A stretch of DNA of 64,000 bases from an actinobacterium LLX17. Lineage in GTDB: Bacteria > Actinomycetota > Actinomycetes > Propionibacteriales > Nocardioidaceae. The stretch is taken from NCBI GenBank assembly GCA_000471045.1, contig KI301992.1, positions 1,438,781 through 1,502,780 on the forward strand, read 5' to 3'. Of this stretch, positions 1 through 64,000 are shown piece by piece (the first letter of the stretch is position 1; every line of letters starts with the position of its first letter). The translations under genes were made by a program, and so were the position numbers. The notes beneath the pieces are model-generated. The model saw nothing but the letters and a program-made list of their open reading frames with translations, had not been told where the DNA came from and ran no database searches.

Positions 1-1343
1 ACGACCCGGTGCGGGTCCAGCTCACTGGCTCCGGCGGCCGCGAGTGCCTCGCGCACGTCGTCGTCGGTCGCCTCGGGTGCCCCGAGTCGCACGGCCTCGG
101 CGATCGTCCCGGCGGGAACGCCCGGCACCTGTGGCACCCAGGCCACGCGCGACCGCCACGCGGGCAGGTCGACCTGGCCGATGTCCACCCCACCGATCGT
201 GGCGCGACCCTCGACCGGTTCGACCAGTCCCAGCAGGACGGCCAGCAGGGTCGACTTGCCGCTGCCGGACGGGCCGGTGACCGCCACCACCTCGCCGCGC
301 TCGACCCGCAGGCCCGGCACGCGCACCAGGCGGTCGTCGCGCGCGACGGTCACGTCGCGTACCTCGATGACCGGGTCCGCCGGCGGCACGGTGGTCCCCA
401 GGTTGAGCGGCCTCTCCAGCAGGTCGAGCGCCTCCTGCGCAGCGGCCACGCCGTCGGTGCTGTCGTGGTAGTGCAGGCCGAGGCGGCGGATGGGCAGGAA
501 CGCCTCCGGGGCGAGCAGGAGGACGAACATCCCGGTGGCGAGGTCGAGGTCACCGCCGACGATCCGCAGTCCCGTCGCGACCGCGACCAACGCCATCGAG
601 AGCGTCGAGAACAGCTCCAGCACGAGAGCGGAGAGGAAGGCTGTGCGCAGCGAGCTGACGGTCGCCTTCCGGTGCCGCTCCCCCACCACGCGCAGGCCGC
701 GGTCCGAGCGGCGTCCGAAGGTGCGCAGCGTCAGCACGCCGGAGGCGAGGTCGGAGAAGTGGCGGCCCAGCCGGGCCAGCTCGTCCCACCGGCGGTCGAG
801 GTGGTCGCGGGTCGACATCCCCACCAGCACCAGGAAGCCGACGACGAGGGGCACCGTCAGGCAGACGATGACCGCGGTCAGCAGGTCCACCGCCAGCAAC
901 GCCACGATCACCACGCCCGGCACCAGCACGGCGAGCACGAGCTGGGGCAGGAACCGGCCGACGTAACCGTCCAACCGGTCGAGGCCAGGACCCAGCAGGG
1001 TCGCGACCCGGGCGGACGACGGTCGGTCACCGGAACGTCGCGGGTCCAGCAGCGAATCGACGACGTCGTGCCGCAGCTCGGTGCGCACGCCCACGGCCGC
1101 CCGTGCGGCGGTCGTCGCGGCCAGGTGCCCGAGGAGTCCGCGACCCACGAGGCACCCCACGAGGGCGACGACCGCCGCCGTCGGCAACGTCGCGTCGGCG
1201 AACCCCCGGGACACCAGGTACGCGAGCAGAGCGGCCTGCGCCACGACCGCGAGTGCCGTCAGCCCACCGAGGAGGACGGCCGCGACGAGGTATCGCCGGA
1301 CGGCGCGGGAGCGACGGACGAGGCGCGGGTCGAGGGGTGTCAT
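1..1343 (-). CDS. cydD: CydD-type ABC transporter, membrane + ATPase (3' end outside window)
   Basis: Half-transporter of the CydDC family, the inner-membrane thiol/heme-related exporter needed to assemble cytochrome bd. The ATG at 1343 opens a frame that stays open to the left edge (447 codons seen). The N-terminal part is a hydrophobic ABC membrane domain. Around 245-275 the frame reads a Walker [10 protein letters not shown]. The LSGGQ signature, Walker B and stop lie beyond position 1, so whether it is a separate CydD or a fused CydDC, as in some actinomycetes, cannot be told. It starts 7 bases after the cydB stop, in the usual cydA-cydB-cydD order, which is the main reason for choosing CydD over another ABC exporter. 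Confidence 0.88.
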
Positions 1344-1350
1344 GACGCGG

Positions 1351-2346
1351 TCACGCCGGGATGTGGTGGGTGCCGATGCGGCGCCGGAAGACCCAGTACG
1401 ACCACGCCTGGTAGCCGATCACGATCGGCGTGAAGGCCAGGGCGACCCACGACATGATCTGCAGCGTGTAGGGCGACGAGGCCGCGTTGGTCGTGGTCAG
1501 CGTGCCGGCCGGGTCCAGCGTGGACGGCATCACGTCGGGGAACAACGCGAGGAACCACACGGCCACGAGCGCAGCGATCGCCAATGCGGTGCCGGCGAAG
1601 GCCCAGCCCTCCGCGGCACGGGCACCCGCCGCGAGTCCACCGGCCAGTCCGATCACACCCACGGCTCCAGCCGCCCACACCGCCAGGTCTCCGTCGCGCA
1701 GCGCCGTCCAGGCCACCAGGGCTCCGAGCAGCGTCAGCGTGGTGCCACCGGATCGCAGCGCCAGGCCGCGAGCGCGTGAGCGGATGTCGCCCACGGTCTT
1801 GAGCGCGACGAAGAAGGCTCCGTGCGTCAGGCTCAGGGCGACGACGGTGGCCCCACCGAGCAGCGCGTAAGGGGTGAGCAGGTCGCCGAGGGATCCGACG
1901 AAGTCGTGGTCGGCGTCGAGGGGCACGCCGCGCACGACGTTCGCCAGCACCAGGCCCCACAGGAACGGCGGCACGACCGAGCCGGCCACGATCGCCCGGT
2001 CCCATCCTTGCTTCCAGGTGATGTCGGCCCGCTTGTGCCGGTACTCCAGCCCCACGGCTCGCACGATCAACGTGGCGAGGATCGCCAGCAGCGGCAGGTA
2101 GAACCCGCTGAACAGCGTCGCGTACCACTCGGGGAACGCCGCGAACGTCGCGCCGACCGCCACGATCAGCCAGACCTCGTTGCCGTCCCACACCGGGCCG
2201 ATCGTGTTGAGCAGCACGCGCCGCTCACGGTCGTCTCGGGCCAGCACAGCCAGCAGCATGCCTACGCCGAAGTCGAATCCCTCGAGCACCAGGTAGCCCA
2301 GCCACAGGATCGCGATCAACGCGAACCAGACGGTCGTCAGCTCCAT
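1351..2346 (-). CDS. cydB: Cytochrome bd ubiquinol/menaquinol oxidase subunit II
   Basis: 331-residue polytopic subunit of the high-affinity terminal oxidase cytochrome bd, pairing with CydA in the cytoplasmic membrane. The N-terminus ([20 protein letters not shown] then [10 protein letters not shown]) is the classic CydB start. A longer frame exists to 2460, but its extra residues are arginine/serine-rich shadow of cydA, so the ATG at 2346 is preferred. Repeated hydrophobic helices and the conserved WDGNEVWL stretch are present. It starts 10 bases after the cydA stop and is followed 7 bases later by cydD, so the three are surely one transcript. Confidence 0.97.
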
Positions 2347-2356
2347 GTCCACTCCC

Positions 2357-3784
2357 TCAGTAGGCGAACGCCAGCGGGGCGTCCGGGTCGTCGACCCGCT
2401 GGGGCGGCTGCGCCTCCGGCAGCGGCCCGCGGATCGTGGTGAGCAGGAGCTTGAACTCAACGACCGCCAGCACCCCGTACAGCGCGGTGAAGCCGATCAG
2501 CGAGGTGAGCACGGTGCCCGCCCCCACGGTGGGCGAGACGCCGGACGCGGTGGGCAGCAGCCCGAACACCAGCCACGGCTGGCGGCCCATCTCGGTGAAG
2601 ATCCAGCCGAACGAGTTGGCCGCCAACGGCAGGAACGGCAGCACGACGGCCGCCCGCAGCAGCCACCGACCGGTCCGCGTCGCGACCGACGGGGTCAGGC
2701 CCCGGCGCGTGGCCCACAGCATCCAGGCTCCGATGGCCATCGCCAGCCCGCCGGAGGTGATCATCATCCGGAAGGTCCAGTAGGTCACGGGGATGTTGGG
2801 GGCGTAGTCACCCGGGCCGTACGCCTCTTCGTACTCCGCCTGCAGCGAGTTGATGCCGCGGATCTCGCCGTCCCAGTCACCCGTGCCGAGGTACGAGAGC
2901 AGGTGCGGCACCTTGGCCTCGAAGACCGGCTCGCGGCCGTCGAGCGTGCCCACCGTCAGCAGCGAGAACGACGCCGGTGCCTCGTCCTCGTAGAGCCCCT
3001 CGGCGGCCGCCATCTTCATGGGCTGCACCTCGGTCATGACCTTGCCCTGGAAGTCGCCCGAGATCATCGTGCCGAGACCCGCCACCAGCAGGGTGACCGC
3101 GCCGAGCCGCAGCGTGCGGCGGAAGGTCTCCCCGTCGTCGGGCCGGCGCAGCATCCGCCACAGGCTCACGCCCGCCACGACGGCGCCGCCGACCATGAGG
3201 CAGGCGAAGATCGTGTGCGGGAAGGTCGCCAGCAGGACCGGGTTGGTCAGCACCGCGCCGATGTCGGTCAGCTCCGCTCGGCCCGCCTCGGGGTTCATCG
3301 CGAAGCCGACCGGGTTCTGCATGAACGAGTTCGCCGCGAGGATGAAGTAGGCCGACAGGATGCTGCCGATCGCGGCGGTCCAGATGCAGGCCAGGTGCAC
3401 GAGGGGGTGCAGGCGCCCCCATCCGAAGATCCAGAGCCCCAGGAACGTGGCTTCCAGGAAGAACGCCAGCAGGCCCTCGATCGCCAGCGGCGCACCGAAG
3501 ACGTCGCCGACGAACCGCGAGTAGTCGCTCCAGTTCATGCCGAACTGGAACTCCTGCACGATGCCCGTGACGATGCCGAGGGCCACGTTGATCAGGAAGA
3601 GCTTGCCGAAGAAGCGCGTCAGGCGGAGCCAGCGCTCGTCGCCCGTACGGTGCCAGAACGTCTGCATGATGGCGACGAGGACGACCAGCCCGATCGTCAC
3701 CGGCACGAAGAAGAAGTGGTAGACGGTCGTGATGCCGAACTGCCAGCGTGCGAGATCGAGGGGGGCCAGATCGAGTGCCTCCAC
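2357..3784 (-). CDS. cydA: Cytochrome bd oxidase subunit I
   Basis: 475-residue heme-binding catalytic subunit that oxidises quinol and reduces oxygen to water. His23, in a run of aromatic residues near the N-terminus (VYHFFFVPVT), matches the conserved heme b595 ligand region. The CydA signature GRQPW is at residues 400-404. The loop between the middle helices is of the short Q-loop type common in Gram-positive bacteria. First gene of the cyd operon. Its promoter region (3785-3914) is shared with blaI and holds three BlaI-type operators, the nearest only 24 bases upstream of the start codon. Confidence 0.97.
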   Translation of the reverse strand: MEALDLAPLDLARWQFGITTVYHFFFVPVTIGLVVLVAIMQTFWHRTGDERWLRLTRFFGKLFLINVALGIVTGIVQEFQFGMNWSDYSRFVGDVFGAPLAIEGLLAFFLEATFLGLWIFGWGRLHPLVHLACIWTAAIGSILSAYFILAANSFMQNPVGFAMNPEAGRAELTDIGAVLTNPVLLATFPHTIFACLMVGGAVVAGVSLWRMLRRPDDGETFRRTLRLGAVTLLVAGLGTMISGDFQGKVMTEVQPMKMAAAEGLYEDEAPASFSLLTVGTLDGREPVFEAKVPHLLSYLGTGDWDGEIRGINSLQAEYEEAYGPGDYAPNIPVTYWTFRMMITSGGLAMAIGAWMLWATRRGLTPSVATRTGRWLLRAAVVLPFLPLAANSFGWIFTEMGRQPWLVFGLLPTASGVSPTVGAGTVLTSLIGFTALYGVLAVVEFKLLLTTIRGPLPEAQPPQRVDDPDAPLAFAY

Positions 3785-3807
3785 GACGCCTCCTCAGACG
3801 GTCGCCA

Positions 3808-3826
3808 TTACTACGCGCTGTAGTAA
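3808..3826. promoter_or_regulatory. BlaI/MecI-type operator 1 (perfect palindrome)
   Basis: TTACTAC-GCGCT-GTAGTAA: a perfect 7+7 inverted repeat around a 5-base spacer, 24-42 bases upstream of the cydA start. The half-site resembles the TACTAC/GTAGTA half-sites bound by BlaI/MecI/CopY-family winged-helix repressors. A repressor of that family is encoded by the divergent gene. Confidence 0.75.
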
Positions 3827-3827
3827 C

Positions 3828-3844
3828 TACTACCGAGTGTAGGA
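3828..3844. promoter_or_regulatory. BlaI-type operator 2
   Basis: TACTAC-CGAGT-GTAGGA, the same 6-5-6 geometry as operator 1 with one mismatch in the right half. It begins 2 bases after operator 1, so two repressor dimers could bind side by side. Confidence 0.65.
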
Positions 3845-3887
3845 CTTGGGTGGGTCGGCACCAGTCCCCCGCGATGTGATCCTGCCC

Positions 3888-3904
3888 TCCTACGTCGTGT
3901 AGTA
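3888..3904. promoter_or_regulatory. BlaI-type operator 3, next to blaI start
   Basis: TCCTAC-GTCGT-GTAGTA, the same geometry with one mismatch in the left half. It ends 11 bases before the blaI GTG, where a bound repressor would block blaI's own transcription or initiation. This fits autoregulation. Confidence 0.68.
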
Positions 3905-3914
3905 GATTGGCCTC

Positions 3915-4271
3915 GTGGCACGACTTGGAGAGCTCGAGCGCTCGGTGATGAACGTCCTGTGGGACGCCACCGGACCCCTGTCGGTGCGCGACGTCCAGGA
4001 CGCCCTGGACGACCGCCGACTCGCCTACACGACCGTCATGACGGTGCTCGACCGCCTGGGCACCAAGGACATGGTCGATCGCGAGCGCGACGGCCGGGCC
4101 TACCGGTACACGCCGCGACTGACCCGCCAGTCCGCCACGGCCGAGCTGATCGACGCGGCCCTCGACGCCTCGGGCGACCGCACCTCGGCCCTGGTGCACT
4201 TCGCGCGCACCGTCGACCCCGACGAGGCCGCCGTACTGCGCCGCGCGCTCGACGAGATCACTGGCAGCTGA
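3915..4271 (+). CDS. blaI: BlaI/MecI/CopY-family transcriptional repressor
   Basis: 118-residue winged-helix repressor. The N-terminal half reads LGELERSVMNVLW and then the recognition helix region (AYTTVMTVLDRL), a hallmark of the penicillinase-repressor family. The C-terminal half is the dimerisation part. Family members dimerise on TACTAC-type palindromes and are cleaved or released when a partner M56 peptidase senses its signal. The GTG start at 3915 lies just downstream of operator 3. The M56 gene follows in the same direction, so the pair is a BlaI/BlaR1-like module. No beta-lactamase is next to it; the divergent neighbour is the cytochrome bd operon, a likely target. Confidence 0.93.
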   Translation: MARLGELERSVMNVLWDATGPLSVRDVQDALDDRRLAYTTVMTVLDRLGTKDMVDRERDGRAYRYTPRLTRQSATAELIDAALDASGDRTSALVHFARTVDPDEAAVLRRALDEITGS

Positions 4272-4296
4272 CCCCGCCGCCGTGACCCCGCCGCCG
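4269..4296 (+). repeat. 14-bp tandem duplication containing the blaI stop codon
   Basis: Two perfect copies of TGACCCCGCCGCCG at 4269-4282 and 4283-4296. The first three bases are the blaI stop codon, so the duplication repeats the stop. Confidence 0.9.
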
Positions 4297-4309
4297 TGAT
4301 TGGCCCGCC

Positions 4310-5194
4310 ATGACTCCCCTGCTGCTGGGACTCATCGGGATCGCGCTGACGCTCCCGGTCCCGGCCCTGCTGGCCCGCACGCGCTGGCCGTACCGGTCCC
4401 CCGCTGCCGGCATCGTCATGTGGCAGTCACTGGCCCTGGCGGCGATCCTCGCGACCTCCGGCGCCGGCCTGTCGACCGCCCTCTGGCTCGTGTCGGAGGA
4501 CGACCCCTCGGCCTGGCGGGTCGCCCTGCACGTGCTGGTGCTCGCGATCGGCGTGCTGGTGTGGGCCCGGTTCTGGTGGGCCGTGTGGACGGTGTGGCGG
4601 CGCACGGAGGCGCGTCGTCGGCGCCAGCGCCAGCTGGTCGACCTGCTGGGCGAGCCGGACGGCACGGCCCCCGCTCTGCGCGTGCTGCAGCACGAGACAC
4701 CGATCGCCTACTGCCTGCCGGACCGGACCGAGGCACGAGTCGTCGTGACGAGCGGGGCCATCGATGCCCTGGACACCGACGGCCTGCGCGCGGTGCTGGA
4801 GCACGAGCGGTCCCACGTCCGGGCCCGGCACGACCTCGTGCTGGAGGGATTCGAGTTCCTGCGCGCCGCCTACCCGAAGGTGCTGCGTACCGACGCGCCC
4901 CTGGAGCAGAGCCGGGTCATGGTCGAGCTGCTGGCCGACGACGCCGCCCGTCGCGTCACGGGCGACCGCGCCCTGGCCGGAGCGATCGTGGCACTGGCCG
5001 GCAGCGCCGCCCCCGACGGCGCGCTGGGCTCGGGCGGCTCGACGCTGATCCGGCTGGATCGCCTGTGCGAACCACCCACCCGCTGGTGGGCCACGACGCT
5101 CGCGCTCGGCATCTCGGCGGTCGTGCTCGTGGTGCCGACGGTGTTCCTCGCGGTGCCGTGGATCGTGCACGCCGTGGAAGTCCTGGCGCGCTGA
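4310..5194 (+). CDS. M56-family membrane zinc metallopeptidase (BlaR1-like, no sensor domain)
   Basis: 294 residues with several hydrophobic segments (about 3-20, 35-60, 72-96 and near the C-terminus) and a zinc-binding HERSH motif at residues 165-169, the HExxH of peptidase family M56. In BlaR1/MecR1 systems the peptidase cleaves or inactivates the partner repressor. This short form ends after a last membrane helix and has no extracellular penicillin-binding domain, so its signal is unknown. It starts 38 bases after blaI and probably shares its mRNA. Short BlaR-like partners of BlaI are common in actinobacteria. Confidence 0.88.
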   Translation: MTPLLLGLIGIALTLPVPALLARTRWPYRSPAAGIVMWQSLALAAILATSGAGLSTALWLVSEDDPSAWRVALHVLVLAIGVLVWARFWWAVWTVWRRTEARRRRQRQLVDLLGEPDGTAPALRVLQHETPIAYCLPDRTEARVVVTSGAIDALDTDGLRAVLEHERSHVRARHDLVLEGFEFLRAAYPKVLRTDAPLEQSRVMVELLADDAARRVTGDRALAGAIVALAGSAAPDGALGSGGSTLIRLDRLCEPPTRWWATTLALGISAVVLVVPTVFLAVPWIVHAVEVLAR

Positions 5195-5200
5195 GCCTGC

Positions 5201-5641
5201 TCAGGTGAGCGGCTCGAGCACCTGTCGGATCGCGTCGGGCACCGGCGTCACGGACCGTTCTGCGCCGGTGACGTAGACGTGCACGAAGCGGCCGATCGCA
5301 GCCGGCTCGTCGGACTCACCCTGGAACAGGCCGATCTCGTAGACGACGCTCGACGTGCCCAGGCGCGTGACCCGCAGTCCCGCCTCGACGTCGCCCGGGA
5401 ATCGCAGCTCGCGCAGGAAGCGGCACCCCGTCTCGGCCACCACGCCGTAGGCGTCGAGCCGGCGGATGTCGGTGCCGGTGGCCTCGATCAGGTAGCCGTT
5501 CACCGCGGTGTCGAAGAAGGAGTAGTAGACGACGTTGTTGACGTGCCCGTAGACGTCCTCGTCCTCCCAGCGCGTCGTGATGCGCTGCAGGACCGGGAAG
5601 TCACCGCGCGTGGGCTCACGGGTCGGCTCGGACTGGCTCAT
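5201..5641 (-). CDS. Hotdog-fold acyl-CoA thioesterase (YbgC/4-HBT-like)
   Basis: 146-residue single hotdog domain. The motif RWEDEDVYGHVNNVVYYSFF matches the helix-1 signature of the 4-hydroxybenzoyl-CoA thioesterase/YbgC family, with the acidic residue before GHVNN expected at the active site. Its ATG overlaps the smc stop by 4 bases (ATGA, 5638-5641), so it is translated with smc. The stop lies 6 bases from the convergent M56 gene with no hairpin terminator between them. Substrate unknown. Confidence 0.88.
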   Translation of the reverse strand: MSQSEPTREPTRGDFPVLQRITTRWEDEDVYGHVNNVVYYSFFDTAVNGYLIEATGTDIRRLDAYGVVAETGCRFLRELRFPGDVEAGLRVTRLGTSSVVYEIGLFQGESDEPAAIGRFVHVYVTGAERSVTPVPDAIRQVLEPLT

Positions 5642-8600
5642 ACCGGCTCCTCCTCGCGCAGGCGCTGGCTGATGACGGCCGAGACGCCGTCGCCGCGCAT
5701 CGAGACGCCGTACAGCGCGTCGGCGACCTCCATCGTGCGCTTCTGGTGCGTGATGACGATGAGCTGGGAGTTGGCGCGCAGCTCCTCGTAGATCTCGAGC
5801 AGGCGCCCGAGGTTGGTGTCGTCGAGCGCCGCCTCCACCTCGTCGAGGATGTAGAACGGGCTGGGCCGCGCCTTGAACAGGGCGACCAGGAACGCCACGG
5901 CCACGAGCGAGCGCTCGCCACCGGACAGCAGCGAGAGCCGCTTGACCTTCTTGCCCGGCGGGCGGGCCTCGACGTCGATGCCGGTCGTGAGCATGTTCTG
6001 CGGGTCGGTCAGCAGGATGCGTCCCTCACCCCCGGGGAACAGGCGGCTGAAGACGTCGGCGAACTCGCGCTCCACGTCGTACCAGGCCTCGGTGAAGACC
6101 TGCTCGACCTTGGCGTCGACGTCCTCGACGATGTCCAGCAGGTCCTGGCGGGTCTTGCGAAGGTCGGCGAGCTGGTCGGACAAGAACTGGTGGCGCTCCT
6201 CGAGGGCACTGAACTCCTCGAGCGCCAGCGGGTTGACCTTGCCTAGCATCGCCAGACCGCGTTCGGCGGCCCGCAGGCGCTTGGCCTGCTGCTCGCGCAC
6301 GTAGGGCACGGGCTCGAGCGGCTCGCCCTCGTCGTCGGACTGCGGCACCGGCACGTCGGGGCCGTACTCCGCCACCAACGCCTCGACCTCCAGGCCCAGC
6401 TCCTCGCTGGCACGGGTCTGCAAGGCCTCGAGCTTCATGCGCAGCTCGGCGCGCGCCATCTCGTCGCGGTGCACCGAGTCCTTGAGCGCCTCGAGCTCCT
6501 CGGTCAGTCCGCGGAGGCGGGCGCGGACCTCGCGCAGCTCGGTCTCGCTGCCCGAGCGCGACTGCTCGATCTCGGCCCGCAGGCGGGCGGCTCGGTCGAT
6601 CGAGAGCCCAAGATGGGCCAGGACCTGGTCGGTCGCAGCGATGACGACACGGGCCGCCTCGGCCTCGCGCACCTGCCGTGCCCGGCGCTCGGCCGCCCGA
6701 CGACGGGCCTCCCGCTCGGCCTCCGCCGCCTCGAACAGCGCCGTCACCTGGCCGTCCAGCGCGCGGGCCCGCTCCTCGCTGGTGCGCAGCGCGAGCCGCG
6801 CCTCGGTCTCGGCACGGCGTGCGGTCGACGCGGCCTCGGCCAGCCCTTCGAGCTCGCTGGTGTCGGGCTCGGTCTCCGGCGCGGACTCCGCCTGCACCAA
6901 GCGGTCCTCCAGCTCGGCGAGGCCCTCCATGTCACGGTCGCGGGCCGCCTCGGCCTCGACGATCGCCTGCGCGAGCCGCTCGGCCTCACCGCGCGACGCG
7001 CGGGCCGTGGAGCCCAGCTGGCCCAGCGACTCGGCCACGGCGGCCATCTCGGCGTCGGACTCGTGCAGCCGCTCCAGCACCGCGTCGACGCGCTGCTGGG
7101 CCTCCTCGCGGCGCGTCGTGCGGGCCGCGTGCTCGAACCGGAGCCGCTCGGCCTCGTGCGCGGTGGACGCGAGATCCGCCTCGGCCTGGTCGATCGCGGC
7201 ACGGACCTCGATGAGGCTCTGCTTCGACGTGGAGCCGCCGGACGCGAAGTGGGCCCCGAGCACGTCTCCCTCGCGCGTCACGGCGGTGACGTCGGAGGCC
7301 TGGCGCACCAGGGCGCGGGCCGCCGCGAGGTCGTCGACGACGGCCATCTTGAACAGCAGGCGCCGCAGCGCCTGCTGGAGGGCGGGCGGGCCTTCCACCA
7401 CGTCGACGGCGTACGTGGCGCCGTCCGGCAGTCCGGGCCAGTCGGCGTCGTCCATCACGTCGCCCTCGAGACCGAGCAGCAGTCCGGCCCGGCCGAGGTC
7501 CTCGGCCTTGAGCTTCTCCATCGCGGTGACGGCGTTGTCGAGGTGATCGACGGCCACGGCGTCGGCGGCCGAGCCCAGAGCCGACGCGATGGCGGCCTCG
7601 AAGCCGGCCCGCACGGTGACCAGCGCAGCGACCGAGCCCAGCAGTCCGCTGAGCTCGTCGGTGGCGGCGAGCAGCGCTCCCGCGCCGTCCTTGCGCGCGA
7701 GGCCCAGCTCGAGGGCCTCCTTGCGCGCGGTGAGGGCGGCCTCCTGGCGCTCCAGCTGCTGGAGCCGGGTGGTCATCTCGGTCAGCTCGGCGTCGACGGC
7801 GGTCAGCGCGGCCTCGGCCTGCTCCAGCTCCTCGTCGAGCCCCGACTCGCCGGCGTTGAGACCGGCGATCTGCGACTCGAGGGTCGTGAACTCGCGGTGG
7901 GCGGCGTCGGCCCGCTCGGCCGCGGCGTCGCGGGCCGAGCTGAGCCGGCCGATCTCGGCGCCGGCGGCCTCGGCGCGCAGGCGGATCGCGTTGACCTGGC
8001 CGTGCAGGCGTGCGAGTCCCTCGCGCTGGTCGGCCGCGGCCCGCAGCAGGCCCGCGACACGGCGCTCCTCAGTCGTGTAGGCCTCCTCGGCCGCCGAGCG
8101 CTGGGCGATGACCTGCTCGAGCCGCTCGGCCGCCGCATCGACCTCACCGGCGAGGGTCCCGTGCTGCTCCTGGGCACGGCGGGCGTCGGCCTCCAGCTCC
8201 TCGGGGTCGCGACCCGAGCGCTGGTCGTCGGCCTCGACGGCGGCGAGCCGCACGCGCTCCGTGGCCAGTCCGGCGGTGCCACGCAGGCGCTCCCGGACAC
8301 CGGACAGCGCGTACCAGGCTTCCTGCGCGGCGGACAGCCGCGGCGAGTCGTCGCGCAGGCGGTCCTCGAGCTCGGTCTCGCTCTGCCGGGCGACTGAGAT
8401 GGCCATCTCGACGGCGTCGCGTCGTTCCTTCAGCGCCTTCTCGTCGGCGAGCTCGGTGTCGATGACCTGCTGGGCGGCCACGACGTCGTCGGCGAGCAGC
8501 CGGGCCCGCGCGTCACGGACGTCGGCCTGGATGACGGCGGCACGACGGGCGACCTCGGCCTGCCGACCCAATGGCTTGAGCTGACGACGCAGCTCGTTGA

Positions 8601-9183
8601 GCACGTCGGTCAGGCGCTGCAGGTTGCCCTGGGTCGAGTCGAGCTTGCGGAGGGCTTTCTCCTTGCGCTTGCGGTGCTTGAGGACGCCGGCGGCCTCCTC
8701 GATGAAGCCGCGGCGCTCCTCGGGGGTGGCCCGCAGGACGCTGTCGAGCTGGCCCTGCCCGACGATGACGTGCATCTCGCGCCCGATGCCGGAGTCGCTG
8801 AGCAGCTCCTGCACGTCGAGCAGGCGGCACGTGGTGCCGTTGATGGCGTACTCGGAGCCACCGTTGCGGAACATCGTCCGGCTGATGGTGACCTCGGTGT
8901 AGTCGATCGGCAGCGCGCCGTCGGTGTTGTCGATCGTGAGCACGACCTCGGCGCGGCCGAGCGGCGCGCGTCCGGCGGTGCCGGCGAAGATGACGTCCTC
9001 CATCTTGCCGCCGCGCAGCGACTTGGCGCCCTGCTCGCCCATGACCCACGAGAGGGCGTCGACGACGTTGGACTTGCCGGAGCCGTTGGGCCCGACGACG
9101 CACGTGATGCCGGGCTCGAGCTGCAGCGTCGTCGACGAGGCGAACGACTTGAAGCCCCGGAGCGTCAAGCTCTTCAGATACAC
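5638..9183 (-). CDS. smc: Chromosome segregation/condensation ATPase SMC
   Basis: 1181-residue SMC protein that, with ScpA and ScpB, loads at the origin and compacts and separates daughter chromosomes. Walker A GPNGSGKS is at residues 31-38. Two long Glu/Ala/Arg-rich coiled coils surround a hinge at roughly 500-640. The C-terminal head has LSGGERSL and the Walker B/D-loop YILDEVEAALDD. Length is normal for the family. The full frame begins at GTG 9183, but the same 25 bases are repeated just upstream (see repeat at 9162-9212), and the better Shine-Dalgarno sequence precedes the upstream copy. The usual downstream partner ftsY is replaced by a thioesterase. Confidence 0.97.
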   Translation of the reverse strand: MYLKSLTLRGFKSFASSTTLQLEPGITCVVGPNGSGKSNVVDALSWVMGEQGAKSLRGGKMEDVIFAGTAGRAPLGRAEVVLTIDNTDGALPIDYTEVTISRTMFRNGGSEYAINGTTCRLLDVQELLSDSGIGREMHVIVGQGQLDSVLRATPEERRGFIEEAAGVLKHRKRKEKALRKLDSTQGNLQRLTDVLNELRRQLKPLGRQAEVARRAAVIQADVRDARARLLADDVVAAQQVIDTELADEKALKERRDAVEMAISVARQSETELEDRLRDDSPRLSAAQEAWYALSGVRERLRGTAGLATERVRLAAVEADDQRSGRDPEELEADARRAQEQHGTLAGEVDAAAERLEQVIAQRSAAEEAYTTEERRVAGLLRAAADQREGLARLHGQVNAIRLRAEAAGAEIGRLSSARDAAAERADAAHREFTTLESQIAGLNAGESGLDEELEQAEAALTAVDAELTEMTTRLQQLERQEAALTARKEALELGLARKDGAGALLAATDELSGLLGSVAALVTVRAGFEAAIASALGSAADAVAVDHLDNAVTAMEKLKAEDLGRAGLLLGLEGDVMDDADWPGLPDGATYAVDVVEGPPALQQALRRLLFKMAVVDDLAAARALVRQASDVTAVTREGDVLGAHFASGGSTSKQSLIEVRAAIDQAEADLASTAHEAERLRFEHAARTTRREEAQQRVDAVLERLHESDAEMAAVAESLGQLGSTARASRGEAERLAQAIVEAEAARDRDMEGLAELEDRLVQAESAPETEPDTSELEGLAEAASTARRAETEARLALRTSEERARALDGQVTALFEAAEAEREARRRAAERRARQVREAEAARVVIAATDQVLAHLGLSIDRAARLRAEIEQSRSGSETELREVRARLRGLTEELEALKDSVHRDEMARAELRMKLEALQTRASEELGLEVEALVAEYGPDVPVPQSDDEGEPLEPVPYVREQQAKRLRAAERGLAMLGKVNPLALEEFSALEERHQFLSDQLADLRKTRQDLLDIVEDVDAKVEQVFTEAWYDVEREFADVFSRLFPGGEGRILLTDPQNMLTTGIDVEARPPGKKVKRLSLLSGGERSLVAVAFLVALFKARPSPFYILDEVEAALDDTNLGRLLEIYEELRANSQLIVITHQKRTMEVADALYGVSMRGDGVSAVISQRLREEEPV

Positions 9184-9212
9184 GGCTGCGTCAAGCTCTT
9201 CAGATACACGGC
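9162..9212 (-). repeat. 26-bp-period duplication of the smc start, creating an 11-codon leader ORF
   Basis: The 25 bases at 9162-9186 (smc start, encoding V/M-Y-L-K-S-L-T) recur exactly at 9188-9212. Period 26 puts the upstream GTG (9209) out of frame. It reads MYLKSLTQPCI and stops at TGA 9176-9174, 5 bases past the real smc start codon (9183-9181). GGGAG lies 5 bases before the upstream GTG, while the real start has no clear Shine-Dalgarno sequence. Confidence 0.9.
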
Positions 9213-9289
9213 GGCTCCCGGGGCGTGCAGACGGTCAGGTGGGTGGGAGCCACCCTAGGACAGAGTGACCGTCAGGTCGGTGACCGACG

Positions 9290-9487
9290 TCAGCGGACCG
9301 GCTCGAGCAGGTCGGAGGCCGACACGGCGTCGACCTGCTCACGGAGCGCCTTGAGCAGCCCGTCGTTCTCGGTCTTCAGGCGCAGCACCTCGGCCTCGAG
9401 GTCGGCGACGCGGCGTCGCAGCGACGCGGTCTGGTGCAGCTGGGCGGACGTAGGACTGCCGATGAAACCGACGAGTGCCTTGGCCAT
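9290..9487 (-). CDS. Small coiled-coil protein, function unknown
   Basis: 65 residues starting MAKALVGFIG, followed by a heptad-like helix (VADLEAEVLRLKTENDGLLK) typical of a short dimeric coiled coil. Start ATG 9487 is preceded by a strong GGAGG. A longer frame to 9826 exists but is shadow of the divergent PH-domain gene. Small actinobacterial proteins beginning MAKAL-G with a similar coil are familiar to me, with no assigned role. It stands alone between smc and the divergent PH-domain gene. Confidence 0.75.
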   Translation of the reverse strand: MAKALVGFIGSPTSAQLHQTASLRRRVADLEAEVLRLKTENDGLLKALREQVDAVSASDLLEPVR

Positions 9488-9636
9488 GGAGGTCCTCCAC
9501 GAAAGGGTCTTGGGTGACGCGAGAGATCGAATCCCGCGTCTACCAGTGTCCCACCGGCCCGCCGTTCCGGTCAAACCACCGGCGGCCCGCCGGGCAGCGC
9601 CGACAGCTCGGCGCCCCACGGTCGTACGGTGAGTCC

Positions 9637-10140
9637 ATGATCGACCCCTTCGACCCGCACGATCCGTCCTGGACCGGGGTCTCTCCGCGGCTCGCCACCG
9701 CCCGCATCGCACTGACCGCGGTGTGGACGGCGCTCCTGGCCGCGCTGGTGGCCGCAGCTCTCGCGATGATCGCCGCGTGGACGTCGTTCCCGCTCTGGTC
9801 GACGGCCGTGCCCGTCGTCCTCGCACTCGTGGTCATCGGCGTCACCGCCTGGTGGGCGCCGCGCAACCGGCGTGCCTGGGGCTACCGCGAGGACGCCGAC
9901 GACCTGCTGGTGCGCAGCGGCGTCATGTTCCGCCGCGTGGTCGCCGTGCCGTACGGCCGGATGCAGTTCGTCGACCTGAACATCGGCCCGGTCGCTCGTC
10001 GCTTCGGGTACGCCCGCGTGAGCCTGCACAGCGCCAGCACCAAGACCGCCGCGGTCGTCCCCGGCGTGCCGCACGACGAGGCGCTGCGACTGCGCCACCG
10101 CCTGACCGAGCTCGGGGAGAGCCGTGGCGCCGGACTCTGA
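9637..10140 (+). CDS. Membrane protein with one bacterial PH (bPH2/YdbS-like) domain
   Basis: 167 residues: two membrane helices at about 25-45 and 52-70, then a bPH2 domain (formerly DUF304) with the typical stretch DLLVRSGVMFRRVVAVPYGRM near residues 90-110. Bacterial PH proteins of this type sit in the membrane, and homologous pairs have been linked to resistance or envelope functions, but no biochemical activity is known. ATG 9637 is chosen because the upstream extension is shadow. The next gene overlaps it by 17 bases, making a two-gene operon like Bacillus ydbS-ydbT. Confidence 0.88.
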   Translation: MIDPFDPHDPSWTGVSPRLATARIALTAVWTALLAALVAAALAMIAAWTSFPLWSTAVPVVLALVVIGVTAWWAPRNRRAWGYREDADDLLVRSGVMFRRVVAVPYGRMQFVDLNIGPVARRFGYARVSLHSASTKTAAVVPGVPHDEALRLRHRLTELGESRGAGL

Positions 10141-11485
10141 GGCGCGGAGCTCTGAGGTGGGGAGCTCCGAGGTGGGGAGCCCGACGATCGGGCGCCGTAC
10201 CCACCCGCTGACGGCCGTCGTGCTGGGCGTCGGCTGGTCGGCCGCCGCCGTCGTCGGCCTCGTCGGGTCCCTGGTGCGCGACGGCGGACTCGACTCGTGG
10301 GGGGCGATCGGCCTGCCCGCCGCCGCCGTCGGTGGCGTGCTGGTCGGATCGGCGATCGGCTGGGTGTCCTGGTGGTTCACCCGCTTCGTCATCGACGACA
10401 CCGAGGTGCGGCTCGACAGCGGCGTGCTCTTCCGCCGCTCACGGCGCGTGCCGTACGAGCGACTGCAGTCGGTCGACATCGTCGAGCCGCTCGTCGCGCG
10501 CGTCTTCGGGCTCGCGGAGCTGCGCCTCGACTCCGCCGGCGGCGCCGAGTCGCGCACGGTCGTGCGGTACCTGCAGCTCGCGGAGGCCAAGGAGCTGCGC
10601 CGGGTGCTGATGCGACGCGCGCATCAGGGACCCGTTGCCTCGGGCGACAAGCCGGTGGCCGCCGACGCTCCCCCGCCGGTGCGCGAGGTCGTGGCCGAGG
10701 TGCCACCGTCGCGGGTCCTCATCGGGACGTTGCTGTCGCTCGACCTCCTGTTCGCCGTGCTGGTCGGCCTCGGGGCGATCGTGGCGGCCATCTGGTTCGC
10801 CGCCCCCTTCGCCGCGCTGGGCGGCCTCGTGGGTGTGGGATTCTGGATCGTGCGCATCATCGCCACCCGCGTGCTCGACCAGTGGGGCTATCGCCTGACG
10901 CGGGTCGAGCAAGGCCTGCGCATCGAGCGCGGCCTGCTCAGCCGGACGTCCGAGACCATCCCGTTCGACCGGGTGCAGGGCGTGGCCGTCGTCGAGCCGA
11001 TGATCTGGCGGCACTTCGGCTGGCGCCACATCCAGGTCGACATCGCCGGCGCGGCCGGAGCCGGCGACGCCGAGGCCCAGGACAAGGAGGCGACGGTCAT
11101 GCCGATCACCGACCCGGTCGTCGGTGCGCGCGTCGTCGACCTGCTGGTGCCGGGCGCCGTCGAGGTCGTCGACGACCGCCGCACCCCTGCGCGGTCCGGC
11201 CGGGTGTTCGCGCCGATCGGCTGGCGCTTCCGCTGGATCGGCGCCGACGACGTCGCCGTGGTCTCGCGGCGAGGCTGGATCACCCGCCGCACCAGCATCG
11301 TGCCGCACCGCAAGAGCCAGTCGGTCGCTGTCGAGCAGGGACCGCTGCAACGGCGGCTCGGCGTGGCGACGGTCTCGGTGCACAGCCCGGACGGCCCCGT
11401 CGAGGTGCAGGGGCCGCACCTGGCACTGGCCGACGCCCTCGCGGTGGCGGCCGACGAGGTGACACGGGCCGGCGCCGCGCGCTGA
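10124..11485 (+). CDS. Membrane protein with repeated bPH2 domains (YdbT-like)
   Basis: 453 residues with three PH-like blocks, each marked by R-V/I-P-Y/F/H-x-R/K (RVPYERLQSV, TIPFDRVQGV, IVPHRKSQSV), separated by pairs of membrane helices near residues 25-85 and 190-245. This is the YdbT half of a YdbS/YdbT-type pair. The GTG at 10124 is inside the preceding gene; the N-terminal SSEVGSSEVGS comes from a 15-bp tandem repeat. Its stop TGA directly abuts the TCA (reverse stop) of the convergent topoisomerase gene, with no intergenic base. Confidence 0.88.
   Translation: MAPDSEARSSEVGSSEVGSPTIGRRTHPLTAVVLGVGWSAAAVVGLVGSLVRDGGLDSWGAIGLPAAAVGGVLVGSAIGWVSWWFTRFVIDDTEVRLDSGVLFRRSRRVPYERLQSVDIVEPLVARVFGLAELRLDSAGGAESRTVVRYLQLAEAKELRRVLMRRAHQGPVASGDKPVAADAPPPVREVVAEVPPSRVLIGTLLSLDLLFAVLVGLGAIVAAIWFAAPFAALGGLVGVGFWIVRIIATRVLDQWGYRLTRVEQGLRIERGLLSRTSETIPFDRVQGVAVVEPMIWRHFGWRHIQVDIAGAAGAGDAEAQDKEATVMPITDPVVGARVVDLLVPGAVEVVDDRRTPARSGRVFAPIGWRFRWIGADDVAVVSRRGWITRRTSIVPHRKSQSVAVEQGPLQRRLGVATVSVHSPDGPVEVQGPHLALADALAVAADEVTRAGAAR
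10135..10179 (+). repeat. 15-bp tandem repeat, three copies, across the PH gene junction
   Basis: CTCTGAGGCGCGGAG, CTCTGAGGTGGGGAG and CTCCGAGGTGGGGAG follow one another. The first copy holds the stop codon of the upstream gene. The array is in frame in the downstream gene. Confidence 0.85.
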
Positions 11486-13498
11486 TCAGGCGTCGATGCG
11501 GTCGCGGTCGAGCTCGTAGGCGCCGGCCACGATGAAGTCCTTGCGCGGCGCGACCTCGTTGCCCATCAGCAGCTCGAAGACCGCACTGGCCTCCTCGCCG
11601 TCGTCGACCGTGAGCCGGCGCAACGTGCGGTGGCGCGGGTCCATGGTGGTCTCGGCCAGCTGGTCGGCGTCCATCTCACCCAGGCCCTTGTAGCGCTGCA
11701 CGGGGTCCTTCCAGCGGACGTTCTTCTTGGTCAGCTGCGCGAGCGTGCGCTGCAGCTCGGCGTCGGAGTACGTGTAGACGTACTTGTCCTGCCCCTTCTT
11801 GGGGTTGGACAGCTCGACGCGATGCAGGGGCGGCACCGCCGTGTACACGCGGCCGGCCTCGACCAGCGGTCGCATGTAGCGGAAGAACAGCGTGGCCAGC
11901 AGGCAGCGGATGTGCGCGCCGTCGGAGTCGGCGTCGGCCATGAAGATGATGCGGCCGTAGCGGGCGGCGTCGAGGTCGAACGTGCGGCCCGAGCCGGCGC
12001 CGACGACCTGGATGATCGACGAGCACTCGGCGTTCTTCAGCATGTCGCCGACGCTGGCCTTCTGGACGTTGAGGATCTTGCCGCGGATGGGCAGCAGGGC
12101 CTGGAAGCCGGAGTTGCGGGCGCTCTTGGCAGTGCCGAGCGCGGAGTCGCCCTCGACGATGAACAGCTCGGAGCGCTCCATGTCGGTGCTGCGGCAGTCG
12201 GCCAGCTTGGCCGGCAGGGCACTGGACTCCAGGGCGTTCTTGCGGCGCTGGGTGTCGCGCTGCTGGCGGGCCATGATGCGGGTGCGCGAGGCGCCCACGA
12301 CCTTCTCCATGAGCAGCCGCGCCTTGGCCTTCTGCGCCGCCTTGGTGGAGGTGAGGTACGTCTTCAGCTCGCGCGAGACGACCTGGTTGACGATGCGGGT
12401 GACGGCCGGCGTGCCGAGGACCTCCTTGGTCTGACCCTCGAACTGCGGCTCGGCCAGCCGCACCGTGACGACCGCGGTGAGGCCCTCCTGCGCGTCGTCC
12501 TTGATGACGTCGGCATCGCCGTTCTTGAGCAACCGGGTGGTGCGCAGCACCTCGTTGAAAGTCTTGGTGAGCCCGCGCTCGAAGCCCTGAACGTGGGTGC
12601 CGCCCTTGGGCGTGGCGATGATGTTGACGTAGCTGCGGATGTCGGTCTCGTACCCCGTGCCCCAGCGCAGGGCGATGTCGACGCCCAGGTTGCGGTCGAC
12701 GTCCTGCGGGGTCATGTGGCCGGCATCGTCGAGCATCGGGACGGTCTCGGTGAAGCTGCCCTCACCCTGGAGCCGGACGACCTCGGTGAGGGGCTCGTCG
12801 GGCGCCAGGAACTCGACGTACTCGGCGATGCCGCCGTCGTGCTTGAAGGACGCCTCGTGCGGCTCGTCGCCGCGCTCGTCGCGGATGACGATCTCGAGGC
12901 CCGGCACGAGGAACGAGGTCTGGCGTGCGCGGCCGACGAGGTCGTCGTAGGAGAACTGCGCACCCTTGATGAAGATCTGCGGGTCGGCCCAGTAGCGGAC
13001 GCGCGTGCCCGTGCGGGCCTTGGCGACCTTGCCGACCTTGGTCAACGGGCCGTCAGGGGCGCCGCGGCGGAAGGTCATGGCCCAGGTGGCACCACCCTTG
13101 TCGACCTCGACCTCGAGCTTTTCCGACAGTGCGTTGACGACGGACGCGCCGACGCCGTGCAGACCGCCGGTGGCGACGTACGAGCCGCCGCCGAACTTGC
13201 CGCCGGCGTGGAGCTTCGTGAACACGACCTCGACGCCGGTGAGCCCGGTCTTGGGCTCGATGTCGACGGGGATGCCCCGGGCGTTGTCACGCACCTCGAC
13301 CGAGCCGTCGGCGTGCAGCACGACCTCGATGCGGCTGCCGTGGCCGGCCAGCGCCTCGTCGACGGAGTTGTCGATGATCTCCCACAGGCAATGCATCAGG
13401 CCGCGGGTGTCGGTGGACCCGATGTACATGCCGGGGCGCTTGCGGACGGCCTCGAGACCTTCGAGGACGAGCAGGTTGCGGGCGTCGTACGTGCTGAT
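11486..13498 (-). CDS. parE: Type IIA DNA topoisomerase subunit B (ParE/GyrB2-like), apparent ATC start
   Basis: ATPase/TOPRIM subunit of topoisomerase IV or a second gyrase. It shows the GHKL ATPase motifs (WEIIDNSVDEALAG, GGLHGVGASVVNALS), the TOPRIM EGDSALGTAK and DADSDGAHIR, and the terminal QRYKGLGEMD block. The location beside DUF7455 and sigA is typical of actinobacterial ParE rather than GyrB. The first ATG (13429) would cut off the conserved stretch STYDARNLLVLEGLEAVRKR. The only place with a Shine-Dalgarno sequence (GGAGGA, 6-base spacing) is ATC 13498, and no ATG, GTG, TTG or CTG lies in frame between it and the upstream stop TAG at 13552-13550. A ParC partner is not in the window. 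Confidence 0.9.
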   Translation of the reverse strand: MSTYDARNLLVLEGLEAVRKRPGMYIGSTDTRGLMHCLWEIIDNSVDEALAGHGSRIEVVLHADGSVEVRDNARGIPVDIEPKTGLTGVEVVFTKLHAGGKFGGGSYVATGGLHGVGASVVNALSEKLEVEVDKGGATWAMTFRRGAPDGPLTKVGKVAKARTGTRVRYWADPQIFIKGAQFSYDDLVGRARQTSFLVPGLEIVIRDERGDEPHEASFKHDGGIAEYVEFLAPDEPLTEVVRLQGEGSFTETVPMLDDAGHMTPQDVDRNLGVDIALRWGTGYETDIRSYVNIIATPKGGTHVQGFERGLTKTFNEVLRTTRLLKNGDADVIKDDAQEGLTAVVTVRLAEPQFEGQTKEVLGTPAVTRIVNQVVSRELKTYLTSTKAAQKAKARLLMEKVVGASRTRIMARQQRDTQRRKNALESSALPAKLADCRSTDMERSELFIVEGDSALGTAKSARNSGFQALLPIRGKILNVQKASVGDMLKNAECSSIIQVVGAGSGRTFDLDAARYGRIIFMADADSDGAHIRCLLATLFFRYMRPLVEAGRVYTAVPPLHRVELSNPKKGQDKYVYTYSDAELQRTLAQLTKKNVRWKDPVQRYKGLGEMDADQLAETTMDPRHRTLRRLTVDDGEEASAVFELLMGNEVAPRKDFIVAGAYELDRDRIDA

Positions 13499-13722
13499 GG
13501 CGGCTCCTCCGTCGGGCGGCGACCCGGGTGCGGTCGACGCCGTCCGAGCCTAGTCGGGGCCACCCACGTTCCCCGCCGTGACACGCCTCCCGCGTGGCTC
13601 GCACGGTTTGGTGGTGCCCGGGAGTATGTATGGCATGTGACACCTTCATCCGCACGGAATACCGCCCCGTGACAGGATGTTGAAGCACGAGGAGAAGCAC
13701 CGGACGAGGAAAGAAGGCCACC

Positions 13723-13950
13723 GTGACGACCGTCATTGAACGTCCCGCCCTGAACGCGACTGATCGCTGCGACCGTTGCGGCGCCCAGGCCTACGTCCGC
13801 GTCGAGCTGGCCGGAGGTGCCGAGCTCCTGTTCTGCGCCCACCACGCTCGCGAGCACGAGGACAAGCTCCGCGATGTCGCGGTCAGCATCCACGACGAGA
13901 CCGGACGTCTCGCCGCCACGCCCGCCAGCGCGGCCGTCGAAGAGGTCTGA
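13723..13950 (+). CDS. DUF7455 small zinc-ribbon-like protein
   Basis: 75 residues with a CDRCGAQAYVRVE motif, then CAHHAREHEDKL: two CxxC/CxxH-like pairs suggesting one zinc site. Proteins of this family sit between sigA and parE in many actinobacteria, as here; their function is unknown. GTG 13723 follows an AG-rich leader (GAAAGAAGG). The 224-base gap upstream (13499-13722) is shared with the divergent parE and must hold both promoters; I could not fix a convincing -35/-10 pair there. Confidence 0.88.
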   Translation: MTTVIERPALNATDRCDRCGAQAYVRVELAGGAELLFCAHHAREHEDKLRDVAVSIHDETGRLAATPASAAVEEV

Positions 13951-13971
13951 TTCGCACCACCAACCCCCCGA

Positions 13972-14007
13972 ACGAACGCCCCGGACCCCACGGTCCGGGG
14001 CGTTCGT
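13972..14007 (+). terminator. Hairpin terminator after DUF7455
   Basis: Perfect 16-bp stem (ACGAACGCCCCGGACC / GGTCCGGGGCGTTCGT) with a 4-base CCAC loop, 22 bases past the DUF7455 stop. There is no strong T-tract, as is usual in GC-rich actinobacteria. Confidence 0.85.
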
Positions 14008-14106
14008 CGTCCGCGGCCCCCTCCCCGAGCTTTGAAGCCTTCTGCCACGGTTCCGGCGCGAAAGCGTGGCGCAAGGCTGCAAACCTTGGGGTCAGGGGAC
14101 GACGAA
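14003..14106. repeat. Large imperfect palindrome between two terminators
   Basis: Outer arms TTCGTCGTCC (14003-14012) and GGACGACGAA (14097-14106) pair perfectly. Inside, GCCACG (14044-14049) pairs with CGTGGC (14065-14070), AGCCT (14036-14040) with AGGCT (14074-14078), and further partial pairing links the C-rich left side with the G-rich right side. The arms overlap the flanking terminator hairpins by a few bases. No ORF of interest. Confidence 0.6.
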
Positions 14107-14136
14107 GGCCCCGGTCCAGGGGACCGGGGCCTTCGT
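14102..14136 (-). terminator. Hairpin terminator after sigA
   Basis: Perfect 16-bp stem (ACGAAGGCCCCGGTCC / GGACCGGGGCCTTCGT) with a 3-base loop, 17 bases past the sigA stop on the minus strand. Confidence 0.85.
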
Positions 14137-14152
14137 CTCGAGCTGGTGCGAG

Positions 14153-15457
<1,305 letters not shown>

Positions 15458-15728
15458 GGTGTCTTCCGGGGTCGGGACAGGAGGGTCTGACGGCGTCTCG
15501 GGCTCGTCCGAGTCGTGCGTCGGGATGACCGAGTCCTTGATGCCCTGGGGGATCAGACGACCCACCGTCCTGAGGGCCGAAGCAGTCGGGTTCACCGGCA
15601 CGTCAACCTCGCTCTCGGGGATTAGGGCGCAACAAAGAGACCTCTGGTCAACCTCTGGTCCCAGTGTGCCATGCCCCGGCAACCAACCTGAACGTGGCCT
15701 GAACGACAGGCACCCGTGTGAACGGCCC

Positions 15729-17201
15729 TCAGGAGTGCGGCCAGGCGTGCACCGGGTCGCCGGAGTGCATGAGCTCGCGGTAGCGGCGCACCATGGCCCG
15801 CATCGCCCCGTCGCGGTCCCCCACTCCCCCGCGACGCTCGAACTCCGCGGTCTGCCACGTGGCCCCGTTGCGTCCGGTGACGCAGCGCTGCTCGATGACG
15901 CCCAGCAGGCGGTCGCGCACCGAGGCGTCGGCCCCGAGCTCGTCGAGGCCCTGTGCGGCCAGCGGCAGGAGGTGACGCAGGAGCAGGTCGCGGACGGGCA
16001 CCTCGCCGACGTCGGGCCAGAACACCTCGGTCTCGATGCCGCCCTGCGCCGCCCGGTAGAAGTTCTCGGACGCCGCCTCGAACGGCAGCTGGGTCCACAC
16101 GGGCCGGTCGCTGCGGGCCAGCGTCGTGACGAGGCCGTAGAAGAGGGCCGCGTTGGCGAGGGTGTCGACCACGCTCGGGCCCGCGGGCAGCAACCGGTTC
16201 TCGACCCGCAGGTGCGGCCGACCGTCGACGAGGTCGTAGATGGGCCGGTTCCACCGGTAGACCGTGCCGTTGTGCAGCCGCAGCTCGGGCAGCGACGGGG
16301 GTCGCCCGGCGGCGAGCTCGGCCACGGGATCCTCGTCGTCGACGATCGGCAACAGTGCCGGGAAGTAGCGGACGTTCTCCTCGAAGAGGTCGAAGACCGA
16401 GGTGATCCACCGCTCCCCGAAGAACACGCGGGGCCGGACGCCCTGCACCTTCAGCTCCTCGCTGCGGGTGTCGGTGGCCTGCTCGAACAGGGGGATGCGC
16501 GTCTCGTGCCACAGCCGCCGCCCGAGCAGGAAGGGCGAGTTGGCGCCGACGGCGATCTGCACTCCCGCGATGGCCTGGGCGGCGTTCCACGTGGCGGCGA
16601 AGTGCTCGGGCTCGACCTGCAGGTGCAGCTGGGTGCTGGTGCACGCCGCCTCGGGGATGATCGTGTCGGCGGTCGTGGCGAGTCGCTCCACGCCGTCGAT
16701 GACGATCTCGATGTCCTCGCCGCGCGCGGCGATGATCTGGTCGCTCAGCAGGTGGTAGCGCGGGTTGGCCGAGATGACCTCGCGGCGGAAGTGCTCCTGG
16801 CGCACCGTCGGGAGGATGCCGACCATCACGAGGTGCGAGCCGATCTCAGCGGCACGCGCCTCGGCCGCGTCCAGGTCGGCCCGCACCACGTCCTCCAGGC
16901 GCGCCAGTCCGTCGCCGCGCATGCTGTGCGGCGGGACGTTGATCTCGACGTTGTAGAGGCCGAGCTCGTTCTGGAAGTCCTCGTCAGCGATGGCGGCGAG
17001 CGTCTCGGCACTGGTCATCGCCGGATCGCCCTCGGCGTCGACCAGGTTGAACTCGATCTCGAGGCCGATCAGCGGCTCGCTGACCGAGAAGTCACACTCG
17101 GTGAGCATGCGGGCGAACACGTCCAGGCACCGGCGGACCTTCGCCCGGTACAGCGTGCGGTCCTCGCGGGAGAACTCCCGGTTCTCGACGTCCTGCCCCA
17201 T
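15729..17201 (-). CDS. Glutamate-cysteine ligase family 2 (GCS2) protein
   Basis: 490 residues of the carboxylate-amine/GCS2 family, ATP-dependent enzymes that join an amino acid to glutamate. The start [10 protein letters not shown] holds the metal-binding acidic residues of the glutamine-synthetase-like fold. Further family blocks include [10 protein letters not shown] and [13 protein letters not shown], with the conserved N-R for glutamate binding. Actinobacteria carry several GCS2 members (EgtA in ergothioneine synthesis and ones of unknown substrate); there is no egt gene nearby, so the product is open. The stop is 9 bases from the next gene region, and DUF4192 lies just upstream on the same strand. 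Confidence 0.85.
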
Positions 17202-17210
17202 GCGGCCACC

Positions 17211-18269
17211 CTAGGGCCGTTCGTCCGGCCCAGCCCCTCGGACGTGCACGCGCGGAAAATGACCACCCACGCCCTGGATGGGCGGACTCGGCACGCCGGT
17301 CCAGCCGCCGAGCCAGGCGGTCGGCGGCAGCCCACTGGTCACCAGCTCCAGCATCAGCTCGGCCATCGAGTAGCTGGGGTCGGCCGCCTGGGCCCGCTCC
17401 GCCGCGATCAGCGCCTGGGTGCCGTGCCCTTCCAGCCAGGACGCAAACGCCGTCAACGACAGGACCGACGGCTCGAACGGCGCGACCACACGGGCCGAGA
17501 CGTCTCGCAGCAGCCGCGACCAGTGGTGCGCCGACTCGTGGTCCATGCGCGACCACAGCTCGTCGCGGACCTCGATCGACGACACCCAGAACGCGATCAC
17601 CGCCACGGCCTCGTCGCTCAACCGGTCGTCACACGTCAGCACGTCGGCCAGCAACGGGTCGAGCTCGGCCAGCGCTGCGGGAAGGACGCCCTGGGCCAAC
17701 CGCCCGACGCGCTCGCGCACGACCCGGTCGGTGACGGCCTGCATGCGGGCGCGGACCGTGCCCTCGCAGGCCGACATCCGGGCCACGAGGGCCTCGCGGT
17801 CGGGCAGCAGCTCCTGGCCGGCCGCGATCGCCGCGACGATCGAGCGGTGGTGCGGCGAGGCTTCGTACGGCAGGCCGTCGGCGGGGAAGCCCGGAAAGGG
17901 CTCCCAGTAGCGCTCGCCGTCGGCCCATGCGCACACGACCGGCTCGATCTCCGCGGGCAGCGCGTCCATGGTGGCTCGCACGAGGGCGGCAGCCGTGTCG
18001 ACGTCGCGCGACAGGGCCAGCAGGACGACGCCGTCGGGCTCCTGCCGCGCCAGGTGACCGACGACGACCTCGGCGGCCTCCGGCACCGCCTCGAGGGGCG
18101 GCACGTCGAGACGCAGCCGGAAGCCGAAGCGGCGGCGTTCGCCGTGGGTCGCGACGGCGACGAGCGACTCGGTGGGCGTGAACCCGAAGAAGGTCGGCAC
18201 GGCCGCGAGCAGGTCGGGCACGTCATGGGCGGTGAAGACGATCGGGGGGACGACAGGAGGCGTGGTCAT
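17211..18269 (-). CDS. DUF4192 protein
   Basis: 352 residues starting MTTPPVVPPIVFTAHDVPD, with the family's opening block FFGFTPTESLVAVA (high-frequency contact with a small mixed alpha/beta core), and a C-terminal part rich in AERAQAADPSYSMAELM, which looks like one TPR-like helix pair. Widely conserved in actinobacteria, function unknown. ATG 18269 is used; the frame runs far upstream to 19769, but those residues are shadow of dinB. It is divergent from dinB, with a 135-base shared promoter region. Confidence 0.85.
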   Translation of the reverse strand: MTTPPVVPPIVFTAHDVPDLLAAVPTFFGFTPTESLVAVATHGERRRFGFRLRLDVPPLEAVPEAAEVVVGHLARQEPDGVVLLALSRDVDTAAALVRATMDALPAEIEPVVCAWADGERYWEPFPGFPADGLPYEASPHHRSIVAAIAAGQELLPDREALVARMSACEGTVRARMQAVTDRVVRERVGRLAQGVLPAALAELDPLLADVLTCDDRLSDEAVAVIAFWVSSIEVRDELWSRMDHESAHHWSRLLRDVSARVVAPFEPSVLSLTAFASWLEGHGTQALIAAERAQAADPSYSMAELMLELVTSGLPPTAWLGGWTGVPSPPIQGVGGHFPRVHVRGAGPDERP

Positions 18270-18404
18270 GGCTCCACGCTCCGCCGGACGGACAGCTGCC
18301 CGCCATGCCCATGAACCGGCCTGTGGATGCCGAGCGGACACCGCGCCGCCTGTGGACAGGGTCGTAGCGCAGGGCCGTCCGACGGGGCGAGCCACAATGG
18401 ACCC

Positions 18405-19751
18405 ATGAGGTCCACGGCGTCGATCATGCACCTGGATCTCGACGCCTTCTTCGCCTCGGTCGAGCAGCGCGACAAGCCCTCGCTGCGTGGCAAGCCGGTC
18501 GTGGTCGGCGGCGTCGGTCCGCGCGGCGTCGTGTCCACCGCGTCGTACGAGGCGCGCGTGCACGGGGTGCGGTCGGCCATGAGCTCGGCCGAGGCGCGGG
18601 CCCGGTGTCCGCACGCGGCGTTCCTCGGCGGACGGTTCGACGCGTACCGCGAGGCCAGCGAGGTCGTCATGGCCCTGCTGCGCGAGGTCTCGCCGCTGGT
18701 GCAGCCGCTGTCGTTCGACGAGGCGTTCGTCGACCTGGCCGCGGCGCCCGACTTCGATCCCGCGCGGGTCCATGACATCGCCGAAGAGGTACGCGCCGAG
18801 CTGACCGTCCGCACGCACGGCCTCACCGCGTCGGTGGGCGTCGCGTCGAGCAAGCTCATGGCCAAGATCGCCAGCGAGATCAACAAGCCCGACGGTGTCT
18901 TCGTGGTCGAGCCGGGCACCGAGGAGGCCGTGCTCGGCCCCATGCAGGTCACCGCCATCCCGGGCGTCGGCCCGGCCACCGCCGAGCGGCTCCGACGTCT
19001 CGGCATCACGACGGTCGAGGACCTGCGCCGCTTCGACGCCGCCGAGCTCTCGGCGCACGTCGGGGCGTCCTCGGGCGCCTCCCTCTACCGCCTGGCACGG
19101 GCACAGGACGACCGCGCTGTCGTGGTCGACCGCGAGGCCAAGTCCGTCAGCGTCGAGGACACCTTCGCCACCGACCTGACCGATCGCGTGCTGCTGGGCG
19201 ACATCGCCGAGCAGATGGCCCGCCGAGTGGCCAGCCGGCTGCGCCGCAACGGCACCTCGGGCCGCACCGTCACGCTGAAGGTGCGCCACCACGACTTCGT
19301 CACCCACACCCGGTCGACCACGCTGCCGGCCCCGACCGACTCCGGTCGCGTGCTCGCGGCGACCGCCCGCGGCTTGCTGGAGGGTCAGGACCTGGCCGGG
19401 GGCCTGCGCCTGCTCGGTGTCGGCGTCAGCGGCCTGGCCGACTGGGTCCAGGACGACCTGTTCGCGGCCGCCGAGCCCGAGGACGAGCCTGACGCGGAGG
19501 TGGCGCGGGAGGTTCGCCATGGACGGGCAGGAGGGCGCGACAACGGCTGGTATCCCGGCCAGGACGTCCACCACCGCGGGCACGGGGACGGTTGGGTCTG
19601 GGGCGCCGGCCTCGGCCGCGTCACCGTGCGGTTCGAGACCCGCGAGACTCCCCCTGGGCCGGTGCACACCTTCGCGGCCGACGACCCCGACCTGACCCAC
19701 CGCGTGCACCCCGGGAGCGACGAAGAAGCCGCCGGTACGGTCGAGGCATGA
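18405..19751 (+). CDS. dinB: Y-family DNA polymerase IV
   Basis: 448-residue translesion polymerase. Catalytic acids are at Asp11 (MHLDLDAFFASVEQ) and Asp105-Glu106 (LSFDEAFVD). Palm, fingers and thumb are followed by a helix-hairpin-helix (ITAIPGVGPATAERL-like) and the little-finger domain. A C-terminal tail of about 60 residues carries a WYPGQDVHH ... GWVWGAGLGRVTVRFET block seen in actinobacterial DinB; I know no function for it. No obvious beta-clamp QLxLF motif, although VQDDLFAAAEPE is a weak candidate. The next gene starts inside its stop codon. Confidence 0.95.
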   Translation: MRSTASIMHLDLDAFFASVEQRDKPSLRGKPVVVGGVGPRGVVSTASYEARVHGVRSAMSSAEARARCPHAAFLGGRFDAYREASEVVMALLREVSPLVQPLSFDEAFVDLAAAPDFDPARVHDIAEEVRAELTVRTHGLTASVGVASSKLMAKIASEINKPDGVFVVEPGTEEAVLGPMQVTAIPGVGPATAERLRRLGITTVEDLRRFDAAELSAHVGASSGASLYRLARAQDDRAVVVDREAKSVSVEDTFATDLTDRVLLGDIAEQMARRVASRLRRNGTSGRTVTLKVRHHDFVTHTRSTTLPAPTDSGRVLAATARGLLEGQDLAGGLRLLGVGVSGLADWVQDDLFAAAEPEDEPDAEVAREVRHGRAGGRDNGWYPGQDVHHRGHGDGWVWGAGLGRVTVRFETRETPPGPVHTFAADDPDLTHRVHPGSDEEAAGTVEA

Positions 19752-21937
19752 CCTCTCCCGTCGCCCCACCGGTGACCCCGCCGGTGGCCCCGGTCCGTCC
19801 CGTCACCCGCTCGCACCACGGCGACGAGGTCGTCGACGACTACGAGTGGATGCGCGACACCGAGAACCCGGAGGTCATCGCGCACCTCGAGGCCGAGAAC
19901 GCCTACGCCGAAGCCACCACCGCGCACCTCTCCGACCTCCGCGACACGTTGTTCGAGGAGATCAAGGCCCGCACGCTCGAGACCGACCTCTCGGTGCCCG
20001 TGCGCCATGGCGACTGGTGGTACTACTCGCGCACCGAGGAGGGCCGCTCGTACGCCATCCGCTGCCGCTGCCGGGTCAGCGACCCCGACAGCTGGGACCC
20101 GCCCGTCCTGTCCGCCGACGCGCCGGTTCCCGGCGAGGAGGTGCTGCTCGACTCCAACGTCGAGGCCGAGGGCCATGAATTCTTCTCGCTCGGTGCGTTC
20201 AGCCTCAGCGACGACGACACCCTGCTGGCCTGGTCGGTCGACACCACGGGCGACGAGCGCTACACGATTCGCGTGAAGGACCTGCGCACCGGCGAGGTGC
20301 TGCCCGACGAGATCACCGGCGCCAGCGCCGGCGCGACCTGGTCGGCCGGCGGCACCCACCTGTTCTACTCGACCGTCGACGAGGCGTGGCGCCCCCACCG
20401 CATCTGGCGCCACGCGCTCGGCACGGGTGGTGGACAGGAGGGCCCGGAGGCCGACGTCCTCGTGCACGAGGAGCCCGACGAGCGGTTCTTCACCGGCGTC
20501 GGCCGCACGCAGTCCGAGCGCTTCTTGGTCATCGGCTCCTCGTCCAAGACCACCAGCGAGGCGCGGCTGCTCGCCGCCGACGACCCCGAGGGTGAGTTCC
20601 AGGTCGTCTTCGAGCGCACCACGGGCCTGGAGTACTCGATCGAGCACGCCGTGCTGGGCGCGGGCGACCCGGCCGCCGACCACCTGCTGGTGCTGCACAA
20701 CGAGGACGCCCCCGACTTCGAGCTCGTCAGCATCCCGCTGACCGACGCCCTCAGCGACGACGTCCGCTCCCCCACCCAGGCGGCGTCGCGCACCGTCGTG
20801 GTGCCCGGCCAGCCCGGTCGCCGCCTCGACGACATCGACGTCTTCGCTCGCCACCTCCTGGTGGGCTACCGCAGCGACGCCCTGCCCCGCATCGGCGTGC
20901 TGACGGTGGGCGCCGACGGCTACGGACCGCTGCGCGAGGTGCCGTTCGGCGAGGAGCTGTTCTCCGCCGGCGTCGGGGCCAATGCCGAGTGGGACCAGCC
21001 GCTGGTCCGGGTCGGCTTCGGCTCCTTCGTCACCCCGGGCACGGTCTACGACCTCGACCCCGACACCTTCGAGCTGGTGCTGCGCAAGCAGGCTCCCGTG
21101 CTCGGCGACTACGACCCCTCGGCCTACGTCCAGCACCGCACGTGGGCGACGGCCGACGACGGCACCCGCGTGCCGGTCTCGGTCGTGGCGCGCGCCGACA
21201 CCCCGCGCGACGGCACCGCGCCGACCCTGCTCTACGGCTACGGCGCGTACGAGATCAGCATCGATCCCGGCATGTCGACGATGCGCCTGTCGCTGCTCGA
21301 CCGTGGCTTCGTCTTCGCGGTCGCGCACGTCCGCGGCGGAGGCGAGCTGGGCCGCGCCTGGTACGAGGGCGGCCGCCTCGAGCACAAGGCGAACTCGTTC
21401 TCCGACTTCGTCGCCGCCGGCCGGCACCTCGTGGCCGAGGGCTGGACGAGCCACGACCGCATGGTGGCCGAGGGCGGCAGCGCCGGCGGCCTGCTGATGG
21501 GTGCCGTCCTGAACCTCGCCCCGGACGACTTCCGGGGCGTCCTGGCCGCCGTGCCGTTCGTCGACGCCCTCACCACGATCCTGGATCCCTCGTTGCCGCT
21601 CACGGTCACCGAGTGGGACGAGTGGGGCAACCCCCTCGAGGACCCGGTCGTCTACCACCGGATGAAGAGCTACTCGCCCTACGAGAACGTGCAGGCCCGG
21701 CCCTACCCGGCGGTGCTGGCCGTGACCAGCCTCAACGACACCCGGGTCGACGTCGTCGAGCCGATCAAGTGGGTCTCCCGACTGCGGGCCACCACCACCG
21801 GCGAGGCCCCCATCCTGCTGAAGACCGAGATGCACGCCGGGCACGGTGGCGTGAGCGGCCGGTACAACGCGTGGCGCGAGCGGGCCTGGGAGCTCGCGTG
21901 GATCATCTGGACCGCGACGGGCGAGCCCACCACCTGA
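19748..21937 (+). CDS. ptrB: Oligopeptidase B-like S9 serine peptidase
   Basis: 729 residues: an N-terminal beta-propeller (about 70-430) and a C-terminal alpha/beta-hydrolase domain. The triad is visible: Ser578 in GGSAGG, Asp664 in NDTRVD and His699 in AGHGG. The start (DDYEWMRDTENPEV) is the oligopeptidase B opening. Family members cut small peptides after Arg/Lys in the cytoplasm. ATG 19748 overlaps the dinB TGA by 4 bases, so both are co-translated; no functional tie is evident. Confidence 0.93.
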   Translation: MTSPVAPPVTPPVAPVRPVTRSHHGDEVVDDYEWMRDTENPEVIAHLEAENAYAEATTAHLSDLRDTLFEEIKARTLETDLSVPVRHGDWWYYSRTEEGRSYAIRCRCRVSDPDSWDPPVLSADAPVPGEEVLLDSNVEAEGHEFFSLGAFSLSDDDTLLAWSVDTTGDERYTIRVKDLRTGEVLPDEITGASAGATWSAGGTHLFYSTVDEAWRPHRIWRHALGTGGGQEGPEADVLVHEEPDERFFTGVGRTQSERFLVIGSSSKTTSEARLLAADDPEGEFQVVFERTTGLEYSIEHAVLGAGDPAADHLLVLHNEDAPDFELVSIPLTDALSDDVRSPTQAASRTVVVPGQPGRRLDDIDVFARHLLVGYRSDALPRIGVLTVGADGYGPLREVPFGEELFSAGVGANAEWDQPLVRVGFGSFVTPGTVYDLDPDTFELVLRKQAPVLGDYDPSAYVQHRTWATADDGTRVPVSVVARADTPRDGTAPTLLYGYGAYEISIDPGMSTMRLSLLDRGFVFAVAHVRGGGELGRAWYEGGRLEHKANSFSDFVAAGRHLVAEGWTSHDRMVAEGGSAGGLLMGAVLNLAPDDFRGVLAAVPFVDALTTILDPSLPLTVTEWDEWGNPLEDPVVYHRMKSYSPYENVQARPYPAVLAVTSLNDTRVDVVEPIKWVSRLRATTTGEAPILLKTEMHAGHGGVSGRYNAWRERAWELAWIIWTATGEPTT

Positions 21938-21958
21938 ACGCACCGCCTGAACGCACCG
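21933..21958 (+). repeat. 13-bp tandem duplication containing the ptrB stop codon
   Basis: Two perfect copies of CCTGAACGCACCG. The first includes the TGA that ends the peptidase gene. Confidence 0.9.
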
Positions 21959-22008
21959 CCCCGAAGGGCGACACGCCGTGTGACCTGCACTAAGAATGGC
22001 CTGAGAGC

Positions 22009-22034
22009 GGAATCCCCGGGACCGGCAGTGCGTT
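22009..22034 (+). promoter_or_regulatory. Possible ECF-type promoter of the sigB-like gene
   Basis: GGAAT (22009-22013), 17 bases, then CGTT (22031-22034), which fits the GGAAC-N16-18-CGTT pattern of SigE/SigH-type stress promoters. It is about 30 bases before the start codon. In mycobacteria sigB is driven from such promoters, so the placement is suggestive; no transcription start is known here. Confidence 0.35.
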
Positions 22035-22065
22035 GACCCCGTACAGACACCACCGGGAGGCGCAT

Positions 22066-23007
22066 ATGAGGAACACGACCGAGTCCATCGAGGGCAAGGA
22101 CAGCGTCGGCATGTACCTGGCCGAGATCGCGCGCACACCGCTGCTGGACGCGGCCCGCGAGGTCGAGCTGAGCCGCACGGTCGAGGCCGGCCTGTTCGCC
22201 CGCCACCTGCTCGAGACCGGCCGCGTCGGCCGGGCCAAGGGCGGTGCCCCCAAGCGCGCCACGCGCGAGGAGCTGGAGTTCATCGCCGCCGAGGGCGACC
22301 GCGCCATGAACGAGTTCGTGCAGGCCAACCTGCGCCTGGTCGTCTCGATCGCGCGCAAGTACGGCCGTTCGGCGATGCCGATGCTCGACCTCGTGCAGGA
22401 GGGCAACACCGGCTTGATCCGCGCGGTCGAGAAGTTCGACTACGCCAAGGGCTTCAAGTTCTCGACCTACGCCACGTGGTGGGTCCGCCAGGCCATCACC
22501 CGCGGCATCGCGCAGCAGGCCCGTGTGGTCCGGCTGCCCGTCCACGTCGTCGAGGAGCTCAACCAGGTCACCGCGGCCCGCCGCAACCTCGAGCGCGAGC
22601 TGGGCTACGACCCCGACCCCACCGAGATCGCCACGGTGTTGGAGATGCAGGTCGACCGCGTGATCGACCTGCTGTCCTGGGGTCGTGACCACGTCAGCCT
22701 CGACACCCCGCTCGACGAGGACGGCGACACGTCGCTGGGCGACCTGATCGCCCGCGAGACCGAGCCGGGCCCCGACCTGAGCCTGCTCTCGGACGAGTCG
22801 CGGCAGCTGATCAGCGCCCTGATCGACAACCTCGGCGACCGCGAGGCCGACATCGTGCGGGCCCGCTACGGCCTGCTCGACGGACGTCAGCAGAAGCTGG
22901 CCGACATCGGCAAGCGCCACGGCATCTCGGCCGAGCGGGTCCGTCAGCTCGAGCGCGAGGCGCTCGCCCAGCTGCGGCGCATCGCCGATCCCGAGCTGGC
23001 TGCCTAG
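22066..23007 (+). CDS. sigB: Sigma-70 family, group 2 (SigB-like) sigma factor
   Basis: 313 residues. It lacks the long basic N-terminal tail of SigA but has complete regions 1.2 to 4.2 ([49 protein letters not shown]; region 4 ending LADIGKRHGISAERVRQLER). This is the layout of principal-like, non-essential sigma factors such as mycobacterial SigB and Streptomyces HrdA/D. ATG 22066 follows GGGAGG at good spacing; a longer frame from 22033 lacks this. Likely a stress or stationary-phase sigma factor. Its stop is 6 bases from the convergent coaE stop. Confidence 0.9.
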   Translation: MRNTTESIEGKDSVGMYLAEIARTPLLDAAREVELSRTVEAGLFARHLLETGRVGRAKGGAPKRATREELEFIAAEGDRAMNEFVQANLRLVVSIARKYGRSAMPMLDLVQEGNTGLIRAVEKFDYAKGFKFSTYATWWVRQAITRGIAQQARVVRLPVHVVEELNQVTAARRNLERELGYDPDPTEIATVLEMQVDRVIDLLSWGRDHVSLDTPLDEDGDTSLGDLIARETEPGPDLSLLSDESRQLISALIDNLGDREADIVRARYGLLDGRQQKLADIGKRHGISAERVRQLEREALAQLRRIADPELAA

Positions 23008-23013
23008 CCTCGG

Positions 23014-23613
23014 TCAGGAATCCGTGAGCTGGGCCCACAGACCCCCGACTGTGCCGGCCAGCTCCGCCTCGGAGCCGCTGTTGTCGATCACGTGATCGGC
23101 GACAGCGGCTCTGTCGTTGCGGGACGCCTGCGCCGCCATGCGGGCCCGGGCCTCGGCCTCGGTCATGCCACGCAGGTTAACCAGGCGCTGCACCTGCACG
23201 TCCTCCGGCACGTCGACGACCAGCACGACGTCGCAGTGCTCGTGTGCGCCCATCTCGACCAGCAGGGGGTTGTCGTGCACCACGACCGCCGCGTCCGTCT
23301 CCTGCTCGCGCCGGTGCGCGAGCTCGCGGATCGCGGGGTGGGTGATGGCCTCGAGGTCGCGGCGGGCCTGCTCGTCGGTGAAGACGATCGATCCGAGCGC
23401 TGGCCGGTTCAACGTGCCGTCGGCTGCGAGGACGTCGGGACCGAAGCGCTCGGCGATGGCCGAGAGCGCCGGGGCACCGGGCTCCACGACCTCGCGGGCC
23501 AGCTGGTCGTAGTCGATGACCACGGCGCCATGGTCGCGCAGCAGCGCGCTGACGGTGCTCTTGCCCGATCCGATGCCGCCGGTCAGCCCGACGCGCAGCA
23601 CGCCCTGTGCCAC
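23014..23613 (-). CDS. coaE: Dephospho-CoA kinase
   Basis: About 199 residues. It catalyses the last step of coenzyme A synthesis, phosphorylating the 3'-OH of dephospho-CoA with ATP. P-loop GLTGGIGSGKST is near the N-terminus; the family blocks EVVEPG, THPAIR and DNPLLVEM follow. The start is uncertain. GTG codons at 23625, 23613 and 23601 are all in frame, the first two being copies within a 12-bp duplication; 23601 would give the family-typical M-LRVGLTGG. None has a strong Shine-Dalgarno sequence. The upstream gene ends 4-16 bases earlier, so coaE is probably translated by coupling. Confidence 0.93.
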   Translation of the reverse strand: MAQGVLRVGLTGGIGSGKSTVSALLRDHGAVVIDYDQLAREVVEPGAPALSAIAERFGPDVLAADGTLNRPALGSIVFTDEQARRDLEAITHPAIRELAHRREQETDAAVVVHDNPLLVEMGAHEHCDVVLVVDVPEDVQVQRLVNLRGMTEAEARARMAAQASRNDRAAVADHVIDNSGSEAELAGTVGGLWAQLTDS

Positions 23614-23629
23614 TGGGTGTGCCACTGGG
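23606..23629. repeat. 12-bp tandem duplication at the coaE start
   Basis: TGTGCCACTGGG occurs twice (23606-23617 and 23618-23629), ending next to the stop codon of the upstream gene. In frame, it duplicates a candidate GTG start of coaE. Confidence 0.85.
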
Positions 23630-24535
23630 TCAGCCGGTGGTGACGTGGACGTGGTCGTAGTGGTTCGCCGTGGAGCTGCCGCGATCCGACATGGAGCGCC
23701 AGCCGTCACCGGCGCGCTGCGTGGTCCAGATGCGCTGCTCGTAGATCAGCTCGGTGATGCCCAGCTTGCTGGCGTTGGCCTGCAGGTACGCAGCGATCTC
23801 GTCGCCCAGCGGGCCACTGACCATGATGTCGAGCGCCTGACCGGTGGCGTGCTCGCCTCGACCCGCGACACCGCCGTACGTGGTGATGGACGGGAACGCG
23901 GCGCAGACGGCGCGATGGACGGCGATGGTGTCGGGGCGAAGGCCCGACTCGACGCCCGAGCCCGTGGGGCACGGGGCGGTGCCGATGGGCGGCGGCGGCG
24001 GGGGCTCCGGGACGGGCTCGGTGGCCGACACCGCGCCGTTGGCGACCCACCGCGGCAGGCCGTTGTGCACGACCTGCGTGAACTCGCCCTCGACGACTCC
24101 GGTGACCTGGACGGTGCTGCCCTTCGCAGCGGTGGCCAGGACGGCGGCATCGGGTGCGGCGTCCGAGAGGACCGGCGTGTCGGCGAGCACGAACCACGTG
24201 CCCACGGCCGGCACCTGCGCGGCGGCCACGGCGTCGGCGGGGGGACGCTCGCCGCTGCGGCTGACCTCGCTGCTGGCGAGCTCGGAGCGGTCGAGCGTGG
24301 CGGACGACGAGGCGGTGGCCTCAGCCTCCGCGGGGACGCTGGCGGTGACCGCTGCGGCTCCCGCGACGGCCAGGGCGCCGATGCCCACCGTCGGCAGCAC
24401 GACACGCGTGAGCTGTCGCTTCCAGAACGTGGGTCGAGATGGTGCTGAACCTGAGGCTCGTCGGTGTCCGGGAGAACCCACGGATGAACCGCCTTCGCTG
24501 ATCGAGTACGTGGCCAGCCACCGAGTGAACCACAT
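23630..24535 (-). CDS. Membrane-anchored or secreted protein with M15-like (ARB-07466-type) domain
   Basis: 301 residues: basic N-terminus, one membrane helix at about 45-65 (VVLPTVGIGALAVAGAAAVT), an SH3-like region (about 110-165), a proline run (EPPPPPP), and a C-terminal domain with GRGEHATGQALDIM and NHYDHVHV. The His/Asp pattern resembles the D-Ala-D-Ala carboxypeptidase-like fold of the ARB-07466 family found in extracellular actinobacterial proteins. A wall-related role outside the cell is likely; activity unproven. It sits directly upstream of coaE on the same strand. Confidence 0.8.
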   Translation of the reverse strand: MWFTRWLATYSISEGGSSVGSPGHRRASGSAPSRPTFWKRQLTRVVLPTVGIGALAVAGAAAVTASVPAEAEATASSSATLDRSELASSEVSRSGERPPADAVAAAQVPAVGTWFVLADTPVLSDAAPDAAVLATAAKGSTVQVTGVVEGEFTQVVHNGLPRWVANGAVSATEPVPEPPPPPPIGTAPCPTGSGVESGLRPDTIAVHRAVCAAFPSITTYGGVAGRGEHATGQALDIMVSGPLGDEIAAYLQANASKLGITELIYEQRIWTTQRAGDGWRSMSDRGSSTANHYDHVHVTTG

Positions 24536-24631
24536 CGATCCACGCGGTCCTACTGCATCGTCCCCAGCAGGCGGGGCACCGTGACCGATCTCACCCGGAC
24601 GGCTGCGGTTCCAGGGTATGCCGAGGCAGGG

Positions 24632-25612
24632 TCAGGAGGCGGTGGAGGCGTCCATCCCGGGCTGGTCGACGCACGTGAAGTTCTTGCGATAGGCCAGCGG
24701 CGTGGTGCCGCGGGCGGCCGTGAAGTGGTGCCGCAGGGTGGCCGCGTTGCCGAAGCCGACTCGCCCGGCGATCTGCTCGACCGACAGCGTGGTGTTCTCC
24801 AGCAGCTCCTCGGCGAGCTGGACGCGCTGGGCGGTGATCCACTGCAGCGGCGTCGTGCCCGTCTCGTCGCGGAAGCGGCGGGCGAAGGTGCGGGGCGACA
24901 TGTGCGCCTGGCGAGCCAGCCGGTCGACCGAGAGGGCCTCGTCGAGGTGCTCGGACGCCCAGGCCAAAAGCGGGGCCAGCGTGTCGGCCTCCGTCGGACC
25001 GATCGGCGTGCGGATGTACTGCGCCTGGCCACCGTCACGGTGCGGCGGCACGACGATGCGGCGGGCCGTCGTGGCCGCCACCCGCGACCCGAAGTGCTGG
25101 CGCACGATATGCAGCGCCGCATCGATGCCGGCCGCGGAACCGGCACCGGTCACGATGGTGCCGTCCTGCACGTACAGGACGTCGGGATCGACCTTCGCCA
25201 GCGGGAAGCGGGCCGCGAGCTGGTCGCCGAAGCGCCAGTGGGTGGTGCACCGCCGGCCGTCGAGGAGTCCGGCCTCGCCCAGCAGGAAGGCACCGGAGCA
25301 GTGCGCGAAGATCCATGCGCCCCGCGCGTGCGCCCGGCGCACGGCATCCAGCACGGCCGGCGAGTGGTGCAGGAAGTCCTGCTTGGGCACGATGCAGACC
25401 AGGTCGGCGTCCTCGACCTCGGAGAGATCGTGGGCCACCACGAGGTCGAAGCCGGCACGCCCGCGGACGACACCGGACTTCTCGGCGGCGACCACGAAGT
25501 CGAAGACCGGGTTGTCGTCATCCGGGTGGTAGGGCTCGGCCCACACCTCACAGATGGCGCCGAGCCCGAAGGCCTCAGCACCGTCCTGCACGATCGCGAC
25601 GACCTTCTTCAC
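24632..25612 (-). CDS. GlxA-type transcriptional regulator (DJ-1/PfpI domain + AraC HTH)
   Basis: 326 residues. The N-terminal half (about 1-180) is a DJ-1/PfpI-like domain with the nucleophile-elbow region IFAHCSGAFLLGEAGLL. The C-terminal half (about 215-315) has two AraC helix-turn-helix motifs (LARQAHMSPRTFARRFR and IAGRVGFGNAATLRHHF). Family members such as GlxA and ArgR-like regulators sense small metabolites and activate nearby or distant genes. No obvious target is adjacent; the divergent neighbour is a 46-residue membrane protein. Confidence 0.88.
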   Translation of the reverse strand: MKKVVAIVQDGAEAFGLGAICEVWAEPYHPDDDNPVFDFVVAAEKSGVVRGRAGFDLVVAHDLSEVEDADLVCIVPKQDFLHHSPAVLDAVRRAHARGAWIFAHCSGAFLLGEAGLLDGRRCTTHWRFGDQLAARFPLAKVDPDVLYVQDGTIVTGAGSAAGIDAALHIVRQHFGSRVAATTARRIVVPPHRDGGQAQYIRTPIGPTEADTLAPLLAWASEHLDEALSVDRLARQAHMSPRTFARRFRDETGTTPLQWITAQRVQLAEELLENTTLSVEQIAGRVGFGNAATLRHHFTAARGTTPLAYRKNFTCVDQPGMDASTAS

Positions 25613-25722
25613 GCGTCACCTCTTTCTCCGAGCCCAGCATGGCACGGCCGTGGCGGAATATCCACCAACCATGTCATTCATGCCACTGGTGGCGGGATCG
25701 CAGCGAGACGAGACTTTCTGCC

Positions 25723-25863
25723 ATGACCTACCTGCTGCTGATCCTTCTGCTCTCCGTCCTCGTGCTCGTCCTCGGCCTGGTGGTCTCGGCCGATGGTCGC
25801 GGCAACCGTCCCGGCCCCCGCAGCCACCCCGAGGACCCTTTCCAAATCCACCGCCCCCGGTAG
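25723..25863 (+). CDS. Small single-helix membrane protein
   Basis: 46 residues: a pure Leu/Val helix at 3-22, then a basic, proline-containing tail (DGRGNRPGPRSHPEDPF). The helix-plus-tail layout and the G-x-RPxPRSH element recall small actinobacterial proteins I have seen with no assigned function. It is the C-terminal part of a longer open frame, but only this stretch looks like a protein. The ribosome-binding site is weak (GAGACGAGAC). Moderate confidence that it is translated. Confidence 0.5.
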   Translation: MTYLLLILLLSVLVLVLGLVVSADGRGNRPGPRSHPEDPFQIHRPR

Positions 25864-25869
25864 CACGAC

Positions 25870-25901
25870 AGAACCCCCCGACCCGAAGGTCGAGGGGCTC
25901 T
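25870..25901 (-). terminator. Hairpin between the small membrane gene and rpsA
   Basis: AGAACCCCCCGACC - CGAA - GGTCGAGGGGCTCT: a 14-bp stem with three mismatches or wobbles and a 4-base loop, 24 bases past the rpsA stop. It could serve both converging genes. Confidence 0.65.
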
Positions 25902-25924
25902 GCGTGGTGCTGCTCAGCGGTGAG

Positions 25925-27391
25925 TCACTCGCCGCCGGTGAGCTTCTCCCGCAGGGCCTGCAGGGCCTCGTCGGACGCGAGCGAGCCGGCGCCGGGCTCC
26001 TCGGTGTCGGCCGGAGCCGCCTCCGAGGAGTAGTTGCTGGCGGCGCTCGCCTCGACGCTGGCCTTCTCGGCCTCGGCGATCTGCTTCTTGTGCGCCTCCC
26101 AGCGCTCGTGGGCCTCGGCGTACTGCTTCTCCCACGTGGCGCGGGCCTCGTCGAAGCCCTCCTGCCACTCGCCGGTCTCCGGATCGAAGCCGTCGGGGTA
26201 GATGTAGTTGCCGGCCTCGTCGTAGGACGAGGTCATGCCGTAGAGCGTCGGGTCGAAGTCGTCGGCGACGGCGGCCTCGGTCTCGTTGGCCTGCTTGAGC
26301 GACAGCGAGATGCGACGACGCTCGAGATCGATGTCGATGATCTTGACCATGACCGAGTCGCCGATCTGGACGACCTGCTCGGGGATCTCGACGTGACGCT
26401 CGGCGAGCTCGGAGATGTGCACCAGGCCCTCGATGCCCTCCTCGACGCGCACGAACGCACCGAACGGGACGAGCTTGGTGACCTTGCCCGGGACGATCTG
26501 ACCGATCTGGTGGGTCCGGGCGAAGTGCTGCCACGGATCCTCCTGCGTCGCCTTGAGCGACAGCGACACGCGCTCGCGCTCCATGTCGACGTCGAGCACC
26601 TCGACGGTGACCTCGTCGCCCACGGCGACGACCTCGTTGGGGTGGTCGATGTGCTTCCAGGACAGCTCCGAGACGTGCACGAGGCCGTCCACGCCGCCGA
26701 GATCGACGAACGCACCGAAGTTGACGATGGAGCTGATGACGCCCTTGCGCACCTGCCCCTTCTTGAGCTCGGTGAGGAAGTTCTGGCGCACGGCCGACTG
26801 CGTCTGCTCGAGCCAGGCACGGCGCGACAGGACCACGTTGTTGCGGTTCTTGTCGAGCTCGATGATCTTGGCCTCGATCTTCTGGCCGATGTACGGCTCC
26901 AGATCGCGGACGCGACGCATCTCGACCAGCGAGGCCGGCAGGAAGCCGCGCAGCCCGATGTCCATGATGAGGCCGCCCTTGACGACCTCGATGACGGTGC
27001 CCTCGACCACGCCGTCCTCGGCCTTGATCTTCTCGATGTCTCCCCAGGCGCGCTCGTACTGTGCGCGCTTCTTGGAGAGGATCAGACGGCCTTCCTTGTC
27101 CTCCTTCTGGAGGACGAGGGCCTCGACCAGGTCACCGACGGCGACGACCTCGTTGGGGTCGACGTCGTGCTTGATGCTCAGCTCGCGCGAGGGGATGACG
27201 CCCTCGGTCTTGTAGCCGATGTCGAGGAGCACCTCGTCGCGGTCGACCTTGACGATCGTGCCGTCGACGATGTCGCCGTCGTTGAAGTACTTGATGGTCT
27301 TGTCGATCGCGGCGAGGAAGTCTTCCTCGTTGCCGATGTCGTTGACCGCAACCTGCGGGGCGGCCGCAGGCGTTGCGATACCAGAAGTCAT
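25925..27391 (-). CDS. rpsA: 30S ribosomal protein S1
   Basis: 488 residues with four S1 (OB-fold) domains at about 33-102, 118-188, 205-275 and 290-360; the repeated GxVxxIVxFGAFVDLGGxDGLVH pattern is clear in the third and fourth. The acidic, Ala/Glu-rich C-terminal tail of about 110 residues is normal for actinobacterial S1. ATG 27391 is chosen because the longer frame to 27571 lacks family sequence. The 207 bases upstream (27392-27598) contain no gene and probably hold the promoter. I see no anti-SD block or other leader structure there. Confidence 0.96.
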   Translation of the reverse strand: MTSGIATPAAAPQVAVNDIGNEEDFLAAIDKTIKYFNDGDIVDGTIVKVDRDEVLLDIGYKTEGVIPSRELSIKHDVDPNEVVAVGDLVEALVLQKEDKEGRLILSKKRAQYERAWGDIEKIKAEDGVVEGTVIEVVKGGLIMDIGLRGFLPASLVEMRRVRDLEPYIGQKIEAKIIELDKNRNNVVLSRRAWLEQTQSAVRQNFLTELKKGQVRKGVISSIVNFGAFVDLGGVDGLVHVSELSWKHIDHPNEVVAVGDEVTVEVLDVDMERERVSLSLKATQEDPWQHFARTHQIGQIVPGKVTKLVPFGAFVRVEEGIEGLVHISELAERHVEIPEQVVQIGDSVMVKIIDIDLERRRISLSLKQANETEAAVADDFDPTLYGMTSSYDEAGNYIYPDGFDPETGEWQEGFDEARATWEKQYAEAHERWEAHKKQIAEAEKASVEASAASNYSSEAAPADTEEPGAGSLASDEALQALREKLTGGE

Positions 27392-27598
27392 AAGGGAATG
27401 GGCTCCGATGGATGGGTGAGTTGTCGGGCACGCCGGAAGCCCGTTGATCGTGCGTGTGGGGAGTCCCCCGGGCACGCGACGAGCGCGGACCCGCTCTGTC
27501 TCGGGCACGCGCAGGTGTCCAGCGCACCCACCAGCGTACGCGACCCCTGCCTCGGCTGTGAACCCGGGCACTCGCGTCGGGCCACCACCGGCTGGGAG

Positions 27599-28855
27599 TC
27601 AGGCGGGAGCGAGGAAGGCGGTCAAGGCCGCCGCGTAGTGATCGACGTCGGCCGCGGCCATCACCTCGCGGGCCGAGTGCATCGCCAGCTGCGGTGCGCC
27701 GACGTCGACGGTCGTCATGCCGGTGCGTGCGGCGCTGATGGGACCGATGGTCGAGCCGCACGGCAGGTCGGCCCGGTGCACGTACCGCTGCAGCGGAACG
27801 CCGGCCTGCTCGCACGCCTGCGCGAAGACGGCCGTGCCGCGGGCATCGGTGGCGTACCGGAGGTTCTGGTTGACCTTGAGCACCGGTCCCCCGCCCAGCT
27901 CGATGCGGTGCAGCGGCTCGTGGCGGTCGGGCCGGTTCGGGTGCGTGGCGTGAGCCATGTCGCCCGAAGCGCAGATCGAGGCAGCCACAGCGCGGTGCAG
28001 GTCGTCGCGCGTGCCACCGGCGGCGAGCACCACGCGCTCGAGGACCGTGGCGAGCAGGTCGGACTGCGCTCCGCGCTCGGAGGTGCTGCCGACCTCCTCG
28101 TGGTCGAACATCACCAGCACCGGACGCACGTCCGGGACCTCGTCGGCGGCCAGCATCGCCCGGACGCCGGCGAAGCAGGTGGCCTGGTTGTCGAGCCGCG
28201 GCGCCGCGAGCAGCGCGCCGTCCACCCCGGTCCGGGCGCTGGGCTGCGTGTCGGTGGTCATCAGCTCGAAGCCGAGGACGTCGTCGGCGGCGAACCCCTC
28301 GCGCTCCCCCAGCCACGACAGGAACGAGCGGGCCTCGCCTCGACCTTGCAGTCCCCAGACGCCGTCGAGGTGGCGCTGCTTGTCGGGGCTCGACGTCTCG
28401 CGGTCGAGGTGGATGGCGAGGTTCGGCACCCGCAGCACGGGCTCGTCGACGTGCACCAACCGCTCGCTGCCGTCGCGGAGCACGACCCGGCCGGCGACGC
28501 CCAGGTCACGGTCGAGCCAGGTGCCGAGCAGGGGGCCGCCGTACGGCTCCAGCGCGACGACCCTGGCACCGTCGAGCGTGCGGTCGTGGTGCTGCTTGAG
28601 CCGCAGGTTGGGACTGTCGGTGTGCGCCCCCACCACGCGGAACGGGTCGTGCGCGGCGCTGGAGGCCGCGGTCGACCACGCGACCAGCGAGCCGCCGCGG
28701 CGCAGGACGTACCGTCCCGGGGCGTCGGGCCAGGCGTCGCGCTCGTCGACCTCGACGAAGCCGTCGGCCGTGAGCATCGCCGCAGCGGTGGCACAGGCGT
28801 GGAACGGTGACGGGGAGGCGTCGATGAACTGCAGCATCCGGTCGGCGTCGTCCAT
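27599..28855 (-). CDS. M18 family aspartyl aminopeptidase
   Basis: 418-residue zinc aminopeptidase of the DAP/ApeB family that removes N-terminal acidic residues. Metal and catalytic motifs are visible: [22 protein letters not shown], and the late [10 protein letters not shown]-type block (read here as [11 protein letters not shown]). Start ATG 28855 ([19 protein letters not shown]) is typical for the family; a longer frame to 29026 is shadow of the divergent gene. It has a 61-base gap to the divergent envelope gene at 28917. Confidence 0.92.
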
Positions 28856-28916
28856 GCGGGTGAGCCTAGCCGGGCGGGGCGGCACCGAACCTCTCGTGTG
28901 AAACCATCGCGGCACG

Positions 28917-30743
28917 ATGTCTGAGCAGTGGACCGCCACCGTGCGCACGGTGGTGCACGAGTCGAGTGTCGCCGACCGGGTGCGGGTCGCCTCGTGGGGC
29001 GCGGTGCTGATGCACACAGTGGTCATCTGGTGGGCGCTGGCCGCCAGCTGGTTCTACAGCGATGACTTCATCTTCCTGGACGACGCGACCTCCAGCGGGC
29101 TCACCCTGGACTTCCTCTTCACGCCGCACGACAGCCAGCTCATGCCGGTGGGCGTGCTCGTCTCCTGGCTCGTCGCGCAGGCCGGACCGTTCTCCTGGGC
29201 TGCGGCTGCGGCGTCGACGATCCTGCTCTCGGCGCTGGCGGTGTGGGCCTGTGCCCGGATGCTGCGGACCCTGTTCGGCGAACGACCGCTGATCCTCGTG
29301 CCGCTCTTCTTCTACGCCCTCACCCCCATGGCGATCGAGGGCTGGGTCTGGTGGGCGGCCGCGCTCAACACCGTTCCCATCCACATCGCGTTCTTCCTGG
29401 CCATCACTGGGGTCGTCCAGTGGTGGCGGGAACGACGGGCGATCCACCTGGTGCACACCCTCGCCGCCGTCGCGCTCGGCGCGCTGAGCGGTCCACGCGG
29501 ACTGGTCATGGTGGTGCCCCTCGGGCTCCTCGTGCTGCTCGTGCTGGTGCCGCCGGCACGGTGGCGCAGCCCGGTCCGCTTGATGCGCGACCTGGCACCA
29601 CTGGTGGTCCCGGGCGCCCTCGTCGCGATCGGCTACCTCGCCATCTACCGCAGCACCACCCCCGCACCGGTGACCACCGACGGCTCGGCTCCGGCCGGAC
29701 GGATCACGGCGAACCTGATCATCGAGTCGTGGCTCCCGTCGGTCTTCGGTGGACCGTGGCGCTGGTTCGAGGACAACCCGCCCATGAACCAGCCGACCGC
29801 TCCCGACGCGGCCCTCGTGGCCTGCGGCCTGGCCCTGGCGGTCGTGCTCGCGTGGTGCTGGCGGCGCAACCGGCGCACGACCACGGCCGCCGCCGTGATC
29901 TTGATGGCCCAGCTCACCGTCACCGTCGTGGCGCTGGTGTACGGCCGCGGACTCCAGCTGGGTGCCGACGCCGGACTCATGACCCGGTACCTCACCGACA
30001 CCGTGCCCGTCACGACGCTCGTGATCGGGCTGCTGCTGATCCCTGTGCCGGAGCATTCGCCGGACCTCGACGCACCGGACCACCGGCCGTCGACGCTGGG
30101 CCGCTGGCCACGGGCGGTGACGGCCACCGTCGCGGTCGCGTTCGTGGCCAGCAGCCTGACGAGCACCGCCACCTACATGAGCAGCTGGCACGACGCCTAC
30201 CCCGCCAAGGAGTGGGCGCAGAACGCCGTCGCGCAGCTGAGCGACGATCCCGGGCAGGTCGCGGACGTGATCGTCCCGCCGCGAGTGCAGTCGCCGTTGA
30301 GCTACCCGAACAACCTGCCCTCCCGCATCCTGGCCCCTCTGGGACAAGACGTCGAAGCGGTCACCCAGGGCACCAACCTGCGGATCCTCGACGACCAGGG
30401 CAACCTGAGGTCGGCCGCGGTGGTCGCCCGAGCGAGCGCAGAGCCCGGCCCTGCCCCCGAGTGCGGGTACCGTGTCGGCGATGACTGGACCCGAGTGGCG
30501 CTCGAGGCCGACGGGGTCATCTTCTGGTGGATCTCCCTCGGCTACCTCGCGTCGGCCGACGGGCAGGTCGAGGTCCAGGTCGCAGGGCGGGAGGCCTTCA
30601 CGATGCCGGTGCTCAAGGGGCTCAACACGTTCGTCTTCTCCGGCGAGGACTCCGTCAGCTCGCTGCGTCTACGCGCCCTCACCCCGGCGTTGACCGTCTG
30701 CGTCGACACGGTGACCCTCGGCGACCTGGTGCCCGTCCCGTGA
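28917..30743 (+). CDS. Polytopic GT-C-like membrane protein
   Basis: 608 residues with about ten membrane helices in the first 400 residues, an early loop containing SDDFIFLD (two adjacent acids after helix 1, as in GT-C lipid-sugar glycosyltransferases) and a soluble C-terminal region of about 200 residues that should lie outside the membrane. GT-C enzymes use polyprenyl-phosphate sugars to build wall glycans. I cannot assign a sugar. It is the first gene of the envelope region; the downstream acyltransferase starts within its stop codon (GTGA). Confidence 0.75.
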
Positions 30744-31909
30744 GCACCGAGCGCCCGGTCTTCGCCGGTCTCGACACGCTGCGCGCCGTGGCCTCCGTGG
30801 CCGTCGTCGCCACCCACACCTGCTTCTGGTCCGGGTTCTACTCGCACGGCACGCTCGGGGTCGCGACCCACCGGCTCGAGATCGGTGTGCCGATCTTCTT
30901 CGTGCTGAGCGGGTTCCTGCTGTCCTACCCCTACCTGGCCAGCCTGCGCACCTCCACCCAGCACGATCGAGCCCAGCGTTACGCCCTCAAGCGAGTGGCC
31001 CGCATCGCGCCGGTGTACGTCGTGACCGTCGTGCTGGCCCTCGCGCTGCTGGACCAGGGCCCCGGGTGGAGCGAAAGCCGCTGGGTCGCCAACCTGCTGA
31101 TGTACGACTACTACCTCGCCGAGAACCTGCCACACGGACTCGGGCAGATGTGGAGTCTCTACGTCGAGGTCGCGTTCTACGCCGCGTTGCCGATCCTGAT
31201 GTGGGTCGCCGGCCGGGCAGTCGGTGGTCGATGGCGGCCGGGCGTGCTGCTGGCGCTCGTCGCGTCGATGGTGGCGCTCGGGGCCGTGTGGGTGCTGGCA
31301 GATGGCTCGCAGAAGGCCTTGCCGGGGTATTTGCCGTGGTTCGGTGTCGGCATCGCCATGGCGATCGTCCACCTGGCGCTCCGCGACGCCCCGGGACCGC
31401 GGCTCTCACGGCTCCCGGTTCGGGTGTTGCGATCGCTCGCAGCCGCACCGGGAGTCTGCTGGCTCTCGGCCGCTGCGGTGTTCCTCCTCGCGAGCACCCC
31501 CCTCACCGGCCCCGCGTCGTTGGAGGCGCGTTCGACCGGCGAGATGTTCATGCGGGTGGTCCTGTACGCCCTCGTCGCCGGACTCGTCGTCCTGCCGAGC
31601 GTCTTCGGGCCGACGGACTCGCGGTACGCCCTCGCGATGGCGCGGCCGTGGGCGCGGCACCTGGGACACATCTCGTACAGCCTCTTCTGCATCCACATCG
31701 TCGTGCTCGAGCTGCTCGCCCCGGCGTTGGGATTCACCTTGTTCGCCAGCAACCCCGTCGCCCTGTTCGTCGTGGTCCTGACGATCAGCCTCGTCGCGGC
31801 CGAGCTCCTCTACCGCTTCGTCGAGAAGCCCGTCATCGACCTGGTCCACCGAGGTCGCCGGCACCAACGCGACAGCAGCACGCCGACCAGGACCAGCACC
31901 GCCGCCTGA
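30740..31909 (+). CDS. Acyltransferase family 3 (OafA/YrhL-like) membrane protein
   Basis: 389 residues with about ten helices. The opening FAGLDTLRAVASVAVVATHT carries the R and catalytic H of acyltransferase 3 enzymes, which O-acylate cell-surface sugars with acyl groups taken through the membrane. It ends FVEKPVIDLVHRG, also a family mark. GTG 30740 overlaps the upstream stop by 4 bases. Its last 100 bases overlap the end of the convergent aftD gene. It probably decorates a glycan made by the neighbouring enzymes. Confidence 0.9.
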   Translation: MSTERPVFAGLDTLRAVASVAVVATHTCFWSGFYSHGTLGVATHRLEIGVPIFFVLSGFLLSYPYLASLRTSTQHDRAQRYALKRVARIAPVYVVTVVLALALLDQGPGWSESRWVANLLMYDYYLAENLPHGLGQMWSLYVEVAFYAALPILMWVAGRAVGGRWRPGVLLALVASMVALGAVWVLADGSQKALPGYLPWFGVGIAMAIVHLALRDAPGPRLSRLPVRVLRSLAAAPGVCWLSAAAVFLLASTPLTGPASLEARSTGEMFMRVVLYALVAGLVVLPSVFGPTDSRYALAMARPWARHLGHISYSLFCIHIVVLELLAPALGFTLFASNPVALFVVVLTISLVAAELLYRFVEKPVIDLVHRGRRHQRDSSTPTRTSTAA

Positions 31910-34900
31910 GGCAGCACCTGGCTCCCGGCCCATCCGCCGGGGTCGGTCCACGGCCCCACGACGTACGCGGCGCCGCCCACCAGCACGGCGGCCACCGCCG
32001 CGAACGGCGCGATCGGGGTCCCTCGGTGTGACATGGCCCCGACCACGACACCCGCGGCCGCCAGCCCCACTCCGATCCAGCCCCCGAGGAGGCCGGCGAC
32101 CACGGCGACGACCACGAGGCCCGCGAGGCCACCGTGGGGGGGCTCGAGCGTGGGGTCGTCAGCGGTCGGCGCGGGGATCGCCACCTCGTGTCGCCGCCAC
32201 CGCACGGCCGCAGCGACCACGAGCAGCAGCGCCACGGCACCGCCCACCAGTCCGGCGCGGTAGGGCAGTCCTGGGGCGAAGCTCCGCGAGACCGGCAGCT
32301 GGGGGTCGCGCAGGACCCACCCCTGCTGCCACCCGTTGAGCTCGAGGGGCGACAGCCCGGCGCCGTCCTGCGACCCGGTCCACCCCGCGTTGACGTTGTG
32401 CCCCATCACCACGGCTCGCTCGTCGCCCGCCGAGACGTCCGTGACAGCGGTTCGATCCTCGACGACCCGGTGCAGCAGCACCGCGTCGGCCTCGACCGCA
32501 CCGGTGCCCACGGCGCGGATCCGGGTCGTGCCGTCGTCCAGCTCGACCGGCCCGGTGTCGCAGACCTCGACCGCGACGGGACGTCCAGACACCAGGTCGG
32601 ACCGTGAAGCCACCAAGCTGGTCTCGACGAACCGCTCGTCGACGATCAGGGTGGGCCCCGAGCCGCAGCCACGATCCTCGACCTGTGTCGACGGCACGAT
32701 CCCGTCGCCGGTGAGACCGGGAACCTTGATCTCCACGAGTCCGACCGGCAGCGACTCGATGGACCCGTCGAACCCGATCGACGACACCGGCGCATCGGCG
32801 ATGAGGGTGACGCGCATCCACGACGCGACCCTTGCCGGGAACGTCGCCGTCCCGTCCTGCAGCTCGACCTCGCGGACCGTCCCGTCGGACAGCTCGATGC
32901 GTGCGGCACGAGCGGGCGTGACGGCCAGGTCTCCGGCTTCCAGCCGAACGGTCGAGACGCTCTGCGGCACGGCCCAGCTCACGGTCACGGTCGGCGCCTG
33001 GTCGTCCGGGTCGGCGGTCCACCCGGTGCTGTCGTCGCCGTCGAGGAGGGAAGCGGCCCCGGCTCGGGGGGCCGTCGACCAGCGCGAGGACACCGAGGCC
33101 GTGAGCGGCAGTCCCTGCTGCACGAGGTCGTCGAGGATCGGCCCGCCCACCGGTGACGCCTCCATCGCGACGTCGAAGCGGTCGGGCTCGTTCAGGGTGA
33201 CGAGTCGATCCAGGACGGACCCTTCGTCACCGCGCACCTCGGCCGCGGCCTGACACTGCGTGGTGCCCGCAAGGAGCAGGCACCCGTCGCCGCGCGGCAC
33301 GTCGCGGCTGAGCAGGATCGCCTCGGGAGCGGGCAGGTCCGCCGGCGGCGTCGGCAGCGCGAGGGGGCGGCTGACCTCCAGCGACGGGAGGTCGATGTCG
33401 ACGATCCGCAGGGGATCGGCGAACGACGACGGCCCCGCGACGCGGAACGCTGCGACACGACCGACCTCGACCTCGACGGGCGAACCCGCTGTCGCGGTGA
33501 CGGTACGTTCGCCGCGCTCGGTCGAGACGACGAGGTCGCGCGTCTCCCCCGGCGGGAGGTCGAGAAGGATGGCGACCGTCCCGAGGTCGCGCCGCTCCCC
33601 CACGTCCAGGCTCACCCAGGACTCGGCGTCGCCGGACCCGGGATTGCTGCTCCAGGTCGTCGTGGGATCGGCGTCGAACGCCGCCCAGACCCCACGGTCC
33701 GACTGGGGAAAGGGAAGCGCGTCGATGTCGGACTGTGAGGAGGAGGCTGCGAGTCCGTCCGCACCGATCAGCTCGGCAACGGTCCGGTACGGGGAGCCGT
33801 CGTGGTAGCTGTGGACCCGGCGAAGGGCGACGAAAGGTTCCGAGGGCGTCAGCGTCGCCGACCGCTGGTGCAGGACCGCACCGATCTTGACCTCCTGCGT
33901 CCGCTGTCCGTCCGTCAGCACCACCGGGGCCGAGGCCCGTGTCGGGTCCGGCTCGGTGTCCTGGTCCAGGAGCACCACGTCCTGTCCGCTCTCGCGGCCC
34001 ATCGCCTCGAACCCGAACCGGTCCAAGGTCGCCAGCGTGCGGGCGTCACCCACCACGGTCGGGACGTCGGCGAGGTCGACCTGCCGTTCGGCCTCCACCG
34101 CGCCGTCGACGCGGAACACCTCGATCGCCGCGCGCGACGTCTGCCAGCCCTGGTCGACGAACACCGTGCGTCCTGCGTCGTCCTCGAACGTTGGCTGACC
34201 ACCCACGGGGGGTCCGAACTCCGCCACGAGCTCGACCCCGGGGGTCGACGACAAGGCAGCGCGCGCCAGCTCCGGCGCCAACACGTCGTTGCTCCTGGAG
34301 ATGTCGTGCCGGACCACGACCGTGCCGATGCCGGCCCGCCGCAGGCTCGCGGCGAGGGCCTCATCCCCGGCACCCGTCGCGAACCGTGCCGAGAAGGTGT
34401 CGAGCGCCTCGATCGTGCCAGTCGGGGTCAGGGGCACGAGGTTGCGGACGACCCACGGTGCCTCCGCCAGGGGTTGGAGCGGTTCGTCGCCCGTCTTGCC
34501 CCACAGGTAGTCGCCGAAGGGTGTGGCCGGCGCCAGGAGCGTCGTGCCCTTGGCGTTGTCCCCCAGCCACGCCGACGCCTCCTCCCAGTACGGCGGGACC
34601 TCGACGAAGGACCGCTCCGACGCCAGCGCGCCCGTCCAGGCCGGCGCCGTCGCACCGAGCACCGCCGCGACCGCGAGCACCGAGGTGCCCACCAGCTGCA
34701 GGGCGGTGTTGACATCGCCCGACTCCCGCTCGCGCGTGTCGACGACCCGCTGGAGCGCCAGTCCCGCGGCCAGCACGAGGGGAAGGCGCAGGACGAGATC
34801 GAACTTGTGCGTGTTCCGCAGCGGAGCGAGCGTGGAGTCCAGCAGCTCGCTGATCGACTCCGCGCCCCAGCCGGCCAGCTCGTTGGCGTGGCCCGCGGTG

Positions 34901-35889
34901 ACGGCGAGCAGCCCGATCACCACACCGCCGACCAGGAACCGGCGGTGCGGTGTCGCGCGCTGGGTCAGGCCCATGACGCCGAGGGCGAGCACGGCCACGC
35001 CGTTGAGGATGAGGACCGGCTCGGTCACCAGGCGTCGGCCGGCGTCGGCGTTGGCATCGACGTAGGGCACCCAGTTGGACGTGCCCCGCAGCGCGTCGTA
35101 CGGCGTGGCCGCGAGCGAGGCGTTCGAGGCGCTCTCGATCAGGTCCAGGAACGGTGGGCTGTACGCCCCGAGGACGAGCAGAGGGATGATCCACCACGCG
35201 GTGGCTGCAGCCACGCACACCGGCCACCAGAGCATCAAGCGTCGTCGAAGCTGGCCGGCCGGACGGGTGAGGATCCACCAGGCGCCGAGCGGCACGACGG
35301 CGAACGTCGCTGCGGCGTTGACTCCCCCGACGCACGCAACGGCGAGCGCCGAGAACGCGGCCGCCGTCCGGGGCCTCCCGGCGAGCGCACGGCCTGACAG
35401 CGTCGCGGCGACCAGCGGCACCAGCACCCATGGCGCCACCGCCGACGGCCACACCTCGATCGAGGATGCTCCGATGACGCTCATCATCCGCGGCGACAAG
35501 GCATAGAGCAGGCCGACCGCCACGCGGACCCACGGCGCCCGCACGCCCAGCAGGCCCGCGAGCTTCACCGCGCCGAGGAAGGCCACGACCAGCACGAGGC
35601 TCCACCACAGGCGCTGGACGACCCACGGGTCGAGTCCGGCGGAGTGCCCGAGACCAAAGAAGGGACCCATCGGGAAGAGGTAGCCGTAGGCCTGGTTCTG
35701 CAGCTGACCCAGGGCACCCTCGCTGTCCCAGGCGCCGGTCGCGCGACCCAGGAAGCCCCACGGGTCGACCACGAGATCGAGCTTCGTGTCGGTGACGATC
35801 CGGCCGGGTGCCTGGATGAAGGCCAACGCCACGAGCGCCAGGCTCCAGGCGGCCAGCCGCAGGCGCCACGTGAGAACGGCGTCGTTCAC
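31810..35889 (-). CDS. aftD: AftD-like alpha-(1->3)-arabinofuranosyltransferase (DUF3367, GT-C)
   Basis: 1359 residues. The first 420 or so hold about eleven helices. The GT-C acid and neighbours are DTKLDL (residues 34-39), followed by the AftD-like blocks GYLFPMGPFFGLGH and VQRLWWS. The outer part has two F5/8-type-C-like carbohydrate-binding regions (around FDADPTTTWSS and LDGDDSTGWTAD), and a final pair of helices. In mycobacteria AftD adds branching arabinose to arabinogalactan and LAM. Here the acceptor may differ if, as I infer, the organism lacks mycolates. GTG 35889 overlaps the methyltransferase stop (GTGA), so both are co-translated. The stop lies inside the convergent acyltransferase gene. 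Confidence 0.88.
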   Translation of the reverse strand: MNDAVLTWRLRLAAWSLALVALAFIQAPGRIVTDTKLDLVVDPWGFLGRATGAWDSEGALGQLQNQAYGYLFPMGPFFGLGHSAGLDPWVVQRLWWSLVLVVAFLGAVKLAGLLGVRAPWVRVAVGLLYALSPRMMSVIGASSIEVWPSAVAPWVLVPLVAATLSGRALAGRPRTAAAFSALAVACVGGVNAAATFAVVPLGAWWILTRPAGQLRRRLMLWWPVCVAAATAWWIIPLLVLGAYSPPFLDLIESASNASLAATPYDALRGTSNWVPYVDANADAGRRLVTEPVLILNGVAVLALGVMGLTQRATPHRRFLVGGVVIGLLAVTAGHANELAGWGAESISELLDSTLAPLRNTHKFDLVLRLPLVLAAGLALQRVVDTRERESGDVNTALQLVGTSVLAVAAVLGATAPAWTGALASERSFVEVPPYWEEASAWLGDNAKGTTLLAPATPFGDYLWGKTGDEPLQPLAEAPWVVRNLVPLTPTGTIEALDTFSARFATGAGDEALAASLRRAGIGTVVVRHDISRSNDVLAPELARAALSSTPGVELVAEFGPPVGGQPTFEDDAGRTVFVDQGWQTSRAAIEVFRVDGAVEAERQVDLADVPTVVGDARTLATLDRFGFEAMGRESGQDVVLLDQDTEPDPTRASAPVVLTDGQRTQEVKIGAVLHQRSATLTPSEPFVALRRVHSYHDGSPYRTVAELIGADGLAASSSQSDIDALPFPQSDRGVWAAFDADPTTTWSSNPGSGDAESWVSLDVGERRDLGTVAILLDLPPGETRDLVVSTERGERTVTATAGSPVEVEVGRVAAFRVAGPSSFADPLRIVDIDLPSLEVSRPLALPTPPADLPAPEAILLSRDVPRGDGCLLLAGTTQCQAAAEVRGDEGSVLDRLVTLNEPDRFDVAMEASPVGGPILDDLVQQGLPLTASVSSRWSTAPRAGAASLLDGDDSTGWTADPDDQAPTVTVSWAVPQSVSTVRLEAGDLAVTPARAARIELSDGTVREVELQDGTATFPARVASWMRVTLIADAPVSSIGFDGSIESLPVGLVEIKVPGLTGDGIVPSTQVEDRGCGSGPTLIVDERFVETSLVASRSDLVSGRPVAVEVCDTGPVELDDGTTRIRAVGTGAVEADAVLLHRVVEDRTAVTDVSAGDERAVVMGHNVNAGWTGSQDGAGLSPLELNGWQQGWVLRDPQLPVSRSFAPGLPYRAGLVGGAVALLLVVAAAVRWRRHEVAIPAPTADDPTLEPPHGGLAGLVVVAVVAGLLGGWIGVGLAAAGVVVGAMSHRGTPIAPFAAVAAVLVGGAAYVVGPWTDPGGWAGSQVLPQAAVLVLVGVLLSRWCRRPRWTRSMTGFSTKR

Positions 35890-36626
35890 TGCTTCCGCAG
35901 CACGATCGCGAGGTTCCACGTCACCACCTCCCGCAGCACGGGGACGCGCACGACCCACCACGCCCAGCGGGGCAGGTACCGCGGCACGACGGCCAGCACC
36001 TCGACACCGCCACGCTCACGGGCCCACCGCGCGCCGGCGGCTGCGGTGACGGCGAACAGCGACTCACCGAACACGTTCTTGGGCGGGTGTCCGAGGCGCC
36101 GTTCGTAGCGGCGGCGAGCGCGATGACCGCCCAGCAGGTGCCACGGCGCGGTCTCGTGGCCGCCCCAGGGCCCCCACCAGAGCGTGTAGGAGCAGAACAC
36201 GAGCCCGCCGGGCCGGGCGACGCGCACCATCTCGTCGGCCATCAGCCATGGGTCGGGCACGTGCTCGAGCACGTTCGAGGAGTACACGACGTCGAAGGAT
36301 CCGTCGGCGAACGGCAGCTGCATGCCGCTGCCCAACACCGTGCCCGGGCGCGGTGCGCCCAGGCCGGACAGCTCACCGAGGTCCGCGTCCAGCGGCGTGT
36401 ACCGCGCGCCGGCGCCCTCGAAGGCGTCGGAGAAGTAGCCGGGTCCGCCTCCGACGTCGAGGACCCAGTCGCCGACCAGTCCGTGCGACTGGAACGACGC
36501 CACCTGCTGCACCGAGTCCTCGGCGAGCGGGCGGTAGAAGCGCTCCGGTGCGGTCTGCTCGTGGCCGAACGCACGGAAGAGCCGCCACGACCGGGCGGTC
36601 GTCGCGCGGAACGGCTGGACGGACAC
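35886..36626 (-). CDS. SAM-dependent class I methyltransferase
   Basis: 246 residues with a Rossmann methyltransferase core: motif I VLDVGGGPGYFSDAFEGAGA, acidic end of strand 2 (PLDAD), and motif IV FDVVYSSNVLEHV. The order methyltransferase / AftD-like GT with a divergent GT4 enzyme recalls the mycobacterial Rv0224c-Rv0225 ... Rv0236c envelope region, where the methyltransferase is regarded as essential with unknown substrate. Translationally coupled to aftD. The 109-base divergent gap to 36736 would hold the promoters of both. Confidence 0.88.
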   Translation of the reverse strand: MSVQPFRATTARSWRLFRAFGHEQTAPERFYRPLAEDSVQQVASFQSHGLVGDWVLDVGGGPGYFSDAFEGAGARYTPLDADLGELSGLGAPRPGTVLGSGMQLPFADGSFDVVYSSNVLEHVPDPWLMADEMVRVARPGGLVFCSYTLWWGPWGGHETAPWHLLGGHRARRRYERRLGHPPKNVFGESLFAVTAAAGARWARERGGVEVLAVVPRYLPRWAWWVVRVPVLREVVTWNLAIVLRKQ

Positions 36627-36735
36627 CCGAGCACGGTAGTCGGAGGGTGGACCACCTGCTTGCTACGGTCCGAGGAGCCGTGTTGAGGGACCCGGCGCAC
36701 CGAGGGAGGTCGCCGGCTCCGGCCGGCACACGCTG

Positions 36736-37842
36736 ATGCACGTCTTGTTCTGCAACTGGAGGGACACCCGCAACCCCGAGGGGGGCGGGTCCGAGCACTA
36801 CGTCGAGCAGATGGCGCGCGGACTGGTCGAGCGCGGCCATCGCGTCACGATCGCGTGCGCCGAGCACGACGCCGCCCCGCGCGACGAGGTCGTCGACGGC
36901 GTCCGTTTCGTCCGCCGCGGCTCGCGACTCGACGTCTACCCCCGTGTCTTCACGCGCCTGCTCACCCGGCGCTTCGGCACGGTCGACGTCGTCGTCGACG
37001 TGCAGAACGGCCTGCCGTTCTTCACCCGGTGGGCCACCCGCGCCCCCGTCGTGGTGCTGCTGCACCACGTGCACCGTGAGCAGTGGCCCGTCGTGCACCC
37101 CGGCCTGGTCGGCCGCGTCGGCTGGTGGATCGAGAGCCGGTTGTCGCCGTGGATGTACCGCCGCAGCCGCTACGTGACCGTCTCGTCGGCCACGCGCCAC
37201 GAGCTGGTGGACCTCGGCATCGATCGTGACCGCATCGAGGTCGTGCACAACGGCACCGACTCCGTGCCCGCCGCGGCGCACGAGGCCGCGCGGTCCACCA
37301 CGCCGCGCATGTGCGTGCTCGGCCGGCTCGTCCCGCACAAGCAGGTCGAGCACGCGATCGACGCGCTCGCCGACCTGAGCGACCTGCACCCGGACCTCAG
37401 CCTCGACGTCGCCGGTGACGGCTGGTGGGACGCCGAGCTGCGCGAGCACGCCACCCGTCGCGGCGTGGCCGATCGCGTCCGCTTCCACGGCTTCGTCGAC
37501 GACGCGACCAAGCACCGGCTGCTCGCCGAGGCCTGGGTCCACGCGATGCCGTCGCTGAAGGAGGGTTGGGGCCTGGTCGTCGGCGAGGCCGGTCTGCACG
37601 GCACCCCGACCGTGGCCTACGCCTCGGCCGGCGGCACCACCGAGTCGATCGACCACAAGGACTCCGGCGTCCTGGTCGACACCCCCGAGGAGCTCACGGC
37701 GGCCATCGGCGAGATCCTCGCCGACGAGTCGTGGCGGACACACCTCGGCGAGGGCGCCCGGGCCAAGGCCGCGTCGTACTCCTGGCCGGCCTCGCAGTCC
37801 CGGTTCACTGAGCTGGTGACCGCTGCCGCGAAGTGCTGGTGA
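36736..37842 (+). CDS. GT4 family glycosyltransferase
   Basis: 368-residue GT-B enzyme. The N-terminal domain opens MHVLFCNWRDTRNPEGGGSE, with the glycine-rich acceptor loop. The C-terminal nucleotide-sugar domain has VLGRLVPHKQVEHAI and the E-x7-E-like block MPSLKEGWGLVVGEAG. GDP-mannose or similar donors are common in this family; the true donor and acceptor are unknown. It lies opposite the methyltransferase, as in mycobacteria (Rv0224c/Rv0225). Its last 30 bases belong to a partial 23-bp duplication which supplies the stop codon. Confidence 0.9.
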   Translation: MHVLFCNWRDTRNPEGGGSEHYVEQMARGLVERGHRVTIACAEHDAAPRDEVVDGVRFVRRGSRLDVYPRVFTRLLTRRFGTVDVVVDVQNGLPFFTRWATRAPVVVLLHHVHREQWPVVHPGLVGRVGWWIESRLSPWMYRRSRYVTVSSATRHELVDLGIDRDRIEVVHNGTDSVPAAAHEAARSTTPRMCVLGRLVPHKQVEHAIDALADLSDLHPDLSLDVAGDGWWDAELREHATRRGVADRVRFHGFVDDATKHRLLAEAWVHAMPSLKEGWGLVVGEAGLHGTPTVAYASAGGTTESIDHKDSGVLVDTPEELTAAIGEILADESWRTHLGEGARAKAASYSWPASQSRFTELVTAAAKCW

Positions 37843-37857
37843 CCGCTGCCAGGTCGT
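37812..37857 (+). repeat. 23-bp-period duplication at the end of the GT4 gene
   Basis: GCTGGTGACCGCTGCC at 37812-37827 and again at 37835-37850. The first copy is read as ELVTAA; the second is in another frame and supplies the stop TGA (37840-37842). Confidence 0.8.
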
Positions 37858-37875
37858 GATGCCTAGGCTGGTCCG

Positions 37876-38154
37876 GTGACCTACTTCGCCGTGACCTACA
37901 CCTACGGGGCCCCCGAGGCCGACCTCGCGACCCGCCGCGCCGAGCACCGCGAGTACCTCGCCGGCCTGCCCGAGCTCGTCGTGAGCGGACCCTGGGACGA
38001 CGGCCGCGGTGCGCTGCTGGTCTTCCGGGCCGAGAGCGCCGTCGCGGTCGACGGCCTCGTGACCCGCGACCCGTTCGTGGAGGCCGGCTTCGTCGCCGAC
38101 CGCGCCGTGCACGCGTGGAACCCGATCCTGGGCCCGCTCACCGAGCACCTCTGA
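37876..38154 (+). CDS. YciI-family protein
   Basis: 92 residues, a single ferredoxin-like YciI domain. The family's conserved His is in RRAEHREYL and the Asp in TRDPFVEAGF. YciI domains bind small molecules and some act as dehydrochlorinases or in oxidative chemistry; most have no known job. GTG start 37876 is 33 bases after the GT4 gene. No relation to glycan synthesis is evident; it may simply ride along. Confidence 0.85.
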   Translation: MTYFAVTYTYGAPEADLATRRAEHREYLAGLPELVVSGPWDDGRGALLVFRAESAVAVDGLVTRDPFVEAGFVADRAVHAWNPILGPLTEHL

Positions 38155-38160
38155 GCGACC

Positions 38161-38231
38161 ACAGGACCCTCCGGGCTGAGCGCTACAGGACCCTCCGGGC
38201 TGAGCGCTACAGGACCCTCCGGGCCAGGCGG
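38161..38231 (-). repeat. 24-bp tandem repeat, three copies, over the DUF6716 gene stop
   Basis: Copies start at 38161, 38185 and 38209 (unit ACAGGACCCTCCGGG plus CTGAGCGCT), the first two perfect and the third partial. On the minus strand the gene's last codons and its TAG stop lie in one copy, and the stop-containing segment is repeated downstream. Confidence 0.9.
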
Positions 38232-39457
38232 CGAGCGTCGCCCACCGTCTGCACACCCCGGCGTGTCGTCGTCCTGACCAGCGTCCGAGCCGTGCGCAGC
38301 GGCCAGGCAGCCCGGCGGCGCGGGCCCGGTGCCACCACCGCGTCGCGCGCGGCCCACACGCCGCGGACGTAGGGCGTCGCCCACACCGCGCGCGACGGCC
38401 GCTCCCCCGAGGCCAGCAGCTTCTCGACCCGGTCGACGACGGCCTCGGCCGGGGGCCGGTCGCGTCCGCCGAAGTAGCTCGCACGGAACGCCTCCGACAT
38501 CGTGCCGATGTCGTCGGCGTCCACCTGCTCGAACGTGCGCAGCAGACCGCTGTCGAGGAAGACCTGGTTGCCGTACTTCTCGTGGACGCCGAGGTCGGCC
38601 ACCAGCGCCACGTCGACCCCGCGGTCCAGCGCCTCGAGGCACGCCGTCGAGGAGACCGTCAGCAGCAGGTCGACCGTCTCGAGCAGGTCGGGAATCGGTT
38701 CGTACGTCACCCGGAAGTTCTCGGGCAGCTCCACACCCTCCAGGAGGTCCTCGGGGTGGTGCTTCATCCGGTGGAAGGTGTCCTCGCCCGGGCGGTGCCG
38801 CGGCTTGAGCAGCACCTCACGGTCCGGGTGGTCGAGGGCGTACGCGATGAGCCGCTCGTACACGTGCCGCCGCTCACCCGGTGCGGCCGGAACCGTCGGC
38901 TGGTCGGCCCACAGCACCTGGCGCGGCGGGCGGTGGGAGCGCAACGGTGCGGGCGTGCCCGACAGGAACGGCAGCCCCGTCAGCAGCAGGTTCTCGGTGC
39001 CGAGCCCCAGGGCGTGGGCGACCTCGACGAAGTGGGCGTGGTCCGATCCGGAGTTCACCGCGACGACGTCGGTGGCCGAGCGGTCGAGGTAGCCGGCGGT
39101 GATCTTCTCGATGATGACGCCGACCCACCCGGACACGAGCACCGGTCCCGGAGCGGCTGAGCCCTCGAGGCGCGCCGCGAGGTCGTGGCACAGCCGCTGG
39201 ACGATCGGCCCCGCCAGCGCGACCACCACCACATCGGCCCCGGCAGCGTCCTCGACGATCGTGGCCCACGGTCGCAGGTCGACCTGCTCGAAGCCGGCGT
39301 CGCGGATCTGCTGGTCCGACAGGGCCGACTTCAGGTCGGCGGGCGCGACGGCCTCGCACGTGATGCCGCGAGCCTCGAGCTCGGTGCGCAACGGCGCACA
39401 CCACTTGAGCTGGGAGTCGAACGCGGCGACCAGGAGGGCGCGGGGTCGGCTGCTCAT
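38207..39457 (-). CDS. DUF6716 putative glycosyltransferase (first copy)
   Basis: 416 residues with a GT-B-like layout: an N-terminal Rossmann half (RALLVAAFDSQLKWCAPL, AGADVVVVALAGP) and a C-terminal half with LLKPRHRPGED and the block VDLLLTVSSTACLEALDRGVDVALVAD. The latter recalls polysialyltransferase/CapB-type sugar polymerases, where an S/T-S-T-A element binds the CMP-sugar. DUF6716 proteins are actinobacterial and occur beside sialic-acid-like synthases, as here. It is divergent from the CMP-NulO synthetase gene. ATG 39457 is chosen; 39505 is an in-frame alternative. Ends in a basic amphipathic tail (TLVRTTTRRGVQTVGDAR). Confidence 0.8.
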   Translation of the reverse strand: MSSRPRALLVAAFDSQLKWCAPLRTELEARGITCEAVAPADLKSALSDQQIRDAGFEQVDLRPWATIVEDAAGADVVVVALAGPIVQRLCHDLAARLEGSAAPGPVLVSGWVGVIIEKITAGYLDRSATDVVAVNSGSDHAHFVEVAHALGLGTENLLLTGLPFLSGTPAPLRSHRPPRQVLWADQPTVPAAPGERRHVYERLIAYALDHPDREVLLKPRHRPGEDTFHRMKHHPEDLLEGVELPENFRVTYEPIPDLLETVDLLLTVSSTACLEALDRGVDVALVADLGVHEKYGNQVFLDSGLLRTFEQVDADDIGTMSEAFRASYFGGRDRPPAEAVVDRVEKLLASGERPSRAVWATPYVRGVWAARDAVVAPGPRRRAAWPLRTARTLVRTTTRRGVQTVGDARRLARRVL

Positions 39458-39732
39458 CGGGCCACCGTACGACGCTCCTCGGGCACCGCGGGACTGCCGG
39501 ACCAAGGTGCCGTCGAGCGTTCATGCGACGTTCCACCGCAGGTCGCCCCGAGACCACCCAGCACGCCGAAATGCCTGCAATAGCAGAGCATTCATGGTTG
39601 TGAGGTCCGTTCGCTGCGGGTTGCGGTGTCGTTCACCGTCCGGACGGAATCCGCTCGTAGCGTCGCCGGAGCACGACCCTGCCGACTCCTACCCACACAC
39701 CAGCCCACCGACCCGACGACCCGGGAGCCACG

Positions 39733-41007
39733 ATGACCAATCTCACCGCCGACCCCGGTGTCGCGTCCGGCCGTGCCGTTTCTGGGACCACTGCTGGGGA
39801 CCAGGTCGAGACCGCCCGCGGTGTCTGCGCGATCATTCCCGCCCGCGGTGGTTCGAAGGGAGTGCCCCGCAAGAACCTCCGCGAGCTCGGCGGCGAGACC
39901 CTGGTGGGCCGTGCCGTCCGCACGCTGCGCGAGGTGCGCGGCATCGACGCCGTGATCGTCTCCACCGACGACGAGGAGATCGCCGACGCCGCCCGCGGGT
40001 GCGGTGCCCTCGTGATCGACCGCCCCCGCCGGCTCTCCGGCGACCTCGCGTCGTCGGAGTCAGCCCTGCGCCATGCGCTGGGTGAGCTGGGCGCCTACGG
40101 ATCGGTCCCCGACGTCACGGTCTTCGTGCAGGCCACCAGCCCATTCATCGCTCCCGCCGACGTCGAGCAGGCCCTCTCCCTCGTGCGCGGCGACGAGGCC
40201 GATGTCGCCTTCAGCGTCACCCGGACCCACCAGCACCTGTGGCGCGAAGGTGAGAACGGTCCGGTCGGCGTCAACCACGACGCGGGCAGCCGCCAGCGCC
40301 GTCAGGACCGTCCCGCGGAGTACGCCGAGACCGGCGCCTTCTACGTCATGCGCACCGACGGCTTCCTCGAGCACGGCCACCGCTTCTTCGGCCGGATCTC
40401 GATGGTCGAGGTCGACCCGGCCGACGCGCTCGAGATCGACTCCACCGACGACCTCGCTCTGGCCCAGCTCGCGCTCGCGCACCGCGAGATGCACCGCCCC
40501 ACTCCCCTGCGGTGCAAGGCCGTCGTGACCGACTTCGACGGCGTGCACACCTCCGACCAGGTCACCGTCGACGAGAACGGCGTCGAGTCGGTCACCGTCA
40601 ACCGGTCCGACGGCATGGGTGTCGCGATGCTGCGCAAGGCCGGCATCGACCTGCTGATCCTGTCCACCGAGACCAACGGCGTCGTCGCTGCCCGAGCCGC
40701 CAAGCTCGGCGTCGACGTCATCAGCGGCTGTGACGACAAGCCCGCCGCCCTCCGCGAGTGGGCCGCCTCCCGCGGCCACGCCCTCGCCGACATCGCCTAC
40801 CTGGGCAACGACGTCAACGACGTCGGGTGCCTGCGCCTCGTCGGCTGGCCGGTCGCGGTCGCCGACGCCCACCCCGCCGCGCTCCATGCGGCCCACATCG
40901 TGCTCCGACGCCATGGCGGCGACGGAGTCGTCCGCGAGCTCGCCGACCGCGTGCTCGCGGGGACCACGTCACACCATCGCAGCAGAGAGGGACGAGACCA
41001 TGGCTGA
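39733..41007 (+). CDS. CMP-nonulosonate synthetase fused to a KdsC-like HAD phosphatase
   Basis: 424 residues, two domains. Residues about 30-250 are a cytidylyltransferase with the NeuA signature IIPARGGSKGVPRKN (34-48) and downstream FVQATSPF. Residues about 262-420 are a C0-type HAD phosphatase with DFDGVHTSD (Asp267, Asp269) and GNDVNDVGC, as in KdsC. The same order occurs in vertebrate CMAS. Together they could dephosphorylate a nonulosonate 9-phosphate and activate the free sugar with CTP. ATG 39733 has GGAG upstream. The synthase gene begins 8 bases before its end. The 275-base gap upstream (39458-39732) is the divergent promoter region; nothing else seen in it. Confidence 0.88.
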   Translation: MTNLTADPGVASGRAVSGTTAGDQVETARGVCAIIPARGGSKGVPRKNLRELGGETLVGRAVRTLREVRGIDAVIVSTDDEEIADAARGCGALVIDRPRRLSGDLASSESALRHALGELGAYGSVPDVTVFVQATSPFIAPADVEQALSLVRGDEADVAFSVTRTHQHLWREGENGPVGVNHDAGSRQRRQDRPAEYAETGAFYVMRTDGFLEHGHRFFGRISMVEVDPADALEIDSTDDLALAQLALAHREMHRPTPLRCKAVVTDFDGVHTSDQVTVDENGVESVTVNRSDGMGVAMLRKAGIDLLILSTETNGVVAARAAKLGVDVISGCDDKPAALREWAASRGHALADIAYLGNDVNDVGCLRLVGWPVAVADAHPAALHAAHIVLRRHGGDGVVRELADRVLAGTTSHHRSREGRDHG

Positions 41008-41884
41008 GTGGCAGCAGATCGGCGACGAGATCGTCGGACCCAAGCGTCCGACGTACGTCATCGGCGAGATCGGCATCAACCACAACGGAGACGTGGAGGT
41101 GGCCAAGAAGCTGATCGACGTCGCAGCGCTGGCCGGCGCCCAGGCCGTCAAGTTCCAGAAGCGGACGCCGGAGATCTCGACTCCCCCGGCCATGCGTGAC
41201 ACGGTGCGCGAGACGCCCTGGGGCGAGATGACGTACCTGGACTACCGCTACCGCGTCGAGTTCGAGACCGAGCAGTACACCGAGATCGACGAGTACGCCC
41301 GCGCCAAGGGCGTCGAGTGGTTCGCCTCCCCGTGGGACGTTCCCTCGGTCGAGTTCCTCGAGAACATGGGCGTCGCGACGCACAAGGTCGCCTCCGCCTC
41401 GGTCACCGACATCGACCTGCTGGAGGCACTGGCCGAGACCGGCAAGCCCATCATCCTGTCGACCGGCATGAGCACGCTCGAGCAGATCGACCGCGCCGTC
41501 GAGGTGCTGAGCACGGACCGCCTCGTGCTGATGCACGCCACCTCGACCTACCCCCTGCCCGCGCAGGAGGCGAACCTGCGGATGATCCACACGCTGCAGC
41601 AGCGCTACGGCGTCCCTGTGGGCTACTCGGGCCACGAGCCCGGCCTGCAGATCTCGCTGGCCGCCGTGGCCATGGGCGCGTGCGCCGTCGAGCGGCACAT
41701 CACGCTCGACCGCACGATGTGGGGCTCCGACCAGGCCGCCAGCCTGGAGCCGCACGGCTTCATGAGCCTCGTGCGCGACATCCGGATCCTCGAGATGGCG
41801 TTCGGTGACGGCGTCAAGCGCATCATGCCCGGCGAGGAGGCGCCCATGAAGCGCCTGCGCCGCGCCACGCCCTCGGTGGCGTGA
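41000..41884 (+). CDS. neuB: Nonulosonic acid (NeuB-family) synthase without SAF domain
   Basis: 294-residue TIM-barrel enzyme that condenses phosphoenolpyruvate with a hexose or its phosphate to make a 9-carbon sialic-acid-like sugar. Family blocks: VIGEIGINHNGDVEVAKKL, AVKFQKR, ILSTGMSTLEQI, VPVGYSGHEPG and the metal-site ERHITLDR. The chain ends right after the barrel (PMKRLRRATPSVA); the C-terminal antifreeze-like SAF domain (about 60 residues) found in E. coli NeuB and human NANS is absent. The SAF domain caps the active site of the partner subunit, so this enzyme may have looser substrate choice or a different dimer. Overlaps both neighbours, so it is tightly coupled. Confidence 0.88.
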   Translation: MAEWQQIGDEIVGPKRPTYVIGEIGINHNGDVEVAKKLIDVAALAGAQAVKFQKRTPEISTPPAMRDTVRETPWGEMTYLDYRYRVEFETEQYTEIDEYARAKGVEWFASPWDVPSVEFLENMGVATHKVASASVTDIDLLEALAETGKPIILSTGMSTLEQIDRAVEVLSTDRLVLMHATSTYPLPAQEANLRMIHTLQQRYGVPVGYSGHEPGLQISLAAVAMGACAVERHITLDRTMWGSDQAASLEPHGFMSLVRDIRILEMAFGDGVKRIMPGEEAPMKRLRRATPSVA

Positions 41885-43326
41885 CCTCGGCTGGATCTCG
41901 CCGCGGGACCTTTCGCCGCCCAGGGCCCGGCACCCCTGCCGGGCCTTCCGGCCGCCCAGGGCCCGGCACCCCTGCCGGGCCTTCCGGCCGCCCAGGGCCC
42001 GGCACCCCTGCCGGGGCCCGGCGGGTCCTGGTCCTCACGGACTCCGACTCGTACGTCAAGTGGGGGGCGGCACTCGCTGGTCGGGTGCCGCCCGCTTGGC
42101 ACGTCCGCTTCGTCATCGCGCGCGGGAGTGCCGAGCCGTCCGAGCGCCAGGTGCGTGAGGCGCTCGAGGGCACGGTCGTGCACCCCGAGGACGTCGAGCG
42201 GGTCGGCCTCGAGCAGGTCCGCGAGGTGCTGAGGTCGTGGCGCCCGGACGTGCTGGTGGCCGGTGCCCGCGGCCTGACCGTGCAGGCACTCATCGAGCTG
42301 GCCGTGCCGAACCGAGCCGACCGGCCGGTCATCGTCAGCGGGCTGCCCGGCATCGCGGTGCCCGTCCTGCCCTACGGACTCGGCTTCCGCCGGTCCGTCG
42401 ACCTCTTCCTGGTGCACAGCCACCGCGAGCGCCGGGCGTTCGCCGAGGCCAGCCGGTCGCTCGGCATCCCACACCGCTACGCCCTGGCGACCCTGCCGTT
42501 CCTGCCTGACACCGGCGCGCCGGGGGCGTCCGACCTTCCTCGGGACCGGATCGTCTTCGCGGCCCAGTCGCTGGTGCCCGAGAGCCGTGAGGAGCGCCGC
42601 CGCCTGCTGCGGCAGCTCGTCTCGACCGCACTGGCCCATCCGGACCTCGAGGTCGTCGTGAAGGTGCGCGGCCGGGTCGATGAGCACCAGACCCATGCCG
42701 ACCAGCACCCGTACCCCGAGCTGCTCGCCGAGCTGCGCCAGGAAGGCGTGCACGTGCCGGACAACCTCGTCGTGGAGTCCGGGCCGATGGCCACCCACCT
42801 GCGTCGCGCCGTCGGTCTCGTGACCGTCAGCTCGACCGCGATCCTGGAGGCCGTCGCCGCAGGGGTGCCGGCCCTGGCCCTGACGGACTTCGGGGTGGAG
42901 GCCCGCCAGATCAACCTCGTCTTCGCCGACAGCGGTTTGCTGCAGAGCTCGGAAGAGCTGGTCGCCGGCCGGTTCCGGCACCCCGACCCGCAGTGGCGCC
43001 AGGACAACTACTTCCATGCACCCGCCGACGACACCTGGATCCGGGACGTCGTGGAGCTGCTGGAGCAGCGCGCGACCGAGGGACTGCCGCCGTATCCCAC
43101 CGCTGAGCCGACGGTGCGGCACCGGGTGGCGATGGTGTTCTACCGTCACCAGGCCTTCCGCAGCGAGCCGAAGGGGTTGACCGGTGCCCTGTGGCACCGG
43201 GTCGTCGAACGAGCCGTCGTGGCGACGGCGCTGCGGGTCTCGCGCTCCAGCTTCGTCGTGACACGACGATTCAGGCCCGCCCGCACCGCTCCGATGGGCG
43301 ATCCGGCGGACGTCCCGACGCCGTAG
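41881..43326 (+). CDS. DUF6716 putative glycosyltransferase (second copy) with repeat-coded N-terminus
   Basis: 481 residues. After a Pro/Gly-rich head (about 1-44, PGPGTPAGPSGR repeated) comes the same fold as the gene at 38207: RRVLVLTDSDSYVKWGAAL, LVVSLAHP-type strands read here as ALAHPDLEVVVKVRGR, and RRAVGLVTVSSTAILEAVAAG. Identity between the two copies looks low but colinear. GTG 41881 overlaps the synthase TGA (GTGA). No other start codon lies before the conserved domain, so the repeats must be translated. Candidate transferase or polymerase for the CMP-activated sugar made upstream. Confidence 0.8.
   Translation: MTSAGSRRGTFRRPGPGTPAGPSGRPGPGTPAGPSGRPGPGTPAGARRVLVLTDSDSYVKWGAALAGRVPPAWHVRFVIARGSAEPSERQVREALEGTVVHPEDVERVGLEQVREVLRSWRPDVLVAGARGLTVQALIELAVPNRADRPVIVSGLPGIAVPVLPYGLGFRRSVDLFLVHSHRERRAFAEASRSLGIPHRYALATLPFLPDTGAPGASDLPRDRIVFAAQSLVPESREERRRLLRQLVSTALAHPDLEVVVKVRGRVDEHQTHADQHPYPELLAELRQEGVHVPDNLVVESGPMATHLRRAVGLVTVSSTAILEAVAAGVPALALTDFGVEARQINLVFADSGLLQSSEELVAGRFRHPDPQWRQDNYFHAPADDTWIRDVVELLEQRATEGLPPYPTAEPTVRHRVAMVFYRHQAFRSEPKGLTGALWHRVVERAVVATALRVSRSSFVVTRRFRPARTAPMGDPADVPTP
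41915..42014 (+). repeat. 36-bp in-frame hairpin minisatellite
   Basis: Two perfect 36-bp units (41915-41950, 41951-41986) and 28 bases of a third. Each encodes 12 residues and contains the hairpin CCCGGCA-CCCC-TGCCGGG. Located 31 bases after the start codon of the second DUF6716 gene. Confidence 0.92.
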
Positions 43327-43346
43327 ACGTCAGTCGGGTGCAGGCG

Positions 43347-43493
43347 TCAGTCGTTGGAGCCGTACGTGACGTTCTCGACGCTGACAGGCGCAGCGTCCTG
43401 GCCCTGCTGCGCGTCGACGACGCCATAGGCGGTCGCTCCAGCCAGCACGAGTCCGATACCAAAAGCGGCCAGGCCGCCGGTGAATGATCTCAC
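43347..43493 (-). CDS. DUF2613-type small membrane/secreted protein
   Basis: 48 residues: one hydrophobic helix (GGLAAFGIGLVLAGATAYGV) and a short tail ending VTYGSND. GTG 43493 follows GGGAGGAC at good spacing. The length, single helix and terminal YG-x-x-D/S match DUF2613 proteins such as mycobacterial Rv0236A, which is encoded next to aftD. Here aftD is 7 kb away but in the same envelope region. It lies directly downstream of the GT-C-like gene (46 bases), on the same strand. The frame is too short to have been listed by many gene finders. Confidence 0.75.
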   Translation of the reverse strand: MRSFTGGLAAFGIGLVLAGATAYGVVDAQQGQDAAPVSVENVTYGSND

Positions 43494-43539
43494 GAAAGTC
43501 CTCCCTCAAAGACAGTCGTCACCGTAGCAGTGCGACGGG

Positions 43540-45282
43540 TCATCTCGTCAGCAGACGTCGTCCCGCTCGCCGCACCAGCATCAGGAGGGCCAGTCCCACG
43601 GTGAGGGCCGCGACGCCCCACGCCGCGGTGACGGCGTAGCGGTCGACGTCGGACACCTCCCGCTCGACGGCACCATCGATCTCGAAGACCCGCAGCCCGT
43701 CGGGCGCGAGCGGCAGCTCGCGAGCCCCCGCCAGCACCGGCGGGAGCACGTCGGGCGCCGTCGCCGTCCCGGCCGCGCCGGAGGGCTCGAGCACCACGAG
43801 TCCGATGCCCTCGGCAGCCAGCTGCGCCGGCCCGGAGGTGGGCACCTCCAGCAGTGCGGCGATGCGCGCGGCCCGGGGGTCCTCCCCCGCGATGACCCGG
43901 CTCACCCCGCCCCCGCTCTCTCCACCCTGTTCCGAGATCGGCAGTCGGTCGTCGACGACCGTCGTGCGGTCGAAGTAGCGGCCCGCCGGGGCGAGCACGG
44001 TGCGCCCCTCGTTCCACTCCGGGGCCCGGTAGGCCGAGAACGGCAGCACCAGCAGGTCGCCCGGCACGGTGGAGGCGGCGACGGCCGACCGGGCCTCGCG
44101 CCAGTCGGCCGGGTACTCCACGGGCGTGACCCGGTTGCCGACGCCGTGGGCGAGGTCGGGCAGGGCGGCGATCGGCAGGGCCAGCACGATGCCGGCCGGC
44201 ACCAGACGCCACCACACGTCGCGCGCTCGGGAACCGGACGCGGACAACGCCGCGGTCAGCGCGGCCACGCCGTGCGAGAGGGCCACCACCTGCAGCGGCA
44301 CCAGCAGCGCGAGGTAGCGCGTGCCGTCCCGCAGCAAGGCCACCTCCGGACGCCACCGGATGGCGTCCTCGAGAAGGTCGGGGGCGAGCCAGCCCCAGCA
44401 GGCGATGGCCAGGCCTATGGCTCCGAGCACGCCGAGCGCTGCGAGCAACGCCCGCTGGGTGCGCCACATCGCGACCGCGCCGACCAGCATGACGGCCCAC
44501 AGCACCGCGACCAGCACCGCCGCGATGACCGTGGTGCGCGACGTCGGGACGACCTCGGTGTTCCAGACGCCCCCGAGCGCGAGCACGGCACCCAGGCGAC
44601 CGAAAGGACCCTCGGGCTGGGCGTCGAACAGCCGGACGGCGGAGGGGTCGGAGGCCAAGGCCCCGGCGTGGACGACGCCCGCCACGACCCACGGGGCGTT
44701 GAGCAGCGCGGCCAGCAGCGCGATGCGCACGACACCGGCCCGCAGGCCGAGGACCACCGCGGCCACCAGTCCAATGACGCCGGTCGCGGCCGACAACGCC
44801 GTGCCGGCGAGTGCGAGCGTCAGGCCGATCCACCGGACGTCGCGCGGGTTGCGCAGCGCCACCGCGATCCACGGCAGGCAGCCGAGCGCGACCAGCACCG
44901 GCCACTGGCCCAGCACCAGTCGCTCGGCCACGAACGGGTTCCACAGGGCATAGGTGGCCGCGACCAGGCGGGGTGCGAGTCCGAGGTGGGCGACGAGGCG
45001 CGCGGCGCCCACACCGCCGAGGACCATCGCGCCGATCAGCACCAGGCGCTGCAGGAAGGCCGGGTCGAGCACGGTCGACAGCACGGCCACCACGGCGTCG
45101 GACGGGACGGCCCGCGGCAGCGCGGTGCCCAGCCCCCAGAGGTCGTCACGCGACAGCTCCCACCGCGGGACCCAGACCATGTCGTAGGTCAGCAGGAATC
45201 CACGCCCACCCCAGGGCAGGGCGACCACCAGCGCGAGCAGGAGGGCCCACTGCACCACGATCAGCTCCCGCCACCGCTGCAT
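43540..45282 (-). CDS. Polytopic membrane protein, probable GT-C glycosyltransferase
   Basis: 580 residues with about twelve helices, an early outside loop with TYDMVWVPRWELSRDD (acidic residues after helix 1, as expected for GT-C) and a periplasm-facing region at about 390-540 (EYPADWREAR ... PFSAYRAPEWNEGRTVLAP), closing with a last helix. Size and place near DUF2613 and AftD-like genes recall Rv0226c of mycobacteria, also of unknown function; I have not compared sequences. ATG 45282 is used (a GTG precedes it). Divergent from the flippase, with an 80-base gap. Confidence 0.75.
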   Translation of the reverse strand: MQRWRELIVVQWALLLALVVALPWGGRGFLLTYDMVWVPRWELSRDDLWGLGTALPRAVPSDAVVAVLSTVLDPAFLQRLVLIGAMVLGGVGAARLVAHLGLAPRLVAATYALWNPFVAERLVLGQWPVLVALGCLPWIAVALRNPRDVRWIGLTLALAGTALSAATGVIGLVAAVVLGLRAGVVRIALLAALLNAPWVVAGVVHAGALASDPSAVRLFDAQPEGPFGRLGAVLALGGVWNTEVVPTSRTTVIAAVLVAVLWAVMLVGAVAMWRTQRALLAALGVLGAIGLAIACWGWLAPDLLEDAIRWRPEVALLRDGTRYLALLVPLQVVALSHGVAALTAALSASGSRARDVWWRLVPAGIVLALPIAALPDLAHGVGNRVTPVEYPADWREARSAVAASTVPGDLLVLPFSAYRAPEWNEGRTVLAPAGRYFDRTTVVDDRLPISEQGGESGGGVSRVIAGEDPRAARIAALLEVPTSGPAQLAAEGIGLVVLEPSGAAGTATAPDVLPPVLAGARELPLAPDGLRVFEIDGAVEREVSDVDRYAVTAAWGVAALTVGLALLMLVRRAGRRLLTR

Positions 45283-45362
45283 CACGCGCTCACCCTAGCC
45301 GCGTCCCGGCGTCCGTACCGGACTCCTGACCGGGTGGTGCGGGCGTCGCCTACGGTGGTGCG

Positions 45363-46586
45363 GTGACCCGCTCCTCCGGCCTGCTCTCGGGTGGCTCGCT
45401 CGTCGCCGCCGGCATGGTCGGCATGAACGTCGCGGTCTACGGACTCACGATCGTTGCCGCCCGCAGTCTGGAGCCCCGCGATCTCGGCGCCCTGACCGCC
45501 CTGATGGGCGTCCTGCTGATGGGCAACGTCATGTCGCTCGGGCTGCAGGCGTCGTCGGCCCGTCGGTTGGCCGTGCATCCGGAGGACCGCGCGACCATCA
45601 TCGGCACGGTCGCCCGGGTGGCCCCGATCATCGCCCTCGGCACCGGCCTGGTCGGTGGGCTCGTCACGGTGGCCCTCGCCGAGCCGCTGCGCCTGCCGTC
45701 GCTGTGGCCCGCCGTCCTCACCGGCGCCACGCTGGCGCCCCTGACCATGATGGGCGCGGCAGCTGGGGTGGCCCAGGGAACCGAGCGGTGGCGGATGCTC
45801 ACGGCCATCTACCTCGGTGGCGGCCTCGGCCGGCTCGTGTTCGGCGTGGGAGCGCTGATGATCGAGACCTCGGTCACCTCGGCCATGATCGGCATCGCGA
45901 TCGGCGCCTGGGTGCCCGTGCTGGTGGGTCTGCCGCTGCTGCGCGGACGGTCCACGGACGCCCGGTCGACGAGTCGTCGCCCGTTTGTGCGCGAGGCCGT
46001 GCTCGGGTCGCACGCCCTGCTGGCCTACTTCGTGCTCAGCAATCTCGATGCCCTGCTGGCACGCATCGTGCTCGACCCGCACGACAGCGGCCTGTACGCG
46101 TCCGGCCTGATCCTGTCGAAGGCCGCGGTGTTCTTCCCCCAGTTCGTCAGCATCGTCGTGTTCCCCCTGCTGGCGCGCGACGAGACGTCCAGGTCGCGCC
46201 ACCTCGCCGCGGGAGCTGTGGCCGGACTGGGAGCGATGGCGGTGCTCGTCACCGCCCTCCTCCCCGAGCTCGCGCTGATCCTGGTGGGAGGCGACCAGTA
46301 CGCCGAGGTGGCGGGCCGGCTCTGGATGTTCGCCCTGGCGGGCTCGTGCTTGGCCGTCGTGCACCTGCTCGTGTACGACGCGCTCGCCCGGCACGCGCAC
46401 GGTGTCGCGGTGGCCGTCTGGTCGGCCGTGGCCACGCTGTCGGCCGCCGTCCTGCTGCTGGATCTGGGCATCACCGGACTGATCCTCACGGTCGCCGGCA
46501 TCGCCGCTGTGCTTGCCGTGGTGGTCATGGTGGCGCCGAGCCCCTCGGCGGCCCCCGGCCCTGCTCGGGACAGGGTGCAGTATTGA
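45363..46586 (+). CDS. MOP-superfamily polysaccharide flippase (Wzx-like)
   Basis: 407 residues with about twelve helices, no long loops, beginning LSGGSLVAAGMVGMNVAVYG and continuing AARSLEPRDLGALTALMGV, a common start for Wzx/RfbX-type exporters that flip lipid-linked glycans. Substrate is not deducible from sequence, but the only complete sugar-activation route nearby is the nonulosonate cassette. GTG 45363 start; the cystathionine synthase gene starts 4 bases after its stop, though the two are unrelated in function. Confidence 0.82.
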   Translation: MTRSSGLLSGGSLVAAGMVGMNVAVYGLTIVAARSLEPRDLGALTALMGVLLMGNVMSLGLQASSARRLAVHPEDRATIIGTVARVAPIIALGTGLVGGLVTVALAEPLRLPSLWPAVLTGATLAPLTMMGAAAGVAQGTERWRMLTAIYLGGGLGRLVFGVGALMIETSVTSAMIGIAIGAWVPVLVGLPLLRGRSTDARSTSRRPFVREAVLGSHALLAYFVLSNLDALLARIVLDPHDSGLYASGLILSKAAVFFPQFVSIVVFPLLARDETSRSRHLAAGAVAGLGAMAVLVTALLPELALILVGGDQYAEVAGRLWMFALAGSCLAVVHLLVYDALARHAHGVAVAVWSAVATLSAAVLLLDLGITGLILTVAGIAAVLAVVVMVAPSPSAAPGPARDRVQY

Positions 46587-46590
46587 TGCC

Positions 46591-47967
46591 ATGCGCATCG
46601 CCAACCACGTCGTCGAGCTGATCGGCGGCACCCCGCTGGTCCGCCTGAACAATGTCCCCACGCCCGGCTCAGGACTGCTCGCCGCGAAGATCGAGTACCT
46701 CAACCCGGGTGGCAGCGCCAAGGACCGCATCGCCGTCAAGATGGTCGACGCGGCCGAGGCGTCCGGCGCGCTGAAGCCCGGCGGCACGATCATCGAGCCC
46801 ACCTCCGGCAACACCGGGGTCGGGCTCGCGCTCGTCGCCCAGCAGCGTGGCTACCACTGCATCTTCGTGTGCCCCGACAAGGTCAGCGGCGACAAGGTCA
46901 ACACCATGCGGGCCTACGGCGCCGAGGTCGTGGTGTGCCCGACCGCCGTGCCGCCGGAGCACCCCGACAGCTACTACAGCGTCTCGGACCGACTCGTGCG
47001 CGAGACCGACGGCGGCTGGAAGCCCGACCAGTACTCCAACCCGGCCGGCCCCGAGTCGCACTACGAGACCACCGGCCCGGAGATCTGGGCCGACACCGAC
47101 GGCACCGTCACGCACTTCGTGGCCGGCGTCGGCACGGGCGGCACCATCTCCGGCGTCGGCCGCTACCTCAAGGAGGTCTCCGGCGGTCGCGTCAAGGTCA
47201 TCGGCGTCGACCCCGAGGGCTCGGTGTACTCCGGTGGCACGGGCCGGCCCTACCTCGTCGAAGGCGTGGGGGAGGACTTCTGGCCCAGCGCGTACGACCC
47301 CGCCATCCCCGACGAGATCATCGCCGTCAGCGACGCCGACTCCTTCGACATGACCCGGCGACTCGCCCGCGAGGAAGGCCTGCTGGTCGGCGGCTCGTGC
47401 GGCATGGCCGTCGTCGGCGCCCGCATCGTCGCCGAGCGCGAGGGTCCGGACGCCGTGGTCGTCGTGCTGCTGCCCGACGGGGGCCGCGGCTACCTCTCGA
47501 AGATCTTCAACGACGACTGGATGAGCTCCTACGGCTTCCTCCGGGAACCGCTGGCCGGCCCCAGCGACCGGCCCAGCGTCGGCGCGATCCTGCGCAAGAA
47601 GTCCGGCGAGCTCCCCGCGCTCGTGCACACGCACCCGTCCGAGACGATTCGCGACGCCATCGAGATCCTGCGCGAGTACAACGTCTCGCAGATGCCGGTC
47701 GTCGGCGCCGAGCCACCCGTCGTCATCGGCGAGGTGGCGGGCAGCGTCAGCGAGCGCCAGCTGCTCGACGCCGTGTTCGCGGGCCGGGCCAAGCTGAGCG
47801 ATCCCGTCTCGGGCCACATGGAGCCGCCGCTGCCGCTGCTGGGATCCGGCGAGGACCTCGACGACGCCCTGGCCCTGCTGGGCGACAACGACGCCGTCAT
47901 GGTCATCGAGGACGGCAAGCCACTGGGCGTCCTGACCCGCCACGACCTCCTGGGGGTGCACGTATGA
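46591..47967 (+). CDS. cbs: Cystathionine beta-synthase
   Basis: 458-residue PLP enzyme that joins homocysteine and serine. The PLP lysine is Lys44 in NPGGSAKDR; the phosphate loop TSGNTGVG follows; VGTGGTISGVGRYL is also conserved. Residues about 335-458 form two CBS domains (AdoMet or nucleotide sensing in relatives), which separate it from plain cysteine synthase. ATG 46591 is selected over the longer frame from 46513. The metB gene starts in its stop codon (ATGA), so both run the transsulfuration route together. Confidence 0.94.
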   Translation: MRIANHVVELIGGTPLVRLNNVPTPGSGLLAAKIEYLNPGGSAKDRIAVKMVDAAEASGALKPGGTIIEPTSGNTGVGLALVAQQRGYHCIFVCPDKVSGDKVNTMRAYGAEVVVCPTAVPPEHPDSYYSVSDRLVRETDGGWKPDQYSNPAGPESHYETTGPEIWADTDGTVTHFVAGVGTGGTISGVGRYLKEVSGGRVKVIGVDPEGSVYSGGTGRPYLVEGVGEDFWPSAYDPAIPDEIIAVSDADSFDMTRRLAREEGLLVGGSCGMAVVGARIVAEREGPDAVVVVLLPDGGRGYLSKIFNDDWMSSYGFLREPLAGPSDRPSVGAILRKKSGELPALVHTHPSETIRDAIEILREYNVSQMPVVGAEPPVVIGEVAGSVSERQLLDAVFAGRAKLSDPVSGHMEPPLPLLGSGEDLDDALALLGDNDAVMVIEDGKPLGVLTRHDLLGVHV

Positions 47968-49160
47968 GCAACCACGACACGTCCGACTTCGGAGCCGACC
48001 GGCACGGAACGGCCGACCAGCCCGAGCACGGCTTCGCCACCCGCGCGATCCACGCGGGCTACGAGCCCGACCCCGGCCACGGCGCGGTCAACCCGCCCAT
48101 CGTGGCCAGCAGCACCTTCGCGCAGGACGGCGTGGGTGGGATGCGCTCGGGCTACGAGTACGGCCGCACCGGCAACCCGACCCGTACCGCGCTCGAGGCG
48201 AACCTCGCCGCCCTCGAGGGCGGCAGGCACGGCCGCGCCTTCGCGTCGGGCATGGCCGCCACCGACACCGCCCTGCGCACCCTGCTCAAGCCGGGCGACC
48301 ACCTCGTCATCCCCGACGACGCGTACGGGGGCACCTTCCGGTTGATCGACAAGGTCTTCAGCCAGTGGGGCATCACCTACTCGGCGGTGCCGGTCGGCGA
48401 CGTCGACGCCGTGCGCGCCGCGCTCACCCCCACGACCCGCGCGGTCTGGATCGAGACGCCCACCAACCCGCTGCTCAACATCGGTGACGTCACGGCGCTC
48501 GCCGAGGTCGCGCACGGGGCGGGTGCAAAGCTCGTGGTCGACAACACCTTCGCGTCGCCGTACCTGCAGCAGCCGCTGTCGCTCGGCGCCGACGTCGTCG
48601 TGCACTCCACCACCAAGTACATCGGCGGGCACTCCGACGTCGTCGGGGGCGTGCTGGTGACCTCCGACGCCGAGCTCGATGCCGGCTTCGGCTTCCTGCA
48701 GAACGGTGCCGGTGCGATCGCCGGTCCGTTCGACGCCTACCTGACGCTGCGCGGCGCCAAGACGCTCGCGGTGCGCATGGAGCAGCACTGCAGCAACGCC
48801 GAGGCGGTCGTCGACCGGCTCACCCGGCACGCCGCCATCAGCACGGTCCTCTACCCCGGCCTGCCCGAGCACCCGGGGCATGCCGTGGCGGCCCGGCAGA
48901 TGCGCCGGTTCGGCGGCATGATCTCGATCCGTCTGGCCGGTGGCCGTGAGGCTGCCCTCGATCTCTGCCAGCGCGTCGAGGTGTTCACGCTGGCCGAGAG
49001 CCTCGGCGGCATCGAGTCGCTCATCGAGCACCCCGGCGCCATGACGCACGCCTCGACCGCCGGCTCACCTCTCGAGGTGCCCGACGACCTGGTGCGCCTC
49101 TCGGTCGGCATCGAGGACGTCACCGACCTCATCGCCGACCTCGAGCAGGCCCTCACCTGA
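47964..49160 (+). CDS. metB: Cystathionine gamma-synthase/lyase (Cys/Met PLP family)
   Basis: 398-residue PLP enzyme. PLP lysine Lys218 in HSTTKYIGGHSD; SGYEYGRTGNPTR near residue 62-74 and FASGMAA are standard. It either makes cystathionine from an O-acylhomoserine or cleaves it to cysteine. Coupling to cystathionine beta-synthase favours the reverse transsulfuration (gamma-lyase) direction in vivo, though sequence alone does not separate MetB from MetC/CGL. Convergent with the UvrA-like gene, 16 bases apart. Confidence 0.9.
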   Translation: MSNHDTSDFGADRHGTADQPEHGFATRAIHAGYEPDPGHGAVNPPIVASSTFAQDGVGGMRSGYEYGRTGNPTRTALEANLAALEGGRHGRAFASGMAATDTALRTLLKPGDHLVIPDDAYGGTFRLIDKVFSQWGITYSAVPVGDVDAVRAALTPTTRAVWIETPTNPLLNIGDVTALAEVAHGAGAKLVVDNTFASPYLQQPLSLGADVVVHSTTKYIGGHSDVVGGVLVTSDAELDAGFGFLQNGAGAIAGPFDAYLTLRGAKTLAVRMEQHCSNAEAVVDRLTRHAAISTVLYPGLPEHPGHAVAARQMRRFGGMISIRLAGGREAALDLCQRVEVFTLAESLGGIESLIEHPGAMTHASTAGSPLEVPDDLVRLSVGIEDVTDLIADLEQALT

Positions 49161-49176
49161 TCCTGCAGGTCACGGC

Positions 49177-51531
<2,355 letters not shown>

Positions 51532-51544
51532 CGAGTGAGGCCTC

Positions 51545-51952
<408 letters not shown>

Positions 51953-51957
51953 GACGC

Positions 51958-52422
51958 TCACGCTAGGGCGGCGGGGTCGAGTCCCGCTTCTCGATTCCTG
52001 ACCGGTCGGGTGGCCTGCCGGGCGATGCACGGCGGCATGCTGCCCGCGAGCAGGGCCTCGCGCTGCCGGTAGACGCTGGGAGGCACCCCGACGAGCTCGG
52101 AGAACCGGGTGCTGAACGTGCCGAGCGAGGAGAAGCCGACCTCGAAGCAGACCTCGGTGACGCTGCGGTCGCCCCGCCGCAGCAGGGTCATGGCCCGCTC
52201 GATGCGCCGGGTCATGAGGTACGAGTACGGCGACTCGCCGTAGGCCCGCTTGAACTCACGGCTGAGGTGGCCGGCCGAGACGTGGATTCCCTGCGCCAGC
52301 GACTCGACGTCGAGGGGCTGGGCGTACTCGCGGTCGATGCGGTCGCGGACCCGGCGCAGCCGGGCCAGCTCACGGAGCCGCGCAAGATCGTGGGGTCGAT
52401 CCGCCTGGACGCTGCTGGTCAC
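51958..52422 (-). CDS. AraC-family transcriptional regulator (HTH near N-terminus)
   Basis: 154 residues. The two AraC helix-turn-helices are at about 38-60 (LAQGIHVSAGHLSREFKRAY) and 85-110 (VTEVCFEVGFSSLGTFSTRF); no separate ligand domain is present. It probably controls the VOC gene it precedes. GTG 52422 overlaps the rmuC TGA (GTGA). The C-terminal about 35 residues are low in known motifs. Confidence 0.88.
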   Translation of the reverse strand: MTSSVQADRPHDLARLRELARLRRVRDRIDREYAQPLDVESLAQGIHVSAGHLSREFKRAYGESPYSYLMTRRIERAMTLLRRGDRSVTEVCFEVGFSSLGTFSTRFSELVGVPPSVYRQREALLAGSMPPCIARQATRPVRNREAGLDPAALA

Positions 52423-53573
52423 GAGCCAGATCTTGCCACGTCGGGATCGAGCTCGGGCTGGATCAGCGACCGCGGCTCGACCTCGACCAGACCGGGCTCC
52501 GGCAGCCGCGACTCCCCCGGCACGCTGCTGTCGTCGAGGGCGTCGAGCTTGCGCGCCGTGACCAGGACGCGCGTCTCGAGCGAGCTGGCGAACTTGTTGT
52601 AGCTGTCGACCGTGGTGGCCAGCGACCGGCGCAGCTTCTCGACGTGGTCGGCCATCGTGCCGAGCCGGCCGTACAGCTCCTTGCCGAGGTCGAACAACAC
52701 CTTGGCGTCGTCGGTGAGGGCCTCCTGCTGCCAGGTGAACGCCACGGTCTTGAGCACCGCCCACAGGCTGACCGGCGAGGCGAGCGCGATGCGCTGCGCG
52801 AAGGCGTGCTCGAGCAGGCTGGGGTCACGTTCGAGCGCCGCGGCCAGCACCGGCTCGCTGGGGATGAAGGCGATGGTGAACTCGGGGCTGACGTCGAGCC
52901 CGGTCCAGTACTGCTTGGCGGCCAGGGCGTCGACGTGCGCCCGCACCTGGGCAGCGTGCCGGTCGAGCAGGGTCTCGCGCGAGCTCTCGTCGGCGGCGTG
53001 CGCCTCGAGGTAGGCGGCCACCGGAACCTTGGCGTCGACGGCGACCGCCTTGCCGCCGGGCAGGTGCAGCACCATGTCGGGGCGGCGGCGACCGGTCTCG
53101 GCCGTCACCGTGGTCTGCAGCGAGAAGTCGACCCGGTTGAGCAGGCCGGCGGACTCCACCAGCCGGCGCAGCTGGGTCTCGCCCCACACCCCGCGGGTGA
53201 CGTTGTTGCGCATGGCCGACGCCAGCGACTCGGCAGCGACGCGCGACTGCTCTGCCGTGGTGCGGGTGTGCAGCAGCTGCTCGGCGAGCTGTCCGTGCTG
53301 GGTGTGCCGCTGGCGCTCGAGGTCGACGACCGTCTGCTGCATCGCTCGCAGCGACTCGCGCACGGGGGCCAGCGCCTGAAGCACCTGCGCCTCGCCCTGC
53401 TCGCCGCGGCGGCTGGTCGACAGCTGCGCCTCGAGCTGGGCGACCTGCCGCTCGAGCATCTCGACGGCGACGTCCTGACCGGCCAGGCGGGCGACGCCGG
53501 CCGACCGACCGAGGTAGGCGCCGACGGCAAGACCGACGACCAGTCCGAGCACGAGGATGAGCACGAGGTCCAT
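52419..53573 (-). CDS. rmuC: DNA recombination protein RmuC
   Basis: 384 residues: one N-terminal helix (LVLILVLGLVVGLAVGAYLG), a coiled coil (about 35-115) and the RmuC endonuclease-like domain with VRGVWGETQLRRLVE-type block (read NNVTRGVWGETQLRR) and KAVAVDAKVPVAAYLEA. RmuC limits inversions at short inverted repeats in E. coli. Interestingly, a perfect 26-bp inverted repeat stands 69 bases upstream of its start. ATG 53573 is used, as the upstream frame is shadow. Confidence 0.92.
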   Translation of the reverse strand: MDLVLILVLGLVVGLAVGAYLGRSAGVARLAGQDVAVEMLERQVAQLEAQLSTSRRGEQGEAQVLQALAPVRESLRAMQQTVVDLERQRHTQHGQLAEQLLHTRTTAEQSRVAAESLASAMRNNVTRGVWGETQLRRLVESAGLLNRVDFSLQTTVTAETGRRRPDMVLHLPGGKAVAVDAKVPVAAYLEAHAADESSRETLLDRHAAQVRAHVDALAAKQYWTGLDVSPEFTIAFIPSEPVLAAALERDPSLLEHAFAQRIALASPVSLWAVLKTVAFTWQQEALTDDAKVLFDLGKELYGRLGTMADHVEKLRRSLATTVDSYNKFASSLETRVLVTARKLDALDDSSVPGESRLPEPGLVEVEPRSLIQPELDPDVARSGS

Positions 53574-53641
53574 GCCGCCAGTCTCGACCGCCGCACCGAC
53601 GCTTTCGTGCACCACCGCGCCAGCCCGCCGCAGGCCTGTGA

Positions 53642-53705
53642 CCAGATTTGCTGACTTCGCCACCGTTCGTCCTGCCGGAAACGGTGGCGAAGTCAGCAAA
53701 TCTGG
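53642..53705. repeat. Perfect 26-bp inverted repeat between rmuC and the TPR gene
   Basis: Arms 53642-53667 and 53680-53705 are exact reverse complements (CCAGATTTGCTGACTTCGCC... outer end first), with a 12-base spacer. It lies in the 198-base divergent region (53574-53771), so it is upstream of both genes and cannot be an ordinary terminator of either. Confidence 0.93.
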
Positions 53706-53771
53706 AGAAGGGCGGGGGAACACGCGCCGGGGTCGCGGTGTTGAGGGTGGGACGACCGGGAGGAGGACCCG

Positions 53772-54191
53772 ATGACCATCTACATGAAGCCGACGCTGAC
53801 CGACGAGGGCATCGCTGCGATGGAGGCCTACGACGCCTATCGGTACGCCGAGGAGCTGCTCGACTCGCGGTTCCCCCGTGAGTCCGCCCGGGTCCTCGAG
53901 CACTTGGTGGCCGACGAGCCCGGCCATGCCGGCGCCTGGGAGCTGCTGGGCCGCGCGCACTTCGCGGCCGCCCATCTGGCCCCGGCCGAGGCGGCGTTCC
54001 GCCGGCTCATCGAGCTGGAACCGACCAGCGCCTGGGCGCACACCGCCCTGGGCCTGAGCCTCGACCGGCAGAGCCGGCACCGCGAGGGCGCCGTGCAGCA
54101 CCGCATCGCCGCGGGTCTCGGCGCCGCAGGACTCGACGGTTCTGGCCGCGACGCCACACGTGTCGAGCTGGTCGACACCTCCGGCGAGTGA
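53772..54191 (+). CDS. TPR-repeat protein
   Basis: 139 residues with about two tetratricopeptide helix pairs: ESARVLEHLVADEPGHAGAW ... GRAHFAAAHLAPAEAAFRRL and SAWAHTALGLSLDRQSRHRE. Soluble, probably a protein-binding adaptor. Strong GGGAGGAGGA ribosome site before ATG 53772. The start MTIYMKPTLTDEG contains a second ATG at residue 5. Followed 42 bases later by the M50-like gene. Confidence 0.85.
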   Translation: MTIYMKPTLTDEGIAAMEAYDAYRYAEELLDSRFPRESARVLEHLVADEPGHAGAWELLGRAHFAAAHLAPAEAAFRRLIELEPTSAWAHTALGLSLDRQSRHREGAVQHRIAAGLGAAGLDGSGRDATRVELVDTSGE

Positions 54192-54226
54192 CTCGCGCCC
54201 GTGAGATGAGGGCCCGGTCGAGATGA

Positions 54227-56123
<1,897 letters not shown>

Positions 56124-56134
56124 GGTAGCGAGTC

Positions 56135-56848
56135 TCAGTACGTGGGCTCGCGGCGCTTGAGCCAGCCGATGACCGCCACGGTCAGCGGCATCACCAGCAC
56201 CTCGACGGCGATCTTGTAGATGACGCCCACGAGGAAGTAGTTCCAGAACACGCCCATCGAGCTGATGCCGATTGCCGAGGCGGCGATGGCGCAGAACAGG
56301 AAGGTGTCGGCGAGCTCACCGACCCCCGTCGAGGCGACCAGCCGTCCGACCAGCCCGCGCTCGGCCGTGCGGCGCTTCATGCGCACCAGCACCCAGGAGT
56401 TGAGCAGCTGGCCCACGACGTAGCCGACGACGCTCGCCAGCACGATCTGCGCGACCGGTCCGGCGACGCTCTCGAAGGCGGCCTGGTTCTCGTAGAACGA
56501 GGCCCCCGGCGCCTGCACGACCAGCCAGAAGGTGCCGGCCGCGAGCAGCGCGGCGGCGAAGCCGGTGAGGATGGCGCGCCGGGCGGCGCGGAACCCGTAG
56601 ACCTCCGAGATCACGTCGCCGACGATGTACGCCAACGGGAACAGGAAGGCGCCGCCGTCGGTGACGATCGGCCACAGCTGCAGCGAACCGAGGCTGAACG
56701 AGCCGGACCCGAACTCGATGCCCTTGGTGGCGGCGATGTTCGACACCACCAGGACGACGCAGAAGAGGGCGAGCAGGACGTCGTAGTGGCTCGAGCCCCG
56801 GGAGGCGAAGCGGACGTCAGGTTTTGGTGAGGTTGCCTGAGAACTCAT
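56135..56848 (-). CDS. yhhQ: YhhQ/VUT-family queuosine precursor transporter
   Basis: 237 residues, six helices, with the family blocks NIAATKGIEFG (after helix 1), PLAYIVGDVISEVYGFRAARRAI and LLNSWVLVRMKRRT. E. coli YhhQ imports preQ0 and preQ1. Placement next to tgt supports that role here. ATG 56848 is chosen over GTG 56854 because GGAGG is 8 bases from the ATG but only 2 from the GTG. Its stop is 36 bases from the convergent tgt stop. Confidence 0.88.
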   Translation of the reverse strand: MSSQATSPKPDVRFASRGSSHYDVLLALFCVVLVVSNIAATKGIEFGSGSFSLGSLQLWPIVTDGGAFLFPLAYIVGDVISEVYGFRAARRAILTGFAAALLAAGTFWLVVQAPGASFYENQAAFESVAGPVAQIVLASVVGYVVGQLLNSWVLVRMKRRTAERGLVGRLVASTGVGELADTFLFCAIAASAIGISSMGVFWNYFLVGVIYKIAVEVLVMPLTVAVIGWLKRREPTY

Positions 56849-56925
56849 GCCCACATCCTCCCACCCTCACCTCGCCAGCCCTCACCTCACCGGTCCCGTG
56901 CGGGCGCCTCTGGGACACTGGCTCC

Positions 56926-58191
56926 ATGAGTGAGCTGCCCACCCGCACCGACGTGCTTGTCGTGGGCGCCGGGCCGGCCGGAGCCGCGGCCGCCGCGTGG
57001 GCCGCGCGATCGGGTCTCGACGTCGTGCTGGTCGACGCTGCCACCTTCCCACGCGACAAGACCTGCGGTGACGGCCTCACCCCGCGCGCGATCGCCGAGC
57101 TCGATCGCCTGGGGCTGGGCGACTGGGTGCGTGGCCACACCCGCAACCGAGGCCTGCGCGCCGCCGGCTTCGGCACCGAGCTGCTGCTCCCCTGGCCCGG
57201 CGGCTCGCTGCCCGACCACGGCTCGGCCGTCCCCCGCACCACGCTGGACGCCAAGATCCGCCAGGCCGCGCTCGACGCCGGCGCCACCGGCGTCGACGGT
57301 GCCCGCGCCACGGGCGTGGAGCGCGCGTCCGACCGTCGGGTCACCGCCGTGCACCTCGCACTGGGCCGCGAACGCACCCCGCACACGATCGCCTGCGACC
57401 GCCTCGTCGTCGCCGACGGCGTGAAGTCGTCCCTCGGCCGCCACCTGGGCCGCGAATGGCATCGCGAGACCGCCTACGGCGTCGCCGGACGTGCGTACGT
57501 GAAGTCGGGTCGCAGCGACGACCCGTGGATCTCCTCGCACCTCGAGCTGCGCGGTGAAGATGGAGACCTCCTCCCCGGCTACGGCTGGATCTTCCCGCTG
57601 GGTCGTTCGGGTGGGGGCGACGGCGAGGTCAACCTCGGCGTCGGCGCCCTCGCGACGGCCAAGCGACCCGCCGACCTGCAGCTGCGTCCGCTCATGGAGT
57701 ACTACGCCACCCTCCGTCGTGAGGAGTGGGACCTCGCCGACGAGCTGCGCGCACCCACGAGCGCACTGCTCCCCATGGGTGGCGCCGTCTCGGGCGTCGC
57801 GGGACCCAACTGGATCCTCGTCGGCGACGCCGCCGGCTGCGTCAATCCGCTCAACGGTGAGGGCATCGACTACGGGCTCGAGACCGGTCGTGTCGGCGCT
57901 GAGCTGCTCCTGCACGAGGACCGCCTCGACCTCGCCTGGCCCGACCTGCTCACCACGCACTACGGCGAGGCGTTCTCCATCGCTCGTCGCTTGGCCGGGC
58001 TGCTGACGGTCCCCCGGCTCCTGCCGGTCGCCGGACCCATCGGCATGCGGTCGCACCGGTTGATGACGGTCGCGCTGCGTGTCATGGGCAACCTCGTGAC
58101 CGAGGAGGACCGCGACGTCGTGGCCCGCCTCTGGCGCTGGGCCGGTCGCCAGTCGGTGCGGATGGACGAACGCCCGCCCTTCACGGCGTGA
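56926..58191 (+). CDS. Geranylgeranyl reductase family FAD protein (MenJ-like)
   Basis: 421-residue flavoprotein. FAD motif VLVVGAGPAGAAAAAWAA at residues 9-26, CGDGLTPRA (residues about 47-55) and GDAAGCVNPLNGEGIDYGLE typical of geranylgeranyl reductases. Actinobacterial members saturate one or more isoprene units of menaquinone (MenJ) or other polyprenyl chains. No menaquinone gene is next to it, so the exact substrate is open. ATG 56926. A terminator hairpin overlaps its stop codon. Confidence 0.9.
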   Translation: MSELPTRTDVLVVGAGPAGAAAAAWAARSGLDVVLVDAATFPRDKTCGDGLTPRAIAELDRLGLGDWVRGHTRNRGLRAAGFGTELLLPWPGGSLPDHGSAVPRTTLDAKIRQAALDAGATGVDGARATGVERASDRRVTAVHLALGRERTPHTIACDRLVVADGVKSSLGRHLGREWHRETAYGVAGRAYVKSGRSDDPWISSHLELRGEDGDLLPGYGWIFPLGRSGGGDGEVNLGVGALATAKRPADLQLRPLMEYYATLRREEWDLADELRAPTSALLPMGGAVSGVAGPNWILVGDAAGCVNPLNGEGIDYGLETGRVGAELLLHEDRLDLAWPDLLTTHYGEAFSIARRLAGLLTVPRLLPVAGPIGMRSHRLMTVALRVMGNLVTEEDRDVVARLWRWAGRQSVRMDERPPFTA

Positions 58192-58201
58192 AGGACGGGC
58201 G
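58171..58201 (+). terminator. Terminator hairpin overlapping the flavoprotein stop codon
   Basis: CGCCCGCCCTTCAC - GGC - GTGAAGGACGGGCG: 14-bp stem with one mismatch and a 3-base loop. The stop TGA (58189-58191) lies in the right arm, so the last codons form half the terminator. It can also serve the convergent gene ending at 58222. Confidence 0.75.
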
Positions 58202-58221
58202 CTCGAGGTCGTGCAGCAGGC

Positions 58222-58710
58222 TCAGGGAGCCGGCGGACCCGCGGGCGGCGGGTTGTGACCGCCGGTGTTGCGGTTGGGCAGCTGCTCGCCGGAGCTCTTG
58301 AACGACAGCGCCGTGAAGACGGTCAGGGCGATCGTGCTGACGAACAGCAGGTAACCCGACCAACCGGGGCCGACGTCGACGCCGAAGCCGCCGCTGTAGG
58401 TGAGGGCGCGCAGGATGAGCAGCAGCGTGCCGAGGGCCGCAGCGGCCAGCGCGATGAGGTTGACCGGCACACCCGCGGGCAGCGACTGCGCCGCGAAGAC
58501 CTTCACGGCCACGAGGACCGTCGCGATGATGACGAGCAGGATGCCCAGCGTCGCGTAGCTGTCCCAGGCGTTGACACCGGCGGAGAAGTTGCCGGCGCCC
58601 GGCACGTCGGTCGACGCGACCACGTACGAGCTGATGAACGAGAGGATGAGGGACACGACGCCGGCGACGAGGGCGCCGAGGTTGAACGTGCCGATGGTCT
58701 TGATATCCAC
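58222..58710 (-). CDS. Four-helix membrane protein, function unknown
   Basis: 162 residues with four helices (about 8-28, 50-70, 80-98, 120-140) and a Pro/Gly/Asn tail (NRNTGGHNPPPAGPPAP). GTG 58710 (VDIKTIGTFNLGALVAGVV) follows AGG at 7 bases; frames further upstream cross low-quality sequence. I do not recognise a named family. The region before it, 58711-58804, is less GC-rich than the surroundings and contains the palindrome AGTAGG-T-CCTACT (58785-58797), shared with the divergent xthA. Confidence 0.75.
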   Translation of the reverse strand: MDIKTIGTFNLGALVAGVVSLILSFISSYVVASTDVPGAGNFSAGVNAWDSYATLGILLVIIATVLVAVKVFAAQSLPAGVPVNLIALAAAALGTLLLILRALTYSGGFGVDVGPGWSGYLLFVSTIALTVFTALSFKSSGEQLPNRNTGGHNPPPAGPPAP

Positions 58711-58804
58711 GAAGAAACCTGATTCCTTGCTGAGAAAATGTCTGGCGGGCTGAACATACCGCGCGCAGACGCCGACGCACAGCAAGTAGGTCCTACTCGT
58801 TAAG

Positions 58805-59626
58805 GTGGCGCGCGTGCTTCGCATCGCCACGGTCAACGTCAACGGGATCCGCGCCGCCTGGAACAAGTCGCGGGGTCAGTCCAGCGGGCTGGCCGAATGG
58901 CTCGCCGAGCGCGACTGCGACGTCGTGACGCTGCAGGAGGTCCGCGCACCCGACGACCTCGTGCGCGAGATGCTCGCCGAGACCGGCTACCACGTCGCCC
59001 ACACCGAGGCTGCCGCCAAGGGCCGGGCGGGAGTCGCCGTGCTCAGCCGGGTCCAGCCCACGGCCGTGCGCGTGGGCGTCGGCGAAGGATTCGACGACGC
59101 CGGCCGCTGGATCGAGGCCGACGTGCCGATGGCCGACGGCTCGGTGCTCACCGCGGTCTCGGCGTACGTCCACTCCGGGGAGGCGGGCACGCCGAAGCAG
59201 GAGGAGAAGATCCGCTTCCTCGAGGCCATGGTCGTTCGCCTCGGCGAGATCGGCACCGGCGAGACGCACGGTGTCGTCACCGGCGACCTCAACGTCGCGC
59301 ACACGCCCCAGGACATCAAGAACGCCAAGGGCAACGTCAAGAAGGCCGGCTTCCTGCCCGAGGAGCGCGCGTACTTCGATCGCTTCTTCGGCGAGCTGGG
59401 CTGGGTCGACGTGCACCGCCGCCTGGCCGGCGACGTCGACGGTCCCTACACCTGGTGGTCGATGCGCGGGCAGGCGTTCGACACCGACACGGGGTGGCGC
59501 ATCGACTACCAGATGGCCACGCCTCAGCTGGGCGCCTCGGCCACGTCGGCCACGGTCGATCGCGCCGAGAGCTGGGCGGAGCGGTGGTCCGACCACGCTC
59601 CCCTGGTGGTCGACTACGACCTCTGA
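58805..59626 (+). CDS. xthA: Exodeoxyribonuclease III
   Basis: 273-residue AP endonuclease/3'-5' exonuclease of the EEP fold. Motifs: RIATVNVNGIRAAWNK, VVTLQEVRAPDD (metal Glu), GDLNVAHTPQDI (catalytic Asp/Asn) and WSDHAPLVVDYDL (catalytic His). Complete and normal in length. GTG 58805 is used; a second GTG four codons on (58814) is possible. Preceded by an AGTAGG palindrome. Confidence 0.94.
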   Translation: MARVLRIATVNVNGIRAAWNKSRGQSSGLAEWLAERDCDVVTLQEVRAPDDLVREMLAETGYHVAHTEAAAKGRAGVAVLSRVQPTAVRVGVGEGFDDAGRWIEADVPMADGSVLTAVSAYVHSGEAGTPKQEEKIRFLEAMVVRLGEIGTGETHGVVTGDLNVAHTPQDIKNAKGNVKKAGFLPEERAYFDRFFGELGWVDVHRRLAGDVDGPYTWWSMRGQAFDTDTGWRIDYQMATPQLGASATSATVDRAESWAERWSDHAPLVVDYDL

Positions 59627-59655
59627 CCCTGCGGGCCGAGTGGGAGACTGGACCC

Positions 59656-60171
59656 ATGCAGGATGCCGAACGACCCCACCATGAACGCCCGCACCACGAA
59701 AGATTGGGCGCTCCCCTCTCCTGGTTCCTGGGCGCCACGATCTTCGCGATCGTCTGCGGCTGGATCGTCCTGGTGGCCAGCTGGCTGACGCCGGCGCTCG
59801 TCACGGTCGCCGTCGTCGCGGTGGCCACCGGCCTCGCCGTCGCCCGTTATGGAGCGCTGCGCATCGCCGTCGACGACGAGGTGCGGGTCGGCCGCGCCCA
59901 TCTCTCAGCACGCCACGTCGGCGCGGTGACGCGTCTGGACCGCGAGCAGTACCGCCACCTCATGGGGCCCGGTGCCGATGCCCGCGCCTTCCTGGCCACC
60001 CGGCCGTGGATCGATGCGGGTGTGCGGGTCGACCTCGACGACCCGGCCGATCCCACGCCCTACTGGCTGCTCGGCAGTCGCGACCCGGACGCCCTCGCTG
60101 CCGCCGTCTCGGCCCTGCGGCAGACTGGTCCCGGGTCCGCACCCGGCGGACCCCAGCACAAGGGAGCGTGA
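59656..60171 (+). CDS. DUF3093 membrane protein
   Basis: 171 residues: a repeat-coded head (ERPHHERPHHERLG), two helices (about 22-42 and 45-65), and a basic-acidic soluble tail (LGSRDPDALAAAVSALRQTG). DUF3093 proteins are found next to dut, DUF4193 and suhB in actinobacteria (Rv2697c-Rv2701c region in mycobacteria); here dut is missing but the other members are close. Function unknown. ATG 59656. The DUF4235 gene starts 3 bases after its stop. Confidence 0.82.
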   Translation: MQDAERPHHERPHHERLGAPLSWFLGATIFAIVCGWIVLVASWLTPALVTVAVVAVATGLAVARYGALRIAVDDEVRVGRAHLSARHVGAVTRLDREQYRHLMGPGADARAFLATRPWIDAGVRVDLDDPADPTPYWLLGSRDPDALAAAVSALRQTGPGSAPGGPQHKGA

Positions 60172-60173
60172 CG

Positions 60174-60539
60174 GTGGCGAAGTCCAGCAAGGCGGCGAAG
60201 CTCGGCGAGGACGCAGCCGACCTCGCGAAGGGCAGGACTCCACGGCGCAGCAAGGCCGCGTGGAAGATGCTCGATCGCACCTCCATCGTCGCCTCGGGCG
60301 TCCTCGCCCCCGTCGTGGCGGCCGGCGCCTGGCGGGCCGTCACCGGCAAGCGCCCGCCCACCCTGTCGCGCAACCCCGAGATCGACACCCGCGAGGCCGT
60401 GGCCTGGGCCTTCGTCGGCGGTGCGCTCGTCGAGGTCGTCAAGGTCGTGGTGCGCCGCGGCGCGGCCGAGTACTGGGTCAAGTCCACCGGCGCCCTGCCG
60501 CCGGGCATGAAGAGCACCCTCACGTCCGACTCCGACTAA
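60174..60539 (+). CDS. DUF4235 membrane protein
   Basis: 121 residues with two hydrophobic segments (VASGVLAPVVAAGAWRAV and AVAWAFVGGALVEVVKVV), the layout of DUF4235. Basic N-terminus, no catalytic motif seen. GTG 60174 is preceded by GGGAG. Likely co-transcribed with DUF3093; a strong palindromic terminator follows. Confidence 0.82.
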   Translation: MAKSSKAAKLGEDAADLAKGRTPRRSKAAWKMLDRTSIVASGVLAPVVAAGAWRAVTGKRPPTLSRNPEIDTREAVAWAFVGGALVEVVKVVVRRGAAEYWVKSTGALPPGMKSTLTSDSD

Positions 60540-60549
60540 GCACTGAACG

Positions 60550-60587
60550 ACGAACGACCGGCTCCCACGTGGGAGCCGGTCGTTCGT
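60550..60587. terminator. 38-bp perfect palindrome terminator
   Basis: Two 19-base arms with no unpaired spacer (centre between 60568 and 60569), located between the convergent DUF4235 and DUF4193 genes; suits termination in both directions. Confidence 0.88.
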
Positions 60588-60597
60588 CTGGAACAGG

Positions 60598-60897
60598 TCA
60601 GAAGGAGCAGTCGCGGCAGATGAGCTGGTCGCCCTTCTCCTCCGCCAGCTGGCTGCGGTGGTGCACCAGGAAGCACGAGCTGCAGGTGAACTCGTCGGAC
60701 TTCTTGGGCACGACCTGGACGGCGAGCTCCTCGTGCGAGAGGTCAGCCCCGGGCAGCTCGAAGGACTCCGCCGCCTCGACCTCGTCCTCGTCGACCTTGC
60801 CGGAGTTCTTGTCGTGCCGGCGCGCCTTGAGCTCCTCGATGCTGTCCTCGGACTGCTCTTCGTCGGTCTTGCGGGGCGCGTCGTAATCGGTAGCCAT
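60598..60897 (-). CDS. DUF4193 zinc-ribbon protein
   Basis: 99 residues: acidic first two-thirds (DEDEVEAAESFELPG) and a C-terminal zinc ribbon (FTCSSCFLVHHR ... LICRDCSF) with two CxxC pairs. Nearly universal in actinobacteria and placed beside suhB; function unknown, perhaps RNA-polymerase or nucleic-acid contact by analogy with other small zinc ribbons, but that is guesswork. ATG 60897 with GGAGGACTG upstream is clear. The gap 60898-61032 to suhB has no gene. Confidence 0.9.
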   Translation of the reverse strand: MATDYDAPRKTDEEQSEDSIEELKARRHDKNSGKVDEDEVEAAESFELPGADLSHEELAVQVVPKKSDEFTCSSCFLVHHRSQLAEEKGDQLICRDCSF

Positions 60898-61032
60898 CAG
60901 TCCTCCAGCGTCGGTACGCCCCGGGGGTGTGGGCGCTTCAGGTTCGGTGTCGCACGGGGGGGACGCGACGTGGTGTGCCCGTCGACCCCCTCGGCCGGGT
61001 GATTGTTGCACACCGGACCTGACGCGCGATCG

Positions 61033-61853
<821 letters not shown>

Positions 61854-61857
<4 letters not shown>

Positions 61858-62897
61858 GTCAGCGCGGGCCGGGTGGAGCGCGGGTTGAGGCAGCAGTCGG
61901 GGCGGCAGACGTCGAACCACGGCGCCATGTCGCCCACCGTGGCACGCTCGGGCTCCTCGCCCCGGAGCGCCGCAGCACGCTCGACCACCAGGTCGCGCAC
62001 CATCGCGATGAAGTCGGGCGCGGTGTCGGGGGTGTCGACGCGCACGTAGCGCAGGCCGAGCCGCTCGGCGGTGGCCGACGCCTCGGTGTCGAGGTCGTAG
62101 ACGACCTCCATGTGGTCGGAGATGAAGCCGATCGGCACCACGGCGACGGACTCGGTGCCGGACGCGGCCAGCTTCTCGAGGTGGTCGTTGACGTCGGGCT
62201 CGAGCCACGGCACCTGGGGCGGACCGGAGCGGGAGCAGTAGACGAGGTCGTGCTCGGCGTGACCGACCGCGGCCGCGACCAGGCGGGCGACCTCCTGGTG
62301 CTGGCGCTCGTACGCGAACGCACCGGGACCGCCCGAGGCCTCGTTCATCGAGGTGGGGATGGAGTGGGTGACGAAGACCAGGCGGGTGTCGGCGGGTGCC
62401 TCGGCCAGCGCGCTGCGGACGGCGTCGGTGACCGGCTCCACGAATCCCGGGTGGTTGAAGTAGTGCCGCAGCCGGTGCAACCGCACCGGCAGGCCCTCGG
62501 ACGCCGCGTAGAGGTCCTCGCGGTACTGGCGGCAGCCCGAGTAGGACGAGTAGGCGCTGGTCACGAAGCACGCGATCTGCTCGTGACCGTCGGCGACCAT
62601 TTGCTCGACGGTCTCGCGCAGGTAGGGGTCCCAGTTCCGGTTGCCCCAGTAGACCGGCAGGTCGACGCCGTGCGCGGCGAGGTCGGCCTCGATGCCCGCC
62701 TTCAGTGCGCGGTTGGCGTCATTGATCGGCGAACGGCCACCGAACCCGAAGTAGTGCTCCCCCACCTCGACCAGTCGTTCCCGCGGAATGCCCTTGCCCC
62801 GGGTGACGTTCTCGAGGAACGGGACCACCTCGTCGGCATGCTCGGGGCCCCCGAACGAGACCAGCAGGATCGCGTCGAACGGTGCGGTGTCACGCAT
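61854..62897 (-). CDS. hemH: Coproporphyrin/protoporphyrin ferrochelatase
   Basis: 347 residues. It inserts Fe2+ into coproporphyrin III in the actinobacterial (coproporphyrin-dependent) heme pathway. Blocks: ILLVSFGGPEHADEVVPFLE, the His-containing FVTHSIPTSM and YCSRSGPPQVPWLEPDV. Cysteines in SGCRQY and in the C-terminal CRPDCC match the [2Fe-2S] cluster ligands of actinobacterial enzymes. The frame overlaps suhB by 4 bases. No other heme gene is in the window. Confidence 0.93.
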
Positions 62898-62994
62898 GCC
62901 GCCATCGTCTCACGGGGCACCGAGCCGGACCCGGCAGTCGCCGCCCCTACAGTGAGCGCGCACCCACCGCACGATCGACAGGAGAACCAGGGCG

Positions 62995-64000
62995 ATGGCC
63001 TCCCCGTACCGTGTGGTCCTGAGCCGGCCCGGCGCCCTCGCCTTCAGCTCGGCGGGCCTGGTGTCGCGGCTGCCACTGTCGATGCTGGGACTCTCGATCG
63101 TCATCGTCGTGGCGGCCCGCACCGACTCCTACGCGTTCGCCGGCACCGTCTCGGCCGCCTACGTGCTCGCGGCCGCCGCCGCCGCACCTCTGCAGGGCCG
63201 GTTGATCGACACGTGGGGACAGTCGCGCGTGCTGGCGATCTGGGCCCTCGCGTTCGGCACGGGCGTCGCCCTGCTGGTGACGGCCGTCGCCACCGACTCC
63301 CCCACCCCGCTGCCGCACCTGGCCGCGGTCCTGGCCGGTGCCGCCACGCCGCAGACCGGCAACATGGTGCGGGCCCGGTGGTCCCACCTGCTGGAGGACC
63401 GCGGCGACCTGAACGCCGCCTTCGCGCTCGAGGCGGTGCTCGACGAGGTCGTCTTCATCGTCGGGCCGGTCCTCGCCACGTGGCTCACCCTGGAGGTGCA
63501 CGAGTTCGCCGGGCTCGCCGCCGCGGGGACCGCCGGCACCCTCGGCAGCCTCGTGCTGGCGGTGCAGCGGGCCACCGAGCCACCCGTCCGCCACCGCGAC
63601 ACGGGCCCCCGGGAGCCGCTCGACGTGCGGCTGCTGGTCCCCATCGTCGCCGCGAGCATCGGCATCGGCATCGTGTTCGGCGCCGCTGAGGTCATCGTGG
63701 TCGCCCTGACCGAGGAACGCGGACAACCAGGGCTCGCCGGGGTCATGCTCGCCATCTGGGCCGCCGGCAGCCTGGGCGCCGGACTCGTGGTCGGCGTGCT
63801 GCCGACGCCCGACGACGTGGTCAAGCGCCTCCGGGTCTCCCTCGCCGCCCTCACGCTCTCGTTCGCACCGCTCGTGGTGGTCACGCCCCTGATCTGGGTC
63901 GCCCTCGCCCTGTTCGTCGGTGGAGCGGCCATCTCGCCCACGCTGGTGGCCGCGGTGCACCTGGTGCGGCAGAACGTGCCGGAGTCGCGCCTCACCGAGG
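62995..64000 (+). CDS. MFS transporter (3' end outside window)
   Basis: The frame is open from ATG 62995 (GGAG ribosome site) to the right edge, 335 codons seen. Alternating hydrophobic segments give about nine helices so far; the start PGALAFSSAGLVSRLPLSMLG and the loop GRLIDTWGQSRVLAIW (a variant of the MFS GxxxDRxGRR signature) point to a drug-efflux-like MFS. Divergent from ferrochelatase with a 97-base gap. No substrate can be named. Confidence 0.85.
   Translation, partial: MASPYRVVLSRPGALAFSSAGLVSRLPLSMLGLSIVIVVAARTDSYAFAGTVSAAYVLAAAAAAPLQGRLIDTWGQSRVLAIWALAFGTGVALLVTAVATDSPTPLPHLAAVLAGAATPQTGNMVRARWSHLLEDRGDLNAAFALEAVLDEVVFIVGPVLATWLTLEVHEFAGLAAAGTAGTLGSLVLAVQRATEPPVRHRDTGPREPLDVRLLVPIVAASIGIGIVFGAAEVIVVALTEERGQPGLAGVMLAIWAAGSLGAGLVVGVLPTPDDVVKRLRVSLAALTLSFAPLVVVTPLIWVALALFVGGAAISPTLVAAVHLVRQNVPESRLTE

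Follow-up and report, generated by a model that had tools for sequence, protein, structure and literature searches.

The smc gene of this actinobacterium is preceded by an exact copy of its own start. On the minus strand of the window (the whole stretch of 64,000 nucleotides analyzed here), the 25-bp unit GCCGTGTATCTGAAGAGCTTGACGC can be read directly as two exact copies separated by a single base. Two adjoining identical 25-mers cannot have originated by chance, and the tandem duplication reported in a preliminary description of this DNA is found with two perfect 25-nt copies precisely at 9162-9212. We consider it reasonably probable that a recent duplication specific to this lineage shifted SMC from Shine-Dalgarno (SD)-driven initiation to restart or non-SD initiation without an SD, at the expense of its output. 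Mutations of this kind are already known, as is coupling of this kind, and the notable part is the location, where a conserved chromosome gene begins.

Structure of the duplicated smc start

The elements of this region are listed in their minus-strand order from the upstream ORF to smc:

9290-9490, minus strand: 66-aa ORF upstream of smc and outside the duplication, with no NCBIfam match
9252-9257, minus strand: -10 promoter element TAGGGT, the putative smc promoter, with a predicted transcription start approximately 6 nt downstream; TAGGGT or a close variant lies upstream of smc in all 43 scored congeners
9215-9219, minus strand: SD site GGGAG, 5 nt ahead of the upstream GTG, with a GGAG core and a duplex energy of -6.6 kcal/mol
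9188-9212, minus strand: first (5') copy of the duplicated 25-bp unit, an exact repeat
9174-9209, minus strand: leader frame MYLKSLTQPCI, 11 codons from GTG (9209-9207) to TGA (9176-9174), as read from the sequence; translation putative
9187, minus strand: single extra base A between the copies, read directly
9162-9186, minus strand: second (3') copy of the 25-bp unit, an exact repeat that contains the real smc start
5638-9183, minus strand: smc, 1181 aa, with its start GTG at 9183-9181 and no SD; it matches TIGR02168, and its start lines up with those of all congeners

From promoter to smc, the minus strand thus reads ...CCTAGGGTGGCTCCCACCCACCTGACCGTCTGCACGCCCCGGGAGCC / GCCGTGTATCTGAAGAGCTTGACGC / A / GCCGTGTATCTGAAGAGCTTGACGC / TCCGGGGCTTCAAG. 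Together with the extra base at 9187, the insertion amounts to 26 bp (period 26) and shifts the frame, so that the upstream copy is out of frame with smc and ends after 11 codons. Following this frame to the TGA yields the same 11-residue leader that the preliminary description had given, and its account of the ribosome sites holds as well: the GGGAG (9219-9215) five bases ahead of the upstream GTG is the sole SD, and the real smc start has no SD core. It had also placed the leader stop just past the smc start codon, which agrees with an overlap of 10 nt between the two frames (GTGTATCTGA), although the distance between start codon and stop is 4 bases (TATC) and not 5. The -10 box lies 42 nt from the upstream copy and 68 nt from the real smc start, a distance for which we rejected leaderless initiation at the second GTG.

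The smc product matches TIGR02168 (SMC_prok_B) over its full length (residues 2-1175) with 935.3 bits at a cut-off of 567.35. The smc frame is intact and its branch length ordinary (0.12), scpA and scpB are found in the genome as adjacent open frames that both score above cut-off, and parB is present as an open frame, which argues that smc is not decaying. No alternative in-frame SMC start was found upstream, where 17 more codons are open without any ATG, GTG, or TTG. A start at the TTG of codon 6 was rejected because it would cut the conserved YLKSLTL strand, and a -1 frameshift from the leader into smc, which would give an extended SMC, was dismissed because no slippery heptamer was seen by eye. 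Upstream of the duplication, a C-terminus like that of the 66-aa ORF (e.g., DLLEPVR/DLAEPL) also lies ahead of smc in relatives, as judged by eye.

An inverted repeat (9142-9160 and 9218-9236) is predicted to form a hairpin in which GCCCCGGGAGC pairs with GCUCCGGGGC (smc codons 7-10) and thereby covers the SD. Predicted folding leaves the SD approximately 20% unpaired whether or not the second copy is present; for the second GTG, the value is approximately 28%. We rejected this mRNA hairpin as a specific explanation because accessibility hardly changes between one and two copies and is similar in relatives. As modeled, RNA folding gives no clear separation of the two starts and decides nothing.

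Comparison with the smc starts of relatives

Our comparison covered all available congeneric smc starts, 44 besides that of the window (L018 by eye only, with energies scored for the other 43). Checked for the duplication, all 44 have a single copy at the smc start. We further searched for TGTAYCTSAAG occurring twice, i.e., for two smc-like starts 6-36 nt apart, with a pattern that covers only NTG-TAY-CTS-AAG starts and in a scan that may lack entries for the window's own species: of the 295 family genomes, only the window's genome matched, and among 84,980 species genomes there were matches at six places, all in repetitive non-smc sequence and none in smc. A search for a second strain of the species found none, the closest smc start being 89.6% identical. 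The duplication is probably specific to this lineage and, as we infer, recent, though, with copies of only 25 bp, their being identical says little about recency.

An SD core (AGGAG or GGAG) lies 4-8 nt ahead of the smc start in 33 of the 44 congeners, and their -10 box is approximately 30-62 nt away. The remaining 11 (L026-L029, L041, L042, and L044-L048) have a -10 box TAGGGT or TAGGCT that ends 6 nt ahead of the GTG, which is the arrangement of a leaderless mRNA. From these sequences, the translation mode of smc looks to have switched between leaderless and SD-led within one genus. Every congener keeps one placement or the other at smc, implying selection for one of them, and the window's smc start alone has neither. 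Its anti-SD energy of -2.1 kcal/mol is also the weakest, compared to -4.3 to -8.7 kcal/mol for the 43 scored congeners and -6.6 kcal/mol for the upstream copy. The spacing of 5 nt between GGGAG and the upstream GTG equals that at the real smc starts of the nearest relatives (L031, L033, L035, and L037). Since L031 and L035 share a near-identical upstream stretch (GGAGCCGCC-GTG), the SD of the window and its spacing are the inherited ones.

Translation of smc behind the leader frame

In the reading that we favor, a short tandem duplication would have copied the first smc codons along with the immediately preceding bases, without taking in the complete SD, and the inherited SD and promoter would now serve the upstream copy. 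Having made MYLKSLTQPCI, the ribosomes that this SD recruits would terminate 7 nt downstream of the first base of the real GTG, and a minority of them would restart at this smc GTG. An SD ahead of the downstream start is usual in termination-reinitiation and not strictly required. Weak initiation that needs no SD may contribute some SMC as well. Judging from this arrangement, the leader is probably translated, reinitiation probably occurs, and the net effect is probably less SMC, so that the protein is likely made but at a reduced level. The effect on SMC could nevertheless be small because non-SD initiation is common in prokaryotes. A lower level would probably be tolerated, since Actinomycetota seem able to live with little SMC or none. 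In C. glutamicum, smc can be dispensed with and its deletion has no growth phenotype (PMC11898615), so that a low SMC level may be tolerated.

Termination-reinitiation at overlapping genes (PMC6728339, PMC10666635) resembles the smc start in its same-strand frames, its upstream ribosome site, and, more loosely, its stop and start within a few bases of each other. Coupled genes typically lie at -8 to +6 nt, and reinitiation is most often seen at -4, -1, and -8 nt (PMC10666635). Unlike these pairs, the frames studied here overlap by 10 nt instead of 4, 1, or 8, the downstream start has no SD, and the upstream frame, an 11-mer that seems to have arisen accidentally as a copy of sequence in the downstream gene, is not conserved. 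For the stop-restart coupling proposed in the preliminary description, the leader stop overlaps the smc start and may be close enough to it, but the overlap is just beyond the common range. Of five E. coli gene pairs, three lost 60-90% of their reinitiation when the SD was removed, and one lost it entirely (PMC6728339). Among actinobacteria, reinitiation from an upstream ORF to a gene was demonstrated in mycobacteria, where a short upstream frame drives the downstream gene (PMC11260477). The uPPE2-PPE2 pair of Mycobacterium tuberculosis is similar in having a short upstream frame and a ribosome landing site (putative for the window); unlike the predicted coupling at smc, it has a 4-nt AUGA overlap. 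The pair lies under a riboswitch (PMC11260477).

The geometry at the smc start permits coupling, and genes in mycobacteria are controlled by translated short upstream frames (PMC11260477), as would be expected of a tuned regulatory leader in which translating the 11-mer serves to sense a condition and to set the SMC level via stop-restart coupling. We nevertheless regard this explanation as very improbable: the peptide merely repeats the SMC N-terminus with four residues added and has no codon run, the arrangement is not conserved in the 44 congeners, the restart has no SD, and an overlap of -10 is beyond the common range (PMC10666635). For the same reasons of conservation, missing restart SD, and overlap, only one half of the earlier suggestion of a "tuned or recently damaged" start holds up: the sequences are better read as a damaged start, caused by a mildly damaging and probably recent mutation. 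Another way to make SMC would be direct SD-independent initiation at the second GTG, with the leader irrelevant and the SMC level little changed. Many genes have no SD (the topic of PMC5397173), and the intact smc and scpAB suggest that SMC is still used; but the placement kept at smc in every congener implies selection, and the competing SD-led start 26 nt upstream would load ribosomes that cover the second start, making this option quite unlikely.

A phase-variable switch would have slippage between the 25-bp copies alternate smc between SD-driven (one copy) and weak translation (two copies). Adjacent perfect direct repeats of approximately 25 bp can recombine or slip in either direction; the copies at smc are of this kind and of a size able to do so, and the one- and two-copy states differ exactly in SD-start coupling. 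However, there are two copies only, the extra base between them would also have to go, the absence of the repeat from all relatives gives no sign of selection for switching, and SMC is not a typical contingency gene, so that we give this scenario hardly any credence. The duplication itself resembles short tandem (slippage) duplications that shift a gene start in its exact adjacent copies, a period that is not a multiple of three, and its restriction to one lineage, but differs from the usual ones by the one-base filler at the junction. To our knowledge, smc and other conserved chromosome genes seldom carry such a duplication in fixed form at their start, and a search of the literature on slippage at start codons returned nothing relevant. 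A more far-reaching version of the damaged-start reading takes the duplication as real and fixed and holds that this species has no source of SMC other than SD-less termination-reinitiation, starting from an 11-codon frame that smc acquired by accident as a copy of its own start. This newborn upstream ORF might be reversible by slippage and could thus cause cell-to-cell variation in SMC. As a whole, we find this version doubtful.

A possible artefact and other tandem repeats

If the duplication were an assembly or sequencing artefact, smc would have only one start on the true chromosome, and a mis-join or an unresolved overlap would account for the second copy. There is a single assembly, the duplication is in no relative, the change strikes the start of a conserved gene where it should usually be harmful, and the lone extra base at the junction would fit a bad join. 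However, the 3.0-Mb genome is assembled in one contig with 99.99% completeness, and any read type easily spans a perfect repeat of 25 bp. Similar exact tandem duplications with a period of 19-60 were lacking in a 400-kb sample of this genome (twenty 20-kb stretches, N runs disregarded), which held only two of 18 bp, suggesting that the assembly is not duplication-prone; a systematic assembly error thus finds no support in the sample. We therefore consider an artefact unlikely. A congener sampled likewise has a few such tandem duplications.

If real and fixed, the duplication would be a natural experiment in which a conserved chromosome-organizing gene survives the loss of its ribosome site, as well as an example of an upstream ORF arising in one mutational step. 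Together with the SD-led and leaderless smc genes of sister species, it would let one test the amount of SMC that an actinobacterium needs. If it is an artefact or silent, the duplication amounts to an annotation note only.

Two other tandem arrays in the window are near-exact, with units of 24 and 36 bp that are both multiples of three. The 24-bp repeat (38151-38224, three copies, 96%) lies where a 92-aa plus-strand ORF (end 38154) and a minus-strand ORF (end 38207) terminate, or between them. The perfect 36-bp repeat (41915-42015, 2.8 copies) gives PGPGTPAGPSGR repeats in a glycosyltransferase-like ORF on the plus strand (41881-43326), at its N-terminus.

Follow-up and report, generated by a model that had tools for sequence, protein, structure and literature searches.

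The perfect inverted repeat between rmuC and a divergently transcribed gene for a TPR-repeat protein is one copy of a palindrome family that is dispersed over the chromosome, and related palindromes flank genes for proteins in which an AbiEi-like region is joined to a DUF559 nuclease. In our judgement the palindromes are probably (at a rough probability of 0.58) the dispersed paired binding sites of this AbiEi-like/DUF559 protein, for which we infer binding, cleavage and mobility from sequence comparisons. The window, i.e. the whole stretch of 64 kb of DNA that was analysed, is part of a source genome of 3.0 Mb in a single contig (G000), and we infer the genus of this genome and of its congeners to be Aeromicrobium (Nocardioidaceae, Propionibacteriales). 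Coordinates of the features are given in Table 1.

Table 1. Palindrome copies, neighbouring genes and cognate gene; plain ranges are positions in the window, all others refer to the source genome G000.
Feature	Position	Strand	Remarks
Left arm (half-site) of the family-1 palindrome	53642..53667	+	frame AGATTTGC, core TGACTTCGC, CACCGTT
Spacer, 12 nt	53668..53679		near-constant length; sequence differs among copies
Right arm (half-site)	53680..53705	-	exact complement of left arm
rmuC, divergent neighbour	52419..53573	-	ATG at 53573; outside the proposed system
TPR-repeat protein gene, divergent neighbour	53772..54191	+	marker for locating the equivalent place in relatives
Second palindrome, family 2	14028..14087		degenerate, AGCTTTGAAGCCTTCTGCCACGG...; between two GC-rich terminator-like stems; cognate gene G000:C1:1234595-1235428
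Cognate gene, family 1	G000:C1:438455-439318		about 1.05 Mb from the window palindrome; bracketed by the copies at 438,302 and 439,321
Starts of 68-nt model matches, copies 1-6	24,092; 98,633; 125,904; 438,302; 439,321; 669,085
Starts of 68-nt model matches, copies 7-11	950,214; 1,492,420; 2,362,169; 2,834,766; 2,880,971		1,492,420 is the window copy
Two variant copies	387,285; 2,987,318

The two arms of the window palindrome are complementary at 26 of 26 positions and are separated by a gap of 12 nt, exactly as the initial annotation had described them. Only four inverted repeats in the window reached a score of 14 or more, and the palindrome beside rmuC ranked first. No arm match was obtained in 100 shuffled sequences, and folding of the palindrome as DNA gave -36.1 kcal/mol (z = -12.9), which bears out the claim that the repeat lies beyond chance. 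The start codons of rmuC (minus strand) and of the TPR gene (plus strand) place it upstream of both divergent genes, as had been proposed. Neither a T tract nor a terminator-like match was found at the palindrome and no known RNA family in the window, and an ungapped scan of the window with up to three mismatches detected no arm copies beyond the two arms. The similar string that had been pointed out at 60172-60191 is indeed present; however, it sits where an open frame begins, in sequence that looks coding, and is treated here as a chance resemblance.

In G000, 11 near-identical full palindromes of 64 nt and two variants were detected, and occurrence as a single copy, which had been named as evidence against a mobile hairpin, therefore does not hold. 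A covariance model (R1) built from the 11 palindromes matched 21 of 36 congeners at E ≤ 0.01, in part weakly, and none of 21 genomes of the same order from outside the genus. The exact arm had no match in the genomes of GTDB r220, from which records very near our own genome are perhaps excluded, and a search of IMG/VR with two arms also gave none. RAYT transposases (PF01797) were detected in 0 of 49 genomes of the genus, with 5 of 14 control genomes being positive, and in none of the copies read did we recognise a target-site duplication. One clean presence/absence site, occupied in G018 and empty in G059, shows no obvious duplication and could reflect a loss. By eye, the middle part of the chromosome seems poor in copies among those listed for G000, G018 and G012, with an origin-proximal tendency in some genomes.

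Sharing of the locus by rmuC is coincidental. No palindrome was present in the 220-nt region preceding the TPR gene in any of 29 other genomes read, and rmuC was found in only 7 of those 29 TPR loci. As in the window, rmuC and the TPR gene are divergent neighbours in G030, G002, G032 and G004, and in G016, G019 and G065 rmuC lies farther away. Since the rmuC-TPR gap is devoid of the palindrome in all four relatives with the same arrangement, the position beside rmuC is uninformative on RmuC, and the link to this protein that had been suggested is not retained. The idea of a REP/MITE-like mobile hairpin fared better, as the palindrome is dispersed and multi-copy, is missing from this gap in four relatives and occurs in frame within genes, whereas the RAYT-type transposase and the target-site duplication that were to accompany it were not found in the genomes and at the copies mentioned above.

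The cognate protein of family 1 has 288 residues, with an AbiEi-like region at about 13-165 and a DUF559/Vsr-like nuclease at about 185-285. When 28 members were compared with protein family models, the PADLOC AbiEi model matched the N-terminal region in 26 (best E 2.9e-19), Pfam AbiEi_4 in only 3, DUF559 and MTES_1575 each in 24, and the NCBIfam vsr model in 1. Among 87 proteins, the candidate catalytic residues S185, E188, R192, D221, E232, G235 and R251 are conserved to 100%, H238 to 98% and D248 to 99%. Searching PDB with the nuclease profile returned 3hrl ('Endonuclease-Like Protein', E = 9e-4) and 3r3p ('Mobile intron protein', E = 0.0035). Relatives of the cognate protein occur in 46 of 49 genomes of the genus, most of which have several; for the order the figure is 127 out of 147 genomes, a set of which 13 belong to the own genus. 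Among 411 candidate stretches no viral homologue of the nuclease was confirmed. At the EttA locus (L183, L034 and L192 across the genomes), G000 has the nuclease gene between two palindromes, G016 has a homologous gene (58% identity) in inverted orientation between two palindromes, and G018 has a single palindrome and no gene. This comparison of loci suggests that the gene may be placed at a solo site in either orientation. In G014, two overlapping matches make up one nuclease gene, perhaps a frameshifted pseudogene, which lies beside a perfect palindrome (L258, G014:C1:1783703-1784555).

A palindrome was present within 250 nt of the nuclease gene at 63 of 90 genes and, after 20 more had been included, at 76 of 110 (37 genomes), compared to 6 of 82 control loci (Fisher p = 3.6e-19); 34 of the 110 genes were without palindrome. 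The six positive controls are the window copy and five palindromes beside or in cobF. The 110 loci are a non-random sample, comprising the 30 best matches and 80 picked by genome from the match list. Out of 90 control loci 82 were used, cobF loci L071-L075 having been excluded for inserts or repeats and three loci skipped as shorter than 3100 bases; the cobF controls were matched in their C-terminal part only, which leaves one flank inside the gene, and control strands are uncorrected, which is immaterial when palindromes on either side are counted. The threshold for inverted repeats was a score of 14, and a slightly lower one was used for assigning palindromes to the two ends of genes. With the latter, 49 of 90 genes had an upstream palindrome (at distances of 59-142 nt from the matched start, and 192 nt in one case), 40 a downstream palindrome (at 4-147 nt) and 21 had both. 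In all of these 21 two-ended genes the arms at the two ends match, with a mean of 20.4 versus 6.3 under the null (0 of 10000 permutations), although 20 of 414 mismatched pairs of ends reached the score of 12 as well. In other genera a palindrome was found at only 7 of 17 nuclease loci, and in G125 and G092 the palindromes at the gene ends match by eye.

Arms differ strongly among nuclease clades. For 78 proteins, arm sharing was related to the identity of the N-terminal regions: arms were shared in all 10 pairs with an identity of at least 0.8, in 63% of 19 pairs between 0.7 and 0.8, and in about 1% or fewer of the pairs below 0.5. When corrected for the C-terminal region, arms were correlated with the N-terminal region (partial Mantel r = 0.32, 0/500), whereas the reverse correction gave r = -0.07 (478/500) for the C-terminal region. 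This shows that the arm sequence tracks the AbiEi-like and not the nuclease region. Solo copies had their best-matching nuclease palindrome in the own genome in 33.4 of 71 cases, when about 2 were expected with 35 genomes available; this test was limited to half-lengths of 29.5 or 30.0 and was performed without the nuclease-flanking L034, L042 and L192. In some genomes, for which part of the nuclease genes was examined, the own-genome match mostly fails (G004, 1/10; G032, 0/5; G011, 0/2; G002, 0/2; G013, 0/1).

Three nuclease paralogues of G000 each have their own palindrome family with solo copies. The paralogue at 162,750 is associated with three palindromes, one at each end and one solo, and the paralogue at 1,234,595 has an upstream palindrome, a downstream half-site and 11 further places. 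In this 1,234-kb family 10 of the 13 places contain both half-sites within three mismatches, and a control with the reversed pattern gave 0. No palindrome was seen at two other paralogues, located at 2,846,007 and, as a partial match only, at 971,166; two further protein matches are outside the set of G000 nuclease loci read.

For comparing arms, 75 distinct palindromes from 12 genomes were selected out of 87 inverted repeats by a half-length of 29.5 or 30.0; those left out include some unrelated stems and some clear family members (e.g., L188 and L199). The outer frame AGATTTGC is common to all 75, with an identity of 0.90 within and 0.89 between genomes. In the core, formed by the next 9 nt, the identity is 0.87 to the own partner arm, 0.71 to arms of the same genome and 0.43 to those of other genomes, and this genome-specificity was reached in 0 of 2000 label permutations. 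Spacers have an identity of 0.37 within the same genome versus 0.33 between genomes, and their length is nearly invariant. Orthologous intergenic sites were compared without the pair L175/L211. For eight distant pairs, the cores at such sites were 0.28-0.50 identical in seven cases and 0.72 in the remaining one, and the core identity to the own paralogues was about 0.6-0.87 in most genomes and 0.33 in G002 (two copies). Two species thus usually differ in the core at an orthologous site, and the arms are specific to the species. G012 and G029, which are more closely related, had core identities of 0.75-0.94 in four orthologous pairs. Between G018 and G059, the DNA of which is about 92-96% identical, five shared sites were read. 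At L327, L328 and L332 both arms had changed alike, TTTC being replaced by TTCC and, at two of these sites, TTTCCACC by TTCCGACC, and at L331 and L333 the arms were without joint change; for L330 there was no partner in the alignment, and L333:5714 was not alignable. Covariation was studied on 42 aligned copies of 64 nt, in which 145 cells, distributed over 17 of 26 pairs, had changed on both sides, exceeding all 500 shuffles and the slid controls. If the protein reads the arms as half-sites, such covariation would need no hairpin, because every half-site in a genome would have to follow the protein.

A subset of the palindromes is located inside genes. The 24-kb copy of G000 is in frame within cobF, the family model of which matches two stretches around the copy, and the 2,834-kb copy is likewise in frame and separates the AtuA from the ferredoxin-like domain of an atuA gene (PF07287, E = 2e-150). 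The same cobF site carries a palindrome in G030, G032 and G004; between corresponding cobF motifs eight uninserted homologues have 29-30 residues (36 in G011), as against 52-59 in the inserted ones. Palindromes in the AtuA linker are present in six genomes (G000, G011, G018, G059, G007 and G006), and an imperfect one was noticed in that of G033. When ten cobF/AtuA palindromes were compared with nuclease palindromes, six ranked the own genome first and two second or tied; the G032 cobF palindrome ranked it fifth and the G006 AtuA palindrome, which does not match the known nuclease of its genome, tenth. At the same cobF site, G016 (L075) has no palindrome and carries a stretch of 77 residues with the in-frame peptide repeat GGGAGPWAADGA. 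A palindrome of another type, CGCTGAGTGTGACGTTTGCGGGCC, and a near variant adjoin the cobF match in G065 and G028 (L084 and L089).

According to excerpts of PMC7319586, AbiEi binds two inverted repeats of 23 bp, 3 bp apart, in its own promoter, and Rv2827c binds pairs of 23-bp repeats that are 13 bp apart; the operator spans computed from figures of that source amount to 49 and 59 bp, respectively. The anchor-to-anchor span in the main palindrome family is 59-60 nt. Out of 111 nuclease-flanking palindromes, 51 could be anchored by pattern, 32 of them with a half-length of 29-30 and 4 with one of 34.5; the remaining 15 reflect mostly anchoring at an apparently wrong place. Steps of roughly one turn of the helix would agree with binding to a single face of duplex DNA, which is suggestive only.

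Because the geometry resembles that of the AbiEi and Rv2827c operators, we propose that paired half-sites are read by the AbiEi-like region while the nuclease is positioned over the spacer. The protein would bind each arm of about 23 bp as duplex DNA and in inverted orientation, so that two nuclease domains would come to lie over a spacer of near-fixed length. Cleavage in the spacer and repair from another copy would overwrite old arms with the currently recognised one, i.e. lead to concerted evolution; cleavage and repair might also insert the nuclease gene, in one or the other orientation, where only a solo palindrome had been, and new sites might occasionally be seeded. Solo copies would then be empty or vacated homing sites that are tolerated between convergent genes or in permissive linkers of proteins. 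As cutting at a dozen chromosomal sites would be costly, cleavage would have to be controlled or conditional. It is possible, though somewhat doubtful, that we are dealing with a whole, so far undescribed class of bacterial selfish site-nuclease systems, in which a rapidly evolving AbiEi-like region would drag its paired half-sites along throughout the genome by cleavage-driven gene conversion, sites at conserved positions being rewritten together in each species in a manner resembling a gene drive, and that genomes of Aeromicrobium, and of some other genera of the order at least, contain several independent families of nucleases and sites.

Other explanations account for part of these data. 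Were the palindromes merely operators by which the fusion protein represses itself and perhaps its neighbours, dispersed copies would represent a regulon or decoys and there would be no nuclease-driven spread. The AbiEi and Rv2827c operators described in the excerpts of PMC7319586, the location of upstream palindromes shortly before the matched start and the AbiEi matches in 26 of 28 N-terminal regions agree with such autoregulation. However, 40 of 90 genes have a downstream palindrome and the nuclease residues are invariant in the 87 proteins. Also, in a heuristic assignment of family-1-type palindromes (n = 74, as one more was excluded for a short flank, and with L034, L042 and L192 included) 43 were placed between convergent genes, 30 between tandem genes and 1, the window copy, between divergent genes, and some lie inside coding genes. 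With this mostly convergent or tandem placement and the copies within coding genes, few palindromes are in promoters, and we consider autoregulation on its own unlikely; the regulator site that the initial annotation had offered may be partly right in view of the AbiEi-type geometry. The 43 convergent placements, several palindromes seen directly after stop codons and the strong stem would also be expected of bidirectional transcription terminators or insulators between convergent genes. Against this function, the window copy is upstream of both neighbours and has no T tract or terminator-like match, the copies at 126 kb and at position 14028 of the window adjoin separate GC-rich terminator-like stems, and some copies are in frame in coding sequences. 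Termination predicts neither species-specific arms, nor matched arms at the ends of nuclease genes, nor covariation with the protein, and terminators or insulators thus seem improbable; a purely bidirectional terminator was dropped on account of the in-frame copies.

Template-switch correction can hold both arms of one locus complementary to each other. Lineage-specific bursts of an unrelated mobile element, combined with such quasi-palindrome correction and with the nuclease as a frequent passenger, might therefore keep the arms of a given locus complementary. This would leave unexplained why arms are shared among loci of one genome yet differ at orthologous sites, and why they track the AbiEi-like but not the nuclease region, and we hold it to be very improbable. 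REPINs mobilised by a RAYT (Y1/TnpA-REP) transposase are similar in layout, as excerpts of PMC3116915 describe dispersed pairs of inverted conserved arms with a less conserved spacer, a repeat adjacent to the cognate gene and several enzyme lineages, each with its own repeat. In the present case, however, the flanked gene encodes a different enzyme, with an AbiEi-like region and a Vsr-like nuclease instead of the Y1 transposase, for which the genus genomes were negative, and there is hardly any chance that the palindromes are REPINs. Further differences are the about 13 copies per family, a half-site that is not itself an obvious palindrome, the span of 59-60 nt between anchors, and positions that are kept between species while arms are replaced. 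The palindromes and their nuclease work like the REPIN-RAYT system and are not a member of it.

The proposed paired binding sites and their AbiEi-like/DUF559 protein also share traits with other known systems. They resemble the operators of AbiE type IV toxin-antitoxin systems in the pairs of inverted repeats of about 23 bp, the Rv2827c gap of 13 bp, the position upstream of the gene (excerpts of PMC7319586) and the N-terminal AbiEi matches, and differ from them in that the protein carries a nuclease and sites are also found downstream and chromosome-wide. With Vsr-like (EDxHD) homing endonucleases such as I-Bth0305I they have in common a nuclease region that aligns with 3r3p and 3hrl and, in 1 of 28 members, matches NCBIfam vsr; in contrast, intact sites lie on both sides of the gene, which also encodes an AbiEi-like region, and no intron or intein came to notice. 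Rickettsia palindromic elements are in-frame palindromes within protein-coding genes, for which we know of no cognate nuclease. Palindromes in frame in genes are found here as well, but those described here measure 59-64 nt and are mostly intergenic. A MITE of a DDE transposon would be expected to have a target-site duplication and a full-length parent with the same terminal repeats; at the copies read no duplication was recognised, and the nuclease units have the same repeat at both ends, with a nuclease gene enclosed. The matches listed in a literature search covering few subscription journals contained none that links DUF559 or AbiEi-nuclease proteins to dispersed palindromes, and no paper combining AbiEi with DUF559 was found in it. 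This looks like a system of DNA sites and nuclease that has so far been undescribed. If true, it would stand beside REPINs and RAYTs as a second system, of independent origin, in which a short dispersed palindrome is maintained together with its cognate enzyme. It would also assign a role to a protein family present in 127 of 147 genomes of the order, and would provide a way in which sequences scattered over a bacterial chromosome can be homogenised. Since there are many natural pairs of AbiEi-like region and half-site, the protein-DNA code would be testable and could reveal how this region reads DNA.

Elsewhere in the window, a perfect 20+20 palindrome with zero spacer (GACGAACGACCGGCTCCCAC/GTGGGAGCCGGTCGTTCGTC) at 60549-60588 is possibly a terminator. 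Upstream of the TPR gene, at 53714-53744, there is a motif GGGGGAACA ... GTTGA that by eye recurs in relatives as GGGAACA/GGAAT ... GTTGA and that we take to resemble an ECF-sigma promoter; the palindrome beside rmuC falls just outside of it.
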